Origin: Norana najaformis
Lineage: Eukaryota; Annelida; Clitellata; Crassiclitellata; Hormogastridae
Assembly (NCBI GenBank): GCA_964023275.1
Contig: OZ029916.1
Location: 16,880,150 to 16,944,149 of the forward strand
Direction: 5' to 3'
DNA: 64,000 nt
The position numbers and the translations under genes are program-made. Shown in pieces: positions 1 through 64,000 of the stretch (positions within the stretch are counted from its first letter, which is position 1; each line of letters starts with the position of its first letter). The notes beneath the pieces were generated by a model. It made no database searches, was not told the DNA's origin, and was given only the letters and a program-made list of their open reading frames with translations.

Positions 1-243
1 GCACAGTTCTGCACTTGTGGTGCACGGCAAGTTTTACAGTGTCGCAGTTTTGTACCTGTGGTGAGCAAAGGGTGAAGGCCATATTCTGCTCACTGTGACA
101 AATGCTTAAACTGGTACAGATTGTGACAATTTCTGTTAGCATGTTAAAATGCAAAGAAGTGGCCTATAATTTTTGGGAGCATATGGGGAAGAGTAAGGCC
201 TTTCCTGTTGAGCCACCACTGATTTTGTGTGCTAGTATAATAA

Positions 244-387
244 GGGACAATTTACATGGTATTGAGATTTAAGTTTGAGAATTTGGTAAAAGATATGGGA
301 ATTGATTTGAGGTTTGGAATTTGCGATTCTATGCCAAAAGATTCTAGATTTAAAATGGCGTCTCCTCATCACTGTTGCCTGTCTAAG
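244..387 (+). CDS. Candidate upstream exon (unconfirmed)
   Basis: An uninterrupted frame of 48 codons runs to AAG at 385-387 followed by a good donor GTAACA. The end reads MPKDSRFKMASPHHCCLSK. It ends in phase 0, as required by the exon starting at 2045, and contains two ATGs (331, 355). It could be a first or internal PLCE1 exon. I recognise no domain, and an open frame of this length can occur by chance. Confidence 0.3.
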
Positions 388-701
388 GTAACACTGTGAA
401 GTTCTGCTAATAACAGTAAGTGTGGAAATTCTTCCCAGTTGTATTTAAAAGATGTGATGTCTATGTATTACATTATGATATCTGTTTAATTTGATCACGT
501 GTTGTATTGTATTAGCAGATTTATACACCGCCTCTTACAGAGTGCAGGTTCTACTCAGAGTCACTGCAGTAAGAGGCCTTGTTGGAATGGTTAAGTTTTA
601 AGGCAGCAGCTGCAGTGCTTCTGCATGTTAGCACATCATAAGAAATAACAGAGTTATCAAAACCTGTTTTTTGCAGTTGCACTGGTATTACTTGGCTAAA
701 A

Positions 702-1005
702 GTGCACTACTTAATTGTTACTTGCAATTTCTGCTTCGACCTTTCACTCAAAACTGAAAACATACCTCTTTCACAGATCCTATCCCGACACTCCTTCTTC
801 CTCTTATCTCTCTCTCCTCTCCAACCCCAAACACCACCACCCCCTAACTGCCATGTTGTCTCTCCATCTGATTTTTGGATCTTGACCTGGAACCGAACCC
901 TTTTGCCTATCGATTTTGTTTTGACTGAGTGCCTGTGAATAAGCTGGTCCCCGCGGTACGGCTTTCGTTGGGCGCTGTAGAAATCTCGAGATTACAATTT
1001 ATGAT
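702..1005 (+). repeat. LINE 3'-end repeat, family A, copy 1
   Basis: Shares a long block with copies near 29690 (minus), 41500 and 48050. The block is CTTGACCTGGAACCGAACCC, then TTGACTGAGYGCCTGTGAAT, then TTGGGCGCTGTAGAAATCTC. The start encodes remnants of the LKT C-terminal motif of a non-LTR reverse transcriptase. Located upstream of the first firm PLCE1 exon. Confidence 0.7.
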
Positions 1006-2044
1006 TTGATTTTTTACAATTTTTACTTAAGATAGCATTTTAACTTGACTGTGCTACCTAAGAATCCTTATGATCAAAGTGGCTGAGAGGACATTTAGTA
1101 TAACAGGTTTCTTTAACTTTTACTGAGTTTTGAAAAACTCAGAATACAGGGATTCAGCTGTACTTAGATCTGATCTTCAGCAGCACTGAATTAGTGTTCA
1201 GTGTTAGCATGGCACGTAAGTAAGTACATACATAAATCACTGACTTCCACTTTTGGCTTGCTTAACGTGGCATTTCTCATGCTGTAGCGGTCGACAGTGA
1301 ATACAAGAATACTGCAGTCGTTTCTATGCACTCCTTGCAAGCTGTGTCTCTGCCAGATGAACAGTTCATTGTGTGGCAGTGGCTGATAAGGCGGAGGCCT
1401 GTCATGTGCTATTTATTAATAGGCTATTTATAATGCTTGCATCCAGATTGGTTGCATTAAAATTCTTCTTGTGATCGACAGTTTAGACTGATGGTCCCAA
1501 TATTCGACCCATTGATTCATTCCAAACAAGAAATTGATTCACAGAAACCTACCATTTATTTCTAAGTGATTTATTTGTCTGTTTTAAGCCATATATCAAA
1601 GTTTATCAGGCTGCAAGCAACTTCAGAAAAATTTGATTGTTAAGAAATAAGAAAGATTTCTCATGAATTGAACTGCTTTCTAAATTTAATACAATTTTAA
1701 CTGCCTGCTAGAGTGGCTTGTTGACAGATCTACTTTTCACCTCGGTGTCTGGGGTTGGAATCCATGTGACCTCTGAGGCATTGTTGTCCAGTTGTTGGTT
1801 ATTGCTGTTGTACCAGAAAATCCTCCATGCACTGGACTATGAGCTATTACCTTATTGCAGGTATTACCACTTCTGAATGTCTGCTTCCTGAACATGTCAT
1901 GAGCCATGGAAAGACTTGAGAGGTTTAAATGGTGCTATAAAAATGTCCAGATATTAATGCTGCTGTATTTTTTCTTCAGCATGTCTGCTTTTCATTTGTA
2001 AATGGGTAGAAACATTTTTAAAGTTTTATGTTATAAAACTTCAG

Positions 2045-3787
2045 GAAAAGCAGATGAAGCTGTGGCATACAACATTTTATGACAGCGAGATGAAACTAAA
2101 ACAGCTTTACACAAAGATATGTCATCGACTTCCAGCCTACAACTGTAAACTGTATGTGGTTAGGGAGATCATTAACCAAGGAAAGATTCCAGTCAAAGAG
2201 GTACTGAGCCAAAGAAATCCCTTAAAAAAGGTCTGTTTTAAATTATACTCTTGTTCTTTATTCTGCATGTCTAACATTAGGTAATACTAATGTATGTGCT
2301 TTGTGATACGACATACTTGTGCATGCTTGCTTGCTTACCTGAAAACAGCACAGGTGCCTCTAAAAACAAACCTGCAGGCGTTATCTCAGTGCTCAGTTTG
2401 AATGACAGTCAACGGGTTGCAATAATTGAAACCTATGAATATGCATTGTGAGATTCAGTAGTTTTTTGATTGACTTGAAATCTTTGCTGCCAAGCTATGA
2501 TGTGCCTGTTTGCAGTTAAGTGCAGTGGCTCAGTGACTGAAATGCACAACATTGTTCAAGTGGCACATAACAGCATTAACTTTCAGAACATCATTAGGAG
2601 ATGATGAACTAAATTTATTTGAGATATGTCCACATTTATAAAAAAATAAAAAACAAAAACATAACTTCATCACTGTCACTTTACTTTGACTGTGCTAAGC
2701 CTGGGAAAGGAGTACTGGTTAAAATAATTTCTCATACTTATTAGTGTGGATGCTGTCAAATACTGGGCACAGCATTTTTATGGGATATAGTAGCTGATTG
2801 GTTAGAGCGCTCGGCTTGTAACGCGAACAGTACAGGTTCGAGCCTCCCTTGTATGGACATTGAGCGACTCCTTCACTCACAGTTGCTCAGCACCATTGAT
2901 TTATGCTTAGTCATTAGATAGTAGCACTTAATATGCAGAAATAATAATAATGATACTGTTCTGTAACACTGATATTTAACTCCTGAGTTAGTTTGGTTTT
3001 TGTGACATATGTTATTGCATGTGCCAATATTAATACATGGCATCACTCTGTTGGACATTCCAAAAGGTCGTTCCATCCATATCCAGAAGTTCACTACTTA
3101 GAAACTACTTAGTTTTTCATGTTGCAAAGATTTTGACTATAATATCTGTTAGCTCACACGATGATTTGGCATTTGAGCATTTCTTACCTTTTTGTTCATA
3201 CTGTTTTCGTGTAGCATTGGAGTGGACAGTGATTGTTCCACATTGCTCAGTTTCCAAGTGATCTGGTATTCCACAGATGAAAACACTGACTTAACCAATC
3301 AAAGTAGTAACTAGGCTGAATGATTTACTTCACTGTACCTACCAGAATCCTATCGACAAGAGCAGGCAACCATCCAAACACTGATTTTGAGTGAAATTTT
3401 GCATAACAAACATTTTATTTTGGTGAGGTATTTTGTTAGGCCTCTTGCCAGCTTGGAGTACTATCATTGCTGGATACCTCTGTTGAATGTTTAACATGCA
3501 GGTTTCACGAATCCTAGGTGTGAGTCAAGAAAAACTCATACTGCTTGACTCAAAGACTCGGCTCATGGTTGAGCATCATCAGACAAGCGAGCTGGTTGAG
3601 TGGAGTGCTGGTTTTGGAAAGCATCATGACATCATTGTTCTGGAGTTCCATGGCTCAAAATCATGGATACTGTTAGCACAATCAATGGAAACTGTCAAGG
3701 CCATCATGGCTGCCATTTGGGATGTGGTTGGAGTGGCCAATCGTCGGGTTGACAGTCTACCATTCCGTCGCAATATGTTCAATTTCG
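2045..3787 (+). CDS. PLCE1: PLCE1 exons 1-2: FERM-like (F2 end plus F3/PTB-like) segment
   Basis: Exons 2045-2230 and 3502-3787 join in phase 0. The translation contains [19 protein letters not shown], then a stretch with [31 protein letters not shown] and [20 protein letters not shown]. The pattern (end of a helical F2 lobe with an xLPxYxCxLYxV motif, then a PH/PTB-like F3 fold with a last helix) is what FERM C-lobes look like. The second exon ends in phase 1 and splices to the RasGEF exon, making a GAC codon at the joint. The FERM reading is my inference from pattern; PLC epsilon is usually described as starting its recognised domains with CDC25. Confidence 0.7.
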
Positions 3788-6700
3788 GTAAAGCTGTTCA
3801 GTGCAATACATGTTGTTTGAAATTGTATATTGTTGTATTTTTAAAGCTAGTTAGATAAGGTACCTGCTAACTGCAAATTTATTACTTGTCCTATATGGCA
3901 GCAGCAACATAAGAACCATACCACCAATTCTTATAGGTTGCATTGCAAGACAACAAATTCTGTGACGTTCCATGATTCAGACAGACCTTACTGTTTTCCT
4001 TGTTCTGCGATAGTATTGAGATGAATCACGTACTTACGGAAATCAGAAAATTCTTTGAATGTGTTTAAAATAGTGTTTATCAATAAAATTAAAAAACACA
4101 GAAAGTTACCTGGAAGCCAGCCAAAAGATCTTTGCTTGTTATAGCCAAATTCATTTTTTCATTTTTATTATAACAAAACTCATTTTAAAGAGGTTTTAGC
4201 TATACATATTTGTTATCAGCATTTCTTAAATCGTACACCATGGCCTTTAACAGTACTTACCAGTCATGGTTTTGTTATAATGTGAGTATTGAACCTAGAC
4301 ATTATTGTTTAAACAGACCTGTCTTAACATTGTACTTCTGAATGGAACTGAAGGTACAGTGATTTGACAGTTGCAATCAGTGAAGGAGAACTGGGAAGGG
4401 ATGAACTTGGTCCTGCACTCAGAGTCACCAATCCCAATACATAATTATCCTTTCTAGGCAGTAATTAGTAGAGGCAACATGTAAGTTATATTATACCTGA
4501 GCATTGTATGTTATTGTTTTGATGTGCAGTTCAGTCAGATTTAAACCAGTTCAAAGAAGATTAGTTTGTGAGGTTGTTTAGCAGGGAGTTGTGATGTTTG
4601 GGAAAGTGCTGACTGAACAGAATTGGCATCTGAATTGGCTCAAGACATATTATTTTCAGTTATACTGTATTTTTGCAAGGGAATGAAAATAACGTTTGCC
4701 TCACAAAAACCAGTTGCTTTTACACCTCATGCTTGACTGTTGGCAGACTTTTGGCGACGCCAGATAACAGTAGTCACAGATCAGTGCACAGACTTTTCGG
4801 AGGAGCTTCAGCAGCTGCAGAAGATGCTGCATTTTCCAGAAGAGGTGGCATTGCAGCTAACAGAGAATGAGCATACTCTTTTCCAAAATGTGCATCCAGT
4901 AGAATTTGTTCGCCAAGTCTGTCTTGACAAGTTCAAGCCTATGTCTGCCATTTGCCTGCCTGGCATCCAGGACCTTGTACACAGGTTTCAACAGGTACCT
5001 TTCACCTCTGAGTCTGGAGTTTGTTTCTTGTTGTGTTCTATTGTCTCAGTCAAATTTAGCCATAGGGAAAATAATTCTGTCTTATCAAGTATATGTAATT
5101 ACACAGGTGATAGGATGTTGTAGGTTTTGTGTAATACAGAGTTAACTCATGTTTGATAATCTGTGTATATATATATATATGTATATGTTTGCTTATTGTG
5201 TTAATGACTTACTGTTTACTTAGAGCAGCTCATATTGAATAGGGAAGTGTGGAGGTGATGGCTTTCCTTCCTAATCCCAAACTAACAAGGGACAGGTAGT
5301 ACAATATCATAGAGAGATTATTGGTGGGGCTCAACATATAAACACTGAAAGTGGCCATCTTGGCACAAATCATCTTTTACGTTGCTCGTCATGGGTTGTA
5401 CTAACTTGGGCATACAAAATGGGTTTCTAGGACAAATTGCTACCAATGTTTTATGAACATTTGGATTAATTATTGTAGAAACTTTGCTTTAACGTCAAGA
5501 AACTGTATGCATTCATATTGCAAGGGGAGTTGCTTGTTGGTATACCCCATATTGGTGTATAACCTTTATATTTGGGACAGCTTGACTGTGGTGGACACAT
5601 AGTTACTTGTGCATTTAGAAAGACTGTTTATGTTGCACATCTGGCAAAATTGGTCCAAATGAGGCAGTCAGCCAGGATAGCCAGCATACACTGCAGGTGA
5701 CGGCTGTAAAACAGAGGCTGATTTGTGATTCATGGCACATAGAATTTAAGAAATTTTGGGAACATATACACTTCCATGGTCGAAGCCATCAACAGCCTGA
5801 ACTTGGACATCATGGTTACTATAGAGACGTGGCACCAATGTGCATTGCCCTTTGGAGATTGGCTCACCCTGAATTCAGTATCAGCCTGCCACTTGCCTCC
5901 TCACATGGCATCAAGGAGGTGGCAGACTTGCAGTCTTTCATCAATCAAATATGTGGGCAAAGCAGACTGAACTCCCCAAGAGTGCAGTTACTGCATCAGA
6001 TCAGAATCATATGGTTAAATTTATCTTTTGTTGATGCTGAGACTCTTATCCACTCCTTCACTCAGCTATGCCTGGACTACTGCTGAAGTTTTGCCATCTA
6101 TAGGTTGAGCCCGTCCTCAACTGCACCAACTTGCCAAAATGTTTTGCCTGTTTTGAGTTATGTAAGACATGCAGCACTGGCTTCTGGTTGAAGACAGGAT
6201 TTTATTCAAGATCTTTGTCGTGGTGCAAGCCTCGATAGTCAGTGCAGCCCAAGATTACATCAGAGAGCTCAGCATTCTTGTCTCCAGCCAAACCAGGTTT
6301 TACAACCCATGGGGACTTGTTGGACCCGTGCTGCCATGCAATAATGTGGGCATATTGTGCTTTCTCATGCATTGGACCATCCTTCTGGAACACTCTTCCA
6401 CTAAAACTATATACTGTTCCACCACAGGCACTCAAGAAACATTTTCAACCTATCCTAAGTCACACATTTTAAAATCGGTTATATGTTCATGTTTAATGCG
6501 TTTGCAAGGTTCTTATGGGGATTTTACAAACAAGTAGGTAGATACATACATAAATGGTATTAGTGTGTATAGAGTGTTGTCAGAGATGAGTAGGTTCACA
6601 TCTTGTCCACTACTGCTACCCAAAAACAAACAAAACATGTAAAACTCAGAAACGTTGAACTAAGTTTGTTACTGTTGTTTCATAACTAGGCCAGATCATG

Positions 6701-9700
6701 CTATCTGGGTCCATTAATTTCTAGGTCAGTTCATGGGTGACGAATATCATCTTGACTCAGCCAACACACGAAGACCGTGGAGTGATGTTTTCTTGCATCC
6801 TGCAACTGCTTAAGACCTGCTGGAACATCGGTGGATTCAATGCTGCTGCAGAAATCTTAGCAGGATTAAGGTGGGTTTTCATTCTTTAATATGCATTTTC
6901 TCATTCTTTTACTGTTTCAGAGTTTTATGTGGTGGCTGCTCAGAAATGTTTCCAGCCTAACCAACGTTCCCTCTAAGCTGTGCTCGTGCACTGTGGCGCT
7001 AAACTTTTGAGACTGTAGTGCATAATTTTTTCCTGTAGCGCACACGCAGGCGAAACTGGACAATTTTTTGCATGTAATACATGTAAAACCTTTACTATTC
7101 GAATTACTAAAAATGCTCTAAAAATCTCAAAGTTGCTGAATCACGTGATCTGTTCCATATTTAGCTATGACTCAATTTTAAGATTTCCGGTTCTGCCTAA
7201 GGTGTTATCCTTAGAGGGAACATTGAGACTAACCCCAGCAAAAAGAACAGTCTCCATAATTATGATAGTGAGAAGAATTTGTAATGTTTCTGGCCTGCAG
7301 AAGATGCAGGCACACGGGAAGACTATTTCCAGGTAGGTGGCCCATGAGCTGAAAGTGCACTACATTGCATTTGTAAGCTGTATGCAAAGGGGTCAGCCAG
7401 TTTGTCCTGCATCTTTAATCAGAACGTGAAACAGGGCAACAGAAATTCTGCTGGTAGGCAGGCACAGTACACAGACCATAGCGCCATACCTAAATAGGAA
7501 GTCTTAGCTTCTGTGCTTGGGAACAGACAGATATATATTTAGAAACGTGATCAAATTTTGTAAGATCTACAGCAAGAATTGCAGTTGCATGCAACTTGCA
7601 TTCCAGCTGGCAAAACTGCTTTATCCAAACAGTCATATACAGTAAAGCAGAACTGGGTTAGGTTCTTCCAGTTGAGGCCAAGGTTTTGTGTAAGTAAAGT
7701 GATTTCTGTTGAATCATTAGGCCTCAGTTTCTAGCCAAAGCATTGTGATGTTGCAGTTTGATATCATTCCAGCCAAACCAAATTAGCTGTGTTGGTTTTC
7801 TTCAGAAAAGAATTTTCTTTTGATTTCTTTTTGTAAGGTCAGAAAAACTTAAGTCTTTTTGGCTGTCAGTCTCGGAGGAAGATATGGCTGCAATGAATGA
7901 TATCTCTGATGCTTTTACATCTTCTGGTGACTGTCATCATAGCTACACTCAGTCTGTCGTACGAGCTCTTTCCATTCCTGATTGCAAAGTTGTGCCCTAC
8001 TTTGGTACTTTTCTTCAAGATCTACAGAACATTTCATCGAGTGTTCCAAGCATTGTTGAATACGCTTCAGATGGAGGCTGTTCACTCACGGTATTGATTC
8101 TTACATGAATTTTATTTATGGAACTTGTTTTATGTAAGCTATAGAGTTTTAATATTTTAACTGTTTTTCCTATTCTTCTTGATCACTTTACTTCTTTCTG
8201 CTCTCTCTTCCCTTTCCCCTTTTTCTTCATTTGGTTGTCTAATCATTGTCATCTTTGCTGTCATTTTTGTCACTGTCTGCATTTTTTCTTCAGTTTTTCT
8301 TCTGTGTCTACTTATAATTGAAAATAGCAGCAGAGTGATCACTGCTGTGTTATGTGTTGCAAATTCATGTTCAACCTGACAAGTATGGGTGACCATATGA
8401 TGAAGAAAAATTTATGAGCAAAAATTCATTACTCAGCTCAACATAATCTCTCTTTATTTTGATTCCTGGTCAGTTTATTGTAGTTTTTGCTAATATCAAC
8501 ACTGTTTTTGGTCAACAGTTATAATTAATTAGCAACTTGCATTTTTAATGATTTCCTTCTCTGACAGTAATCACTGTAAAACTGCACTTCACTTTGCAGC
8601 AAATTTCCGATTTCAATGGGGATGATCGCTTTACAACCCGCATCGGGGTCAATGGCCTCATTAACCTGCAAAAGGTTCATCTCTCACAGATCGTTCTTGG
8701 TGATATTCGAGTTTTCCAAAGGCATGCTGTCAACACTGCTGTGAAATCTAGTTTAGTACCTGTGATTGTAACAAAAAGGTATTGTCCATTTCTGTTTTAA
8801 AATTGTTTATATTCTGTAGTCTTCCTGACTACACACTGCTTCCTCTAACTGGAAGCATGCATAGTGCTGCATGATTATGTCTTGGACTGTCTTACCAAGA
8901 CCATGTCACACCTGCTGTTCATTCTCTATGCTGCCTTCCTGTATCTGTGTTTATCCACTTTGTATATGGTGCACATGCAGATCATCTGTCCTCCTACTTA
9001 TCATCCATAGTTACACTCTGCATCTCTGTTAAAGGTGATCCTCTCTTCAATCAGTACCTTAGGAAAGTATGTTGTTCTTGGTACATGTCTTGTCTTTACC
9101 AGGTGTTCATTCACAGTTGCTGATCCCTCCATCTGGAACTCTACATTCTCATGTCTGTAACTCTCTAACTGAGACCATCTTCTGCTCTAAACTGAAACTT
9201 ACCACATCCAGTCTGTTTATGGTTCTTAATGTTTCCTGTTCCCCAGCTTCAGCATGAACTTCTGAACTTTGTAAAGAGTGCATTATCAAATTACAGTTGT
9301 GTTGTATTGGAAATGATTTGTGACCAGACCCTGTAGTTGCTGGGCTAAAATCAGATCACCAGTTTTCCTGCAAAGCTGTTGTAAGAGACAACTTGAAGTT
9401 TGCTGTGGTGAAGGCTGTTAAATCGTGAAACTTACAATACATTGAAGAGATGAAGAATATGAACAGAATGGACTCAGTTTTTGAAGTTGGCTAAAACAGT
9501 GGCACGTAACAGAAGATGACTTTGGTTTGTTTGAGCAATGAATTGAACCACTGCATAAAAGTATAAAGCTGGTGGAAATGGTTTTGGATTGATTATGGGT
9601 GGTTTCCTTCTTACTTTAGCTCAGCAGAAGATGAACCTCACTCTGAAATTTTGGAGGATGGTGACTCTGACATTGACTTCTGTAACTATGAACCAATCAA

Positions 9701-12700
9701 ATCTGTTGGCAACCGTCATCGAGTATGTGCCCTTACTCTTCGAAAGTCACTGATCTCTGTTCATGACTTGCAGTGCATGCAGCACGGTGCCACTGTCTTG
9801 CGCTGGGATTCCAGCACTGCACATTCCACTCTGGTACACCTCCGCCTGGAAAATGACTTCCGACTCTTATCTTGGACAAAAGTGCCATGTAGCGCACAGA
9901 AGGGAGCAACAGGCTCATCCTTATCACACCATGTTTTCCGACCAGATGGAGAAGGTAGGATTTCTGGAGCTCTGATTGGGCGCTACCAGATGGCACTGGC
10001 ATATAAGATAGACGAGTCGGATGAAGGATTTGTGGATTTAATGACAGTAAAGGACTTCTCTACTGGAGCTGGTAATGCAGTTGATATTGGGGTATTTGGC
10101 AAGAGCCTGAGCAGCAGTACAATCTCAAAGGGAAAAAACTACTTTGTTCTGTTGTTTGGGACGAGTATGACAGATAATCGGACGATCGAGTTTCTGATGC
10201 CACCAAAAGTTGCAAAGATCTGGCTTCGTGGTCTATGTGGTCTCATCAAGGCAGTTGATTTCCAGCGCCGTAAGGTTGTGGATCGTCGGCTACTGTGGTT
10301 GAAAGAACAGTATTTGCAGTTGTATTTTGAGAATTCTCGGTGTTCTGGTCCAACATCAGACAAGGCTTTCAAGGTTAGAACCAACATATAAATATATTAC
10401 TTTGTATTACATTTACCTTACATACATTGAATAATCAGTCTGTCTTCCTTTAGCAAATCCTGCATTTTTTAGTTCTACTATTAAACTTAGAATAGATTAA
10501 AGCGTGTTTATGTGCAAATTATTGTTTGGCTTGAATTATGTGGAGTACACTTTCATATTGATCTTTGCTTAAATCAGTTTGTATTTTTAGCAATATGCCT
10601 GACAATTACTGTTGATGATCGCTTTACTGTTAACTGAGTGGGACTTTTTTCTTAACTCTGATTCATGTAGCTCAAGGTACTGTACGTTGTCGTTTGCATT
10701 ACAGTGATCTTGTGTGACCATAATTACTACATAAGCTTCCAGGAAAGTCTTGTGAATTTTTACGTTTGCCAAAGTTTGATTTGGCAGCATGTTTTATTAA
10801 ATCATCTGTTTTTCATCTGTTTTTTATGAAACTTTATGTGCCTAAATTACACAGGCGCATTGGCTTTATCTGCTTAAGTTGGCTACAAGAAGACACATGA
10901 TTTGTTGTGGATTGTGTATTACAGTTTAATATCTTGTTTTGGTTTTTGCTGTCTTGTGATGCTGTAGGTGTTTGGTGTCATGACAACATCTCTTGGCAAC
11001 ACAGCTTCGCAGTCAACCGCTAACGCTGAGGGTGTGCAGAAGCAGATGTCAACTGGAGTGAACACCTTGAATGTCAAAAACAAGAGGAAGAACTATACAA
11101 CAACGCTGGCACAACTTAAGGTTTTGCTTGACTGACTTTACATCCTGCTTGGAAATGCTTTTGCCTGTCACTGCTGAGTTCAGGGTTCGAATCTTGGTGC
11201 ATCATATGCGTTAGACATTTTGTTGTTAAACCATGAAACCTAAAAGTAACATTATATAATGTAATGTACTTGGTAAGCACAAGATTTATATACTGCTTTT
11301 TTGTAGAATGTACTTGGAAGTTGCACAATTAAAATTGAGTTTCAAGAGAAGAGTGTAAGATAAAACACTAATATGGCAACACCAATCCAACAGCAGATAA
11401 CCTATAAACAGAAGTAGTGGCACTAAAGCATTGTGCTGACACTGATGAGAATATCACCCCATTCAGCTTAGCTGAAGAAGGTAGCAACTCTGAAAAATTT
11501 GTCCATGTAATAGAATACTGTTTTAAGGTTTGGTCTTGCTAGAACATTGTTCATCCATGAAAACAGTATCCTAAGGCTGTAGAGGATATTGACAAATGGA
11601 TAATTGCTGTGACTTGCCTTGCCTTTGATCAACGGCACTCTGGGATTTTTTACAATATATATGTATGTATTTAAAGGATCCTGCAGTCAGATGTCAGATG
11701 CCAAATGCAACAAACCGAATGAAAATTGGCTTTTCACAGAATTCTTCAGGAAAATCAAAACTTAGAAGTGGTACATCCAGTGTATTGACTCAGTCTCTCA
11801 GGAGCGAAAAGTCGCCAGGGATTTGTGGTGATTTCACATCTGGGAGGTCGGGAAAGGAGCGCCGGCAGTTTCTTCCCAAGAACCTCACTTTTAACTTCTC
11901 TGGACGGTCCCGTGCAAAGCGCAGCATGCCAGCCAGCGAACGACTGCTCACTTGTTCATCTGAGCTGGAGTTTAATGAATTCGTTGACTTGTTTGAAGCT
12001 TTTATTGTTAAAAGTAGGAAAGACCTCAAGGACATTTTTCAAAAGTTGGTCTTATGCCAGTTGGAAGATGAAACTGCCTTGGATCCAGTAAACTTCAACA
12101 CAAGAGAGAGAGTAGATAATTCAGGTCTGTATTTTCACCTGGGTGTATGAACTGGTATAACAAACTAGTTGCATAAATGTTGGACAAAGCAATTAGAGAA
12201 GTTAGAGACAGTGTGGAGTAACAGAAGTAAAGTGTTGCAGAATAAGGCGCCAAGAATATCTGAGTGGCTGGAATTCAGGTCCAGACCCGAAACTCTGAAC
12301 TTTTGATGAGGTACAGTAGTTTAAAAACAATGGAGTTTGCAGACTTAAATATCGTTATACTTTGTAACAAGCATTTAGATAAAGCATCTCAGAAGTGCTT
12401 TTGCAAGTGTCCGCTGACAGATGGAAATAGTATCTCGAGATCATGTGAAGATTCAATCTGTGTTAATAGTAAAGTAAAACTCTTGTGTCCTATAGTCGAA
12501 TGTAGGGAGGTGTTCATTTCCTTTTCTTTGGCTGTTCAAGGTCCTGGACATGGGCCCAGTGCATCACAAGACTTAATGTTTCCTTCCTGGTGACACCAGT
12601 CCAATTTATCCTGCTTGGTGAAAGAAACAAGTGTGTGCAAACAACTTTTCCATGGTTGTTTCAACAGAGTCCACTTAGCAGGCTCGAATCCACAGTTGTT

Positions 12701-15674
12701 GTATTACAAACCAGCTTGCGTTAATAGGGAACAAGTTAATTTCATTGGGAAGAATGATTCATGAAGGTGATGCAATGGAGGTGAAATGTGAATTCAGTTA
12801 TGGTAGGTCTTATTTTAAATTATTCATTTGATGTCTGTCTTTAACAATTTTATTAGGTGTGATAACTAGGAATTCCAGTCGAAATGTTAACGACACACAA
12901 CGTTTTCAGCGATCGATGGAGTTTCTGGCAAAATGTGATACTGTTTATGCAAATGGAGGCCTGGTCTCTGACACAAAAGCCAAGTACCTGTGCATTTCGT
13001 CAGTTCGTTCATTCCTTGAAGATTACCAGGCTCAGTTTTTCTCAGATAAAGAGATTCTTCACCTTGTCAAGGTATTATTAGCTGTTACTTTTATCAACTC
13101 AGGCTCTGACTTTCAGATTTGAATGCTTTATTGTCTCAAAAGACTGATTTTCTAGAATTTTCCAGCTTGACTTATTGACTCCTTATACATATATTTGCAA
13201 TAACTTCTTTTAGAGTTTATAGGTCTATGTATTAGCAATAACAATGTTAATGAAAATGTTAATTTAAAAGTAACTAAGCAAATTTTTGTAATTGTGAAGT
13301 TTTGTTTGTATTTTTTGGTAGAGGCACGAACCATATTTAGATGTGCGAAAACAAGGAAAGTTCTCATGTGAAGGCTTCAGTCGCTTTCTGCTCGACATGG
13401 ACAACTTTGCAGTGACTACTGATGTCAGCAACCAAATAGCAGATGTTCGTTTACAATAAATAGAGTTTTCAGATTTGAAACGAATTGCGTTTCAATGTCA
13501 AACCAAATTGTTTTTACAAAGCTAATTAATGTTGCCAGATATAATAGGTCTGGATGACCATGACTGAGTTACACGGACAAATTTTTCAGAGTTGCTAACT
13601 TCATCAGCTAAGAATGCACAGTCTCAAATGCACGAATGCCCTGTAAACTGGAATGTAAAGTTTTGAAAAAGTTCATTAATGACACCATTAAAAATATTAC
13701 AAAGATATGGAAGAACATCTGAAGTGTAAAATGTCCTTATTTCAGAGCACATCTTTATAAGAAACATTTGCTGCAGTGCATGCATTCTGGTTTGTTAATT
13801 AAGTTAAGCCAGAATCAAAAGAAATCAGTGGCCTTCGAGAACTGTGATGAAGTGAGGATAGTGATGACAACAGCAGTGATGAATATGAAGATCATATAAT
13901 GAAGGTGAAAGATGACGATGATGCTGGTGATGATGATGATGATGATGATGACGATGACGATGATACTGAAATGGTGTGTCTTCATGAGTGAACTGGCTCT
14001 ATAGATAAAAACTTGAAGCAAAACTAGACTGTTCTTATGGGGACATTGTTATTTGCCACTCAACTTTTTATAGATCTGTAATGCTTGTGATTTTGCTAAG
14101 CAGCTTTTACGATGAGCATTAACTTGATTAGTGCATTGTTTTTATTTCTATTTAATCATGCAGGACATGGACCACCCACTGACTCACTATTTTGTTGACT
14201 CCTCACACAACACGTATTTGACAGGACATCAGCTGAAAGGAGAGTCTTCAAGTGAACTTTATTCTCAGGTTATTTACTTGGTTTATTAAACAGATGATTA
14301 GAATGATTAGAGTTAATAATTAGTTACTGATTAGGCTTCTATTTCCTTTATAGTAGATTTTGTGCCTTCTGTGAGGTAATAAAGCTGCATATCAGAAGAA
14401 TGGTTGGGAGTCCATGAAGTATCAGAGATTTACATTTACAAACTTCCAAGATTGGTTGAATATCCCAAAGTCACTTCAATGGTGAATGTAGTGATGAATC
14501 AATCAATCAGTCTAAATAATTGGTTGATCATGCATTAGATGAAAATCTGAAATACCTTTGAACCCTCAATTGTATTCAGCTGTCTGTATTTGGAAAATAT
14601 ACTATATGTGGAAAAGGACAGAAACAGAAAAAGTTGCTGAATGTCTTTGGTTACGTTTGACTGGTGATGTCATGGAATGTTAGCCCACATACATGTCATA
14701 TGGTGGCTAACATGATTGGATGTTAAATACTTGTGCCGCCGTTATCAACAATAGTCTATGTCATATGTATACCGGTAGTTCTAGGGTTGAAGGATCTTTT
14801 GACTGAAGCTCAAACATAGCAACCTTTTTCTCAGGGTGTTTGGCTCTATAACAGATGGCACAATGAGAATCGAATCATAAACTTGGATAAAATCCAGATG
14901 CATTGGCATTCATCAGCCATGCCACATTTCTATATGTCTCGTCTATGCTTCTTTAGATTAGTTTAATTTTTTTGATTACTTTTGTGTTTTTCAGGTTCTT
15001 CTGATGGGTTGTCGTTGCGTCGAGTTGGACTGCTGGGATGGCGATGATGGATCTCCAGTCATCTACCATGGCTACACGCTAACTACCAAAATCTCATTTC
15101 GGGTATTAGCCTGGGCTTCCAATGCTGTAAAGCTATGCTATTTTTATCACTTAGCAAAATCTTAGTCATGACAACCTTATTCTGGCTTTTTGGCTGATTG
15201 CAGATGCATTGGTCTTTCAGTTCTGTGTCTAGGGTTTGAAACCTAGTGCCTTGTGTGGATTTAAAAAGATGTTTGGTTGAGCTTTGTAACCCACAAGGAT
15301 AGGTTATCTGCTGTTGGATTGGTGTTGCAATATTAGTGTTTTAACTAATAAGGTTTTTGAAACTCAGAACTATGGTTTGATGACTAGTGTTTATGGAGAT
15401 ATGTAATAATTTATTATAATTATTAATTAGGAATTTCTACAGCACCATTTTCTAATAATGCAACTTTACACCAGCTCATCATCGTGTGATTTGGAGTATT
15501 TTATTTAATTGGTTGTATAGGCTTAAGTTACCATTACTAGACTGAGTCATCAGTTTTAATGTTGATGCTTGTATGTATGTATCTGGATGTTTCTACAGTG
15601 CTTTTTAAGAAGCTATTCTATTCTAATGATTCTATAGCGTTGAGTTGAATTTGTTATGCTTATAGGTTAAGATC

Positions 15675-15707
<33 letters not shown>

Positions 15708-18700
15708 AACCTGATCTGAACTGTTACTGTGACCTGACCTGATCTTTTTCAGAGTGTGGTTGAGGCGATAAACAAGAGTGCGTTTGTGATCTCACCATAT
15801 CCAGTCATACTGTCGATCGAGAATCGTTGTTCAATTCCACAGCAGCAGAAGATGGCTCAGATATTCAGCGTCAGTTTTGAAACAGAATTGGTTTGTCTGC
15901 AGGTCATTTAGTGGCTTATCTAGGTACACGTGGCTCTGGCTCAGGAGTGAAATTTCATGACGGGACATCTGACTGCTTTGGTGTTAGCCTCATTTATTTT
16001 GCCTCTTAAAACATGCCAAGTCTCTATGCCAGCTATTTCATGTAGTGACTCTGAGGTCACAGATGGGATTGGGATTTCTACTGGATACCTGGGATGTGAA
16101 TCCAATTTTGAAACATATGTCTGTTCTTGATTTACCTGGGAAAATACAAATAAACAAATATCTCAACATGCTGTGCTGTTTTCTTGTACATGTTTGGGAT
16201 ATGTTGATTTGCTAACTGCCAGTATCTTTCTTCATTTCAGGAGGTCTTTGGTGACAAACTCGTTCGACAGTTCATGTTTGATTCGGATTTTATGGATGAC
16301 CCCTACTTACCTTCCCCAAATCAACTGAAATATAAGATACTCATTAAGAATAAGAAGCTCCAGTCATATAATTCAGGACTTTCTGTCAAACAGAGGGTAA
16401 AGTTTTCATTTGTGTGATTTGTACATATTTCAAGTATTTGTTTGAGCTGGGCAACCAGATACCCATTGCTTCCAATCATAGTCAGTGGAATTTGACAGCA
16501 ATTAATTAATTAGATTTGGTCTTATCGCATACCCAATTTCTTGTGATTTCCATAATTTCTGGAATACTAGTCAGACCTATATTTAAGACAAAGTTATGCA
16601 AAAATGGCAAATTGTTTTGTAAAATTAATACATTAGTCATATCGGTATTCAAGTCGATCTCTTATGTGTTGACATCAGGTCGGAACACTATTAAGTATAT
16701 TTGGCAAAGTCACCTATATAATTTTTTAATACATTGTTACATGATAAAATTCTGTTGAAATAAAATTTCTTGCATTTTCTAAATTAAAGATTTGCAATAC
16801 TTGTTGTGAATAGGTAAGATAAGGTAAGATAATCATCTATTTATTAAATGCTTATGTGAAAAATTTCTTATCAACATGGTGTTGGAATTGAAGGATTTTT
16901 TGGGCTGCATTGCAAACATAGCAACAACTAAATGGCATCACAAACAACTTTCAGTTTTACACAGTGCACAAGGATTTGACCTGCTGACACAGAGGTAATA
17001 TACACTTTAGATTTGTGTATATAAAACATAACCCATGTTATTCAGTGAAAGACTTACCGAAATAAGTCAGCTTATTAAATTTCGTCAAATGAGAATTTTT
17101 TATGGACATATTTTCAGCTGTCTAACCAGTATTCGGGGTCAAATTTCTATTCCTCTCTGCACTATGAAGAGGATGATGATGAGGATGATGAAGATGAGGA
17201 TTATCTTGCTGATGGTCAGTAATGAGCTAATAAACTTTAATAAACTTTAATGGGCAAATTTAAGTTTAAACTTGTGATGCAAGTATTATAATGCAATGAA
17301 GTAATTTAATGGAGTGTTAACATTGTTATATTGTGTTAAAGTATAAATTAGTATTACAAGTTGTTCATTATATTGTTACATTTCTTATACTCGTATAGCC
17401 CTAACATTATAATGACAAGCATGAGTCAATGACACTAGACATTTATGTGTAAAGGACTTGCTTTCTGCAGTATTATGTCAAATTACTGAGCTCACCCTAA
17501 ACATTGAGGACTGAAGCAGAAAAGAAAGAGATGTATGATAAATAATTTGAAATACAGCTGTTATGTTTTGCCTAGATAAGAGCCTGCCAGTTACTGGACA
17601 GTCTGAAATGGGTTCCTCAGTTGGACAGGTGGACATTCTCAGAACTGCACAGAAACCAAACAGTCCTTCTGCTCAATCAGAAATGCAGCAGACTCAGCCA
17701 CAGTAAGCACTCTATTTTTACTACTGTTATTGTCAGCAAACTTTACAGTTTCAGGTTCTATGACAGTTGTTAACCCTTTGCCTGCCACAGGTGCAATTTT
17801 GTGACAATTAATAACTTTCTAAGCATGCCTGAGGTGCCAACTCACGACAATAAAGCCATTTGATAATAGTAAACAAGCATTCAGTCTATGTAATTGACTT
17901 CATAGAGAACTAGATCAATAAATATGGTATGATTTTGCCCTTGGTTGCATGTATCTGCATGTGGAAGTTGCCAAGATATTCAGGGTGAAAAGTCAGCTAT
18001 CTTTTTCATCTTGCGTTCATGTTATGAACCATCATGACAAACTAAGACAAAGTTTAGCATATGATTTTTGTTGATTTGGAGGCAGACAAAAATTATATTT
18101 TGAAGGATTTCATGTGTTTATGAGTAGCAGGACCAGCAGTACTGTAAGTACCCTTCAAACTAACGATTTTTAGATCTTTTCAGATGATGTTGAAAGCAAT
18201 GCGACATTGCCTAGATTAGTGTTTTCACCAGCTGCCAATAAAGGCTGGTAAAAATTATGAAACCTGCCGCTGATGCGATAGATTTGTTGGCATTTGATGT
18301 ATTTTCATAGTTTTATGATGAGAATCACTGGCCGAGGTCGTCCGTAAAGCTAATTGAGACCCTAAGATTTGCCCACCTTTGAGTGCTATGCTGGTGATAC
18401 CCAAATGTAAACAAAGCTTAGCTAGACGTGTATTTCTCACTTTCATTTCTTTGCCCAGGGACTTGTAAAAATGCCTATGCAAAAGTTACTGGCTAATATA
18501 ATTTTACATGAAGATGTCTGTCTTGAGATTTTTCGTGCCACAAAAGAAGTTAGAGATATTGAAGTCTGGCAGTGCCTTCAGCAGATGTAAATAACTTTGA
18601 TTTTTTTGCCAATTCTTTGTCTTCTACCCCTGCAAAACATAACCTCTTGTGAAGTTCAACTGCTTCTCACTAATATCAATGACCATTGCAGATCTGCTTA

Positions 18701-21700
18701 CCGCCCAGATTATGAAGTGACTCATGAAGAAAGCAATGGTGCATTCAAAAATGATGGTTTACATACCAAACCACCTTTGACAAAGATGGTCACTTGATCT
18801 GTAGTTTTAACTTTGACATAATAGTAGCTGAAGGAACACTATATTTTAGTAACATTTATTTATCTAAAACATCTGCAGAATAAAAAGACAGTGTGGTGAC
18901 TGCTTTTCAACACTGCCTTTCAACACATATGCTACCCAATCGCATTTGAATTGTCATATCTAAAAATGCAAGCACATTCAAACAATTAAATAGCATAGCT
19001 TTGTTCAAAATTCATTTCTGAACAAATTTCATGTTTACACTTTAACTCTATCTTCAGTGGTTGCAGAGATATTACATTTTTACCCTTGAGTGATGAAATT
19101 GGGTCAAAATCCTGAAAGTATCTGGTCAGGCAAGATTATTAGCTAAAAAATATCTGGCAGCAAAGGGTTAAGGAGAGTATTATCACCATATACAGGTCTT
19201 ACATTAAATGAAAATACATCTTTTGAGAAAATTTTTCAAAATATATTTCGTGTAATATGATTATCACAATAGCAGTTAAAATATAATCATTGTATATCAA
19301 GGGAGATTTTACACATTTTTTTAAACCAGGTTGAAATATCATTACCATCACTGTATCTTTTAGGTTTAGTCAGACTGTGACAGCCAATATGATAATAATG
19401 TACTTTTTTGAAAAATTATAGCAACTGCATATTGCAACTTTAAAAAATGGTTAAATGAAAATAAGCATTGTCGAGCTTGCAAACAAAGGCACTAGTTAAC
19501 ATTTGTTGTCTTTGGTGCATTTTGGCACTTTCTACTTATTCCAATACTTCTATAAGTTTATGCTGCAGGTGTGTACCTGTACCTACCTTCATTTATATTG
19601 TAATGTAATGCATGACAATTTATCTAGCATCTGCAGTAGTGAGCTACTTCTAGGGTACTTTACAGTGTTTAGTGCATACCACATTCTAGTATATTTGTGC
19701 ACAGCGTGCTAATGATTACTGCTTGTAATCATATGGGGTTTATATAACAACTGTTATGTATGTTGTGTTACCATGAGTTAAAGGATTGCTTGTTAATAAA
19801 TCTTCACTTTATGTGCTTGTATCAGTTATTGGCGTCATTTCAGTTGTCTTCATACCTTTATCACCAACAGCATGCCAGGTCAACCCTCTATGTAAGATAA
19901 CAGGTAACAGTTGTCAATAAATCCTCTTGAAATTATAAGGCTTTACTATAAAAGAATTGCAACAACTTGTAGTGCATTTCTGTTGCTTTTATCTGCTTAT
20001 ATCAGTACTGAACTGAAATTGAGGAACGAAGCTTCTGAGGAGAAACTTGACCTTCCTTCAGAAAAGAAGACTGTCTCATCGGCCTCATCCTCTTTGTCTC
20101 CCAAGTCCTCTTTTCATAAGCGGACAACAATCAAGAAATCTGGATCAGCCATTGTCATCTGTGACTCAACTACTGGGCGTGTGATGCCAAAGAAGCTGGA
20201 ACTGTCACGTTCTTTTTCGCTTGAACAGTTTTCTCAGAAGATTCCTCATGAAGACTGGTCTTACAAGGTCAAGGCTTAGTCTACTGTAATCTTTTTGCTC
20301 AGGTCACAATTTTTAGAAATCACATTTTCATGAGTATTTTATAGTTTACATGAATGTTTTAATGGCAGTTGATGTTTATCTTATTTCTCAAGCACTGATT
20401 AATTAATTAACTTTCTAGATGCTTAATATAAGCACCTTTTAAGTACCTCACAAAAATGCTGCATGTGCTAAACCTGACTGATGTTGAAGTCATTAAGAAC
20501 AGAAAGTTCATCCCTAAGCAAACAGTGCTTAGATAACTGGAAGAGTCACCGCTGGTGTGCTCCTGCACGCATGCAGAGCCCAACTTAAAGATTCCTATTC
20601 AGAGCTGACAGTTGATACCATGTTCAGAGTCCCTGGACTACTTCTGCACACATGCCATGTGTAACTGCATGATCCAAACAAGACAGAGAGTTTCTCTAGA
20701 AAGAAAGTGATCCAGTCCTTTATTAACCAGGGGCCGTATGCATGAAGTGGTCGTAAGTGCTAGTCCCTGACTAAGTTCGGCTTAAGCCCGACTAGCGATT
20801 TAGTTTGGTATGCATAAAGCGGTCTTAGCGCACTAAGCCTGGCCTAGAGCTAGTCCACTTCTCAAGCAGGCATAAGTCGGCTAGTCGGACTTAGTGAAAG
20901 AAAACAAAACGGCGGTTGTTACGATTCGTAGGATTCGACGAAGTTTTCAACGTGAAGCCGTGCTCAAGCCCATCGAAGTCCACTCGAATCGTTCCCGGAC
21001 GATGATATTTATTATACTTTTCGTTTTCGCCGTCATGAGTTGCTAATAATTTGTGACAAAATAGCTAGCTACCTATGTCGCATTCGCTGATCACGTTTGA
21101 GATCCATGCCTTTCGTATCGTAGATACGATAAGTTGAAAACTAAATTTAATGTCATTTAATTTGTTCTCATTAACCGAGAACGAATGTCCGAAAACGAGT
21201 TGAGTAGCTTAAAAGTGTAGTACAGGCGAGTGTTAATTAAAACCCATGCCATGTGTAATTGTAGACTGTACCGAACACCAATCATAAAACCCAGAAATTG
21301 GTAGGAATTGACGGACATAGTTTACTCGAGTTTACCAAGTTTCACTGAGAATTTGTAGAGTAATTTGAAGGCATAGCATAGCTACTGAAACAGTTAACTA
21401 CTTGTTTTAATTTTTTAATATGTAATGTTTTAGTATTGCCTGGTATTACATTAACAGTGATGATAATACGATTTTTATTTGGAGACGACCCCGTCCTATG
21501 CGGGCGACTGCCTGTAAATACCTAATGCGCATGCGCAATCACAAAACCACGTCAAAAGGGGAAAACCCTGCGTAAGCAAAATTACCCGGCGCATCTTAAA
21601 ACAGGACTAGCTAGTCTGTTCTCTAAGACCGACTCATGCATACCACTTGGCGAAGGCCGCTAGTCAGTGATTAGCTAGTCCGGTCTAGAGGCCTAGTCAC

Positions 21701-24700
21701 CAACTAGCTTAAGACCTTTTCTTGCATACGGCCCCAGGCCTTTAATGGGCCTTGTAATAGTGATGTTTGGACATGTCTGTAGAATGAAGGATGACAGAAA
21801 TATTAAGACTCTGATGTTTGGAATTATGGAAGGTACGAACAAAAGAGGCAGACCACATCGAGAGTGGGTGGATGACATTGAGGAGTGGTGTGGCGCGGAC
21901 TTGCAGAGACTGGGACATGCGGCTCAAAACAGAATCGAGTGGAGACACATTGTGAAACGGGCATCGGACACCTACGGGCATTGAGCCCACGGTTATTGAT
22001 GATGATGATGTAATAGTGATGATCTTGCCTGTTCTAGAAAGGCTTATATCTATGAAACAGTCCTGCTTTTCTAATCACCAAGTAAATTATGTCATTTACA
22101 ATTTAGTCTGTGTTGGTTGTATTTGTTTATCAAGGTTACAGCAGATGTCACTCCATCTCCAGCAGAGACTAGCAGCTGTGGCAGGCAGCATCTCTATGAG
22201 ACTTGGCTCAGCACCAAGAAGAGCTCACCGGAAGACAGCAGCCTGCGAGAGCTTTCGCCTCGGAAGAGATCGCAGTTTTGGCCAGGCGGCTTGTTGGATG
22301 AGTCAAACATCTTGAATGCTGACAGCCGTGTTGGCTTAGATGAGAGTCGAAAAGAAGTGATTAAGTCAAAAGGTCACTCGAAAACAGTTATGAAATCACG
22401 AGAGTATACCAGAGGCGGCAGCTTTCAAGATGTGATGGCCAGCAGCCGCAGTGTCTGTGGTGAAGATGCAAAGTTAGTAGCTCCAGTCTTCTGTATCTGA
22501 AATGCAACCTGTTATTATTACGAAAATTTGTAATTTGCTTATAAATTCATACAGAATTGTGAATCTGAGGAGGCCTCATAAACCGGAAGCCAGAAAGTTC
22601 AAGAAATGTTTGTCTATGTTGCACAGTCATTTGATTAAGTTACAAATAGAAGACAAAGCTGCAAATTAGTAACATTTAAAAAAGTAGTAGCAATTTAATC
22701 AAATTAGAATTAGACTAATCAAGAATTAGGCTAATTAAAGAAAATGCTGGTAATATAATCATTGATTGATTGAGTGAAACCTTTATTGAACATTGTACAG
22801 TAGTCAAATTACCGTTCATTCTTTACAGTATTCCGATAATTGTGAAAAGGGGAACCAAAAGGACTAAGTGGTTGACCTAATTGTTTACAACATTTACATA
22901 TTCCGGCAGCTTTGCTATTATTATTTATGTCTATGCAAGTTCAGAGCTGAAGGAAACAGTTTTGAAATACATTACTCGTATGTGGCTAACATGTAGCTTG
23001 TAACAATAAAGTCGAATAAATGAGTTCATCAGGCAGAGTTATAGTTGGTATAGTTATCAAAAAAACTATCTTGTCAAGGTAATTATTATTGTTCATATTA
23101 TAATTTGTGTTTGGTAAGGAAAGCTAAGGTAAGCGTATCTATTAAATGCGTCTATCAGCATTAGTCCTTCAGGGGGAGGGAAGGGGGCAGGGCTTGGGGC
23201 TGAAGCATAAACACGAGAACAGCAACCAGACAGGCTTTCCTTGTGGGTTACAAGGCTTCATATGCTTCATTAACCAGGTCTAAACTGAATGCAGAGGTGA
23301 AAGGCAACTGTATTTGCAGTTTGAGACCATGCCATTAGAATTTTAAGTCAGTTGCATTCTTACTCTTTCAATGTCTCTTGGTGATTTAAAACAGTGAAAA
23401 GAAGTAAGTTTGGAACTATTTACCCATTCTTGGATGAGGCTTTTGTTTAATGATGCTGACCAATACAATGTGAATTCTGATGCACAGCTCTAGTCTGGAA
23501 ACAAAAGCAAAGTTGAGGACCGATGCAGCATGGTTGGATTCGATGATTAGTGCTGACAAGGAGATGGAAAACACTCCAAAGACAGGGAAGAAGAAGAAAG
23601 TTGACATTTCTCAAGAGTTGTCAGATCTTGTAATTTATACGCAGGCAGTCAAGTTTCGAGGTTTGTCTCTTTCCCAACAGAGTACTTGTTGAATAATGCA
23701 AAACATCAAATTTATGTTTTCTTACTAAGAATTAACCAGTATGCTTTAAATGTTCCGTTCCTAAACAGTGTAATGAAAGATATATGAAACAGTTACTTCC
23801 TTTATTTTAAAAATTGTTGAAGCCACAAATTGTGAAAGTTCTGTTCAGAATATGATACAAACCATTTATATTTATTTACTTAAAAAATGCCTTGATAAAA
23901 GTTCTAACTCTTAAATTGTGGACAAGTTTGCAGCACACACTTAATCACTGTTCAAAATCTTGAGCAGATTTAGATTTTACACATTCAAGTTCTATGCATC
24001 TTTGTTTCACTTGAGAATTTTCATCTTTGGTGGTGAATATATTGTTCTGTGCTTAATTAGTAATCATTCATTTTTATGGCTTTGTATATATTTATGTAGT
24101 TTGGTTTTAAATTGAAGATATTACTTTCCTGCATGCTATTATGCTTCATTTGAACTGTTATCAGAGTTGAAATGATTCTTATAGTTTTAATGCCACACCA
24201 TTTGTTCAAGGTCTTATCCTGACACCCACAGTTTCCCTGAAGTCAGCTAAGATGACTCATCGGAAAAGCATCCTGCATACAAGCAACTTTCCTGTACCAG
24301 CTGTAGCCGGTAAAAGCTTAAATATACACTTACATTTTACACATTTTTCTATAGCGATTGTGTGGCCTAAATGTTCTCTGTTTCCATACAGACCTAATTC
24401 TTGTAGTATTAGAATTGAATATTTGGTGAAGTAGTAATTCTCAAAGTCAGAGGGATCAGTTTTCAGGAAGTTTTGGCATTTTTTGGTACCAAGCAACACC
24501 TTGTAATGTAATGTAGCAAAACATTTATGTAGCACCTCCCACAAGTGCTGCTAATGTGGCTGTCTGATTGAGCTCAACAAGAATGACTTAAGGTGAACAG
24601 AAAATTTGTGTTGAACTGAATGTGAAACAATATGTAGATTTAATAAAAGATTATTCTAGGAGGAAGGTCAGATACATGAGAAGGCCTGATGAGCACATAT

Positions 24701-27700
24701 GAAGTGTGGAAATGGGGAACCTGTAAATCCCAACAGATTTATAGCTGGTGTGGCACTGTGGATATGATACTAGCTAGCACAGTGAAGTTAAGCAAAGTTG
24801 AGTGTGGCAGGAATGGATAACCAACTGTCCATGAAATGCCAAGCCATCTGGACTAATTCAGCCTACCATCCCTACTTGTGGTGTGGCTAAATGCCGATGC
24901 AAGTGGGGTGGCTCAATGAGAGTCTTGTTGGATTTCTGTCTTGTTTGTGTTTCACCCATTCAATACCTAAGACTATGTTGTATGTCCAAAGACAGAGTTA
25001 TAGTCAGCTGCTAAAAGCTTGGATGGAGAAAATAAATCAGATTTAGTAGCACATTAAACTTTAGCAGACTGGCCAAGAATTCATGTGCCTAGCTATATCC
25101 TGTTCAGTATTTCAAGTGACAGTGCATTGATTTTATTTTGGTTTCAATGTACTTCAGATGGAGTCGATGTAAATGTTCAACACCCTGTTAGCACAACTAA
25201 AAGCAACAAGTCTGATGATGGCATTTATCCGAGCTGCTATCAGGTGTCGTCACTGAATGAGAACAAGGCAAAGAATATATGTCGCAAACAGCCATCCGGA
25301 GTTGTCAAATATCCTTTCACTTTCACTAATAAAATCTGTCTGTAGGGGCAGATATTTAAATAACAGTAAGATTTAATACATTACAACAGTAAGATTTAAT
25401 ATATTACAAAGTGTCATCGTGGAACATTTTATGAGACTAAAGGGTTCTTTAGTTACTCCCATTATCTATTTTTCTTTGTTTCACTCAGGTTGCCTCAAAC
25501 TCATCAAGATTAGTTTGAAGCTGTTAGGAAATGGTTTTTTTTACAGTCAGTATGAATAGAAACCCATTAACCCTTTCTCATTCTGATGTTGAATGATCTT
25601 GATTGTTTAACCTTCTCTTCATATTTTTAACTCTGGTAGTCATTTAATGAATGATAACATCTGTTTTCAAAACCTTTAGTGCTGTGTTCTGTCAATACAT
25701 GAAAACCACTTCAATTATAAGCAGATTTCATTTTTATGTCCGGATAATGTAAAGGGGTTCTTTGATGTAATGGTTGTCTGTTGTTAGTTGTTACATTAGA
25801 ATGTGTTGCATTATGTTAGATGGTCTCTGTGAGATGTATCTGATGTTAGATTCCTTAGTTTAAGTGTTTACTCATACTGAGAAGCATCTGATGAGAACTT
25901 ATCCAGCTGGAATGCGGATTGACTCCTCCAACTTTAATCCAATTCCATTCTGGGCTTGTGGCATACAGATGGCAGCGCTGAACTATCAGACAGAAGGTAG
26001 TGACTCTTAAGGTATTATGTATGTATTTATATATGTATGTATGTATGTAAGTAAACATTTTATTTTGGCTCCTAAGTGCTTCTTGAAGGCATTTCTTGCT
26101 AGCCTAACATTAAGAACAAGTTAATCCGGTTCACGTTCGGAGTTTCTGGTCTGTGTTGCACTGAGGATGAGGATCGATGACAGATGCATTTCCTCACAGG
26201 TAGTGGAAGACTGGACATCTGTAAAGTCACCAGGTCTCTGCAGGATAGGCATTCATCAGTAGCTGGCTGGCTGGCTGGTTGTAGAACCTCTTTGAAACTG
26301 ATGGTCAGTGCCACTTCACAGATCCTGCTCACTGTTGTATCACTAAATCCAAGACTTTCTGGTCTCAGATGTTGGGAGCCTGATGCTGAGGATGAGGAAT
26401 GCTGTTGCTGCCCAAACAGGAACCAGTCTACCTGTTACAGTTAGAGCCTCTGACTCAACAGCTGTTAGGAAAAAAATAGAAATCTTAAGACTACTTTGGG
26501 AACTTTATTGATGAAAAAAAGATGCTCTAATGATTAAATGCAAATCTTTGTATAATCGTGACTGCTGTGCTTTCAGCATCTTATGGCAAGGTTGTAGGTT
26601 TAGTCTGTAGATTTATTACAGATGTTTGGTTCTGAATTTTTAGATCAGTGGCTTCACATCAATTCTGCCATGTTTGAACAGAATGGACATGCTGGATACG
26701 TACTAAAGCCACGAGTCTTGTGGGACAAGACCCAAGCGACCCACGGCAAATTCAATCCCTTTGATAAAGACTCTATACATGCCTGTTCTAATCTCCTAAC
26801 AGTGTTGGTAAGTGTGGAGCTACACAGACTTTAACCTTCATAACCATGCTCGGCTATTTGGGGCTATGCATGTGCAGCTCAAGCAGATCCACTGAACTTG
26901 ACCCTTTGCCTGCCAGATATGTATAGTCAGTAATCTTATCCCTTCCAAATATATTGGGATTTTGTTTGCAAAAGCCCTCCAGACCTATGTCCACATGATT
27001 TCTGGATTGCTTGATCCATTTTAAATAATCCCTAACCATCTAAAGCGAGTTCACTGTCCATGATATCAAAGTTTATCCATAACTCTGCTATTCCAGTTGT
27101 GTCAGGAATCTCATTAGCCACACATAATTCCAAATCTGCTTTTTTATAACACTTACTATACGTCTCACACTGGCAAACATGCACTTTAAAACTTCACTGC
27201 CTCCAGTTTCCTTACACCTTCTGTTTTTCCTACTGTAAGCTTCTTTTGTCTCAATAGTTTATCTTTGCTTTTGTCTCAATAGTTTATCTTTGTGTTTGCA
27301 TTAGTACTCATTTACTGCCCTATAGGATAAAGGGCTGAGTGGGTGCCAGGTGGCATGTTATTCAATGTATAGTCACCCATCCAAGGATTGATTTTGCTTA
27401 TGGTCAGTGTCTGTGGATATTGTATCAACAGCACTATGCTGCCACCTGTTGTGTGAGAACTAGGAAATGTTCACTGTCCAATCTGCCCCAAGGAGAGCAT
27501 GCACAGATCATTATACCTATGTGCATCCCAAGTTCTTTTATATATCAGCTATATGTTATGCATCACTTCTTTTGGTTTTAGCTCATTTCTGGGCAGTATG
27601 TCTGTCCAAGTAATTTTCAAGCATGCCCTCAAGTCGAAGTCCAGCTGTGGGGAATTCCAGTTGACTGTGCAAAGCACAAGAGCAAAGCTGTCACACGGAA

Positions 27701-30700
27701 CAGCCTCAATCCCATCTGGAGTGAACTCTTTATGTTTCAGGTTGGTATTGTAAACTGTCGTATTTGACAAAAACATACATATTATTATTTTATGGGGAAA
27801 CATCTTCACTGCTGCAAGGAAGTTAGAGCCAGAGTGACTCTGAGGGGTATTTTTGTAATAATGCTGTAGAAAGATTTCTTGAGTATTTACTTTAAGAAAC
27901 ACAGAGCTGTAAAACATCTTACTTTGAAGCTGTTATCCTTTTTCAAAGAAGACATTCATTCATTCAAAAATCTATTAGTTACGGGAAAAAATATAATCAA
28001 AAGTAGGCTATTCTAAAATTAATTCTTGTAGCATATAACGCTTTGAATACTTTTCTGCTTCAGATATTGTTTCACGAACTTGCTTTTCTTCGGTTTATTG
28101 TCACTGATGTTTCAACTGGACAGGCTACAGCTCAGCGTGTGATTCCACTGCGAAGTCTTAGGCCAGGTAAAACAAAATGGCATACAGTGTGACACACCTT
28201 AAAGGCCCATCTGATCTTTTCTGTAACATAGGTACACCATCTACGAATTTACGAATTTACTGTAACATAGGTAAAGTGATTAATTTATACTGGTAATGAT
28301 GGAACAAAACAGTGAAACGTGCATAAGAAAATCAAATTTGATCTGATCTATTGATGAGAGCATGACCAACCGGTGCCATGATGTCTGTTATCTGTCCCAC
28401 TCCCTAGGATAACCATTCTGGCCAGATGTGCCATCTTCAGTTTGTGCTCTTTCACAAGGTTCTCCATTGTTCAGATCTTTAAGTGGTCTCTCATCTTTAC
28501 TGTCCTGAGAACTAGGATAGTTCTTAGCAAGGGAGCATTGTTTGCATTGCAGGCCCTGGTTTTTGGAAATTTTTGCCAGCACATATATGTTGTTTTAGTT
28601 GCACATTTTATGTGAGCTTGTTAAATCACTGCAAAACACCAACATACATATGGTCTTCATGGACTGCTCTGCTGCATTTTGCCCAGACTGATTCTTGCTG
28701 TTGGCTAGAGGCGTTTCCAGATTTAGATGACATTAGGTGAAATATATAATATCATGTGTTTATGATGTTACAGTGAGAGATGCTCTTGCTTCCAATAATG
28801 TGTGTAGGGTATCGTCATGTGCCACTGAGGAGCATGGGAAATCAGCCGCTGGAGTTGTCGACTCTTTTTGTATATTTCCACATCGATGATGAACCTTGTA
28901 CCGAGCCTTTGCCATCTCCTGTCAGCCTGCATCAGAATGAAGACAGGCCTGACTCCAAGAAAGCCCTTAGAGCCATTCTGTCAAAAACAAAAGATGACTC
29001 AATGAAAATCGAAAAAGAGGTGCCTTGACGTTTAGATGAAATTGTTGTCATAACTTTCTCTATGGATCTTGATTCAGAACCATAACTAATCTGTTCTCTG
29101 CCTTGATGAAGCATTTGTGACTAACCTAGTTCTTTTGACTTCATGCGGCTTTCAAGCCCCATGAAGTCAAAAGAACTAGGTTTTCGGATTTTATGCTTAC
29201 TGATTTTCATTTCCTTGCTTTTCATGTGCACTTTAGCAGGGTTGTTTACAGAGGCTGATCTTTGAATTGCAGTGTATGCTGATAGGTGACAATAGATGCT
29301 GACTGAGGAAAGTAGTTGCCAACATATAGCAATAAATGTCTGCAGATAGCTACAGTAAGTAAGTAGTAAGTAATACATTTGTTAACATGCCATGTGTCCA
29401 TTGGCTGAGCGAGGAATCGTAGGCGTGGATGAATCACTTTGGTCAGACAACAAAAGCAAGACGGTACAAATAGGTCTTAAGCCGCTTTACAAAAATCTCT
29501 AACGAGATGTTGTTGTGAGTAATGAAAACAGGAAGACTGTTCCAGATGACTGGTGCAGAATTGCTGATCCCCTTCTGGAGAATTCAGACCGTTAGTCTCG
29601 GATGCCAGGAAGAGACAAGTGGTTTTCTATATCAGTAGATAACAGTAGATCCTTATAGCTAGCAATAGATTGTAATCATAATCATAATCCCAAGATTTCT
29701 ACAGCACCCAAGGAAAACCACATCATGGGGACCAGCTTATTCACATCTGCTCAGTCAAAACAGAATTGATAGGCAAAAGTGTTTGGTCCAAGGTCAAGAT
29801 CAAGACTCAGGCAGAGAGACAGCGTGGCAGCTACGGTGGGTGATGTTTGGGATTGGAGTGGAAAGAGAGATAAGAGGAAGAGAGGGAGTCAGGATAGATA
29901 GGATCTGTGAAAGAGGAATGTTTTCAGTTTTGAGTGAAAGACATCGTTATTTGCATCATATACTATTAGATAACAGATAGGAACTGATTGATGCATGTAT
30001 GTATGTAGCAATGGATGCTGATAGCGCTGTTGTGATGTTTTGTGGAGGTGCTATATAAAATAGCCTTATTCATACACACATGTGTATTTGGATTCATTAG
30101 GTAGCAGGCTGTCAGAAGTCAAATACTGAATGTGCAAAATTGTTATTTTGTGCTGTTGCCTAAAAACGTTTTTGTCTTTGCTGTACATGTAAATTTTTTA
30201 AATTAGTCTTCTGCAGATTTTACGTAGCTGTGGATGAGGTTCAGGCCTTTGTTGTCATCATTCATCAACAGCCATGATATACTGGTATACGGAAGAGTCA
30301 TACTAATATACATTGGTTCCCAGGGGTGCTACTTGTGTCATATGTAGCCAACAGATAGTAGTAGGTCCTGATAGAATGCAACCTATGCAGATAGATAGTA
30401 TTAGGAGCCAATAGAGAGGAATATGTCCTGGGGCTAAGGAACTGATTGAATTCTTTGAGATATGTTGAACTTTTGTTTTAGACCACGTTTGGAAGTTCTG
30501 GTAACCTGAGCTTAAAACGGCGTTTGTGTTTCGTTAACATCTCAACCAGTGATGAATATGTCATTCTGAAAATCTTGCCAGATAGTTCAGCCAGTGATGT
30601 CATTCAGCAGGTGAGATCTATCATGTATCTTTTCTAAGACAATGAAGGTTATTATCTATCTACTCTGATATGATAGAAAAACTCTTTTAACACCACCGAA

Positions 30701-33700
30701 TGGTTTTAGCGACTGGTTACATAATTACAAGGATTTACAAGAATTAGTTTTCATAGCGACCAGTTACATACCCTAATTAATTCCATTATAATTGTCTTTT
30801 GTCAAATAATGGACTGTCATTCTGCTTTGTACATGCATTTACTTTTTATCCCTTTGGTGCCAAGTCACTATGTTAAAGGCGCCTTTTTAATTACAGTCAT
30901 TATTTTAATGTAACAGAATACTTAAATAAATGAATAACTTATTTGAACTGAGTGAAATTGCTACAAGTGCATTAGGCTTTCCCTTTTGTGGTACCTGCAG
31001 AATGGGGGCAAGGTAAACGTGGCAATAAAATCTGTTATACTGATTCTAATTGGCTGTGGACAGCATTTACTTGTTAATTTCACAAAGCAACTGTTTGATG
31101 TGGGTTTTAATTTAAGTGAATGTGCTTTAGTTTGGCAGATTTTTTATTGATTTGCATGAACAATGATGGCTGGTGGTTGACTGCTAACATGTCTGCCTGT
31201 TGCCACTGTGTACTTTAAGCCCACGAGGACAACTTGTCCAGTTGTTGATTTCTGTTAGATTTGGGCTTCAGTCAAAAGGTCATTCTACCATAGCACCATA
31301 TGTCTCTGAGGATTACTTAGAATAGAGACATGTAAGAAACATTAACTTAGTTAAGCCAAAATTAACAAAATTCATGGGCCAACTTTGCAATTGTTTGGTT
31401 GACTAGCTAACTGATTTATCTTTGGGTGATATTTGATTGATGCAGGTCTACTGATTAGCTGGATAGTTCTGCAAATCCATTAATTTTGCTGCATTATAGG
31501 TTGGATGACTGACTGATTTTCAAGTTCTTTATCAATCTGGTGATTGGGTGATTTTCGGCTATTTGTTGACTGATTTAACAATTAAATGATATGGTATTTG
31601 TCCAGTTTCTAATAAGGATTTTAATAAACAATTGATTCAGATTGATTTGCTGATTAATTGATTTGTTAAATGAACAGTTCAGTTATTGGGTGGCCAATCA
31701 TAATGATAGACATTGTGTCCATGTAGGTGTTGGTGCAGCTTGGCCGAGCAGAAGAGAAGAGCGACAGCTACGTGCTGGTGGAGGATGTTCAGAGAAGCTG
31801 GGAAACAGAGAAGGGAAGTGGGTCACAAAGAGTCATTGGCTTGGATGAGAAAGTCTGGCTTGTGCAGAGTAGATGGAGAGGCACAGGCCGATTCATTCTA
31901 CAAAAGAACAGCAATGTAAGACTTCAGCCTCTCAGAGTTAGGGATCTGAAATGACACATCATATTGTACCTTCTAGTGAGGGAAAAGCAAGAGAGGGCAC
32001 TAAAGATTTTGTCATTATAGGGTTGCAGTTCTTTTGTTATAGGAACTTTTGCCTGACTTGGGGTACAGTAGCAAACATTCACAGACTGACCACCTCTCCT
32101 TGCTAGTTATGTTGCAAGCAAGAAAATCTAAGTTTGCAGGTGGTCGTCAAAAGCCACATAATGACTACTGTGAACTCAATCACCATTTGTCGTTTGTTTC
32201 CTAGACTCATTTTGTGCATTGCTGTTATGACCTCTTTGTTTGAAGCAGAAATAAACAGTGAATGAATGAATGTGTAAGTAAATATATGTGACCCTGTCTG
32301 AGAAAAGCCTCATGAAGTAAAAAACTCAAAATTGGGTTTGATACTGTACTGAATTAGCCTGGAATTGCTGAATAATTAGGCAAAAATTACGTGCTTCTAT
32401 CACAAATGGTAAAAAACTTACAATTGGAAATTACAAATATTTTAAAGGTGTAGGTCTCTTTGAGGTTACTTTTGAGAAATCATGAGTTAAAGTTTGCCAT
32501 AAGCATGTATGACCCAGCCTAAGTCACTGTGGTTAGGGGTTTCAAATGTTTATGAGTATAGTAAATTGGAGTGTGTGTAATTGCCTCCTGAGCCTACCAT
32601 CATTGAAATCTCCACGAAAAAACTGGTTTCAGACTGTTTTTTTACATTGTTGCATGATCTTGTATTATATTTCTGTATATGCAGTGTTGTTGTAAAGTTT
32701 GGGCATTTGTTTTGCCCTAATAAAGATTACTTACTTACTTACGAAATATTTGACTTCATCATTTGCATAATAAGCAATGCACATGCTTCAAATTAGGGCA
32801 CCAAGATGCATATTGAATTAAGTTTTAATGCAGTGCATCATAATAAAATTGAAAATAAAATACTTAGAGGGTAAGGACTTAAGTTTTTTAGCTAACTAAA
32901 AAGGAATATAAATGTGCGAAGAACTAATTTTGACCAGTTTTATGCCTTCACGCCTTCTGAATGTGTTTCCTATGAATAAACTTTTCCAACTTTGTCAGGG
33001 TTTTCAGGCATGGTCACATATATTACAGATGCATACGATTATAAAAGTATTTGTGTTATTATGCAAATTAATATCCTTAGGTGTGTAAATTACAAATGTA
33101 TACGTATATCAAGGTGTTTGTGTTATTATGCAAATTAATTTCCTCAGGTGTGTAACTACACCTTAGCTTGTCAAAACCTAAGAATTTTTTCTTGTAAACT
33201 TATAAACTAGTTCCCGGAGCAATACTCTTTCATTGTCTTTGTGCTGTGATCTCCTATGATTCAGTTTTACTTGTATCTTATTTTAATAGAACAGATTTAC
33301 TTTTCTGGCACAGAGACACGAAGGCTCACTGTTGTCCGAGTCAGGATCTGACTGTGACCCTCAGTCATTCCTCGTCTGCATTCACAGTGCAGTTCCAGGC
33401 ATTCCATACACCATTCTCCAAGTCCCAGTATCCAGTTGTGCTCAAGATGTTATTGTGCAGGTATGACTGGCTCAGTGGGTCAGGGCATCACAGTTCATCA
33501 CGATTCATTTGGGTCACTGGAGTTAGAGATTTATCGTCACTGTAAAAGTTGAATTTTTATTATATTGTGATTTTTCTTTAGCTGTAAGTCTCAAAAGACT
33601 GAAATTAACTTCAGTTAATTTAAGCATTGTTTTCATTCATCTGAATTCTTGCAATTACGTCACTTATGAATAATAATAGTTCATCCTAACTGTGAATTGA

Positions 33701-36700
33701 ATCACCGGTGAAAAGCAGTTTATTGTAGCTGGCAGAGTTGAATTTTGTCAAACATTATACCTATTGGAATTGAATCAAAAGAAAAAGCACAGCAAAGTAG
33801 TTTGCCAGGGATATAAGAGGCAGCCCAGTTGTAGCAGGCTTCAGCCTTTATGCAGCTTCAAGCTACTGAGTGACTAAAGTGTTTTATTAATGTTGTGAAA
33901 TGAGTTTTAGAATATTTACCTTATCATAAATCTTCAGCTATGTTGTAAATATTTTTTATGAAATAAGAAATTTTGTAATTTCTAGGCTCTTGGTGAGATA
34001 TGCCGATCTCACGATGCTTACAGTTACGCTCTCAGTGAGGAGATACATCCACCTGCTTCAGCAGCTGGTTCCTCTGATCCCACCGATGCCCTGGAAAGGG
34101 CTCCAATATCTAGACGAATCCTTGGTGATGACGAAAGCGTTCTGCTGGCACAGATTGCTTGGAAGGATAACTGTGGAAAATTTGTCCTCATGGAAAGGCA
34201 CAAAGCAAATGAGGTGAAAACAGTCATTCCCTTTCCTCTTGAATGAAATGAGTGTTGTCAGGGTATAATTAACTGTCCTAACTTGGATTCAGCTTAAAGA
34301 TTCTAAGTTCTGACCTATCAATTTTAAAGTTTATGAGTACGTATCGATTGTGTAGAGGACAAACATTATGATGTCCAAATTCAACACTGTCAAGAAAACT
34401 GAAGTTTGACTTTCAAATGCATCCAAAAAATTTAACAGTTAAAGTTTCTTACTTTTCTCTGTAAACAGGTCTTCAAATTATAAACAGGTCTTCAAATTAT
34501 TTGGAGCACTTTTATAGTATGACATTGGAATAATATAAAATGAAGCAAAGTTATTGGAGAGGGTGGTTTAACCTGGACATACAATATACGTAAGAGTTGA
34601 AAAATGGACGATTCATCGATCAGCCAATGGACACGTGGCATGTTAGCAAATGTCTTACTTACTTACTTACTTAATGGACACGTAATATTTGTTCTTCCTG
34701 CATCTATTCATTCTTTTGTCATTTCTGTCTCAACTTAAGACTTTCCTTTTCCACTTGGCTTATCCCTCATAGGCTGCCTCTCTGTTTCAGCAGACTGACT
34801 TTCTGGATGTTAACCTGACTGCAGCATGATTTTGGTGTGCCATTGGTTGATGCCTTGTGCATTATGTCTCTTTTCCTTTGTTGGTCTTCAGTTGCAAAAT
34901 ATAAAAATTACAAATTACAGACGTTAGCTACATATTCAGTTTCTGTTTCTGTTGAAGAAATGGACAGGTAACATAAACTACACATTCAGTTTGTGTTTCA
35001 GTCAAGACATATTATTGCATTTTAGAGTTTAGAAATATACAATAAAAGACACCTTTCTGACAGAAAGTCTGGCATTGTTGATTGTTACCAAGTCTCATTT
35101 TTGCATGAGTTATTTCATTTGCATCTGGCTTTGGAAGGCAATCTTGGGTTTTTCATTTGCAAGGTGGATTCTGGTAAAATGCAACATGTTCTTGTAGAAA
35201 GCTGAACTCAGAAGTGATGGCAGATCTGCATCAAAATTAGCTCCTGCTTCAGTGCAACCACTTACAGCATGTCAATCCATTTCATATGGTGATAAATCCT
35301 CAGCAGATTCACCCGCTCGTTTCTCGTGAAGTTCCACTATTGTTGAAACACGTGCTTTTAACAGTCTGCTATATGTTTGTTTATGTCAAAGCATGTGCTT
35401 CTAGACTGATGTATGATTTTTGTTTCTGTTCTGCACTGCCACTATGTCCAGGCTATGGAATAATAACCAAGTCACCCTTGTGCTAAGGACATTTTTTGCC
35501 TCGTGGTCTTTTGCATCTTGCTGTAATAGATCTACAGCTGCTCTTGATATACAGGTTATTTATCTTAAGTGTGGTCTACGTGTTCTTTCTGACTAACATC
35601 TCTTAGGCACTGTATTTCGTTTCTATCATGATCTGTTTTCATTTCTTCAGCGTTGGCTGCATGTTTTTCATCAGTCTTCTGGTCTTTTTCTCATGCTGCT
35701 GCTTCTATTTGTACTATATGGACTGTGTAACTTTGTCCAGGTCTGTGTTTCCTTCCTTACCAATATCTGCTTAGTGCAGTATTTCTTTGCTTTTATGGTT
35801 AGTTTTTATTTCTTCAGCATTGGCTGTTCTTCATCTATCCCCAGGTCTCTTTCGGCTTGCAGGCCTATAACTCCTTCCTTTTCAGGCTCCCCTTGTGCTG
35901 TATTTCCATGATGTTATGGCCTGGCCTGTATTAAGCTCTTTGTTAGCATTTGCTTCCTGTTCTTTATCTCCATGGTTAATGTCTCATGGTTCATTACTCT
36001 TTCCCTGTTTGTGTCTCTTTTCCTTTGTTGGTCTCAGCCTAATTCTGGACTTGTTCCAGATATCCTGCTACAAAAACAACAGTAATATAGTAATTTATGA
36101 ACAAGTAGTCCTCAAAGTTAGAAATCAGCTAATTTGGAGACTTCAAGATTCAAAAAGGCAGAGGGGCCAGAAGGCACGTTATAGTGAATAAGCAAGATGA
36201 AAAAATCTCCATCGATGTCACCAAGCAATTGTGGTTTAAAGTTTACTTTAGGTCCCTTTACAGTTACCATTTCCAGTAACACTTGACCTGCACATTGCAC
36301 GTAGCTGTCAATTGTGCTGCTTGTGGCTGCAGTCAGCGAATAATTATGCATAACCTTAGCAGTACTTATGTACAAGCACCCTTTTTTGGCCTTGGCAATG
36401 CTATGGTGCTAAATAAATCGTCATTATTATTATTATTAACAAGGCAAGCAATCAACCAATCGGCCAGTGTGTTAAACTCCTAAGAACCTCAGTGACATTC
36501 CACCACATAAAACAATGGCCTAATAAGGATTTATGAATGACTGACTGAGTCAGTCTGACCCATTGTGGTCTCCAACTGAACTAGCTGAACGATGGTAATT
36601 ACTGTAGTCTGGTCAGTACTTGTTCTCACTTATGTTTCGTATTCACATGGTCTGGTCTTGAAACCAGGACTCAGACAGCAGTGCTGGTGGCTCTGTCATG

Positions 36701-39066
36701 GATATGGCAGTGATCCATAGAGGTGCAAGTCAAAGATCATGGTGATGGCACTTTCTAAGCAGTTGAAACCATCAACATCTAGACTAAACTACTTCTAGAC
36801 TAATTACGTCTTTTGGACTGGCAATTAGCCATATCAGTAAAAGCAATACACTGATGTATTACTGTAATATGCAATGCAAAGTGCAAAACTTCGTTCAGTC
36901 AAACACTTATTGGCATGCTTCCACCTGGCATAGAATGTGTAAACACAATAGATAGGCTGAATCTCTCCGGGCACAAATGATGTACGTCCACATACTGTAT
37001 TTGTGCCGTGTGGATTCTTGAGAAGAGGATGCATAGCATATGTAACTTCTATAATCTTCTATAATAATAACCCATGAAAAATCCTTTAGCTGGACATATA
37101 ACAACTGCTTCATACCACTATCTATTAGAATAGCTATTATTAGAATAGCTATTAACATTGATTTTGGACAGAAGTTGGACATGGACATGTTTGTCCTCTT
37201 TGCAGTCAAAATATGATTAACTTTTGTGTCCAGTTACATAACTTGGCTTTTTTCCTATCTGTTACCAATAAACACATAGCTTTTATGGCAGTTGGTCTGC
37301 TGTTGTGGGTTAGTTTTTCACTTGAATTTCTGCAGGGCATGAGTACTCTTTTTGTGAAATGTCTTTTATGTCTTAACTGTATAATATATATGGATAGTCA
37401 TCAAAGTTTTAAAGTGGTCTTGCATTGAAAATGTTTATAACTGTTTGATCATTATCATCAGTCAAGGCAGTTTTTGCTAATTTTCAGGACAAAAGTCGAA
37501 ACCCACGTGGTCTTTTGCATCGGCTGAGTTTTGGTCATGTTCAAGCTTTCAGTACTGAGAAAGTTCGAAAGCAACATAAAGGTTCTCTAAGATTTTTGCT
37601 ATTCAGGATTGACTGTAAGGATTATAACTGAACATTTAATTTTAAAGAGCGTCAAGTGACTATGCATAAAGGTTATATACTGGTGTGCAGGTGTACAGCG
37701 AGAGAGAAACAGATAGAGGGATAGAGAAAGAGAGAAACAGATAGGGGGATAGAGAAAGAGAGACAAAGAGAGAAAGATACAGGGCATATGAAAAGAGTGA
37801 AAGATTGGAATTAAAACAGAGTAATCAGTCAGACAGACTTAGCAACAGGCACACTCTGTGACAGCTGCATCTTGGACTGTATTAAACATTACCAGACAAG
37901 ATACCGAGATATCTTGGCTGGAACAGACTGGGCACGTGGCATGCTATACATTCTAGACCTTTAAAGTGCCAAGCAGTTAGCCAGCAAGCAAGCCAGTGAG
38001 CTGAAAGTAAACTGTCACAGAGCAGTTCGGCATCTGTTAGCTAGGGTGCCAAGCACAGTGCAGCGTGATGGTCTAAACAACAGCATGCTTAGTCTGTAAT
38101 CGAAAGATTGTGGGTTCGATCCTGCTGAGCGGCCTCTGTGTAATCGCACTAAGCAAGATGTTTGTGCACACTTGTCTCTGTTGCCAAACAGTAGAATTTG
38201 GTACAGGCATAAGGCTGGAAGTAAACAGCAAGTTCTGCGATGCACTGGCCCCATGTTCATGACCTTGGGATTCATCCATTGCCAGCTCAATGGCTATACA
38301 GCAGGTAATGAACACCTCCCGTACATTCTGCTATGGGAAAAGGGAGCTTTACTTTACTTTACTCTCATGTCACAGATGAACTGCCCAACGTATTAGGAAC
38401 ACTTTATCCTCGAGTAGTGGGGAACATCGGACCAGCCAATTGACAAAGGATGCAGCTTATTTTAGGCAGGTGCGTTATTATTTAATAGCATGAAAGTTTG
38501 TGTTGCAGTGGAAAGTGATATTTTTGTCCTATATCTTTTGCCTAGAACAGATCTTTATGTTTTTGTTTATTTGATGGGCTCTAAGCCTACTACTGCTGGC
38601 CTAGTTAGCTACCTCGGTAAATTCGTACACCAAAGAGCATTTATGCTTGAGGATCCCTGGTTTGCGTCCCAATCATGGCTTATTTCAGACTTAAATCTCG
38701 GTCTAGTACGATCCGCGCATGGGGACCTTAAATGGCATGGCGCCCATTCAAACAGGCAGCAGTGGTGAAGGATCTTACCTGATAAATTCATTGCAAAATG
38801 ATCAAGGGTCAAGGCCATATGGTCGCTATATAAAACTTATACATTTACATTTACATTTTTTTTATTTGCATATGTTATCATTACTTTCAGATTCAGACCT
38901 GTTTCGCCGACCAAGTTGCCAAGCCAGTAAATTCTTTGAGTTGCAGACTCGAAGTAGAACAGGGGACCAGTCGTTGCCTCGATATGATGAAGAGAAAGTG
39001 ACGTTATTTGGTGAAAAGTTGGCTTCACTGACAAGATCAAAATTGAAGTTTTTTAAACCAAAGTGA
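2045..39066 (+). CDS. PLCE1: Phospholipase C epsilon (multi-exon gene, 5' end probably missing)
   Basis: PLC epsilon hydrolyses PI(4,5)P2 to IP3 and diacylglycerol at membranes. It is controlled by Ras-family GTPases through its C-terminal RA domains, and its CDC25 domain acts as a GEF, mainly for Rap1. Thirty-three exons with GT-AG (one AT-AC) boundaries chain in consistent phase to 6450 nt, 2149 codons plus TGA at 39064-39066; vertebrate proteins are about 2300 residues. Domains by approximate residue: FERM-like 1-157, RasGEF 158-432, PH-like 433-735, EF 736-997, X 998-1159, acidic linker 1160-1433, Y 1434-1671, C2 1672-1829, RA1 1830-1935, RA2 1936-2060, basic tail to 2149. The order RasGEF-PLC-RA-RA is unique to PLC epsilon, so family assignment is secure. 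No frameshift or in-frame stop was seen. The true start codon is not identified and upstream exons may lie before the window. Confidence 0.93.
2790..2860 (+). repeat. tRNA-like sequence (SINE head)
   Basis: TGATTGGTTAGAGCG resembles an A box, CTTGTAA an anticodon loop and GGTTCGAGCCTCC a B box. Stems do not close properly, so a SINE head is more likely than a tRNA gene. In the intron between PLCE1 exons 1 and 2. Confidence 0.45.
4747..8778 (+). CDS. PLCE1: PLCE1 exons 3-6: RasGEF (CDC25 homology) domain
   Basis: Exons 4747-4994, 6725-6870, 7838-8090 and 8600-8778. The first contains [19 protein letters not shown], typical of the start of a CDC25 core. The second reads [20 protein letters not shown] then [18 protein letters not shown], the counterpart of the NFN..xxIxxGL helix of Ras GEFs. 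The third holds [15 protein letters not shown], matching the conserved P-x-VPYLGxxLxDL strand and loop beside the catalytic hairpin. In PLC epsilon this domain promotes GTP loading of Rap1. Splice phases 0, 2, 0 and 2 agree across all joints. The exons are interrupted by a LINE remnant (intron 3-4) and a hAT MITE (intron 4-5). Confidence 0.88.
5690..6545 (+). mobile_element. Decayed non-LTR retrotransposon (CR1/L2-like)
   Basis: Broken frames show [14 protein letters not shown] (endonuclease-like) and [16 protein letters not shown]. They also show [17 protein letters not shown] (the HWLPVxxRIxFKI motif) and [20 protein letters not shown], all of which belong to the ORF2 of jockey/CR1-group LINEs. 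The 3' end is a degenerate (TACA)n tail. In the intron between PLCE1 exons 3 and 4; not functional. Confidence 0.7.
6962..7225. mobile_element. hAT-type MITE (264 bp)
   Basis: Terminal inverted repeats CAAYGTTCCCTCTAAG (left CAAC..., right complement CAAT...) start with CA as hAT termini do. Flanking 8-mers AGCCTAAC (6954-6961) and AGACTAAC (7226-7233) match 7 of 8, the expected target duplication. No transposase inside. Confidence 0.8.
8840..9260 (+). mobile_element. LINE ORF2 3' fragment
   Basis: PSIWNS (in one frame) and [13 protein letters not shown] (in another) match the xxLWNxLP...FxSxLKTxLF end of LINE ORF2. Heavily decayed, in the intron before PLCE1 exon 7. Confidence 0.45.
9620..11120 (+). 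CDS. PLCE1: PLCE1 exons 7-8: PH-like region
   Basis: Exon 7 (9620-10373, 754 nt) is the largest exon of the gene and exon 8 (10968-11120) is 51 codons. The middle translates to [19 protein letters not shown], then [13 protein letters not shown], and ends with [20 protein letters not shown]. That last piece is the C-terminal helix of a PLC-type PH domain, followed by a basic stretch ([23 protein letters not shown]) that leads into EF-hands in PLC proteins. A Ser/Gly/Thr-rich segment with basic [12 protein letters not shown] follows in exon 8. Donors GTTAGA and GTTTTG are weak but phases fit. Confidence 0.85.
11677..13444 (+). CDS. PLCE1: PLCE1 exons 9-11: EF-hand region
   Basis: Exons 11677-12124, 12857-13071 and 13322-13444. 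Exon 9 begins with a Ser/Arg-rich linker and then [20 protein letters not shown], an EF-hand helix. Exon 10 gives [20 protein letters not shown]. Exon 11 gives the helix [20 protein letters not shown] that precedes the X box in every PLC. The Ca-ligand loops are degenerate, as usual in PLCs, where EF-hands are structural. The donor of exon 11 (GTTCGT at 13445) is non-ideal, but the joint gives a good X-box start. Intron 9-10 carries a minus-strand tRNA-derived SINE. Confidence 0.84.
12510..12720 (-). mobile_element. tRNA-derived SINE, family D, copy 1
   Basis: Reverse complement gives GGATTCGAGCCTGCTAAG (B box), TTTGCACACACTTGTTTC and GTGATGCACTGGGCCCATGT, colinear with the copy at 38045. In the intron between PLCE1 exons 9 and 10. 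Confidence 0.65.
14164..16396 (+). CDS. PLCE1: PLCE1 exons 12-15: PI-PLC X box (catalytic)
   Basis: Exons 14164-14268, 14995-15102, 15753-15869 and 16241-16396, all phase 0. Motifs: [20 protein letters not shown] (first catalytic His and Ca-binding Asn), [20 protein letters not shown] (Ca ligands Glu and Asp, then the second catalytic His in YHGYT), and [20 protein letters not shown] (Ca ligand Glu). These correspond to PLC delta1 His311, Asn312, Glu341, Asp343, His356 and Glu390, all present, so an active enzyme is predicted. The box ends with [12 protein letters not shown]. Confidence 0.95.
17118..22472 (+). CDS. PLCE1: PLCE1 exons 16-19: acidic and Ser-rich X-Y linker
   Basis: Exons 17118-17214, 17576-17702, 20006-20267 and 22135-22472. 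Exon 16 ends in a run of about 13 Asp/Glu residues ([17 protein letters not shown]), the kind of acidic X-Y linker that autoinhibits many PLCs by covering the active site. Exons 17-19 encode roughly 240 low-complexity Ser/Lys/Gln residues with little recognisable structure, for example [20 protein letters not shown]. Phases 1, 2, 0 and 2 match neighbours. Exon 18 is supported by phase and coding character rather than by homology. The GAT/GAA-rich DNA of exon 16 resembles the (GAT)n tracts in nearby introns. Confidence 0.75.
17703..20005 (+). other. PLCE1: Long PLCE1 intron without recognised content
   Basis: Phases of the flanking exons agree (2 and 2). AT-rich sequence; short ORFs inside lack coding character. 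I see no transposon termini or exon here. Confidence 0.5.
20732..21734. mobile_element. PIF/Harbinger DNA transposon remnant (1003 bp)
   Basis: Inverted termini GGGCCGTATGCA... at both ends, flanked by CAG (20729-20731 and 21735-21737), the CWG type of 3-bp duplication used by Harbinger. Inside (about 20910-21095) are the first codons of a Harbinger nuclease: [18 protein letters not shown], then after a frameshift [20 protein letters not shown]. The ATG is mutated to ACG and the catalytic part is lost, so it is non-autonomous. Lies in the intron between PLCE1 exons 18 and 19. Confidence 0.82.
21738..22016 (+). mobile_element. LINE reverse transcriptase C-terminal fragment with (GAT)n tail
   Basis: An open frame reads [20 protein letters not shown], then [18 protein letters not shown] and [12 protein letters not shown], the GHVxRM...RGRPxxxWxDDI...W motif at the end of many non-LTR ORF2 proteins. 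It stops at TGA, followed by a (GAT)n tail. The Harbinger element sits directly at its 5' side. The frame is intact here although 5' truncated. Confidence 0.75.
23488..26807 (+). CDS. PLCE1: PLCE1 exons 20-24: PI-PLC Y box
   Basis: Exons 23488-23660, 24211-24309, 25158-25308, 25872-25996 and 26644-26807. The box starts with [34 protein letters not shown] follows, then [20 protein letters not shown] and [18 protein letters not shown], the signature of the Y half of the TIM barrel with substrate-binding Ser and Arg. It ends with [15 protein letters not shown]. The joint between exons 22 and 23 has no usable GT-AG pair in frame, but an AT-AC pair joins GVV to HTEKHL through an Asn codon (see finding). 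Confidence 0.92.
24745..24915 (+). mobile_element. 5S rRNA-derived SINE, copy 1
   Basis: GTGAAGTTAAGCAAAGTTGA matches the box A region of 5S rRNA, followed by GGATAACC...CCATGAAATGCC, the decayed box C side. In the intron between PLCE1 exons 21 and 22. Confidence 0.6.
27305..27460 (-). mobile_element. 5S rRNA-derived SINE, copy 2
   Basis: Reverse complement reads CCTTGGATGGGTGACTATAC, then CATGCCACCTGGCACCCACT and GGGCAGTAAATGAGTAC, colinear with copy 3 over about 130 bp. In the intron before PLCE1 exon 25. Confidence 0.65.
27582..29019 (+). CDS. PLCE1: PLCE1 exons 25-27: C2 domain and following linker
   Basis: Exons 27582-27740, 28064-28166 and 28808-29019. The C2 fold is seen as [63 protein letters not shown] and [20 protein letters not shown]. 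This matches the PLC-type C2 beta sandwich that packs on the TIM barrel. It is followed by a charged linker ([20 protein letters not shown]) before RA1. Confidence 0.9.
29123..29182. repeat. Perfect 23-bp inverted repeat (hairpin)
   Basis: Arms 29123-29145 and 29160-29182 are exact reverse complements (core CTAGTTCTTTTGACTTCATG). The 14-base spacer contains a further GGCT/AGCC pairing. In the PLCE1 intron before exon 28. Confidence 0.9.
29340..29480 (-). repeat. LINE/SINE 3' end with (TTAC)n tail, copy 1
   Basis: Reverse complement has AGCCAATGGACACATGGCAT, GTTAACAAATGTATTACTTAC. Matches plus-strand copies at 34618-34675 and 53778-53820. The adjacent 29480-29640 is probably part of the same element. 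Confidence 0.6.
29679..29945 (-). repeat. LINE 3'-end repeat, family A, copy 2
   Basis: Reverse complement matches family A: the tail (ATTTCTACAGCACCCAAGG) is at the left and the LKT coding end (AATGTTTTCAGTTTTGAGTG) is at the right. It lies in the PLCE1 intron before exon 28. Confidence 0.7.
30482..34213 (+). CDS. PLCE1: PLCE1 exons 28-31: two Ras-association domains
   Basis: Exons 30482-30610, 31727-31915, 33314-33460 and 33986-34213, all phase 0. RA1 runs from [20 protein letters not shown] through [12 protein letters not shown] to [15 protein letters not shown]2 runs from [20 protein letters not shown] and [13 protein letters not shown] through [19 protein letters not shown] to [10 protein letters not shown]. 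The ubiquitin-like pattern ending in W-x-G-x-G-x-F-x-L is typical of RA folds. In vertebrates RA2 binds GTP-Ras, and the lysine pair it uses should be checked by alignment. Each domain is split by an intron at the same place (after VIQQ / VIVQ), consistent with an old duplication. Confidence 0.88.
30611..31726 (+). other. PLCE1: Intron between PLCE1 exons 28 and 29
   Basis: Mostly featureless. 31180-31320 shares GTCCAGTTGTTG-type sequence with 1780-1860 and may be an old SINE. 31380-31680 is rich in TTGATTGATT-like words without a clear period. Confidence 0.35.
32690..32745 (+). repeat. Retroposon 3' tail with (TTAC)n
   Basis: TTTGCCCTAATAAAGATTAC followed by repeated TTAC. Looks like the 3' end of another retroposon family in the intron before PLCE1 exon 30. 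Confidence 0.45.
33022..33155 (+). repeat. Two-copy tandem repeat, 67-bp unit
   Basis: 33022-33088 and 33089-33155 are about 80 percent identical, sharing TTGTGTTATTATGCAAATTA and CTYAGGTGTGTAA. In the intron before PLCE1 exon 30. Confidence 0.85.
34618..34680 (+). repeat. 3' end with (TTAC)n tail, copy 2
   Basis: AGCCAATGGACACGTGGCAT then GTTAGCAAATGTCTTACTTAC and further TTAC units, same family as at 29340 and 53778. Confidence 0.6.
34700..34905 (+). repeat. L2/CR1-like LINE 3' end, family B, copy 1
   Basis: Shares TAGGCTGCCTCTCTGT, TTCTGGATGTT and GGTTGATGCCTTGTGCATTA with the LINE end at 45480-45600. In the PLCE1 intron before exon 32. The TC-rich stretch 35440-36070 downstream has related pieces and internal duplications. 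Confidence 0.6.
35198..35251 (+). CDS. PLCE1: Possible extra PLCE1 mini-exon between RA2 and tail
   Basis: After an acceptor TTCTTGTAG at 35197 the frame reads [18 protein letters not shown] and reaches a GTGCAA donor in phase 0, so it could be included without breaking the frame. The open frame continues further (to about 35326) with Ser/Pro/Ala-rich coding-like sequence. No homology supports it and the donor is weak. It could be a tissue-specific exon or chance. Confidence 0.28.
37488..39066 (+). CDS. PLCE1: PLCE1 exons 32-33: C-terminal tail and stop
   Basis: Exon 32 (37488-37581) encodes [20 protein letters not shown] and more, ending in phase 1. Exon 33 starts at 38891 after TTACTTTCAG and encodes [20 protein letters not shown] through [16 protein letters not shown], then TGA. 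The tail is basic and Ser-rich. A tRNA-derived SINE ends about 30 bases before the acceptor of exon 33. Confidence 0.8.
37690..37780. repeat. Purine-rich minisatellite
   Basis: Units of about 34 bp with GAGAGAAACAGATAGRGGGA and TAGAGAAAGAGAG. Strong purine/pyrimidine strand bias. In the intron before the last PLCE1 exon. Confidence 0.8.
38045..38370 (+). mobile_element. tRNA-derived SINE, family D, copy 2
   Basis: Head GTCTGTAATCGAAAGATTGT with B box GGGTTCGATCCTGC. Body GCACACTTGTCTCTGTTGCC and GCGATGCACTGGCCCCATG, and a TTTACTTTACTTTACT tail. In the intron before the last PLCE1 exon, about 215 bp from SINE C. Confidence 0.7.
38586..38862 (+). mobile_element. tRNA-derived SINE, family C, copy 1
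   Basis: Head has an A box (GTTAGCTACCTCGGTAAATT) and a B box (GGTTTGCGTCCC). The body GGGGACCTTAAATGGCATGG, CGCCCATTCAAACAGGCAGC is shared with the copy near 58320. Tail is CTATATAAAACTTATACATT. Ends just upstream of the last PLCE1 exon. Confidence 0.78.
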
Positions 39067-40560
39067 TATCTTTTCAGAACCTCAGATGTCTTGAATATTG
39101 CCTGATTTTGTGGTTCACCAAATCTAGTGGGTTTCACAGGCTGAACACTTGAATTGACTGGTATTCCAACTAGAAACAAATGTGAATGAATCACTTTTCT
39201 TGAAATGCCACTGACTCAAAAGCCAGTGATGGTATATACAGTTGTACTGGTCAAGGTCCAGATTTCTACATCATATCAACAGGATTGGAAGCCCTGTTGG
39301 AAGTCATGAAGCAGTAATTCCATAAGACCTCTAAACAGCCTTTTCAGGTTGTCATTGAAACACTGTCACGTAGTTTCATCTTACTCTAGTTTTTTAGGAA
39401 GATTTTGTTAGTTCACGACCATTTCCAATCGTGATGCATGATGTGATACATCTATTTCACTTATGTCTTGGTTTATTGGAATTTAAATAATGTCATTCAA
39501 CAAAGCTGTATAGTATACACGTATGAGTGTAGTTAATAGCATCACTGGAAGTTTGGAGTTTGCCAACCCCAGTGATAGATTAAAAATTAGTGTGAATTAT
39601 TTCTCTATGCAGTTGCTTTAATTTTTTCGTCCTGTTTACAAAAAATTGTTTGGTAGATATCTGAAAATTAGGGCTTGTGTGGATATATTCTATGACCATG
39701 ATCTTATTCACTTGGTGTCACTTTTGTATTTGCACACAACTCAATCTGCTATGGACTGTGTCATTCGTCCCATCGAGTTTTGCGATAAACTTGTATGTCT
39801 TTCTGTCAGTCTACCAGTCCATTCCAAATCACTGTAGGAAACTCATTTGTACTATTCTCATCAGTAGTAAACTGGTTACAGTTTAAGCAAAAGTTGACCT
39901 GCATATATAGCACATTTTCCAACCTATTTCCCCTGGGGAAAGTTTGGCACTATGTATTCTAGAGGGCGTGATGGAGGATCCATGCAAGGGTGCAAAAGAC
40001 TTACTTTTTTAAATGAAAAAATTGCAGTTCAAAGTTTTTTTAGGTTTTAAAGTTTTATTGTATCCACTAGACATCATCGAACTAATTTGGTGGTGCATAG
40101 AAAGAATATTTAACCTGGAGTTCGGTTCCAATGTGCAGCATGGTTTGCTGAAACATTGCAGATGCAGCAGTGTTAATTAATTGCAATTTGTTTTTTAACC
40201 AAAAAATATAAAACATCAGTTGTTTCATTTCTGCCAAAGACAAAAAACCTGGAAACCTAATTTGGGACTTATGCAGAGTTTTAGGGTTTTTAGAAACCTA
40301 AAAAGCCTACTTCTTGCACCCTTGGATGAATGGGATAGCCTTCCCAAATCTAGCAAACCTGTTGATGCCTTTAATGGTGTACCAGGCCGGGGGGGATCCT
40401 GTGGTCCGGCCCCTCTGAGGCCAAGACTATCAACCTTGGGATGTGTTAAGACCAATCAGCCTTGGGATGTGTTAATTTGATGAGCTTTTTAGATGTACCT
40501 TTCACTGATTGGTGACTCGACTGCTTCGTCAATGGATACGAGCATCATACAATAAAGAGT
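39067..40560 (+). other. PLCE1: Probable PLCE1 3' UTR and downstream sequence
   Basis: No coding signal follows the stop. Candidate polyadenylation hexamers are ATTAAA at about 39579 and AATAAA at 40551-40556; which is used cannot be told. The ORF at about 40220-40480 lacks coding character and I do not call it. A local duplication of about 22 bp (CCTTGGGATGTGTTAA core) sits near 40434-40476. Confidence 0.4.
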
Positions 40561-41499
40561 ATTTTCCAGGCCGATTTCATTTATTTGATTTGACTTAGCC
40601 TGTTTTATTTTGGCAAATTATGTTGGCTTCCGGGGCTCCACCCAGGACCCGCTGGGGGAGCTTATAAAGAGTCCCAGACCTCCAAGTCATTAGGGGCTTC
40701 CCGTCTTCAGCACAAGCCATCCTAGACCCCTCAGTTTTTATCCAGGTACCGGACTCTGCTTTAAAAAGTCACGTACTCCACCAGGTGCCACATGGCACTG
40801 GCAGATCTAAGAAGTTCAGGGGGCAAATTTCATTATGATGGAGGTCTTTGATGGTGGAACATTTTTGACAACTTTTTAGTTGCTGAAAAAACTGAAGACC
40901 TTGTTTCCTTGTTTATTCACTTTAAAATGATACCATAGCCATTTTTAATTTAGAATTTCTGTTGGAATTCGGTTGAGAGAAACTCAGTGGCATACCCGAA
41001 ACCAAATGGGGACATGAACATGGCGGGATTATCCCCGCCTGGATCTGCCCTTAGCTGGTGACACGAGCTAATTAGGGTTTAAATTTATGATCAAGGGCGA
41101 CTCTGGGGTCAAGCTGAGCAGGTCACAAAGAAGGAAACTGATGACTAGAAAGAGGCCATAAGAAATTTTGGAGTTTCAAAACATTTCTTCTAAATGTCTG
41201 GCTGACAAATAAGGGTTGTCTAGAAATTTGAAACGAATGTTGTGGAGAATTCATTGAATTGATTGGTAATCAATCTTTGCTATTTAATCTGTTGCCTTAA
41301 ACGTTCATACCCTTCACTCAATCTGTTACACCTTCTATTCAAACCTGAAGCCCCACCTATAGCTCTTCAAGAAATTTTACTCTGAGCCATTCAGTCCACC
41401 ACCATCCCACTTGTTTCAGTACAACCCTAAACACAACCCATTGCGTCAGTAATAGCTACAGGCGGTGGAACCATGAATGGGGTCCGGAGGTCACATGCC

Positions 41500-41865
41500 C
41501 CCCTTCTTCTGAGCACACGGGGTCCTGTTACAGCATGGGACCCCCGCATTTATCTGACCCATCTTATGAACTCGCCATCACTTCAGCCCTTGCAATCTCT
41601 GTGCAGATCTTCCGCTCAAAGCTGAAAACACTCCTCTTCTGCAGATCCTATCCTGATTCCTCTTCTTCCCCTTATCTATCCTGCAGATCCAGTTCCAAAC
41701 ACTAGCCACCATAGCTGCCTGCCTGCCTGCCTCTTTGGAATTTGACCTGGAACCGAACCCATCTTGCCTTTCGATTTTGTTTTGACTGAGCGCCTGTGAA
41801 TAAGCTGGTTCCCGCATCTTATCTTTCATTGGGCGCTGGAGAATTCTCGAGATTATGAATACGAT
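41500..41865 (+). repeat. LINE 3'-end repeat, family A, copy 3
   Basis: The most coding-like copy: the frame reads VQIFRSKLKTLLFCRSYPD, the C-terminal end of a CR1/L2-type ORF2. The common tail follows and ends near GCGCTGGAGAATTCTCGAG. Confidence 0.75.
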
Positions 41866-41999
41866 TTTGTGCTGTCACCAGCTTGGTCAAGCCAGAACAT
41901 AAATGTGTTATAGTATATATTTGTAATCCAGTTTACAATGTGAAATAGAATCGACCTTCACAGTTACAGTAAGGCATACTATGGAATAAGTAGAAGAAG

Positions 42000-42262
42000 A
42001 AGAAATCCCTTAAGCTAACCAGGAGAGGCAGCCTTGGGTATGAAGCATTAGTGATTTCATTTTCTTAGACTCGGCATACGAGAGCCGGTGGCCAATTCTT
42101 TCCCTCGACGTCTGATCTTCCCACTGACAATGTACTCATTATAGTTGCAATTGGAGCCGAAATTTCGAAACAAATTTCTGCCCTAGCGGGGATTTTAACC
42201 CCCCCCCCCTCTCGCTTGACAAGCAAGCGCGCTAACTGCTAAACAATCGCTCGACTCCACTA
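42000..42262 (-). repeat. tRNA-Asp-like SINE (minus strand)
   Basis: On the minus strand the anticodon arm CTTGC-TTGTCAA-GCGAG closes with five pairs around a GTC (Asp) anticodon, and a GGGGTTAAAATCCCC T arm follows. The body contains GTCTGATCTTCCCACTGACA on the plus strand, also found at 62267-62290. A (C)10 run in the T arm marks decay. Confidence 0.55.
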
Positions 42263-42434
42263 TGGAATGAACGGAATTTGAAATCAAAAGAATGTGACGC
42301 ATTAACTCAAGATATGCGGCGTCTAATCAAGTGATTTAGTAATAGCAACCCAAAAACTACAGTAACACACATACATGCGTACGTACGTACGTATATATGC
42401 ATACATACATAAGTAGATACATAGGCCTACATAT

Positions 42435-42592
42435 AAGTACATACATACTTTAAAATTATTTGAAAATACTTGGTTACTTTCACTTAAAATCGAATCGCTA
42501 ACGGATACTTTTACTTAAGTACTCAAAATTAGGTTTACTTTTACATTTACATAAGTATTTTGGCCCAGTACTTTGAACAACACTAGGCCCCG

Positions 42593-42596
<4 letters not shown>
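42435..42596 (-). mobile_element. hAT-like transposon end
   Basis: Reverse complement reads GTACTGGGCCAAAATACTTA, TGAGTACTTAAGTAAAAGTA and TTTTAAGTGAAAGTAACC, typical AAGTACTTTTACTT-rich hAT subterminal sequence, and it aligns with 50462-50580. It abuts the (GAT)n tract. Confidence 0.55.

Positions 42597-42677
<81 letters not shown>
42597..42677. repeat. (GAT)n microsatellite, about 81 bp
   Basis: Nearly pure ATG/GAT trinucleotide repeat at the edge of the hAT-like fragment. The poly-Ile ORF it makes on the minus strand is an artefact. Shorter tracts occur at 13924-13962, 15677-15708 and 22001-22011. Confidence 0.95.
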
Positions 42678-43320
42678 CTGTCCAGGCATCCGACAACTTC
42701 ATCACGATTTTAGCGTTTAGAGGGCCAGTATTTATGGCACGAGTAATCACTAGGTGGCGCCGTGTATCTCTCGACTAGGAAGTTAGGAATAGGATCTGAG
42801 AAATTAACGTCGGAGAAATAATGGAAGAGTTATCGTTGCATAAAGTCTAAATTTCGGGATTGTGTGTTCGTTTAATGTTTCGGAAAGTTACCTCCTGGGC
42901 TGGGCTTTGATTCTGTTTCTAGTGAATAGTTTGCCCGGTTCGTCGATAGTTCAGGAAGTATTGTTGGATTCTAGGCCTTGGTGAGCCCACATTTTTTGCC
43001 TACCACTAAACGGCGAATGCGATGTAGGCCCAGTGTGAAAGTGTAATGTATTTTTAGGCTTCAGATTGTGTAAAACAGTGTAATGTAGTGTAACGCATTA
43101 CAAGTTTTGGTAATTTTCGATCGTATTCGTAGACTAGAAATTTTCTAAGTCGCTACTTAAAAGTAAGCTTAGTGTACCGGCTTATTAAGAAAGTAATGTG
43201 AGCCCAGTGTAAGTAATAATGATGCATTATGATATATTTTAATGACTATGGCGTAAACCAGTCCCAGTTATTCAGGGCCCAGCTCTTCATAACGATATCA
43301 TGTACTCCATAGATAAGGTA

Positions 43321-45600
43321 AGGTGACAGCTCTTGTTCTTCTTGATTTGTCTGCTACCTTTGATACTGTGGACCATTCTCTCCTTTTGTATCGTCTTGAG
43401 CACTGGTTTGGGGTTTCTGGTCCCATTCTGCATTGGTTTGCTACTTATCTCAGCCCACGCACTCAATCATTATATGTAAAAAGACATTATTCATCTAGTG
43501 CTTTGTTGACCTGTGGTGTTCTGCAGGGTTCTTTACTTGGTCCTCTCTTGTTTACGTTATATACCACACCTTTAGGTACAGTGCTAGACAATAATTCACT
43601 GGAATATCATTTCTATGCAGATGATACCCAAATCTACATTTCATTTGACAGTTCGTCTTGTCACTCATCTGTGCACCTGTTGTCTGATGCCATTGAGGAG
43701 CTATGTCTTGGATGGTGGCTAATAAACCCCTCCTTAACCCGTCGAAGACTGAATTTCTACTGCTGGGCATTCCACAGCAACTTAAGAAATCTGAAAGGCT
43801 TAACACGCTGGACGCGAGGGACGTGTTAACACGTCCCTCATTTGTATAGCTGGGACGCTACGGACTTGTAAACACGTCCCTCAGGTAGCAACCTTTCTAG
43901 GCAGTTCAGCGTCCCAGTAATAATTCCTGCCGCTTGGTAATAATAGTGGATATGTTCTGTCACCTATTGAGTACATACACGATTATTTTGGACACTCTCT
44001 ATCATATATATATATCACATATATGCCGAAGACTGAATGGGCCAAATGGCCTTACTACGGACGTGTATACACGTCCCTCTGGTATGAGCTGTTTTTAGGC
44101 ATTTCAACGCTTGGTAGTAATAGTGGACAAGTGCTGCCACCTACCGAATGCATATACGATTATTTTGGACACTATCATATATATATCACATATATGCCGA
44201 AGAATGAATGAACCAAATGGACTGATTTTTACCCTCGTTATGCTCCATTGAGAATTGGTACAGAAAGAAGTCCTACAGATGATTTACACGGCTGTAGCAG
44301 ATGCATATATTGTCTACAAGAAGCTTGGAGGAACTAGGCGCCAGAATATTGTTCGGCCTCGGCTGTGAAGCCAAGATCGATACATATATGTATATATATA
44401 TACACGGACGTGTATACACGTCCATCTGGTATCAACTGTGTCTAGGCAGTTCCCAGTGTCCCAGTAATAATAACTGCTGTTTAGCAGTAATAGTGGACAT
44501 GTTCTGTCACCTACTAAATGCATATACGATTATTTTGGACACTCTCTAGGGCCTGGTATATCACATATATGCCGAAGACTGAATGTACCATGTGTAGTAC
44601 TATGCTTCAAACAGTATCACACTGAACGTGATCTCTAGACATCCTACAGTGAGATAGTAAGATAAACACATAAAAGGAACAGTTATTTTTGATTCTGTGA
44701 ACAAAAGGATGTCAAAAAAGAATAAAAACAATTAATTGTGGGACGTGTTAACACGTTCCTCACGTGTTCAGTGTTTTTTGGCCTATTTTTGCCGCACCTA
44801 TATAAAAAATTGGCACACGGCCAATGTGTTAAATCCTTAAAGCTGGGTGACTCACTTGTTGAGTTGACTGATGCTGCGTGTGGCTTGGGCATTGTTTTTG
44901 ATTCTACCTTGTCTCTCACAAACTATGTAAATGGTATTTGTAAGTCATCATACATGTATATTCGTGACATTCACAGAATTAGGCGTTATGTCCCCGTGTC
45001 TTCTAGAATATAATCTTACCTAATGCATTGGTCTCCAGTTGCCTTAACTACTGTAACTCGATTCAGAGTAAAATATACAGATACTGCAATGAGTTCAGAA
45101 CTCCTTGGCTAGAACCATAACAGATATTTTAAAATATGAGCAGTTAACCCCTGAGCTTAAATCTTTACATTGGCTTCCTGTTCAGCAAAGGATTTGTTTT
45201 AAATTGGGACTTACAGTTTATAAACATTGAACTCTGGCCAACCACAATTCTTTAAGTTTTATGGTTGGCCAGAGTCCTTATTCCCCAGACTTACCATTAT
45301 TCTGCAAGATCGTCTTTCTCTGGTCATACCTTGGACTAGAAACTGTTCTGGGTAAACAGGCTGTTTCGATTGCTGGACCTAAATTTTAGAACTCCCTCCC
45401 ATTGTCTGTTTGTTCCGTTCTGCTCAGTCATTTCTGTCATTTCATTCTCAGCTTAAAACTTACCTTTTTTTCAGGTTGCTTATCTGCCATAGGCTGCCTC
45501 TCTGTCTTGTGGACTAACCTTCTGGATGTTGACCAGGTTGCAGCTTGGCTTTGGTGCATCATCGGTTGATGCCTTGTGCATTAGACACCAGCACATGAGA
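43321..45600 (+). mobile_element. L2/CR1-like LINE, interrupted and dead
   Basis: The reverse transcriptase reads LLDLSATFDTVDHSLLL, GVLQGSLLGPLLF and the catalytic FYADDTQIYISF. After a frameshift near 43705 it reads LNPSKTEFLLLGIPQQL. The frame is then cut by a TTAA element and resumes at about 44833 with LKLGDSLVELTDAACGLGIV and YMYIRDIHRIRRYV. Further on are PELKSLHWLPVQQRICFKLG and SLKLTFF, then the family B 3' end. The 5' part (endonuclease) is absent. YADD box present, but frameshifts and stops make it inactive. Confidence 0.85.
43804..44828. mobile_element. TTAA-flanked DNA element inserted in the LINE
   Basis: Flanked by TTAA at 43800-43803 and 44829-44832, with imperfect inverted ends CACGCTGGACGCG and CACATTGGCCGTG (9 of 13). 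TTAA duplication suggests piggyBac (or Kolobok). No transposase frame inside. It contains three diverged tandem modules of about 340 bp with (AT)n tracts and several palindromic CACGTCC motifs. Confidence 0.75.
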
Positions 45601-45604
45601 AGTT

Positions 45605-46020
45605 TTCTAATTATTAATATTAAAAGGAAGTAAACTGCTTTTTTCAAAAGTAGTTGTAACTAATAGTTAATTTACAAAATCTCAATTTGTACTTAAGTAC
45701 TTTTTTCTAAATACATTTTCAGCAAGACAGTTTTTCAGTTATGTATTTACCAAGATGGCTTCAGTATCTCCAAATTATTCAGTCACAGTGGGCAAGGCTG
45801 TTTGAAAGGTTGTATTTCTGTTCGTACGGTAGTTATTTTATTATGAATTAATAAATTGATAATGTATAATCTAGTAGTTCATTATTGCTGCTACACCTGT
45901 TATCCAGCCACTCAGGTCCTATCTTATGGTATATGCAAAAGTAGTTAGAGAAATAGTTAAAAAGTAATTAACTGCTTTTTTCAGTTTGAGCCACCCCACA
46001 AATTAGGGAGGGATGACATT
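45605..46020. repeat. hAT-like subterminal fragments
   Basis: TTTGTACTTAAGTACTTTTT and GCAAAAGTAGTTAGAGAAAT, GTAATTAACTGCTTTTTTCA repeat the AGTACTTAAGT/TTAACTGCTTTTTTC signature of hAT-like ends in two places. Confidence 0.4.
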
Positions 46021-47272
46021 TTAAAGAAGTTTAAAGAAGTCAATGCTTACAGATCTTATTGTGTCTTTGTAGTGCTTGCTCTAGACCCACTGTTAAAATG
46101 AGACAGAGGATTGGGAATATTAGGTGTCTTCAGTTGCCAGTCAGCTATGAGAGTAGCCCTATCTTAAGTAGCATATTTTCCATCAGACGTACTCGTTTGT
46201 AGTCAGGTTTGCTGGACTGCTAGGGAAACAGACATAGATATACCAGCATATTCTAGGCCTTTGGACTAGCAGTCCCACCATATCTGCTACAACTAGCCTA
46301 ATGCTAAGTTCTCGTATCCTGATATGTATACCATACGAAACCAGGGCATAATATCTGTGCAACTAAAAATTTGGTTTGCTATTTCCGGGTCTCCAAATTG
46401 TGTTTCTGAAATTGGCAGCTAATGAGGCTAATGACAAAGTTGACACAGCATCTGAGTGTAATGTTTGCTGTGCAATTTATTTCTCTCATATCAGTCCAAC
46501 CAGTCATTTATTCAGAGAGGCTTAACTCAGGTTTTCATTTGGATATTGCAAAACTTGTGCACTATCAGAATAATGGTAGCTTGTGTAAAGTTTATTTGCA
46601 GTATTTAAATTGGTCAAACTTTAAACTATGACATTAAGCTGATGTCTCAAACTGAAAACTTCATCATGTCTGACATATTGTGCACTGGTAACTCGGTTAT
46701 TTGTTTCTGTCTGAGCAGTAACCTAAAGCTCCATGATTCAATGGTTTTTTAAAAATTGCATATCATCTGCTATGAGAGGTATCTGGCCATCTCTGTGTGG
46801 GGTCATGCAGCTAAATGTTCAGCAATATCTGAGTCTAACAGATGTGGCAACAGTTTTTCATATCATTTAAGTTATTGGTGGTGATGATGATGGTAATGGT
46901 GGTAGAATTAAGGTTTCAATGTTTTCTGCACGTAGTAGCTTTTTCAACATTGATTCTGTCACAAAGTCTGTCTTCGTACTGATGTAGAATTTTTATACCT
47001 GAATTTTAAATAAAACAACTTAGAAACTTGCTTTTCAGCTGATGCACAGGAATTACTGAAGGAACATGCCTGGAATTTCTATGCTGACTGTACAATGGAT
47101 GCTGTACGCTTAACGATCACTTACAGGCATCATTTTGACTTTCAAAACTTGAGTATCTGATAGATACCATAATGATACTGAACACTTGAACAAGACTCAG
47201 CAGATAGAATGGCAGCAAGTGTTTGAACTACCTAAAAACCCAACACAGTACTTGGTTCTAGTCTTGTTCAAT
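46021..47272. other. Region upstream of the adaptor gene
   Basis: No coding signal before ATG 47273 except the open frame from 47186. A splice acceptor-like TTCTAG lies at about 47262. Promoter not identified. An inverted pair TTGAACAAGACT (47187) / AGTCTTGTTCAA (47259) flanks the 5' UTR. Confidence 0.35.
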
Positions 47273-50200
47273 ATGGCAAGAAATATGATGGTGCGTCGTA
47301 CAGTGTCGACTGGTGGCGTGGAAATGAGACACAACCGACAGGGCAGTACACGCGATCGGCAGACTATGCAACGCACAATCATTAAACAAGGCTATCTAAA
47401 AAAGTTGCCTAATGCATCCAGACTTGGTGCTTCGTTTAAGGCAAGTTGAAAGTCACGCTTATGATATATTTTATTGATGTGGTACAGTTTTTCAAGTCTT
47501 CAGTGCTAATACTGTATGTAGTAATGTGGTTTTTAGCAAGAAAGTTCTAGTGAGGTATTGGCTCTTTTATTACAGCTATAGATCTGTGTAAAATAGTCCT
47601 CAGGTAACACCCAGGTACAGCTCCTCTTGAAATTTCTCTGCATGTCTTTCACTGTTAACTGAGAACAAACTTTTTTAATGTCCTATCTCGACTCTTACTC
47701 CTTTCTTTGTCTTCCGTGTCACAGTAACTCCAAACCATCTGTTCTGGCCTGACATTTGGAATTTGAATCTAGAAGCAAAACCGACACAACCTACCCTTTA
47801 TCAGTTTTAAAAAATTTAGGTTGAACTTTATTTGCTCAACTTGGGTGCTATCTTAGAAATGCAAAGTTAATGATTACAGTTGTAGATAACTAGCGTCCTG
47901 CAACGTGTGAAATTGACAGCTGATGAGCAATGTAACATTGTTGTTCTGTTGTGTCTGCTTTAGCAGGATGATCTTTCAGCCCAGACCATGCATGTATTAA
48001 TTAAGCATTCATCTGACTACCTTGCATTACTCCTTTGCCATGTGATAAAGCCATCCTATCCCGACTCCCCTTCTTCCTCTTATCTCGCTTTCCGCTCCAG
48101 TCCCAAACACCACCCACCATAGCTGCAACGCTGCTCTCTGCCTGACTTTTGATCTTGACCTGGAACCGAACCCTTTTGCTTGTCGATTTTGTCTTGACTG
48201 AGCGCCTGTGAATAAGCTGGTCCCCATGACATGGCCTTCGTTGGGCACTGTAGAAATCTCGGGATTACAATTGCGATGGAGTACTGGTACTGTGTAAAGA
48301 TGCATTTCTCTGTCAACCTCCTGTGATCTGTACTTTTGGCATGCAGCAGTGATAATGCAGCCATAACAATATTGATGCTACCTAGATAAACTCAGAGGTC
48401 TGTTTAAATTCTGTTAATTGTGTATGCATGTTCTATTTTTTTAAATTATTGAGTTAGAGACCAACCGAAATGGTTATATGTTTTAGAAAGTGGAGAGAAG
48501 ATGGTTTATTTTTGGTGTCATTGGTCACACTGATCCTTATTTAGAATACTATGAAAATGAGGAGAGTATATTTGGATGTCAGCCGCTGAACATCATCTTC
48601 TTGGATACATGCTATAAAATATCTCGTGACCAGAAAACAAGTCGATTCATCAACATCTTCACGTTAGTTCTAAAAGAAAGACAGCTGAGCCTTGTGGCAC
48701 CAACCAGGTCAGCTTTCTCACTCTGGATGTAATGATGTAAATGTAAATGTAAATCCCAGCTAGTGGCTGTGTTCCAGTATCAGATGGGTTGACCAAGATC
48801 TTCCATCTTTCAATGTTATCTTTTCCCTTAGAGAGTGTTTTGATGTTCCCCTGATAATTGTGGTTTTGTGGATCCCCTTATTAACCAATTTATGATACAA
48901 TAGGAACAAAATTAATCAACGTTATTAATATTCTATGTTGCACATGCAAGCTACAGTTCTGCAATTCTAAACACTAGAAAACACACTAGACATAATGTCA
49001 GAAAGTTCAAAGTTTAAATAAACATATTACAAAATACTTGGACTCCCAGAGAATGAGCAGAGTGAAACGCAGTGAACGTGGGATGAAGGGATGACATAGT
49101 GACAACAGGACAGTAATGAGACTTATTTGATCATAGTGAACTCATGGCAAGGACTCCTTGGATTTCGCGGGACAACTTTGCCCTGTGGCACCAAATAGAC
49201 GGTGAGGTCTCCTTGATTGAGGAACTTAAAGAATGTCCCGCTCCATGTCTATGAACAGAGATCCTGATTTCATCCCAAGGCTTGATCATCAAAGACCCCA
49301 GGGCTCAGATATAGTTCTGATCTGGCATCCCACTAGAACTCCTTGATGTGTCTTCACGTACGATGACCATCGGACTTGCAAGACACCCGAACTGTGCACC
49401 TCTGTTAACCCCCAGCCACCTTCTGCCCAAACTACACGGTCGGTGACTGGCATATGAATATTCAACTGCCAATTGTACTGTCTCCATGAACTTGACTGTA
49501 ACTAAACTGATTATTGTACCTTATATGGGTTTATTCTGAATAGCCCATTGGAATTTAAGGTTGGGTTCTGTCCTTTCCAGCCTAATGCAGCCTTGTTAGG
49601 CTGAGGGGTGGTTCTCAGTCTGGCTAGAGTCATTGGAAGATGACTCTGTATGCGTCAATGAAAAGGGAAGGTTCGCTCTGCTGTTAAGGATTTAGAATCT
49701 CAACGTTCACACACACACACGCATGCACACTCACATTAACACTAACCATAACTAGACTACGTTAGTTGGCTCAAAGATACAAGAGAATACAGCATACACA
49801 TGTAAGCTAAACTAGGGTAGACAAATAAACAAATCTGCTCCTGTGTCATCTGTGATAAGTCTGCTTTATTTCAAGACACATCCATACAACCAAAATAAAC
49901 TGAATGCAGTTTACTAATTAATCTGAATTTAATGAATTTCTCAAACATCCTGTATCTGTAAACTAATTGATGCCAGTTCAAACACCCTGAAATGTATAAT
50001 ACACGTGTAAGACTGTGTTGGCCTATACATTATTACATACACAACTGAATAAACTAAACAGTAGTAGTAGTATGGTAAGCTAGGTGGAATGTCTCAAATG
50101 AGCTCTGAACAGTAAGTTTTTTAAAAATCTGTCGTCATCTCCTGCGTTAATACATTTTACTTTTCTTTTTAGCCCTCTACTTCCGTTTTTTCAATCTCAC

Positions 50201-50440
50201 TGCAACTCGTAATAGACTGACTGAAAATTTGCAGAAGCATTTTTTGAGTCAGTGAGTGCTCTAGAACTAACTGAAAGGCACTAGATTAAATTAGCAGCAG
50301 AAATTATAGTATTTTCTGTAAAAATTTATAAAACTAGAAGTCGACAATTAATTTTGTGTTTTTTAAAATGTTTTAGAGATGCCATGTTTGAATGGTCCAG
50401 AGCAATTGAAGGCAAATTATGCAATCTTGGAATTTTAGAG
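47273..50440 (+). CDS. PH domain exons 1-3 of the adaptor gene
   Basis: Exon 1 (47273-47440) starts MARNMMVRRTVSTGGVEMRH and ends ...GASFK. Exon 2 (48487-48707) continues KVERRWFIFGVIGHTDPYLE, and exon 3 (50377-50440) gives the C-terminal PH helix with the invariant Trp (FEWSRAIEGKLCNLGILE). The exon 1 donor is AAG followed by GCAAGT, a GC-AG intron. Basic residues in the first strands (KK, RR) fit phosphoinositide binding, but the precise lipid cannot be told. Confidence 0.85.
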
Positions 50441-53400
50441 GTTAGCAGCTTTGAGTAATGTACAGTCCTTTTGGTACTAGGTCAAAATACTTGGGTAAAA
50501 GTAACAGTGAACCTAACTTTCAGTATTTAAGGAAAAGTAAAAGTACTCATTAGCAGTTTTACTCAAGTAAAATAAAAAAGTACTGTATTATCTCGGCTAT
50601 AGTGCGCACTTTTTTTCAAATAATATCTGCTCAAAGTCTGGGTGCACATTGTACATAAGAAAAAATTTCTTAGATGTTTTCAAAAAACGCCCATCACGCG
50701 GCACTAATGAAAGCAACATGTTGATGGCTTAAGTAAGAAATATCAATATTATCAGCACTATTATTATCATACAATACAGTGGATTAGTAAATATTAAAAC
50801 AAGTAGTCAATTCTTTGAATAGTAATTACATTAAAATTTCGCTTTAAATATATCGTACATGTATCACGGAAGACAAAGGCTTCTAACGTGGCACGGTAGC
50901 GAATTCGACGTCGGCAGCCGTTAAGTCACACATTATTAGCAACTTTTGATGGCAAAAACAAAAATCATAATAAATTTCATCTTCCGAGAACGATTCTAGT
51001 GGATTTTGACAGGCCCTAAAAACTATTTGATGCTGAAAACTTCGTCAAATGTGGCGAATTATGACAGCCGCCATTTTGTTTTCATTCATTAAGCTCAGAC
51101 TAGTTCATTTGCATCTGCTGCGGGGCAGACGGGCTATTCCAGACGTAGTGCGCCAAGACCATGTGGTGCATACCTAACTAATACACTAGTTGGGCCTAAG
51201 CTGAACTTAATCTGGGACTGGCATTATACATAGTTATTAAGATTTTTACATTAGGGTAAATTTTCCAACTCGAGGTGTGCATTTTGCATGAGTGCGCACT
51301 ATAGCCGAGATATTACGGTATTCTTCCACTCATTTTGTAATCCTCCAAGTATTTTAAAGTTTGCTCAGTGCTTATTTAGCCTACGTGCATGGCCTTACAC
51401 AGCCTACTTGAAGTGGACATGGCACATATACCCCTAAAGTACTCCCTCTCCTGCAAATGGTTTGATGATTTAAAGCATCTAATACTCGACTACTTACAAC
51501 TATTTACGACATGTGATAATTAATCACTGTCATTCTGCATTATGGATGCTCTGGTTTCATTGCCCCGCTTGACCCATGTGCAGATGGGATCATTTGTTTT
51601 GTCTAACAGTGGCAAAATTACTAATACTGTGTATCTGCATGTGTAAATAAGAATAACAAGTAAGGAACTTGAGCATAACAAACTCGAGTTGTAACAAAAT
51701 AAAACTACAGCAAAATGGGTGAAATGTTACTTCTTTACAAGTAGAAGTATTTGCATTTTTCCAGTCTAAGCATATGGTTTCCAGTTGGCTGCTGTTCTTT
51801 CCCCAATTACATTGGAGAAAGTATTCAAATTGATAGTTATTTGATAACTGGTACATATTCCTACAACTTTTGTAGAGAACTGGGTAGTCTTCTGTTGAAA
51901 ATATTTTGGATAAATTTGTTTTAATTATTCTCTTTGTGTTGGTGTTAGTTGTGACACCTATGTCGTGTGATTTGCAGAATGTAAATATTGTAATTGTAAT
52001 TGCACATTTATATAGCACCTGTTCAAGAAAACTTCTCAGAAGTGCTCCAGACCTGATAACTTAAGACCACGATCAGAGAGAACGGTCGTCAGTCGCTGGT
52101 GAATTAGAGGCAGAAAATGAGCAAGAAGCTCATGTCACTGGTCACTTGTTCCAAAATGAAGGACCAACCATGTTGCATTACGGAAATACGGGTCGGAGGG
52201 ACAACCAGAACACTGTGCTGCAGAGTAAAGAGATCTACGGCCGGCCGGGGAATGATGACACTAAATTACAGAGCTCCCTAAGTAGGAAGGAGTACAACAG
52301 GCCAGGCAGTTACACACCAGCAAGATGATCTTGAACTCAGTGTGCATTTGCATCTATAGGCATTCAGTGTAGCTGATTTCATATGTAAGTGGAGCTGTAA
52401 GTAATGCAAGTCTATCTCTTTGAGCTGCCAACAGCTGCCAAGCCAGATCAGTTCGCTTGTAGAGGGATTGAGCTGGAGGTGGTTAAACAATATCCAAAGA
52501 GAACACAACTGAGTTATTATAGTAGTTAGTCACTTAATTTATTAACAACACCAGTAATCATTCAAACTATTGTCAATTGGATTTCAATTTTTTCTAAATA
52601 TATTAACAATTTTAAAGCTTGCAGCTTGATCTAAAGTTATAATTTTATACCTTATGACAACAGATTTGTATTTGCATAGCCAAATGGCTGTAACCATCAC
52701 ATTAGGCAAAGGCTTGTTGATACTATTTTCATCTTTTGGCAACCTGACCACCCCGGCCTTTTACATTTTAGGAGGCCATAGCACAACTTTGGCGCTCCTA
52801 AGTCTTTTTAATGTTCCAGGCCTGGGTTTTTTGAGGCAACCCTGTTGCATTGGTTGTGACACTGAACAGTGACATGGATGAACTTCTTTAGTCCATGACA
52901 CGGAATATATAAAAATGTTTCAAGATGATCTGATTTGCGCAAAATATTATTTGAGCTGAAATGTTAGGGTTTTTATAATAACAGTATTGCTAGCATGCCA
53001 TATTGTCTGCATACGTTGTTGCAAGGGCACGTGTGGAAGGCAGGTTGAGTTAGGTCTGAAGGTGACACCTGCCCATGCAAAAATCTGTTAGGAACACGTG
53101 CTCATGCACCTGTGTTGAAGGAGTGTTTGAGGGAGTGGTTAAAGGAGTGGTTTTCTCATTGGTTGAGGAGGGGGTATAAAAGAGAGATTAAACTGTTGTA
53201 AAAGAAGTTCTTTAAGTCGACGTTGTTTCTGTCTGATATTGCCGTTTTGGAGTCGAGTGTTCGAAAATACAGATTTTAAACCAAAGAATGTTGTATGCTG
53301 GTTCTGCCCTATACGACTACGAGCCTAATCGTTTCCAGCATGCAACAACATACATGCATGTATCCATACGTATGTGTGACTTAACTAGCTGTTCGGTGTC

Positions 53401-56400
53401 CTCTGCTTGCCTGTCTGATTTTGCTGACGTATGGTACATTACCATGTCAGTGAAAGAATTTCCTTTTATTGCTTGGCTAGCAGCTATTTAATTACTTTTT
53501 AGTAGCAAATGCAACTTGTAGTGAAGTTTCTGTTGACTTTGAAAAACCTGATTCATGCTGATCATAATAATTTGTTTTTTACTTACCTAGTGGCACATTT
53601 TGCAATTTCAGTTGAATAAAAAATTGTTGTTTGGTCTATGCTGAACAAAACAAAATAAAAAGATATTCATCATGTTAAACTCCTTCATCTCATAAAATGT
53701 ATTTATTTTATCTAGCAACTAGTGTTTCTTAATGAATAGCAAGCAAAAGACAGTTTGGTGTTGGAGGACTACATCATACATGGACACATGGTGTGTTAAC
53801 AAATGTCTTACTTACTTAATTGGTTTTATGAAGCTAAAAGAAGCAGTAGTACCGGTTTTAAAGTTGAGATACACTGGCAACTGGGCCAAGTATTTTTTAC
53901 AAGAGAAGTTAGAACTATTAAAGGATTTTGTGAATAATTCTCCATGAAAGTGTTGCTTGTCATTTTTGCTAGACTTCCCATGGAGCTAACGATTATATTC
54001 GACTACCTAGCATGGAACGAAATTATCCAGAAGAACGAAGCATACCACCGGAAAGGCATTACTTGGAGGTGCGTGCTAGTGGAGCTTACAATACACAGGA
54101 AAGGGATTATTTGGAGGTGCGTGCAAGTGGAGGTACCTTTGCTAGCGTCCCATTTTTACTGGATGCCAATGGCCAGGATGAAAACACTGCTCAAAGAGAA
54201 GTCTGTTATGCAAACATCACTACAGGTCAGTGTGCAGCCGAGGTTTCTGAGGACACTTATGATCTGACAATCTCTGCAAATGCCGCTGAAGATGCTTCAG
54301 TTTACATGATTGCATCACCAGCGACTGATAATATTTATATGAATGCATCGAAGTGTGCTACGGATTCTGAGGTGACAGACTCGACGCTGGAGGTGGCTTC
54401 ATCGAGTGTGCTGTCTGCTACAGCATCTCAAGAGCAGTCTAGGACACAATCTGTATGTGTGGAGTCTGCTGTTTCTACTGAGCCACTGCCTGGTTCTCCA
54501 TCTAGTTCTTTGCCTCCTAATGCGCAAGACCAAGCACACTCTGATATGCCATCGGCTAGATCATCCATCTTGCGTGCTGCCAAACCATTTACTGAACAGT
54601 CTGCTGTACCGTTGCCTCCCATACCATCTAGTACCACGCTGTCTGCTGTGCCATCCATTTCGCTGTCAAGTGAAATCAAAAGCCAAAATCGTACGAGTGT
54701 TCCTTTACATCTGCCATCTTATGACGAAGCCGTGACATCATCTGATGAGGTGTTATCGAGGTATGGTGATTCACGATTTTCCAGCCGTCCATCGCCTACT
54801 TCTGTGAATACTTCCAGCAGATGTTCAGCGTCACCCACTGACTTTATGTCTTCTAACAATGAACTATCCACAAACTGTGCTTCTGGGATTGCAGAATTCC
54901 CGCCGCCACCACCCTATTCATTACACGGAGTTCTTTCAAAAGGTGCCAATTTGCCACTGAAACAAATCCAAGTGCAGAAACTTCTCGAAGAAATGAATGC
55001 TCCACAAGGAATTCAAGTCATTATCCCCAAGAACCAGTGCCAACATTCCATTGCGTTTACTGACTGCTTCAATAAAATTTGGTAAGTGAGCATTATTCTG
55101 TGAGCATTATTCTGTCAGCCTAGGCAAAAGAATTTGTTAAGTGATAACATTTTAGACCTTGATGTAATTGAACTGCCATAGTGTTTAAAAATTACTGGCT
55201 CTAAGTGCAATACTGTGTTGATTTTATAAAATATCTAGGCTCTTTTTATGCTTGCACATTGCCTTTGCATCTTTGATCCTGTTATCTGTTACATTGTCTT
55301 CTGTCATTTTATAATTTTGCCATCGATGCTTATTTATTTATTTACGCCACTATTACACGTACAAAAGCTAGAAAGCAGGACAGAGTCTTGCAGAGTAAAA
55401 CTTTGGTATTGACGAGTGATGTAAATGTAGATAGCAATTTGGCAGGTTGGACCCTTTGTGGCAGATGATTCCCATTACAACTTGGGCACAGCAACTGAAA
55501 GCACATGATCTCATAACTACCCTGTACTTAGGTTGTTGTAACGTATCAGTATTTGAAGAATGCAACAAGAGGGCAATATGGTGTTAGCAGTGTGTGAATG
55601 TATGATCTAAGGTAGGTATTCCGTGTTTCAAAAGTCAAGCATGCTGTTTTATGCTAAATATGTCATTTAGCAGCAAAAAGTAAAGCTGAAAAAGGCAGTC
55701 TGATGCATTTGATGATAAAGAAGCATGTGTCACAAATAAGATAAGTAGATATGAAAGTGTCACAAATGAGATAAGTAGAGAGTTTGGAACTCTTTGTAAC
55801 TTTTTAGATTAAAAGAGGTCAGAGTGTTTCTAGCATCTCACTAGTATTATTTGTTTATGGATGGATGTTTATGAATTTTTTTTCTTATTATTTTCCATTG
55901 TGCCACAACGGTCAATCTTGGTTTTAGCTTAGTGTATCTTTCTGGTCCTGATGTCAGCCTGGCGAGTCTTGGCTTTGGCCTTGTCAAAACCTATATACCT
56001 CTGAATGGTGATACAGAAGTTCTCGGCTTAGGTTATGGGTGACACAATTTCTTTATTTTTCATTCTATCTCGTCATCTTTAACTCATCACTTTTTCTTAT
56101 TGTAACGTTAGACTAGAAATTCTGTTGATTTATTCATGGCTTTTTGTTTAGGATTAGTGGATGGAATCAGCAAACATGTTCAGCATTTCACTCACTTCTC
56201 CACATTGGCGATCAGCTCATTGCCATCAATGGCGTTACTTCAAATAGCCGTGCTATGGCAAAGAAAATGCTTAAAACATGTTCGGGAAAAACGGATGCAA
56301 CGTTGACAATCAGACGAATTCCCTATGGCAGGGTGGTAGCCATTCGCAAGGATAACAGTTCTGTGGAGTCACTTGGCGTAACTATAGTCAATGGAACAGC

Positions 56401-59400
56401 TGAGGTAGAATATTGCTTAGGTGTTTTTATCTAGGAGGTAACCCATGTGAGAAATTTAGGACACTGTCTTGACAAGTTGGTTCCAGTGCTTTAAATAGCA
56501 TTGGCTCATGTAATGGTCAGCATGGAGACATATTTATCTCATAGTCCTACATCACAACTTAGCAACAAATGCAACATACTACCCACTCTCTTCTTCACAC
56601 TCTTCCCAATAGGTTCTTACATCTCTTCCCAGGCAAGATCTCAAATCTTGTAATCAAGTTTTCTAAATATTCCTCTGATGACCTATAACACCCTCAATCT
56701 CTGTCACCAGTTCATAGCTTACTCCAACTAAGAACTCCTGCTGAGACACATAATTCATTTTCTCATCTTAAGATAAACAATGTGCTTTGGACCTTATTTT
56801 TACTACTCTTCTGAAACAATGCTATGATGTCTTGTGCTCAATTACCACAGCCAATGCCAACCTCTCTCACTGAAGACTGCTTCCTTGTCAGTTTTGCACA
56901 TGCCGTAGTGTATTACTCCTCTTCAAAACCCACCTCTCTCACTCCGGAAGATTTATCAAACTATCTCCCCCTTTTTTACCCTCACTTTCATTTCCAATAT
57001 TCTGGAAAAGATAGTTGTGAATTACTTGAACTGTCACCTCTTGTCCACAACTGTTCCTTCCTTTCCAGTCTGCTTACCACATCTGCCATTCCACTGAAAC
57101 TGCACAACTGTTAACTGTTTGTTGGACTTACCTGCTGCTTTTAATACTGTTGATCATGTCTCAAACGTTGATTCAGTCTTTTTGGTCCTGCTCCTGTATG
57201 GTTCGTGTCTTACCTGCACCCTCATTCTCAGCAGGTTTATTTAATCAGCTCGCTCCAGCACCCATTGTTTATATATACAAAACAACTTATCTTGTAAGTA
57301 CTTTCTTTATATAGCAAATATCAAAGTTGATTTTGAGGCTCGTTTATCTGAGTCTGTCTTACTTATTGTTGCATTTCATAATCCTTTCTCAAAATAAGGA
57401 CATATGTTAGCTTGGGAGAAAGGCAGTCAGTTTGCTACCATTTCACAACAGTGCTTAAATGTAAGGCTTCAGATGATAGTGATAATAAACATTTCAAGTG
57501 AAAGTCAAGGCTTCAGATGATAGTGGTAATAAACATTCGAGTGAAATTCAAGGCTTCAGATGATAGTGATAATAAACATTCAAGTGAAAGTCAAGTTAGC
57601 GAAATGTATAATGTGGCTGAAGCTAGAGAAATGATCATGGGCAGTGACAGTATCAAAACTGAAGATGCAAAGTCTATTAAAGTTACTACAATTCCAAAAT
57701 ACAGGATTGGCATTGAAAATAAGAAGGTAGTTTATGTTACAACTTGTTCTGCCATTCATAAAAAAGTTAGGGTTAAGATTAAACTTTAAAATGTTGCAAT
57801 TTGACTGTAAAACAACTTCCATTTTTCTGCTGGGAGCACAGGCTATATTGGGTTTTCCTTTTGGGTGCTGTGGATGGATATTGTGTTCTTGTGGGGGATA
57901 AGGTTCATGTGTTTCAACATGCTTACCTACTGTGGTCTGACTGCTGATTTACCTAGCCTCTTGGATTTCTCTTGGGCTTCTTCTGCAGATTTTGTCTTAT
58001 TACTATGGCTTCTTGTTAAGGGACCTTTTATTGATGCCTTATAGGTAACTGTAATGATGCTACAAAAGTCGTTAGAATAGTTTATAAACTTCTGCTCATA
58101 ACAATCATTGAACTATCTGCCTAGAATAATCTTTCACTGACAGTCCTTGCTGAAGAAATATTTCCAGCTTACCTTCCTTCGTGCCTTTTTAGATCTGTCA
58201 GATAGCCATATATGCTGTGCCTTTTAATAAGTTTAATAGGCACTACATAAATTTCTAGCTCCCTACGAAGTTTGGTCACATTTACCAGACTTGTGTGACA
58301 TATTTAGTACTTCAACTGGCCTGGTTAGCTACATCGGTAAGTGCGTACACCAAAGAACTTCTGTGCATGAGAATCCCAGGTTCGCGTCCCGGTCGTGGCT
58401 TATTTCAGAGATTTAAATCTCAGGCTAGTACGGTCCATGCACGGGGACCTTAAATGACGTGGCGCCCATTCAAACAGGCAGCGGTGGTGAAGGATCTCAC
58501 TCGATAAATTCATTGCAAAATGAGCAGGGTCCAGGCCATACGTCGCTATATAAAACCTATACATGTACATTTCTTAGACACTAGATTTAAGACATTGTGC
58601 ATCTAGATATGTAACAACATTTGGAGTTGGAGATTAGTCCATACATAACAGCATATTTATAATGTTACAGTTCTGAACTCATCTGACTGGTAATTTTTCT
58701 AAGGTAATTGCAAATGTATTACATATCTTTGTGTGCAATATTCATCGGAGGTATAGTCCTGTGGATGAGAAGTTGTTAAACTACACAAGAATCGATCCAT
58801 GAATGGACTAAATCCTGTTGCAGAAGTATGTTGTAAGCAACCGTTTTTGTTTTAGATTGGTTTCGTTGATCCAACTGGTCTGGCAAGGGAGAGTGGTCTA
58901 GAAGAGAAAGCGCCAACCATGAGTGGAATTGGTGGAGGTGGAAGCTGGTGGATTACAGAGATCAACCACCAACCTCTCAATCTGTTCTACAAAGATGATG
59001 AGGTTGGTTTTATCGCAGATGATTGCACTTTCATCTGGTCGGTGGAATTTATAGATTTTGGCATTTATTTGACTTTGAGCAAGAAGAGCATACAAAGATG
59101 CCTTGGATATAAGAGTATTACTGCTCAGCATAAAATTGCTCAGCTAGTTTAGGTTGCTTTTAGCTCAAAGAGCTGTACATCTTCATTTCATGTATATGGG
59201 TTGCAGATCTTTTTGTTCTACAGAGAAGAGTGACCGTCTCAAATTTCCACAGTGCTGGACAGAAGTAGTGCCACAACCTGTCCATTATTCTGGAATATAA
59301 GTTATATAGTCACCTGCACTTTGAGCTCATTAGGTTTTCTTTGCCATTATTGTGCCAGACATTAAAAATGATTGAGTTTGGTCATATATGTAGTTTTGTG

Positions 59401-60562
59401 CTGTCATGTTGGGACTGCTTCTTGTGAATTTTTCTTTAAGGAGCTCTGTATAACCAGAATTTGTCTTGTGTTTACACTGGTCTTTCCCCACTGTGTACAG
59501 CGCAGTCCCATTTATGTGCGGTCGTCTGGAGCCAAAGTCACCACAACTATGTGCTGATGAAACCCAGGTTAAGAGGGCCATGCTGAAATGCAGTAGTGAA
59601 CGATATATGTAAGTCTTAGTGTGGCTAGAAGGCTCAAAGACATCAGCTGTCTGATGTGAAGGCACTCGCACTGTAGCCTGCTAACAGATTATTTGCCCAA
59701 TTACTCTGAAAGGCCACAATGCAGTCTTAATATGGGCACGTGACTGTGATTTAATATCAGACAATTTATGTTTCTGGCTGTGTTAACATCGACTGTTTCC
59801 AGACACTATTTTAGATGCAAAGTCCCGTCTTTTGGGCTGCCAAGCCTCTACGTACACAATTATTGTAACTTTGGCTGAAAGAGCAGCTGAGCTTCAGCTG
59901 TGGCAGGCAAGGACACAACAACCATAATTTGTCTCGGCTGCAGCTGCTGTTAGGTGTAGTCCAGCAGTTTGGTGCCTTTGACAAACACCTGTGAAGGCCA
60001 ATAACTCTACCTTACCCTAATTAATTATTACTCTACTGCCCTATCTTAGTAAATATTCGACTACTTCACAGGTGGCTGTTTGGCGTTGTTGATAGGTACA
60101 GTGAAGTTCAGCACCATCATATTGGTTAGCACTTGGATGGGTGAATGTCCATGGAATACCATGCCACCTGGCGCCCACCAGCCCTCCATCTTTTTGGGCC
60201 AGTAAATGAGTACCTACATAAGTTGGGAGCTCATAAAGGTGTCCTGATTGCTGTCAGTGTGTTTGGACCTCAGCCAAATGATCCTTTTATCTCAGGACCA
60301 TGCTTCTGAACAGTTTCTGTAGAGCCACAACTGTGTTACGTTTACATTTTTAACTTGACTCACCACTGATGAAAATTGTGGTGAATCGTTCCTTACCTCT
60401 TAACAAATTCTAACTCACTCTTGATTTGTTTTGTAGGCCAAACACCGGTTGAATGCATTGGGCAACTACATCTCATTTGTTGTCCAGCCTACCCAGTTGA
60501 TTGTTGAAATGAAGAAGCAACTAAAGAACTTGAAAGGCTTCCGAGATTTCCTAGTTCAGTAA
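47273..60562 (+). CDS. PH and tandem-PDZ adaptor-like protein (multi-exon)
   Basis: Seven exons join in phase to 2088 nt, 695 codons plus TAA: 47273-47440, 48487-48707, 50377-50440, 53973-55081, 56152-56404, 58856-59002 and 60437-60562. Residues about 38-150 form a PH domain of the GAB/IRS kind (QGYLKKLPNASRLGASFKK, ERRWFIFGV, DPYLEYYENE, then DAMFEWSRAIEGKL). Residues 152-490 are Ser/Thr/Pro-rich with Tyr motifs; residues about 490-695 hold two PDZ-like modules. No transmembrane or signal segment is seen. I infer a membrane-recruited scaffold downstream of tyrosine kinases or small GTPases. I do not recognise a named gene. ATG 47273 is the first in-frame ATG, though the frame is open for about 29 codons upstream. 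Confidence 0.85.
47600..48280 (+). repeat. LINE 3'-end repeat, family A, copy 4 and a diverged fifth copy
   Basis: 48048-48280 is a good match (TTTTGATCTTGACCTGGAAC through GGGCACTGTAGAAATCTCGG). 47640-47880 is an older copy aligned over TCCTATCTCGACTC, GAATTTGAATCTAGAAGCAA and a decayed tail ending AATGATTACAGTT. Both lie in intron 1 of the adaptor gene. Confidence 0.6.
50583..51318. mobile_element. Tc1/mariner/pogo-type element with TA duplication
   Basis: Near-perfect 30-bp inverted repeats (28 of 30) at 50581-50610 and 51291-51320, core ATCTCGGCTATAGTGCGCAC, flanked by TA. No pogo transposase inside; instead it carries a Harbinger fragment. Confidence 0.8.
50860..51235 (-). mobile_element. 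Nested Harbinger 5' remnant
   Basis: On the minus strand, ATG plus AAVIIRHI, a stop, RSFQ, then QNPLESFSEDEIYYDFCF and HQKLLIMCD give the N-terminal start of a Harbinger nuclease. The DNA and its 5' UTR align over about 350 bp with 20745-21125. The 5' terminal repeat is partly lost. Confidence 0.75.
53175..53182 (+). promoter_or_regulatory. TATA box-like element in intron 3 of the adaptor gene
   Basis: TATAAAAG is preceded by G-rich sequence and followed about 113 bases later by ATG 53288 of the candidate exon. It could drive a PH-less short isoform, or belong to a solo LTR-like repeat. Only the motif and position support this. Confidence 0.3.
53273..53359 (+). CDS. Candidate alternative exon of the adaptor gene
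   Basis: Between exons 3 and 4, the frame after acceptor AATACAG reads ILNQRMLYAGSALYDYEPNR and ends MH before a GTATCC donor. It is 29 codons in phase 0 on both sides, so inclusion keeps the frame (724 residues). The Tyr content (LYDYE, TTY) resembles the linker of exon 4. ATG 53288 could also be a start codon if transcription begins at the TATA box at 53175. Confidence 0.42.
53755..53822 (+). repeat. 3' end with (TTAC)n tail, copy 3
   Basis: ATGGACACATGGTGTGTTAA and CAAATGTCTTACTTACTTA, same family, in intron 3 of the adaptor gene just upstream of exon 4. Confidence 0.55.
53973..55081 (+). CDS. Large central exon 4: Tyr-motif and Pro-rich linker, start of PDZ1
   Basis: A 1109-nt exon entered in phase 0 after TTTTTGCTAG and left in phase 2 at a consensus GTAAGT. 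It has two copies of YLEVRASG (HYLEVRASGAY and DYLEVRASGG). It has pYxN-type Grb2 SH2 sites (CYANI, IYMNA) and other Tyr sites (TYDLT, VYMIA). It also has a PPPPPYS motif that could bind WW or SH3 domains, and a LPSYDEA segment. It ends in the start of a PDZ-like domain (QGIQVIIPKNQ). The layout is what is expected of GAB/IRS-type docking proteins; phosphorylation is inferred, not seen. Confidence 0.88.
56152..60562 (+). CDS. Exons 5-7: two C-terminal PDZ-like domains
   Basis: Exon 5 (56152-56404) has SAFHSLLHIGDQLIAINGVT and TDATLTIRRIP, a clear PDZ core (GDxLLxINGxx). PDZ2 starts in the same exon (VAIRKDNSSVESLGVTIVNG). It continues in exon 6 (58856-59002; VDPTGLARESGL, WWITEINHQPLNLF) and exon 7 (60437-60562; LGNYISFVVQPTQLIVEMKK). 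The protein ends KNLKGFRDFLVQ. Neither has a textbook GLGF loop, so peptide binding may be atypical. Confidence 0.85.
56600..57300 (+). mobile_element. Decayed LINE reverse transcriptase fragment
   Basis: Broken frames show KPTSLTPEDLSNYLPLF (the xLxDLSNYRPI motif) and LDLPAAFNTVDH (LDLSAAFDTVDH). These are two successive parts of a CR1/L2-group reverse transcriptase. In intron 5 of the adaptor gene. Confidence 0.6.
57463..57594 (+). repeat. Three-unit minisatellite, 43-45 bp unit
   Basis: Three units starting AAGGCTTCAGATGATAGTG at 57463, 57507 and 57550, each ending AGTGAAAKTC. In intron 5 of the adaptor gene. Confidence 0.85.
58316..58580 (+). mobile_element. tRNA-derived SINE, family C, copy 2
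   Basis: Same family: A-box-like TGGTTAGCTACATCGGTAAG and B box GGTTCGCGTCCCGG, then the shared body and TATAAAACCTATACATG tail. The two copies are highly similar over about 265 bp. In intron 5 of the adaptor gene. Confidence 0.8.
60060..60290 (+). mobile_element. 5S rRNA-derived SINE, copy 3
   Basis: GTGAAGTTCAGCACCATC then GGTTAGCACTTGGATGGGTG and CATGGAATACCATG closely follow the 5S rRNA internal promoter (GGTTAGTACTTGGATGGG...GGGAATACC). A unique 3' part with GGGCCAGTAAATGAGTACCT follows. In the last intron of the adaptor gene. Confidence 0.75.
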
Positions 60563-60606
60563 ACTTCATATGTAAATCTTATTCCAGTTTTATTTATGTA
60601 CTATGA

Positions 60607-60612
60607 AATAAA
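60607..60612 (+). terminator. Polyadenylation signal of the adaptor gene
   Basis: AATAAA lies 45 bases after the TAA stop, a short but normal distance for a poly(A) signal. Confidence 0.65.
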
Positions 60613-62194
60613 AAGTACCAGCCTGTACATTTCCTCACTCAGTCCAAGTTAAACATGGAATAGTGCCAAATCTTACTGATGTTCAAGCTTTGGCTTCTGG
60701 ACGTATGTCAGTATATATTCTTACTGTGATATTCTTAGGACAACTGTCTATGTTTAAAGATCACAGTTATGATCAAGTCATCTTCCTGGTGAACACATGA
60801 TGACGATGATGATAAAAATGACAGTTATGATGACCTTTGGTGCTCACTGCAATATTTAGTGTCACTATAACTTTAGTTTACTCTTGTAGTGAACATATGA
60901 TCGTGATAATGTTTATAAGAATCATTGTTATGAAGATTTATATCATCGTCATCATCATGACCACCAGTATTATCATTATTGTAACTGGCTTTTGTCTTTG
61001 GGTTGCTGTTAACATTTGAAACCAATGAACTCTTTGAATTGTGCTTTGCTCAGTTATGGGTTTCAGTGTCAATTGTCTCTTGAATTACCGGTGGTCAGCT
61101 TTTGTGTTCTTTACTCTTGTGGTTGCTGATTGCAGGCATGCTGGGCTTTTGCCTATTGTGCATTATGAGTCCAAATACATCGTGGGAGACTGACATTTAA
61201 TTGTTGTCAAGCCTTGTGATCTGTAATGAAAAACAAAGTCCTGTTGGTGAATTTCTGTTGTTGTGTTTGCGCTTCAGCAAAAAGATTCTGATTCTTCAGC
61301 CTCATAACATTTAATAAACAGGCATTTACTTTAGTTGTTTCAACTATATCTGCCATTTTCCTCGATTATCTCGGTATCTCTTGTTGTGTTTGACTTAAGA
61401 CATGTTCAATGCACCAGCTGGGATACGCAAGTTTCGTTGAGCTCATGTTCAACAAAACGTAGCATTCAAAGTCGGTGTTCAGACTCAGTTTTAACTTTTT
61501 TTATGTTCTGATGGCCTCCACTCCAGTTACAAAACTACATTCTCATAGTTCTGTTTGATTAAAAAGTACTGTGTTAGCAGATACTATGAAGGCGCATGAG
61601 TAGTTGATTACCAGTAGTCAGATGAAGTGAAAATCATTGGCTTCGTTGTTGCAAAAATACAAGTACTGTGTTTATTCAAATAAAAGGTTTAATTAAGCTT
61701 TTACTTCAAGATTTCTGTTTATTTTATAGTTCTGATTATTTAATCAGACTGGCTTATCTGGTTAGAATTATACTCTTGTTTTTATATTCAGGAACTTTGA
61801 TCTGTGCTAAGTTTGATCTGTGCTAAGTTTTCTGCATTTTTCTAGGATGTTTTTGCGATCTTTAGTCCATAACATTTAACAGAGTATATTTTTATAATCA
61901 GTTTCCATCTTACTGTAGGCCCAGATAAATAAACTTTGTATTGTGCTTAAAATGAATAAAGAATGTAAACATTAGATGCACATAACAGGTTTCTGCTATT
62001 AATGTAAAACTAGATTCCATTCAGGAATTCATTGACGGTGATTTAGTGAAACAACTGGTTTACTCTCTGAAGCAATCTTGATATTAAAACCGGTGGTACT
62101 GAATCCAAGCATCTCTGACACCTCTGGTTATGCATTGCGGTGTTGTGATGGATGGATTTACTGAAGAGCATGTTATTAACTAGAGGTAGCCCCA

Positions 62195-62345
62195 TTTAAA
62201 TGACTTTCCGCAAACTGAAGAAGCACGGTCCCTTGAGGGCTAGCCCTAAGAGGCAGCCTCTCCATCACCATCTAATCTTTCCACTGACAGTACTCATTTT
62301 GTGTCGAGTTCGCTAGAGGGCGCAAGTGGGACAGAAATCTTGAAA
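62195..62345 (-). repeat. Second copy of the 42 kb tRNA-Asp-like SINE body
   Basis: Shares CATCTAATCTTTCCACTGAC, AGTACTCATTTTG and GACAGAAAT with the copy at 42110-42185, and a preceding GAGGCAGCC. The tRNA-like head is not evident here. Confidence 0.45.
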
Positions 62346-63798
62346 GATCATATGCAACAGACTGCTGATAGCCTTTTTTGCCACTGCCTGAGATTGTGAT
62401 ACGAAGGGCTTAGTGTATAACTGCCGTTCCTTTAACGGGTGCCTGCACATAGAGACAAGATGCGTACTATATCGAAATCTGTTTTTCACTCCTTTACTGT
62501 TCCTTCACTTAACCTCTTCCCTCAGATGACCACTGCAGCATCCCACCCACCATACCCCAACATATTAATCTTACTGTCCGGGGACTCCCACTCAAATTCT
62601 GGCTCCCAAGATCTGCACTCCACCTTCTCCTCATCCACCTTCTACTCCACTAAATTCATCCACCACAAGCGTCGATAATGCTGTAAACACGGACAACCGC
62701 TTCTCAGTCTGTGCTGTAAATATAATGATCACTTTTCCATCCTGCGCATTCCCAAGAAAGCAGAAAACAAAAGAGAACAACAGAACCTTCACTAAATTCG
62801 GGCAGGCAAGTAAGAGACAGACACTTGCAAGTCATGAGTTCATACAGTGAGGCTTATAGACAGACAAACATGTAGATGGACACAGAGGTCAAGTGCATGG
62901 ACACAGCAGGAGACAGAATGACTTGGCCATTTTATTTTTAGCTCTGCCAAGTAAAAGCACCTTTGTCCAGATTGCTATAAAATCCTTAACTCCTAGCTTA
63001 GTTAGACTCGCCTTGGAATCGAGTTCTGCAGTGGCACTTTTTCTTCCCGCACTCAGTGGAGATATTTCTGTATTTGTATACGGCGTTATTGCACAACTAC
63101 CACAGACACCATTCTTCGCTGCAACGTGAGCATCATCGTTCCCTAGCACCGCCTTGCACACACAACGCCTGGGAAAAGGTAATATTTGTCCCCTTTTCAA
63201 GTTCTGCATTGGTCTGCCAGTGCTCATTTCTATATTAATGGTAGGCTGTATAAAACTTTGAAGCTGGATTAATGAATGTAGGACTTATGAATGAGTCGAT
63301 GAACCGAGTGTGTGTGGTTGTTTTTGCAGTGAATCTGCCCGGATAGAACGAGCCATAGCTCATGATAGCTGATCAAAGAAAGCAATTAAAACCACGTTCA
63401 CCAATCACCCGATGAAAATTTAATTATGCCTCCAGCGATTGTCGTGATATCCGGACGACGGGACAGAACTACATAGTGCGCCATGCGATCTTCTGTTGCA
63501 AGTTTCAGAACAATTGTCTGCAGTCCGTCTACATATTGCGTGTGGACAGCAGTTGCCTCGATGTAAGCGGCGGTTTCGTACTATGGCACAACTGTTTGAA
63601 GGACAGGTGCTGCCGACTAGTGCAGTGTGCACCTTCTGACCGTCATAAGGAATCCTCCTCGGTCTTGTCTTGGGTCATCACACAGTATCTGGGATTTGCT
63701 GCGACGTTCACAATGAACTGGAAACATATGACAACTCTTATGGCGCGTCTCAATCAAATCCTCATAATCGCCTTGCTACTGGCTTAATACGTTATTTT

Positions 63799-64000
63799 AT
63801 TCACATATATATATATATATATGAATGCATATTACTAAACCTGCCATTTAGTATCGATACATTATGCAATTAGACTATGTATATATATATATATATTATA
63901 TGACCTATAGTAAAGATATTCGTGCGATTATATATATTTATGTATATGATCATGCAATTATATATGTAATTCTCATATACCAATCTAACACTATAATCAC
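63799..64000. repeat. (TA)n microsatellite region
   Basis: TATATATA tracts at 63805-63821, 63881-63899 and beyond. No gene seen. Confidence 0.8.

Follow-up and report, generated by a model that had tools for sequence, protein, structure and literature searches.

The phospholipase C gene and its intron

The plus strand of the window, the 64-kb stretch of DNA analysed here, carries a phospholipase C (PLC) gene. Its X box, Y box and C2 exons are closest to PLC-epsilon chains in a search against solved structures. The upstream exons, which we take to be the N-terminal and EF regions, are also best matched by PLC-epsilon chains in this search. The RA exon is matched more weakly, with PLC-epsilon at the head of the table (24 bits and an E-value of about 2e-5 for 2c5l and 2byf). 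A RasGEF domain near the N-terminus is a feature of PLC-epsilon. Upstream, at 4737-5120, there is a RasGEF match of 19.5 bits, under the family cut-off of 23.1. Judged by these sequence matches, the gene is PLC-epsilon, and it carries a very probable intron at 25309-25871.

Two other regions of the window have coding potential. An open reading frame at 43317-43826 matches the reverse transcriptase RVT_1 (48.9 bits) and is probably a retroelement remnant. The region 53973-56431 has a 370-residue open frame without a Pfam match. At 56129-56431 it gives a PDZ match of 21.7 bits, under the family cut-off of 23.2. This region is perhaps another gene.

The features of the intron and its exons are the following (a slash marks an exon-intron boundary).

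25158..25308, plus strand: exon with the start of the Y box, closing with AA; start tentatively placed from TTCAG, end at the AT-AC donor boundary; gap-free to 6pmp and 9ax5
25309..25317, plus strand: putative U12-type AT-AC 5' splice site ATATCCTTT; 13.6 bits, hand-typed matrix
25309..25871, plus strand: very probable U12-type AT-AC intron, phase 2, 563 bases; from sequence, frame, enumeration of joins and paralogues
25338..25345, plus strand: weak rival GT donor TCT/GTCTGT, just 5' of the in-frame stop TAG at 25343-25345; -1.6 bits
25851..25859, plus strand: probable branch site TTCCTTAGT; 7.7 bits, hand-typed matrix
25870..25871, plus strand: 3' splice site AC (TTTAC/T), read from the sequence
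25872..25996, plus strand: next exon, Y-box core, opening with T; gap-free join; the ordinary donor AAG/GTAGTG follows

The upstream exon ends with GTTGTCAA at 25308 (..RKQPSGVV + AA), and the downstream exon opens with TCATACTGAG at 25872. The intron lies in phase 2 and splits the codon of an Asn at the start of the Y box of PLC-epsilon. We tested 74 residues across the 25308/25872 join. Gap-free alignment covered 68 positions with both 6pmp (E 3.7e-23) and 9ax5 (E 1.1e-22). An earlier note on this DNA had claimed that splicing here yields the expected length and sequence of the Y box, and the PLC-epsilon structures bear this out. The exon ends, the intron ends and TTCCTTAGT at 25851-25859 have the letters and coordinates that it gave. 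Likewise, it was right that the donor is the AT-AC consensus; ATATCCTTT matches it in full.

Other joins of the exon pair

We scanned donors at 25270-25345 and acceptors at 25850-25881 for GT-AG, GC-AG, AT-AC and AT-AG pairs. Nine joins in this range keep the HTEKHL motif, and only 25308/25872 is gap-free. The U12 donor score of 25309 is 13.6 bits; the other eight have -8.8 or less.

The earlier note also stated that no GT-AG pair keeps HTEKHL. As worded, this is wrong. The GT-AG join 25280/25865 keeps the frame and the motif, with seven residues fewer and a donor of -4.8 bits. The join 25337/25865 does the same with twelve residues more and a donor of -1.6 bits. Two more GT-AG joins, 25300/25882 and 25303/25882, are in frame but cut into HTEKHL.

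The rival GT-AG donors score from -5.4 to -1.6 bits, compared with 1.8 to 8.3 at seven of the eight neighbouring junctions, whose figures use the best or the best-fitting donor and are thus biased in favour of the neighbours. GT-AG joins were found at the X2-X3 and X3-X4 boundaries; at X3-X4 the best donor and the best fit belong to different joins. The eighth neighbour examined, the junction from pre-Y to Y, gave no join. For this exon pair, GT-AG joins are possible on paper and poor. We set them aside for their donor scores and the altered length of the protein.

Splicing signals and their chance expectation

With splice-site weight matrices typed by hand and untrained on this animal, the U2 donor score of the 25309 site is -9.5 bits, and its +5 position is C. 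The branch motif TTCCTTAGT has a single adenine, A25857, separated from the exon by 14 intron bases. The earlier note had placed a motif close to TTCCTTRAY about 14 bases upstream. The position stands; the motif departs from this consensus at the eighth base, where G replaces the second A. Compared with TCCTTAAC, TCCTTA is retained, and the two bases after it are G and T where the consensus has A and C. On the same matrices, this branch has 7.7 bits versus 9.4 to 13.1 bits in the other five U12-type copies described below. The pyrimidine fraction at -20 to -4 is 0.65, within a spread of 0.53 to 0.88 across nine copies.

The motifs are not significant by themselves. ATATCCTTT occurs once on both strands of the 64 kb, with a shuffle mean of 1.00. 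TTCCTTRRY occurs 3 times, versus 5.52 expected. A chance motif was considered and set aside: about one ATATCCTTT per window is expected, and the argument for the intron is built on its position, the reading frame and the paralogues instead. The motif has weight because it sits at the only listed boundary that yields a gap-free protein.

In a scan of both strands of the window, 25309 is the only U12 donor above 12 bits; a site at 33071 has 11.7 bits. The chance of a donor of at least 12 bits within 24 positions is about 2e-4, a rate from the hand-typed matrices that rests on a single window site, 25309 itself. With the same matrices, the chance of an equally good branch within 16 positions is about 8e-3. 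Good-looking U12 donors do occur by chance. The intron of the paralogue on contig C2 has a second one, ATATCCTTC, of 12.4 bits and without coding context.

Minor-spliceosome snRNA genes

The host genome (608,420,607 bases, 17 contigs) has genes for at least two of the four minor-spliceosome snRNAs. The U12 snRNA has one match, on C8, with 121.5 bits (cut-off 53). The U11 snRNA likewise has one, on C14, with 100.1 bits (cut-off 39). The U12 snRNA gene contains GAGTAAGGAAAATAAC, which is complementary to TTCCTT. An Rfam scan of the window itself gave no match at gathering thresholds.

The same codon in the PLC paralogues

The PI-PLC-Y profile matches at least 23 places in the host genome. Grouped by position, they form 14 gene loci, and the other nine places are later Y exons near one of these. 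An intron lies in the same codon in 9 of the 14 loci, three epsilon-like and six beta-like. It is in phase 2 and always follows AA, and the next exon completes the Asn codon. U12-type donors are present in six of the nine copies. All three epsilon-like introns are AT-AC with ATATCCTT. Among the beta introns, three of the GT-AG subtype begin with GTATCCTT and have U12-like branch sites of 9.4 to 12.0 bits; the remaining three have no U12-type donor and a U2-like look. Their signals are listed by contig.

C4 (window), epsilon-like: ATATCCTTT..AC
C2, epsilon-like: ATATCCTTT..AC, ending TTTAC/T, branch TGCCTTGAC
C5, epsilon-like: ATATCCTTG..AC, ending TGTAC/T, branch GTCCTTAAC
C10, beta-like with U12 signals: GTATCCTTC..AG
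Second C4 locus, beta-like with U12 signals: GTATCCTTT..AG
Second C5 locus, beta-like with U12 signals: GTATCCTTT..AG
C6 (L013), beta-like, no U12 donor: degenerate GTAACTTTG, branch-like TTTCTTGAT of 6.6 bits
C3, beta-like, no U12 donor: GTATATTTA, weak under both matrices
C12, beta-like, no U12 donor: GTAGGTATT, pyrimidine-rich end (0.88)

The C6 intron is possibly half-converted, with the U12-like branch TTTCTTGAT surviving beside a degenerate donor.

In the other five loci (L001, L002, L003, L006 and L007), the reading frame continues through this position and there is no intron. Against solved structures, one beta join is closest to PLC-beta and L001 is closest to PLC-gamma. In the same search, L003 (C11:8852750-8852929) matches PLC-beta-3 with 64.3 bits, zeta with 58.4 and delta with 58.0. 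The remaining loci were classed by identity over a short stretch. The Y box of L003 shares 56-62% identity with the beta copies. By its sequence, it is possibly a beta-like gene that lost the intron.

No similarity between the interiors of the three epsilon introns was found at E 0.01. The exons on either side of them, by contrast, have 65-78% identity across 80 bases. For this reason, the conserved intron ends look selected and not recently copied. The three epsilon-like loci and the two groups of three beta-like loci are scattered over several contigs. This spread suggests a large-scale duplication in this lineage.

Interpretation

The intron at 25309-25871 is very probably an inherited minor intron of the U12-type AT-AC class, present before PLC-beta and PLC-epsilon separated. 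The reading of the earlier note, a U12-type AT-AC intron, gains support from the gap-free join, the U12 and U11 snRNA genes and the U12-type signals in five sister genes. We infer that the intron is spliced, that the minor spliceosome is used, and that A25857 is the branch nucleotide.

The roles of U11, U12 and U6atac in minor splicing are established. Here, U11 would recognise ATATCCTTT and then hand the donor to U6atac. U12 would pair with TTCCTTAGT, leaving A25857 as the branch nucleotide. This base, the only adenine in the motif, would attack the donor, and the AC at 25870-25871 would serve as the 3' splice site. Splicing may be less efficient than with the full consensus because the second usable adenine is G here.

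A U2-type GT-AG intron has been weighed for the same exon pair. It would have its donor at 25338 and its acceptor at 25863-25864, and it would add a net twelve residues to the Y box, with a single N replaced by 13. Although this join is in frame, stop-free and keeps HTEKHL, its donor of -1.6 bits is under all seven joinable neighbours. The inserted residues are absent from PLC-epsilon chains and from the joins of the eight paralogues. Besides, ATATCCTTT and the paralogue pattern would be left without explanation, and we regard this intron as highly improbable. We give hardly any credence to an AT-AC intron removed by the major spliceosome, as in the AT-AC U2-type class to which some sodium-channel introns belong. 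According to an excerpt of PMC3584512, AT-AC termini are not confined to U12-type introns. However, the sodium-channel introns of this class in the part of PMC2831892 consulted all have G at +5, and the present intron, with its complete ATATCCTTT, has C there. Its U2 donor score of -9.5 bits and the U12-like branch site also speak for removal by the minor spliceosome.

A further alternative concerns the age of the intron and not its U12 type. The epsilon and beta introns could have been inserted separately instead of being inherited. The intron is absent from 5 of the 14 Y-box loci, among them L003 with its 56-62% identity to the beta copies, and the intron interiors have no sense-strand similarity. 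Moreover, 55 candidate minor-intron gains have been argued (PMC6865273, in part), so gain may be commoner than thought. Against this, nine genes share the codon and the phase, and U12-type signals occur in the beta as well as the epsilon branch. Excerpts of PMC2831892 and PMC3584512 call gain, or a change from U2 to U12, very rare. Separate insertion is therefore unlikely, and inheritance from before the split is the reading that we prefer.

Under inheritance, the intron would be ancestral to beta and epsilon. The U12 signals would have been kept in the three epsilon-like copies and in three of the six beta-like ones, while the other three beta-like copies would have drifted toward U2-type signals. 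The common ancestry and this direction of change are what we infer from the position shared by the nine genes and their signals. The U2-type state would have arisen at least twice because such copies fall in both beta groups, as grouped by sequence identity. It is probable, with less confidence than for the intron itself, that every stage in the decay of a minor intron can be seen at one ancestral position within this genome. The series would comprise three AT-AC U12 introns in PLC-epsilon, and three GT-AG U12 and three apparently U2-type introns in PLC-beta, the last with at least two origins, in an intron older than the beta/epsilon split.

A gene finder limited to GT-AG introns would mis-join this exon pair within the catalytic Y box. 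The nine paralogues form a small natural series for U12 subtype switching and for the change from U12 to U2, within one animal.

Comparison with known systems

In all likelihood, the intron is genuine and an ordinary representative of a class already described. Publications exist on minor introns of PLC genes, on switches of subtype and on the conversion of U12 to U2 introns. A search of open-access text found no paper on a minor intron of PLCE1 or a U12-type intron of PLCE1 or phospholipase C beta; for PLCE1 and the minor spliceosome, it gave a single review, on SR proteins. The intron may still be listed in U12DB, MIDB or IAOD. None of the literature cited here names this PLC-epsilon intron in the portions consulted, and the word phospholipase is absent from the consulted part of PMC2846911.

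The papers below are cited from parts of their text. U12-type AT-AC introns have the ATATCCTT donor at +1 to +8, a TCCTTAAC branch near the 3' end and an AC acceptor (PMC2831892). They have no polypyrimidine tract, and either of two adenines in the branch consensus is usable as the branch point (PMC3584512). Minor introns are biased away from phase 0 (PMC10639083, PMC7367187). The intron described here shares the donor, the AC acceptor and a branch-like motif near it, and its phase 2 fits the bias. It differs in the branch, with G for the second A and T for the final C.

Phospholipase C is among the families rich in minor introns, with 60% of the human PLC genes (PMC6865273). In PLC-delta, exons 3 and 4 are separated by a U12 intron of the GT-AG subtype (PMC2603472). 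The gene family and the intron class are the same as here, and neither paper, in the parts consulted, says where such an intron lies in PLC-epsilon or beta.

In orthologous clusters, U12 introns have been described to switch subtype and to convert to U2 introns, and conversion prefers the GT-AG subtype (PMC2831892, in part). Among the copies here, 3 of the 6 with GT-AG ends and none of the 3 with AT-AC ends look converted, numbers too small for a statistical test. As in those clusters, AT-AC U12, GT-AG U12 and U2-like introns occupy one homologous position. In the part of PMC2831892 consulted, the three states are found among species; here, they are found among the paralogues of one genome.
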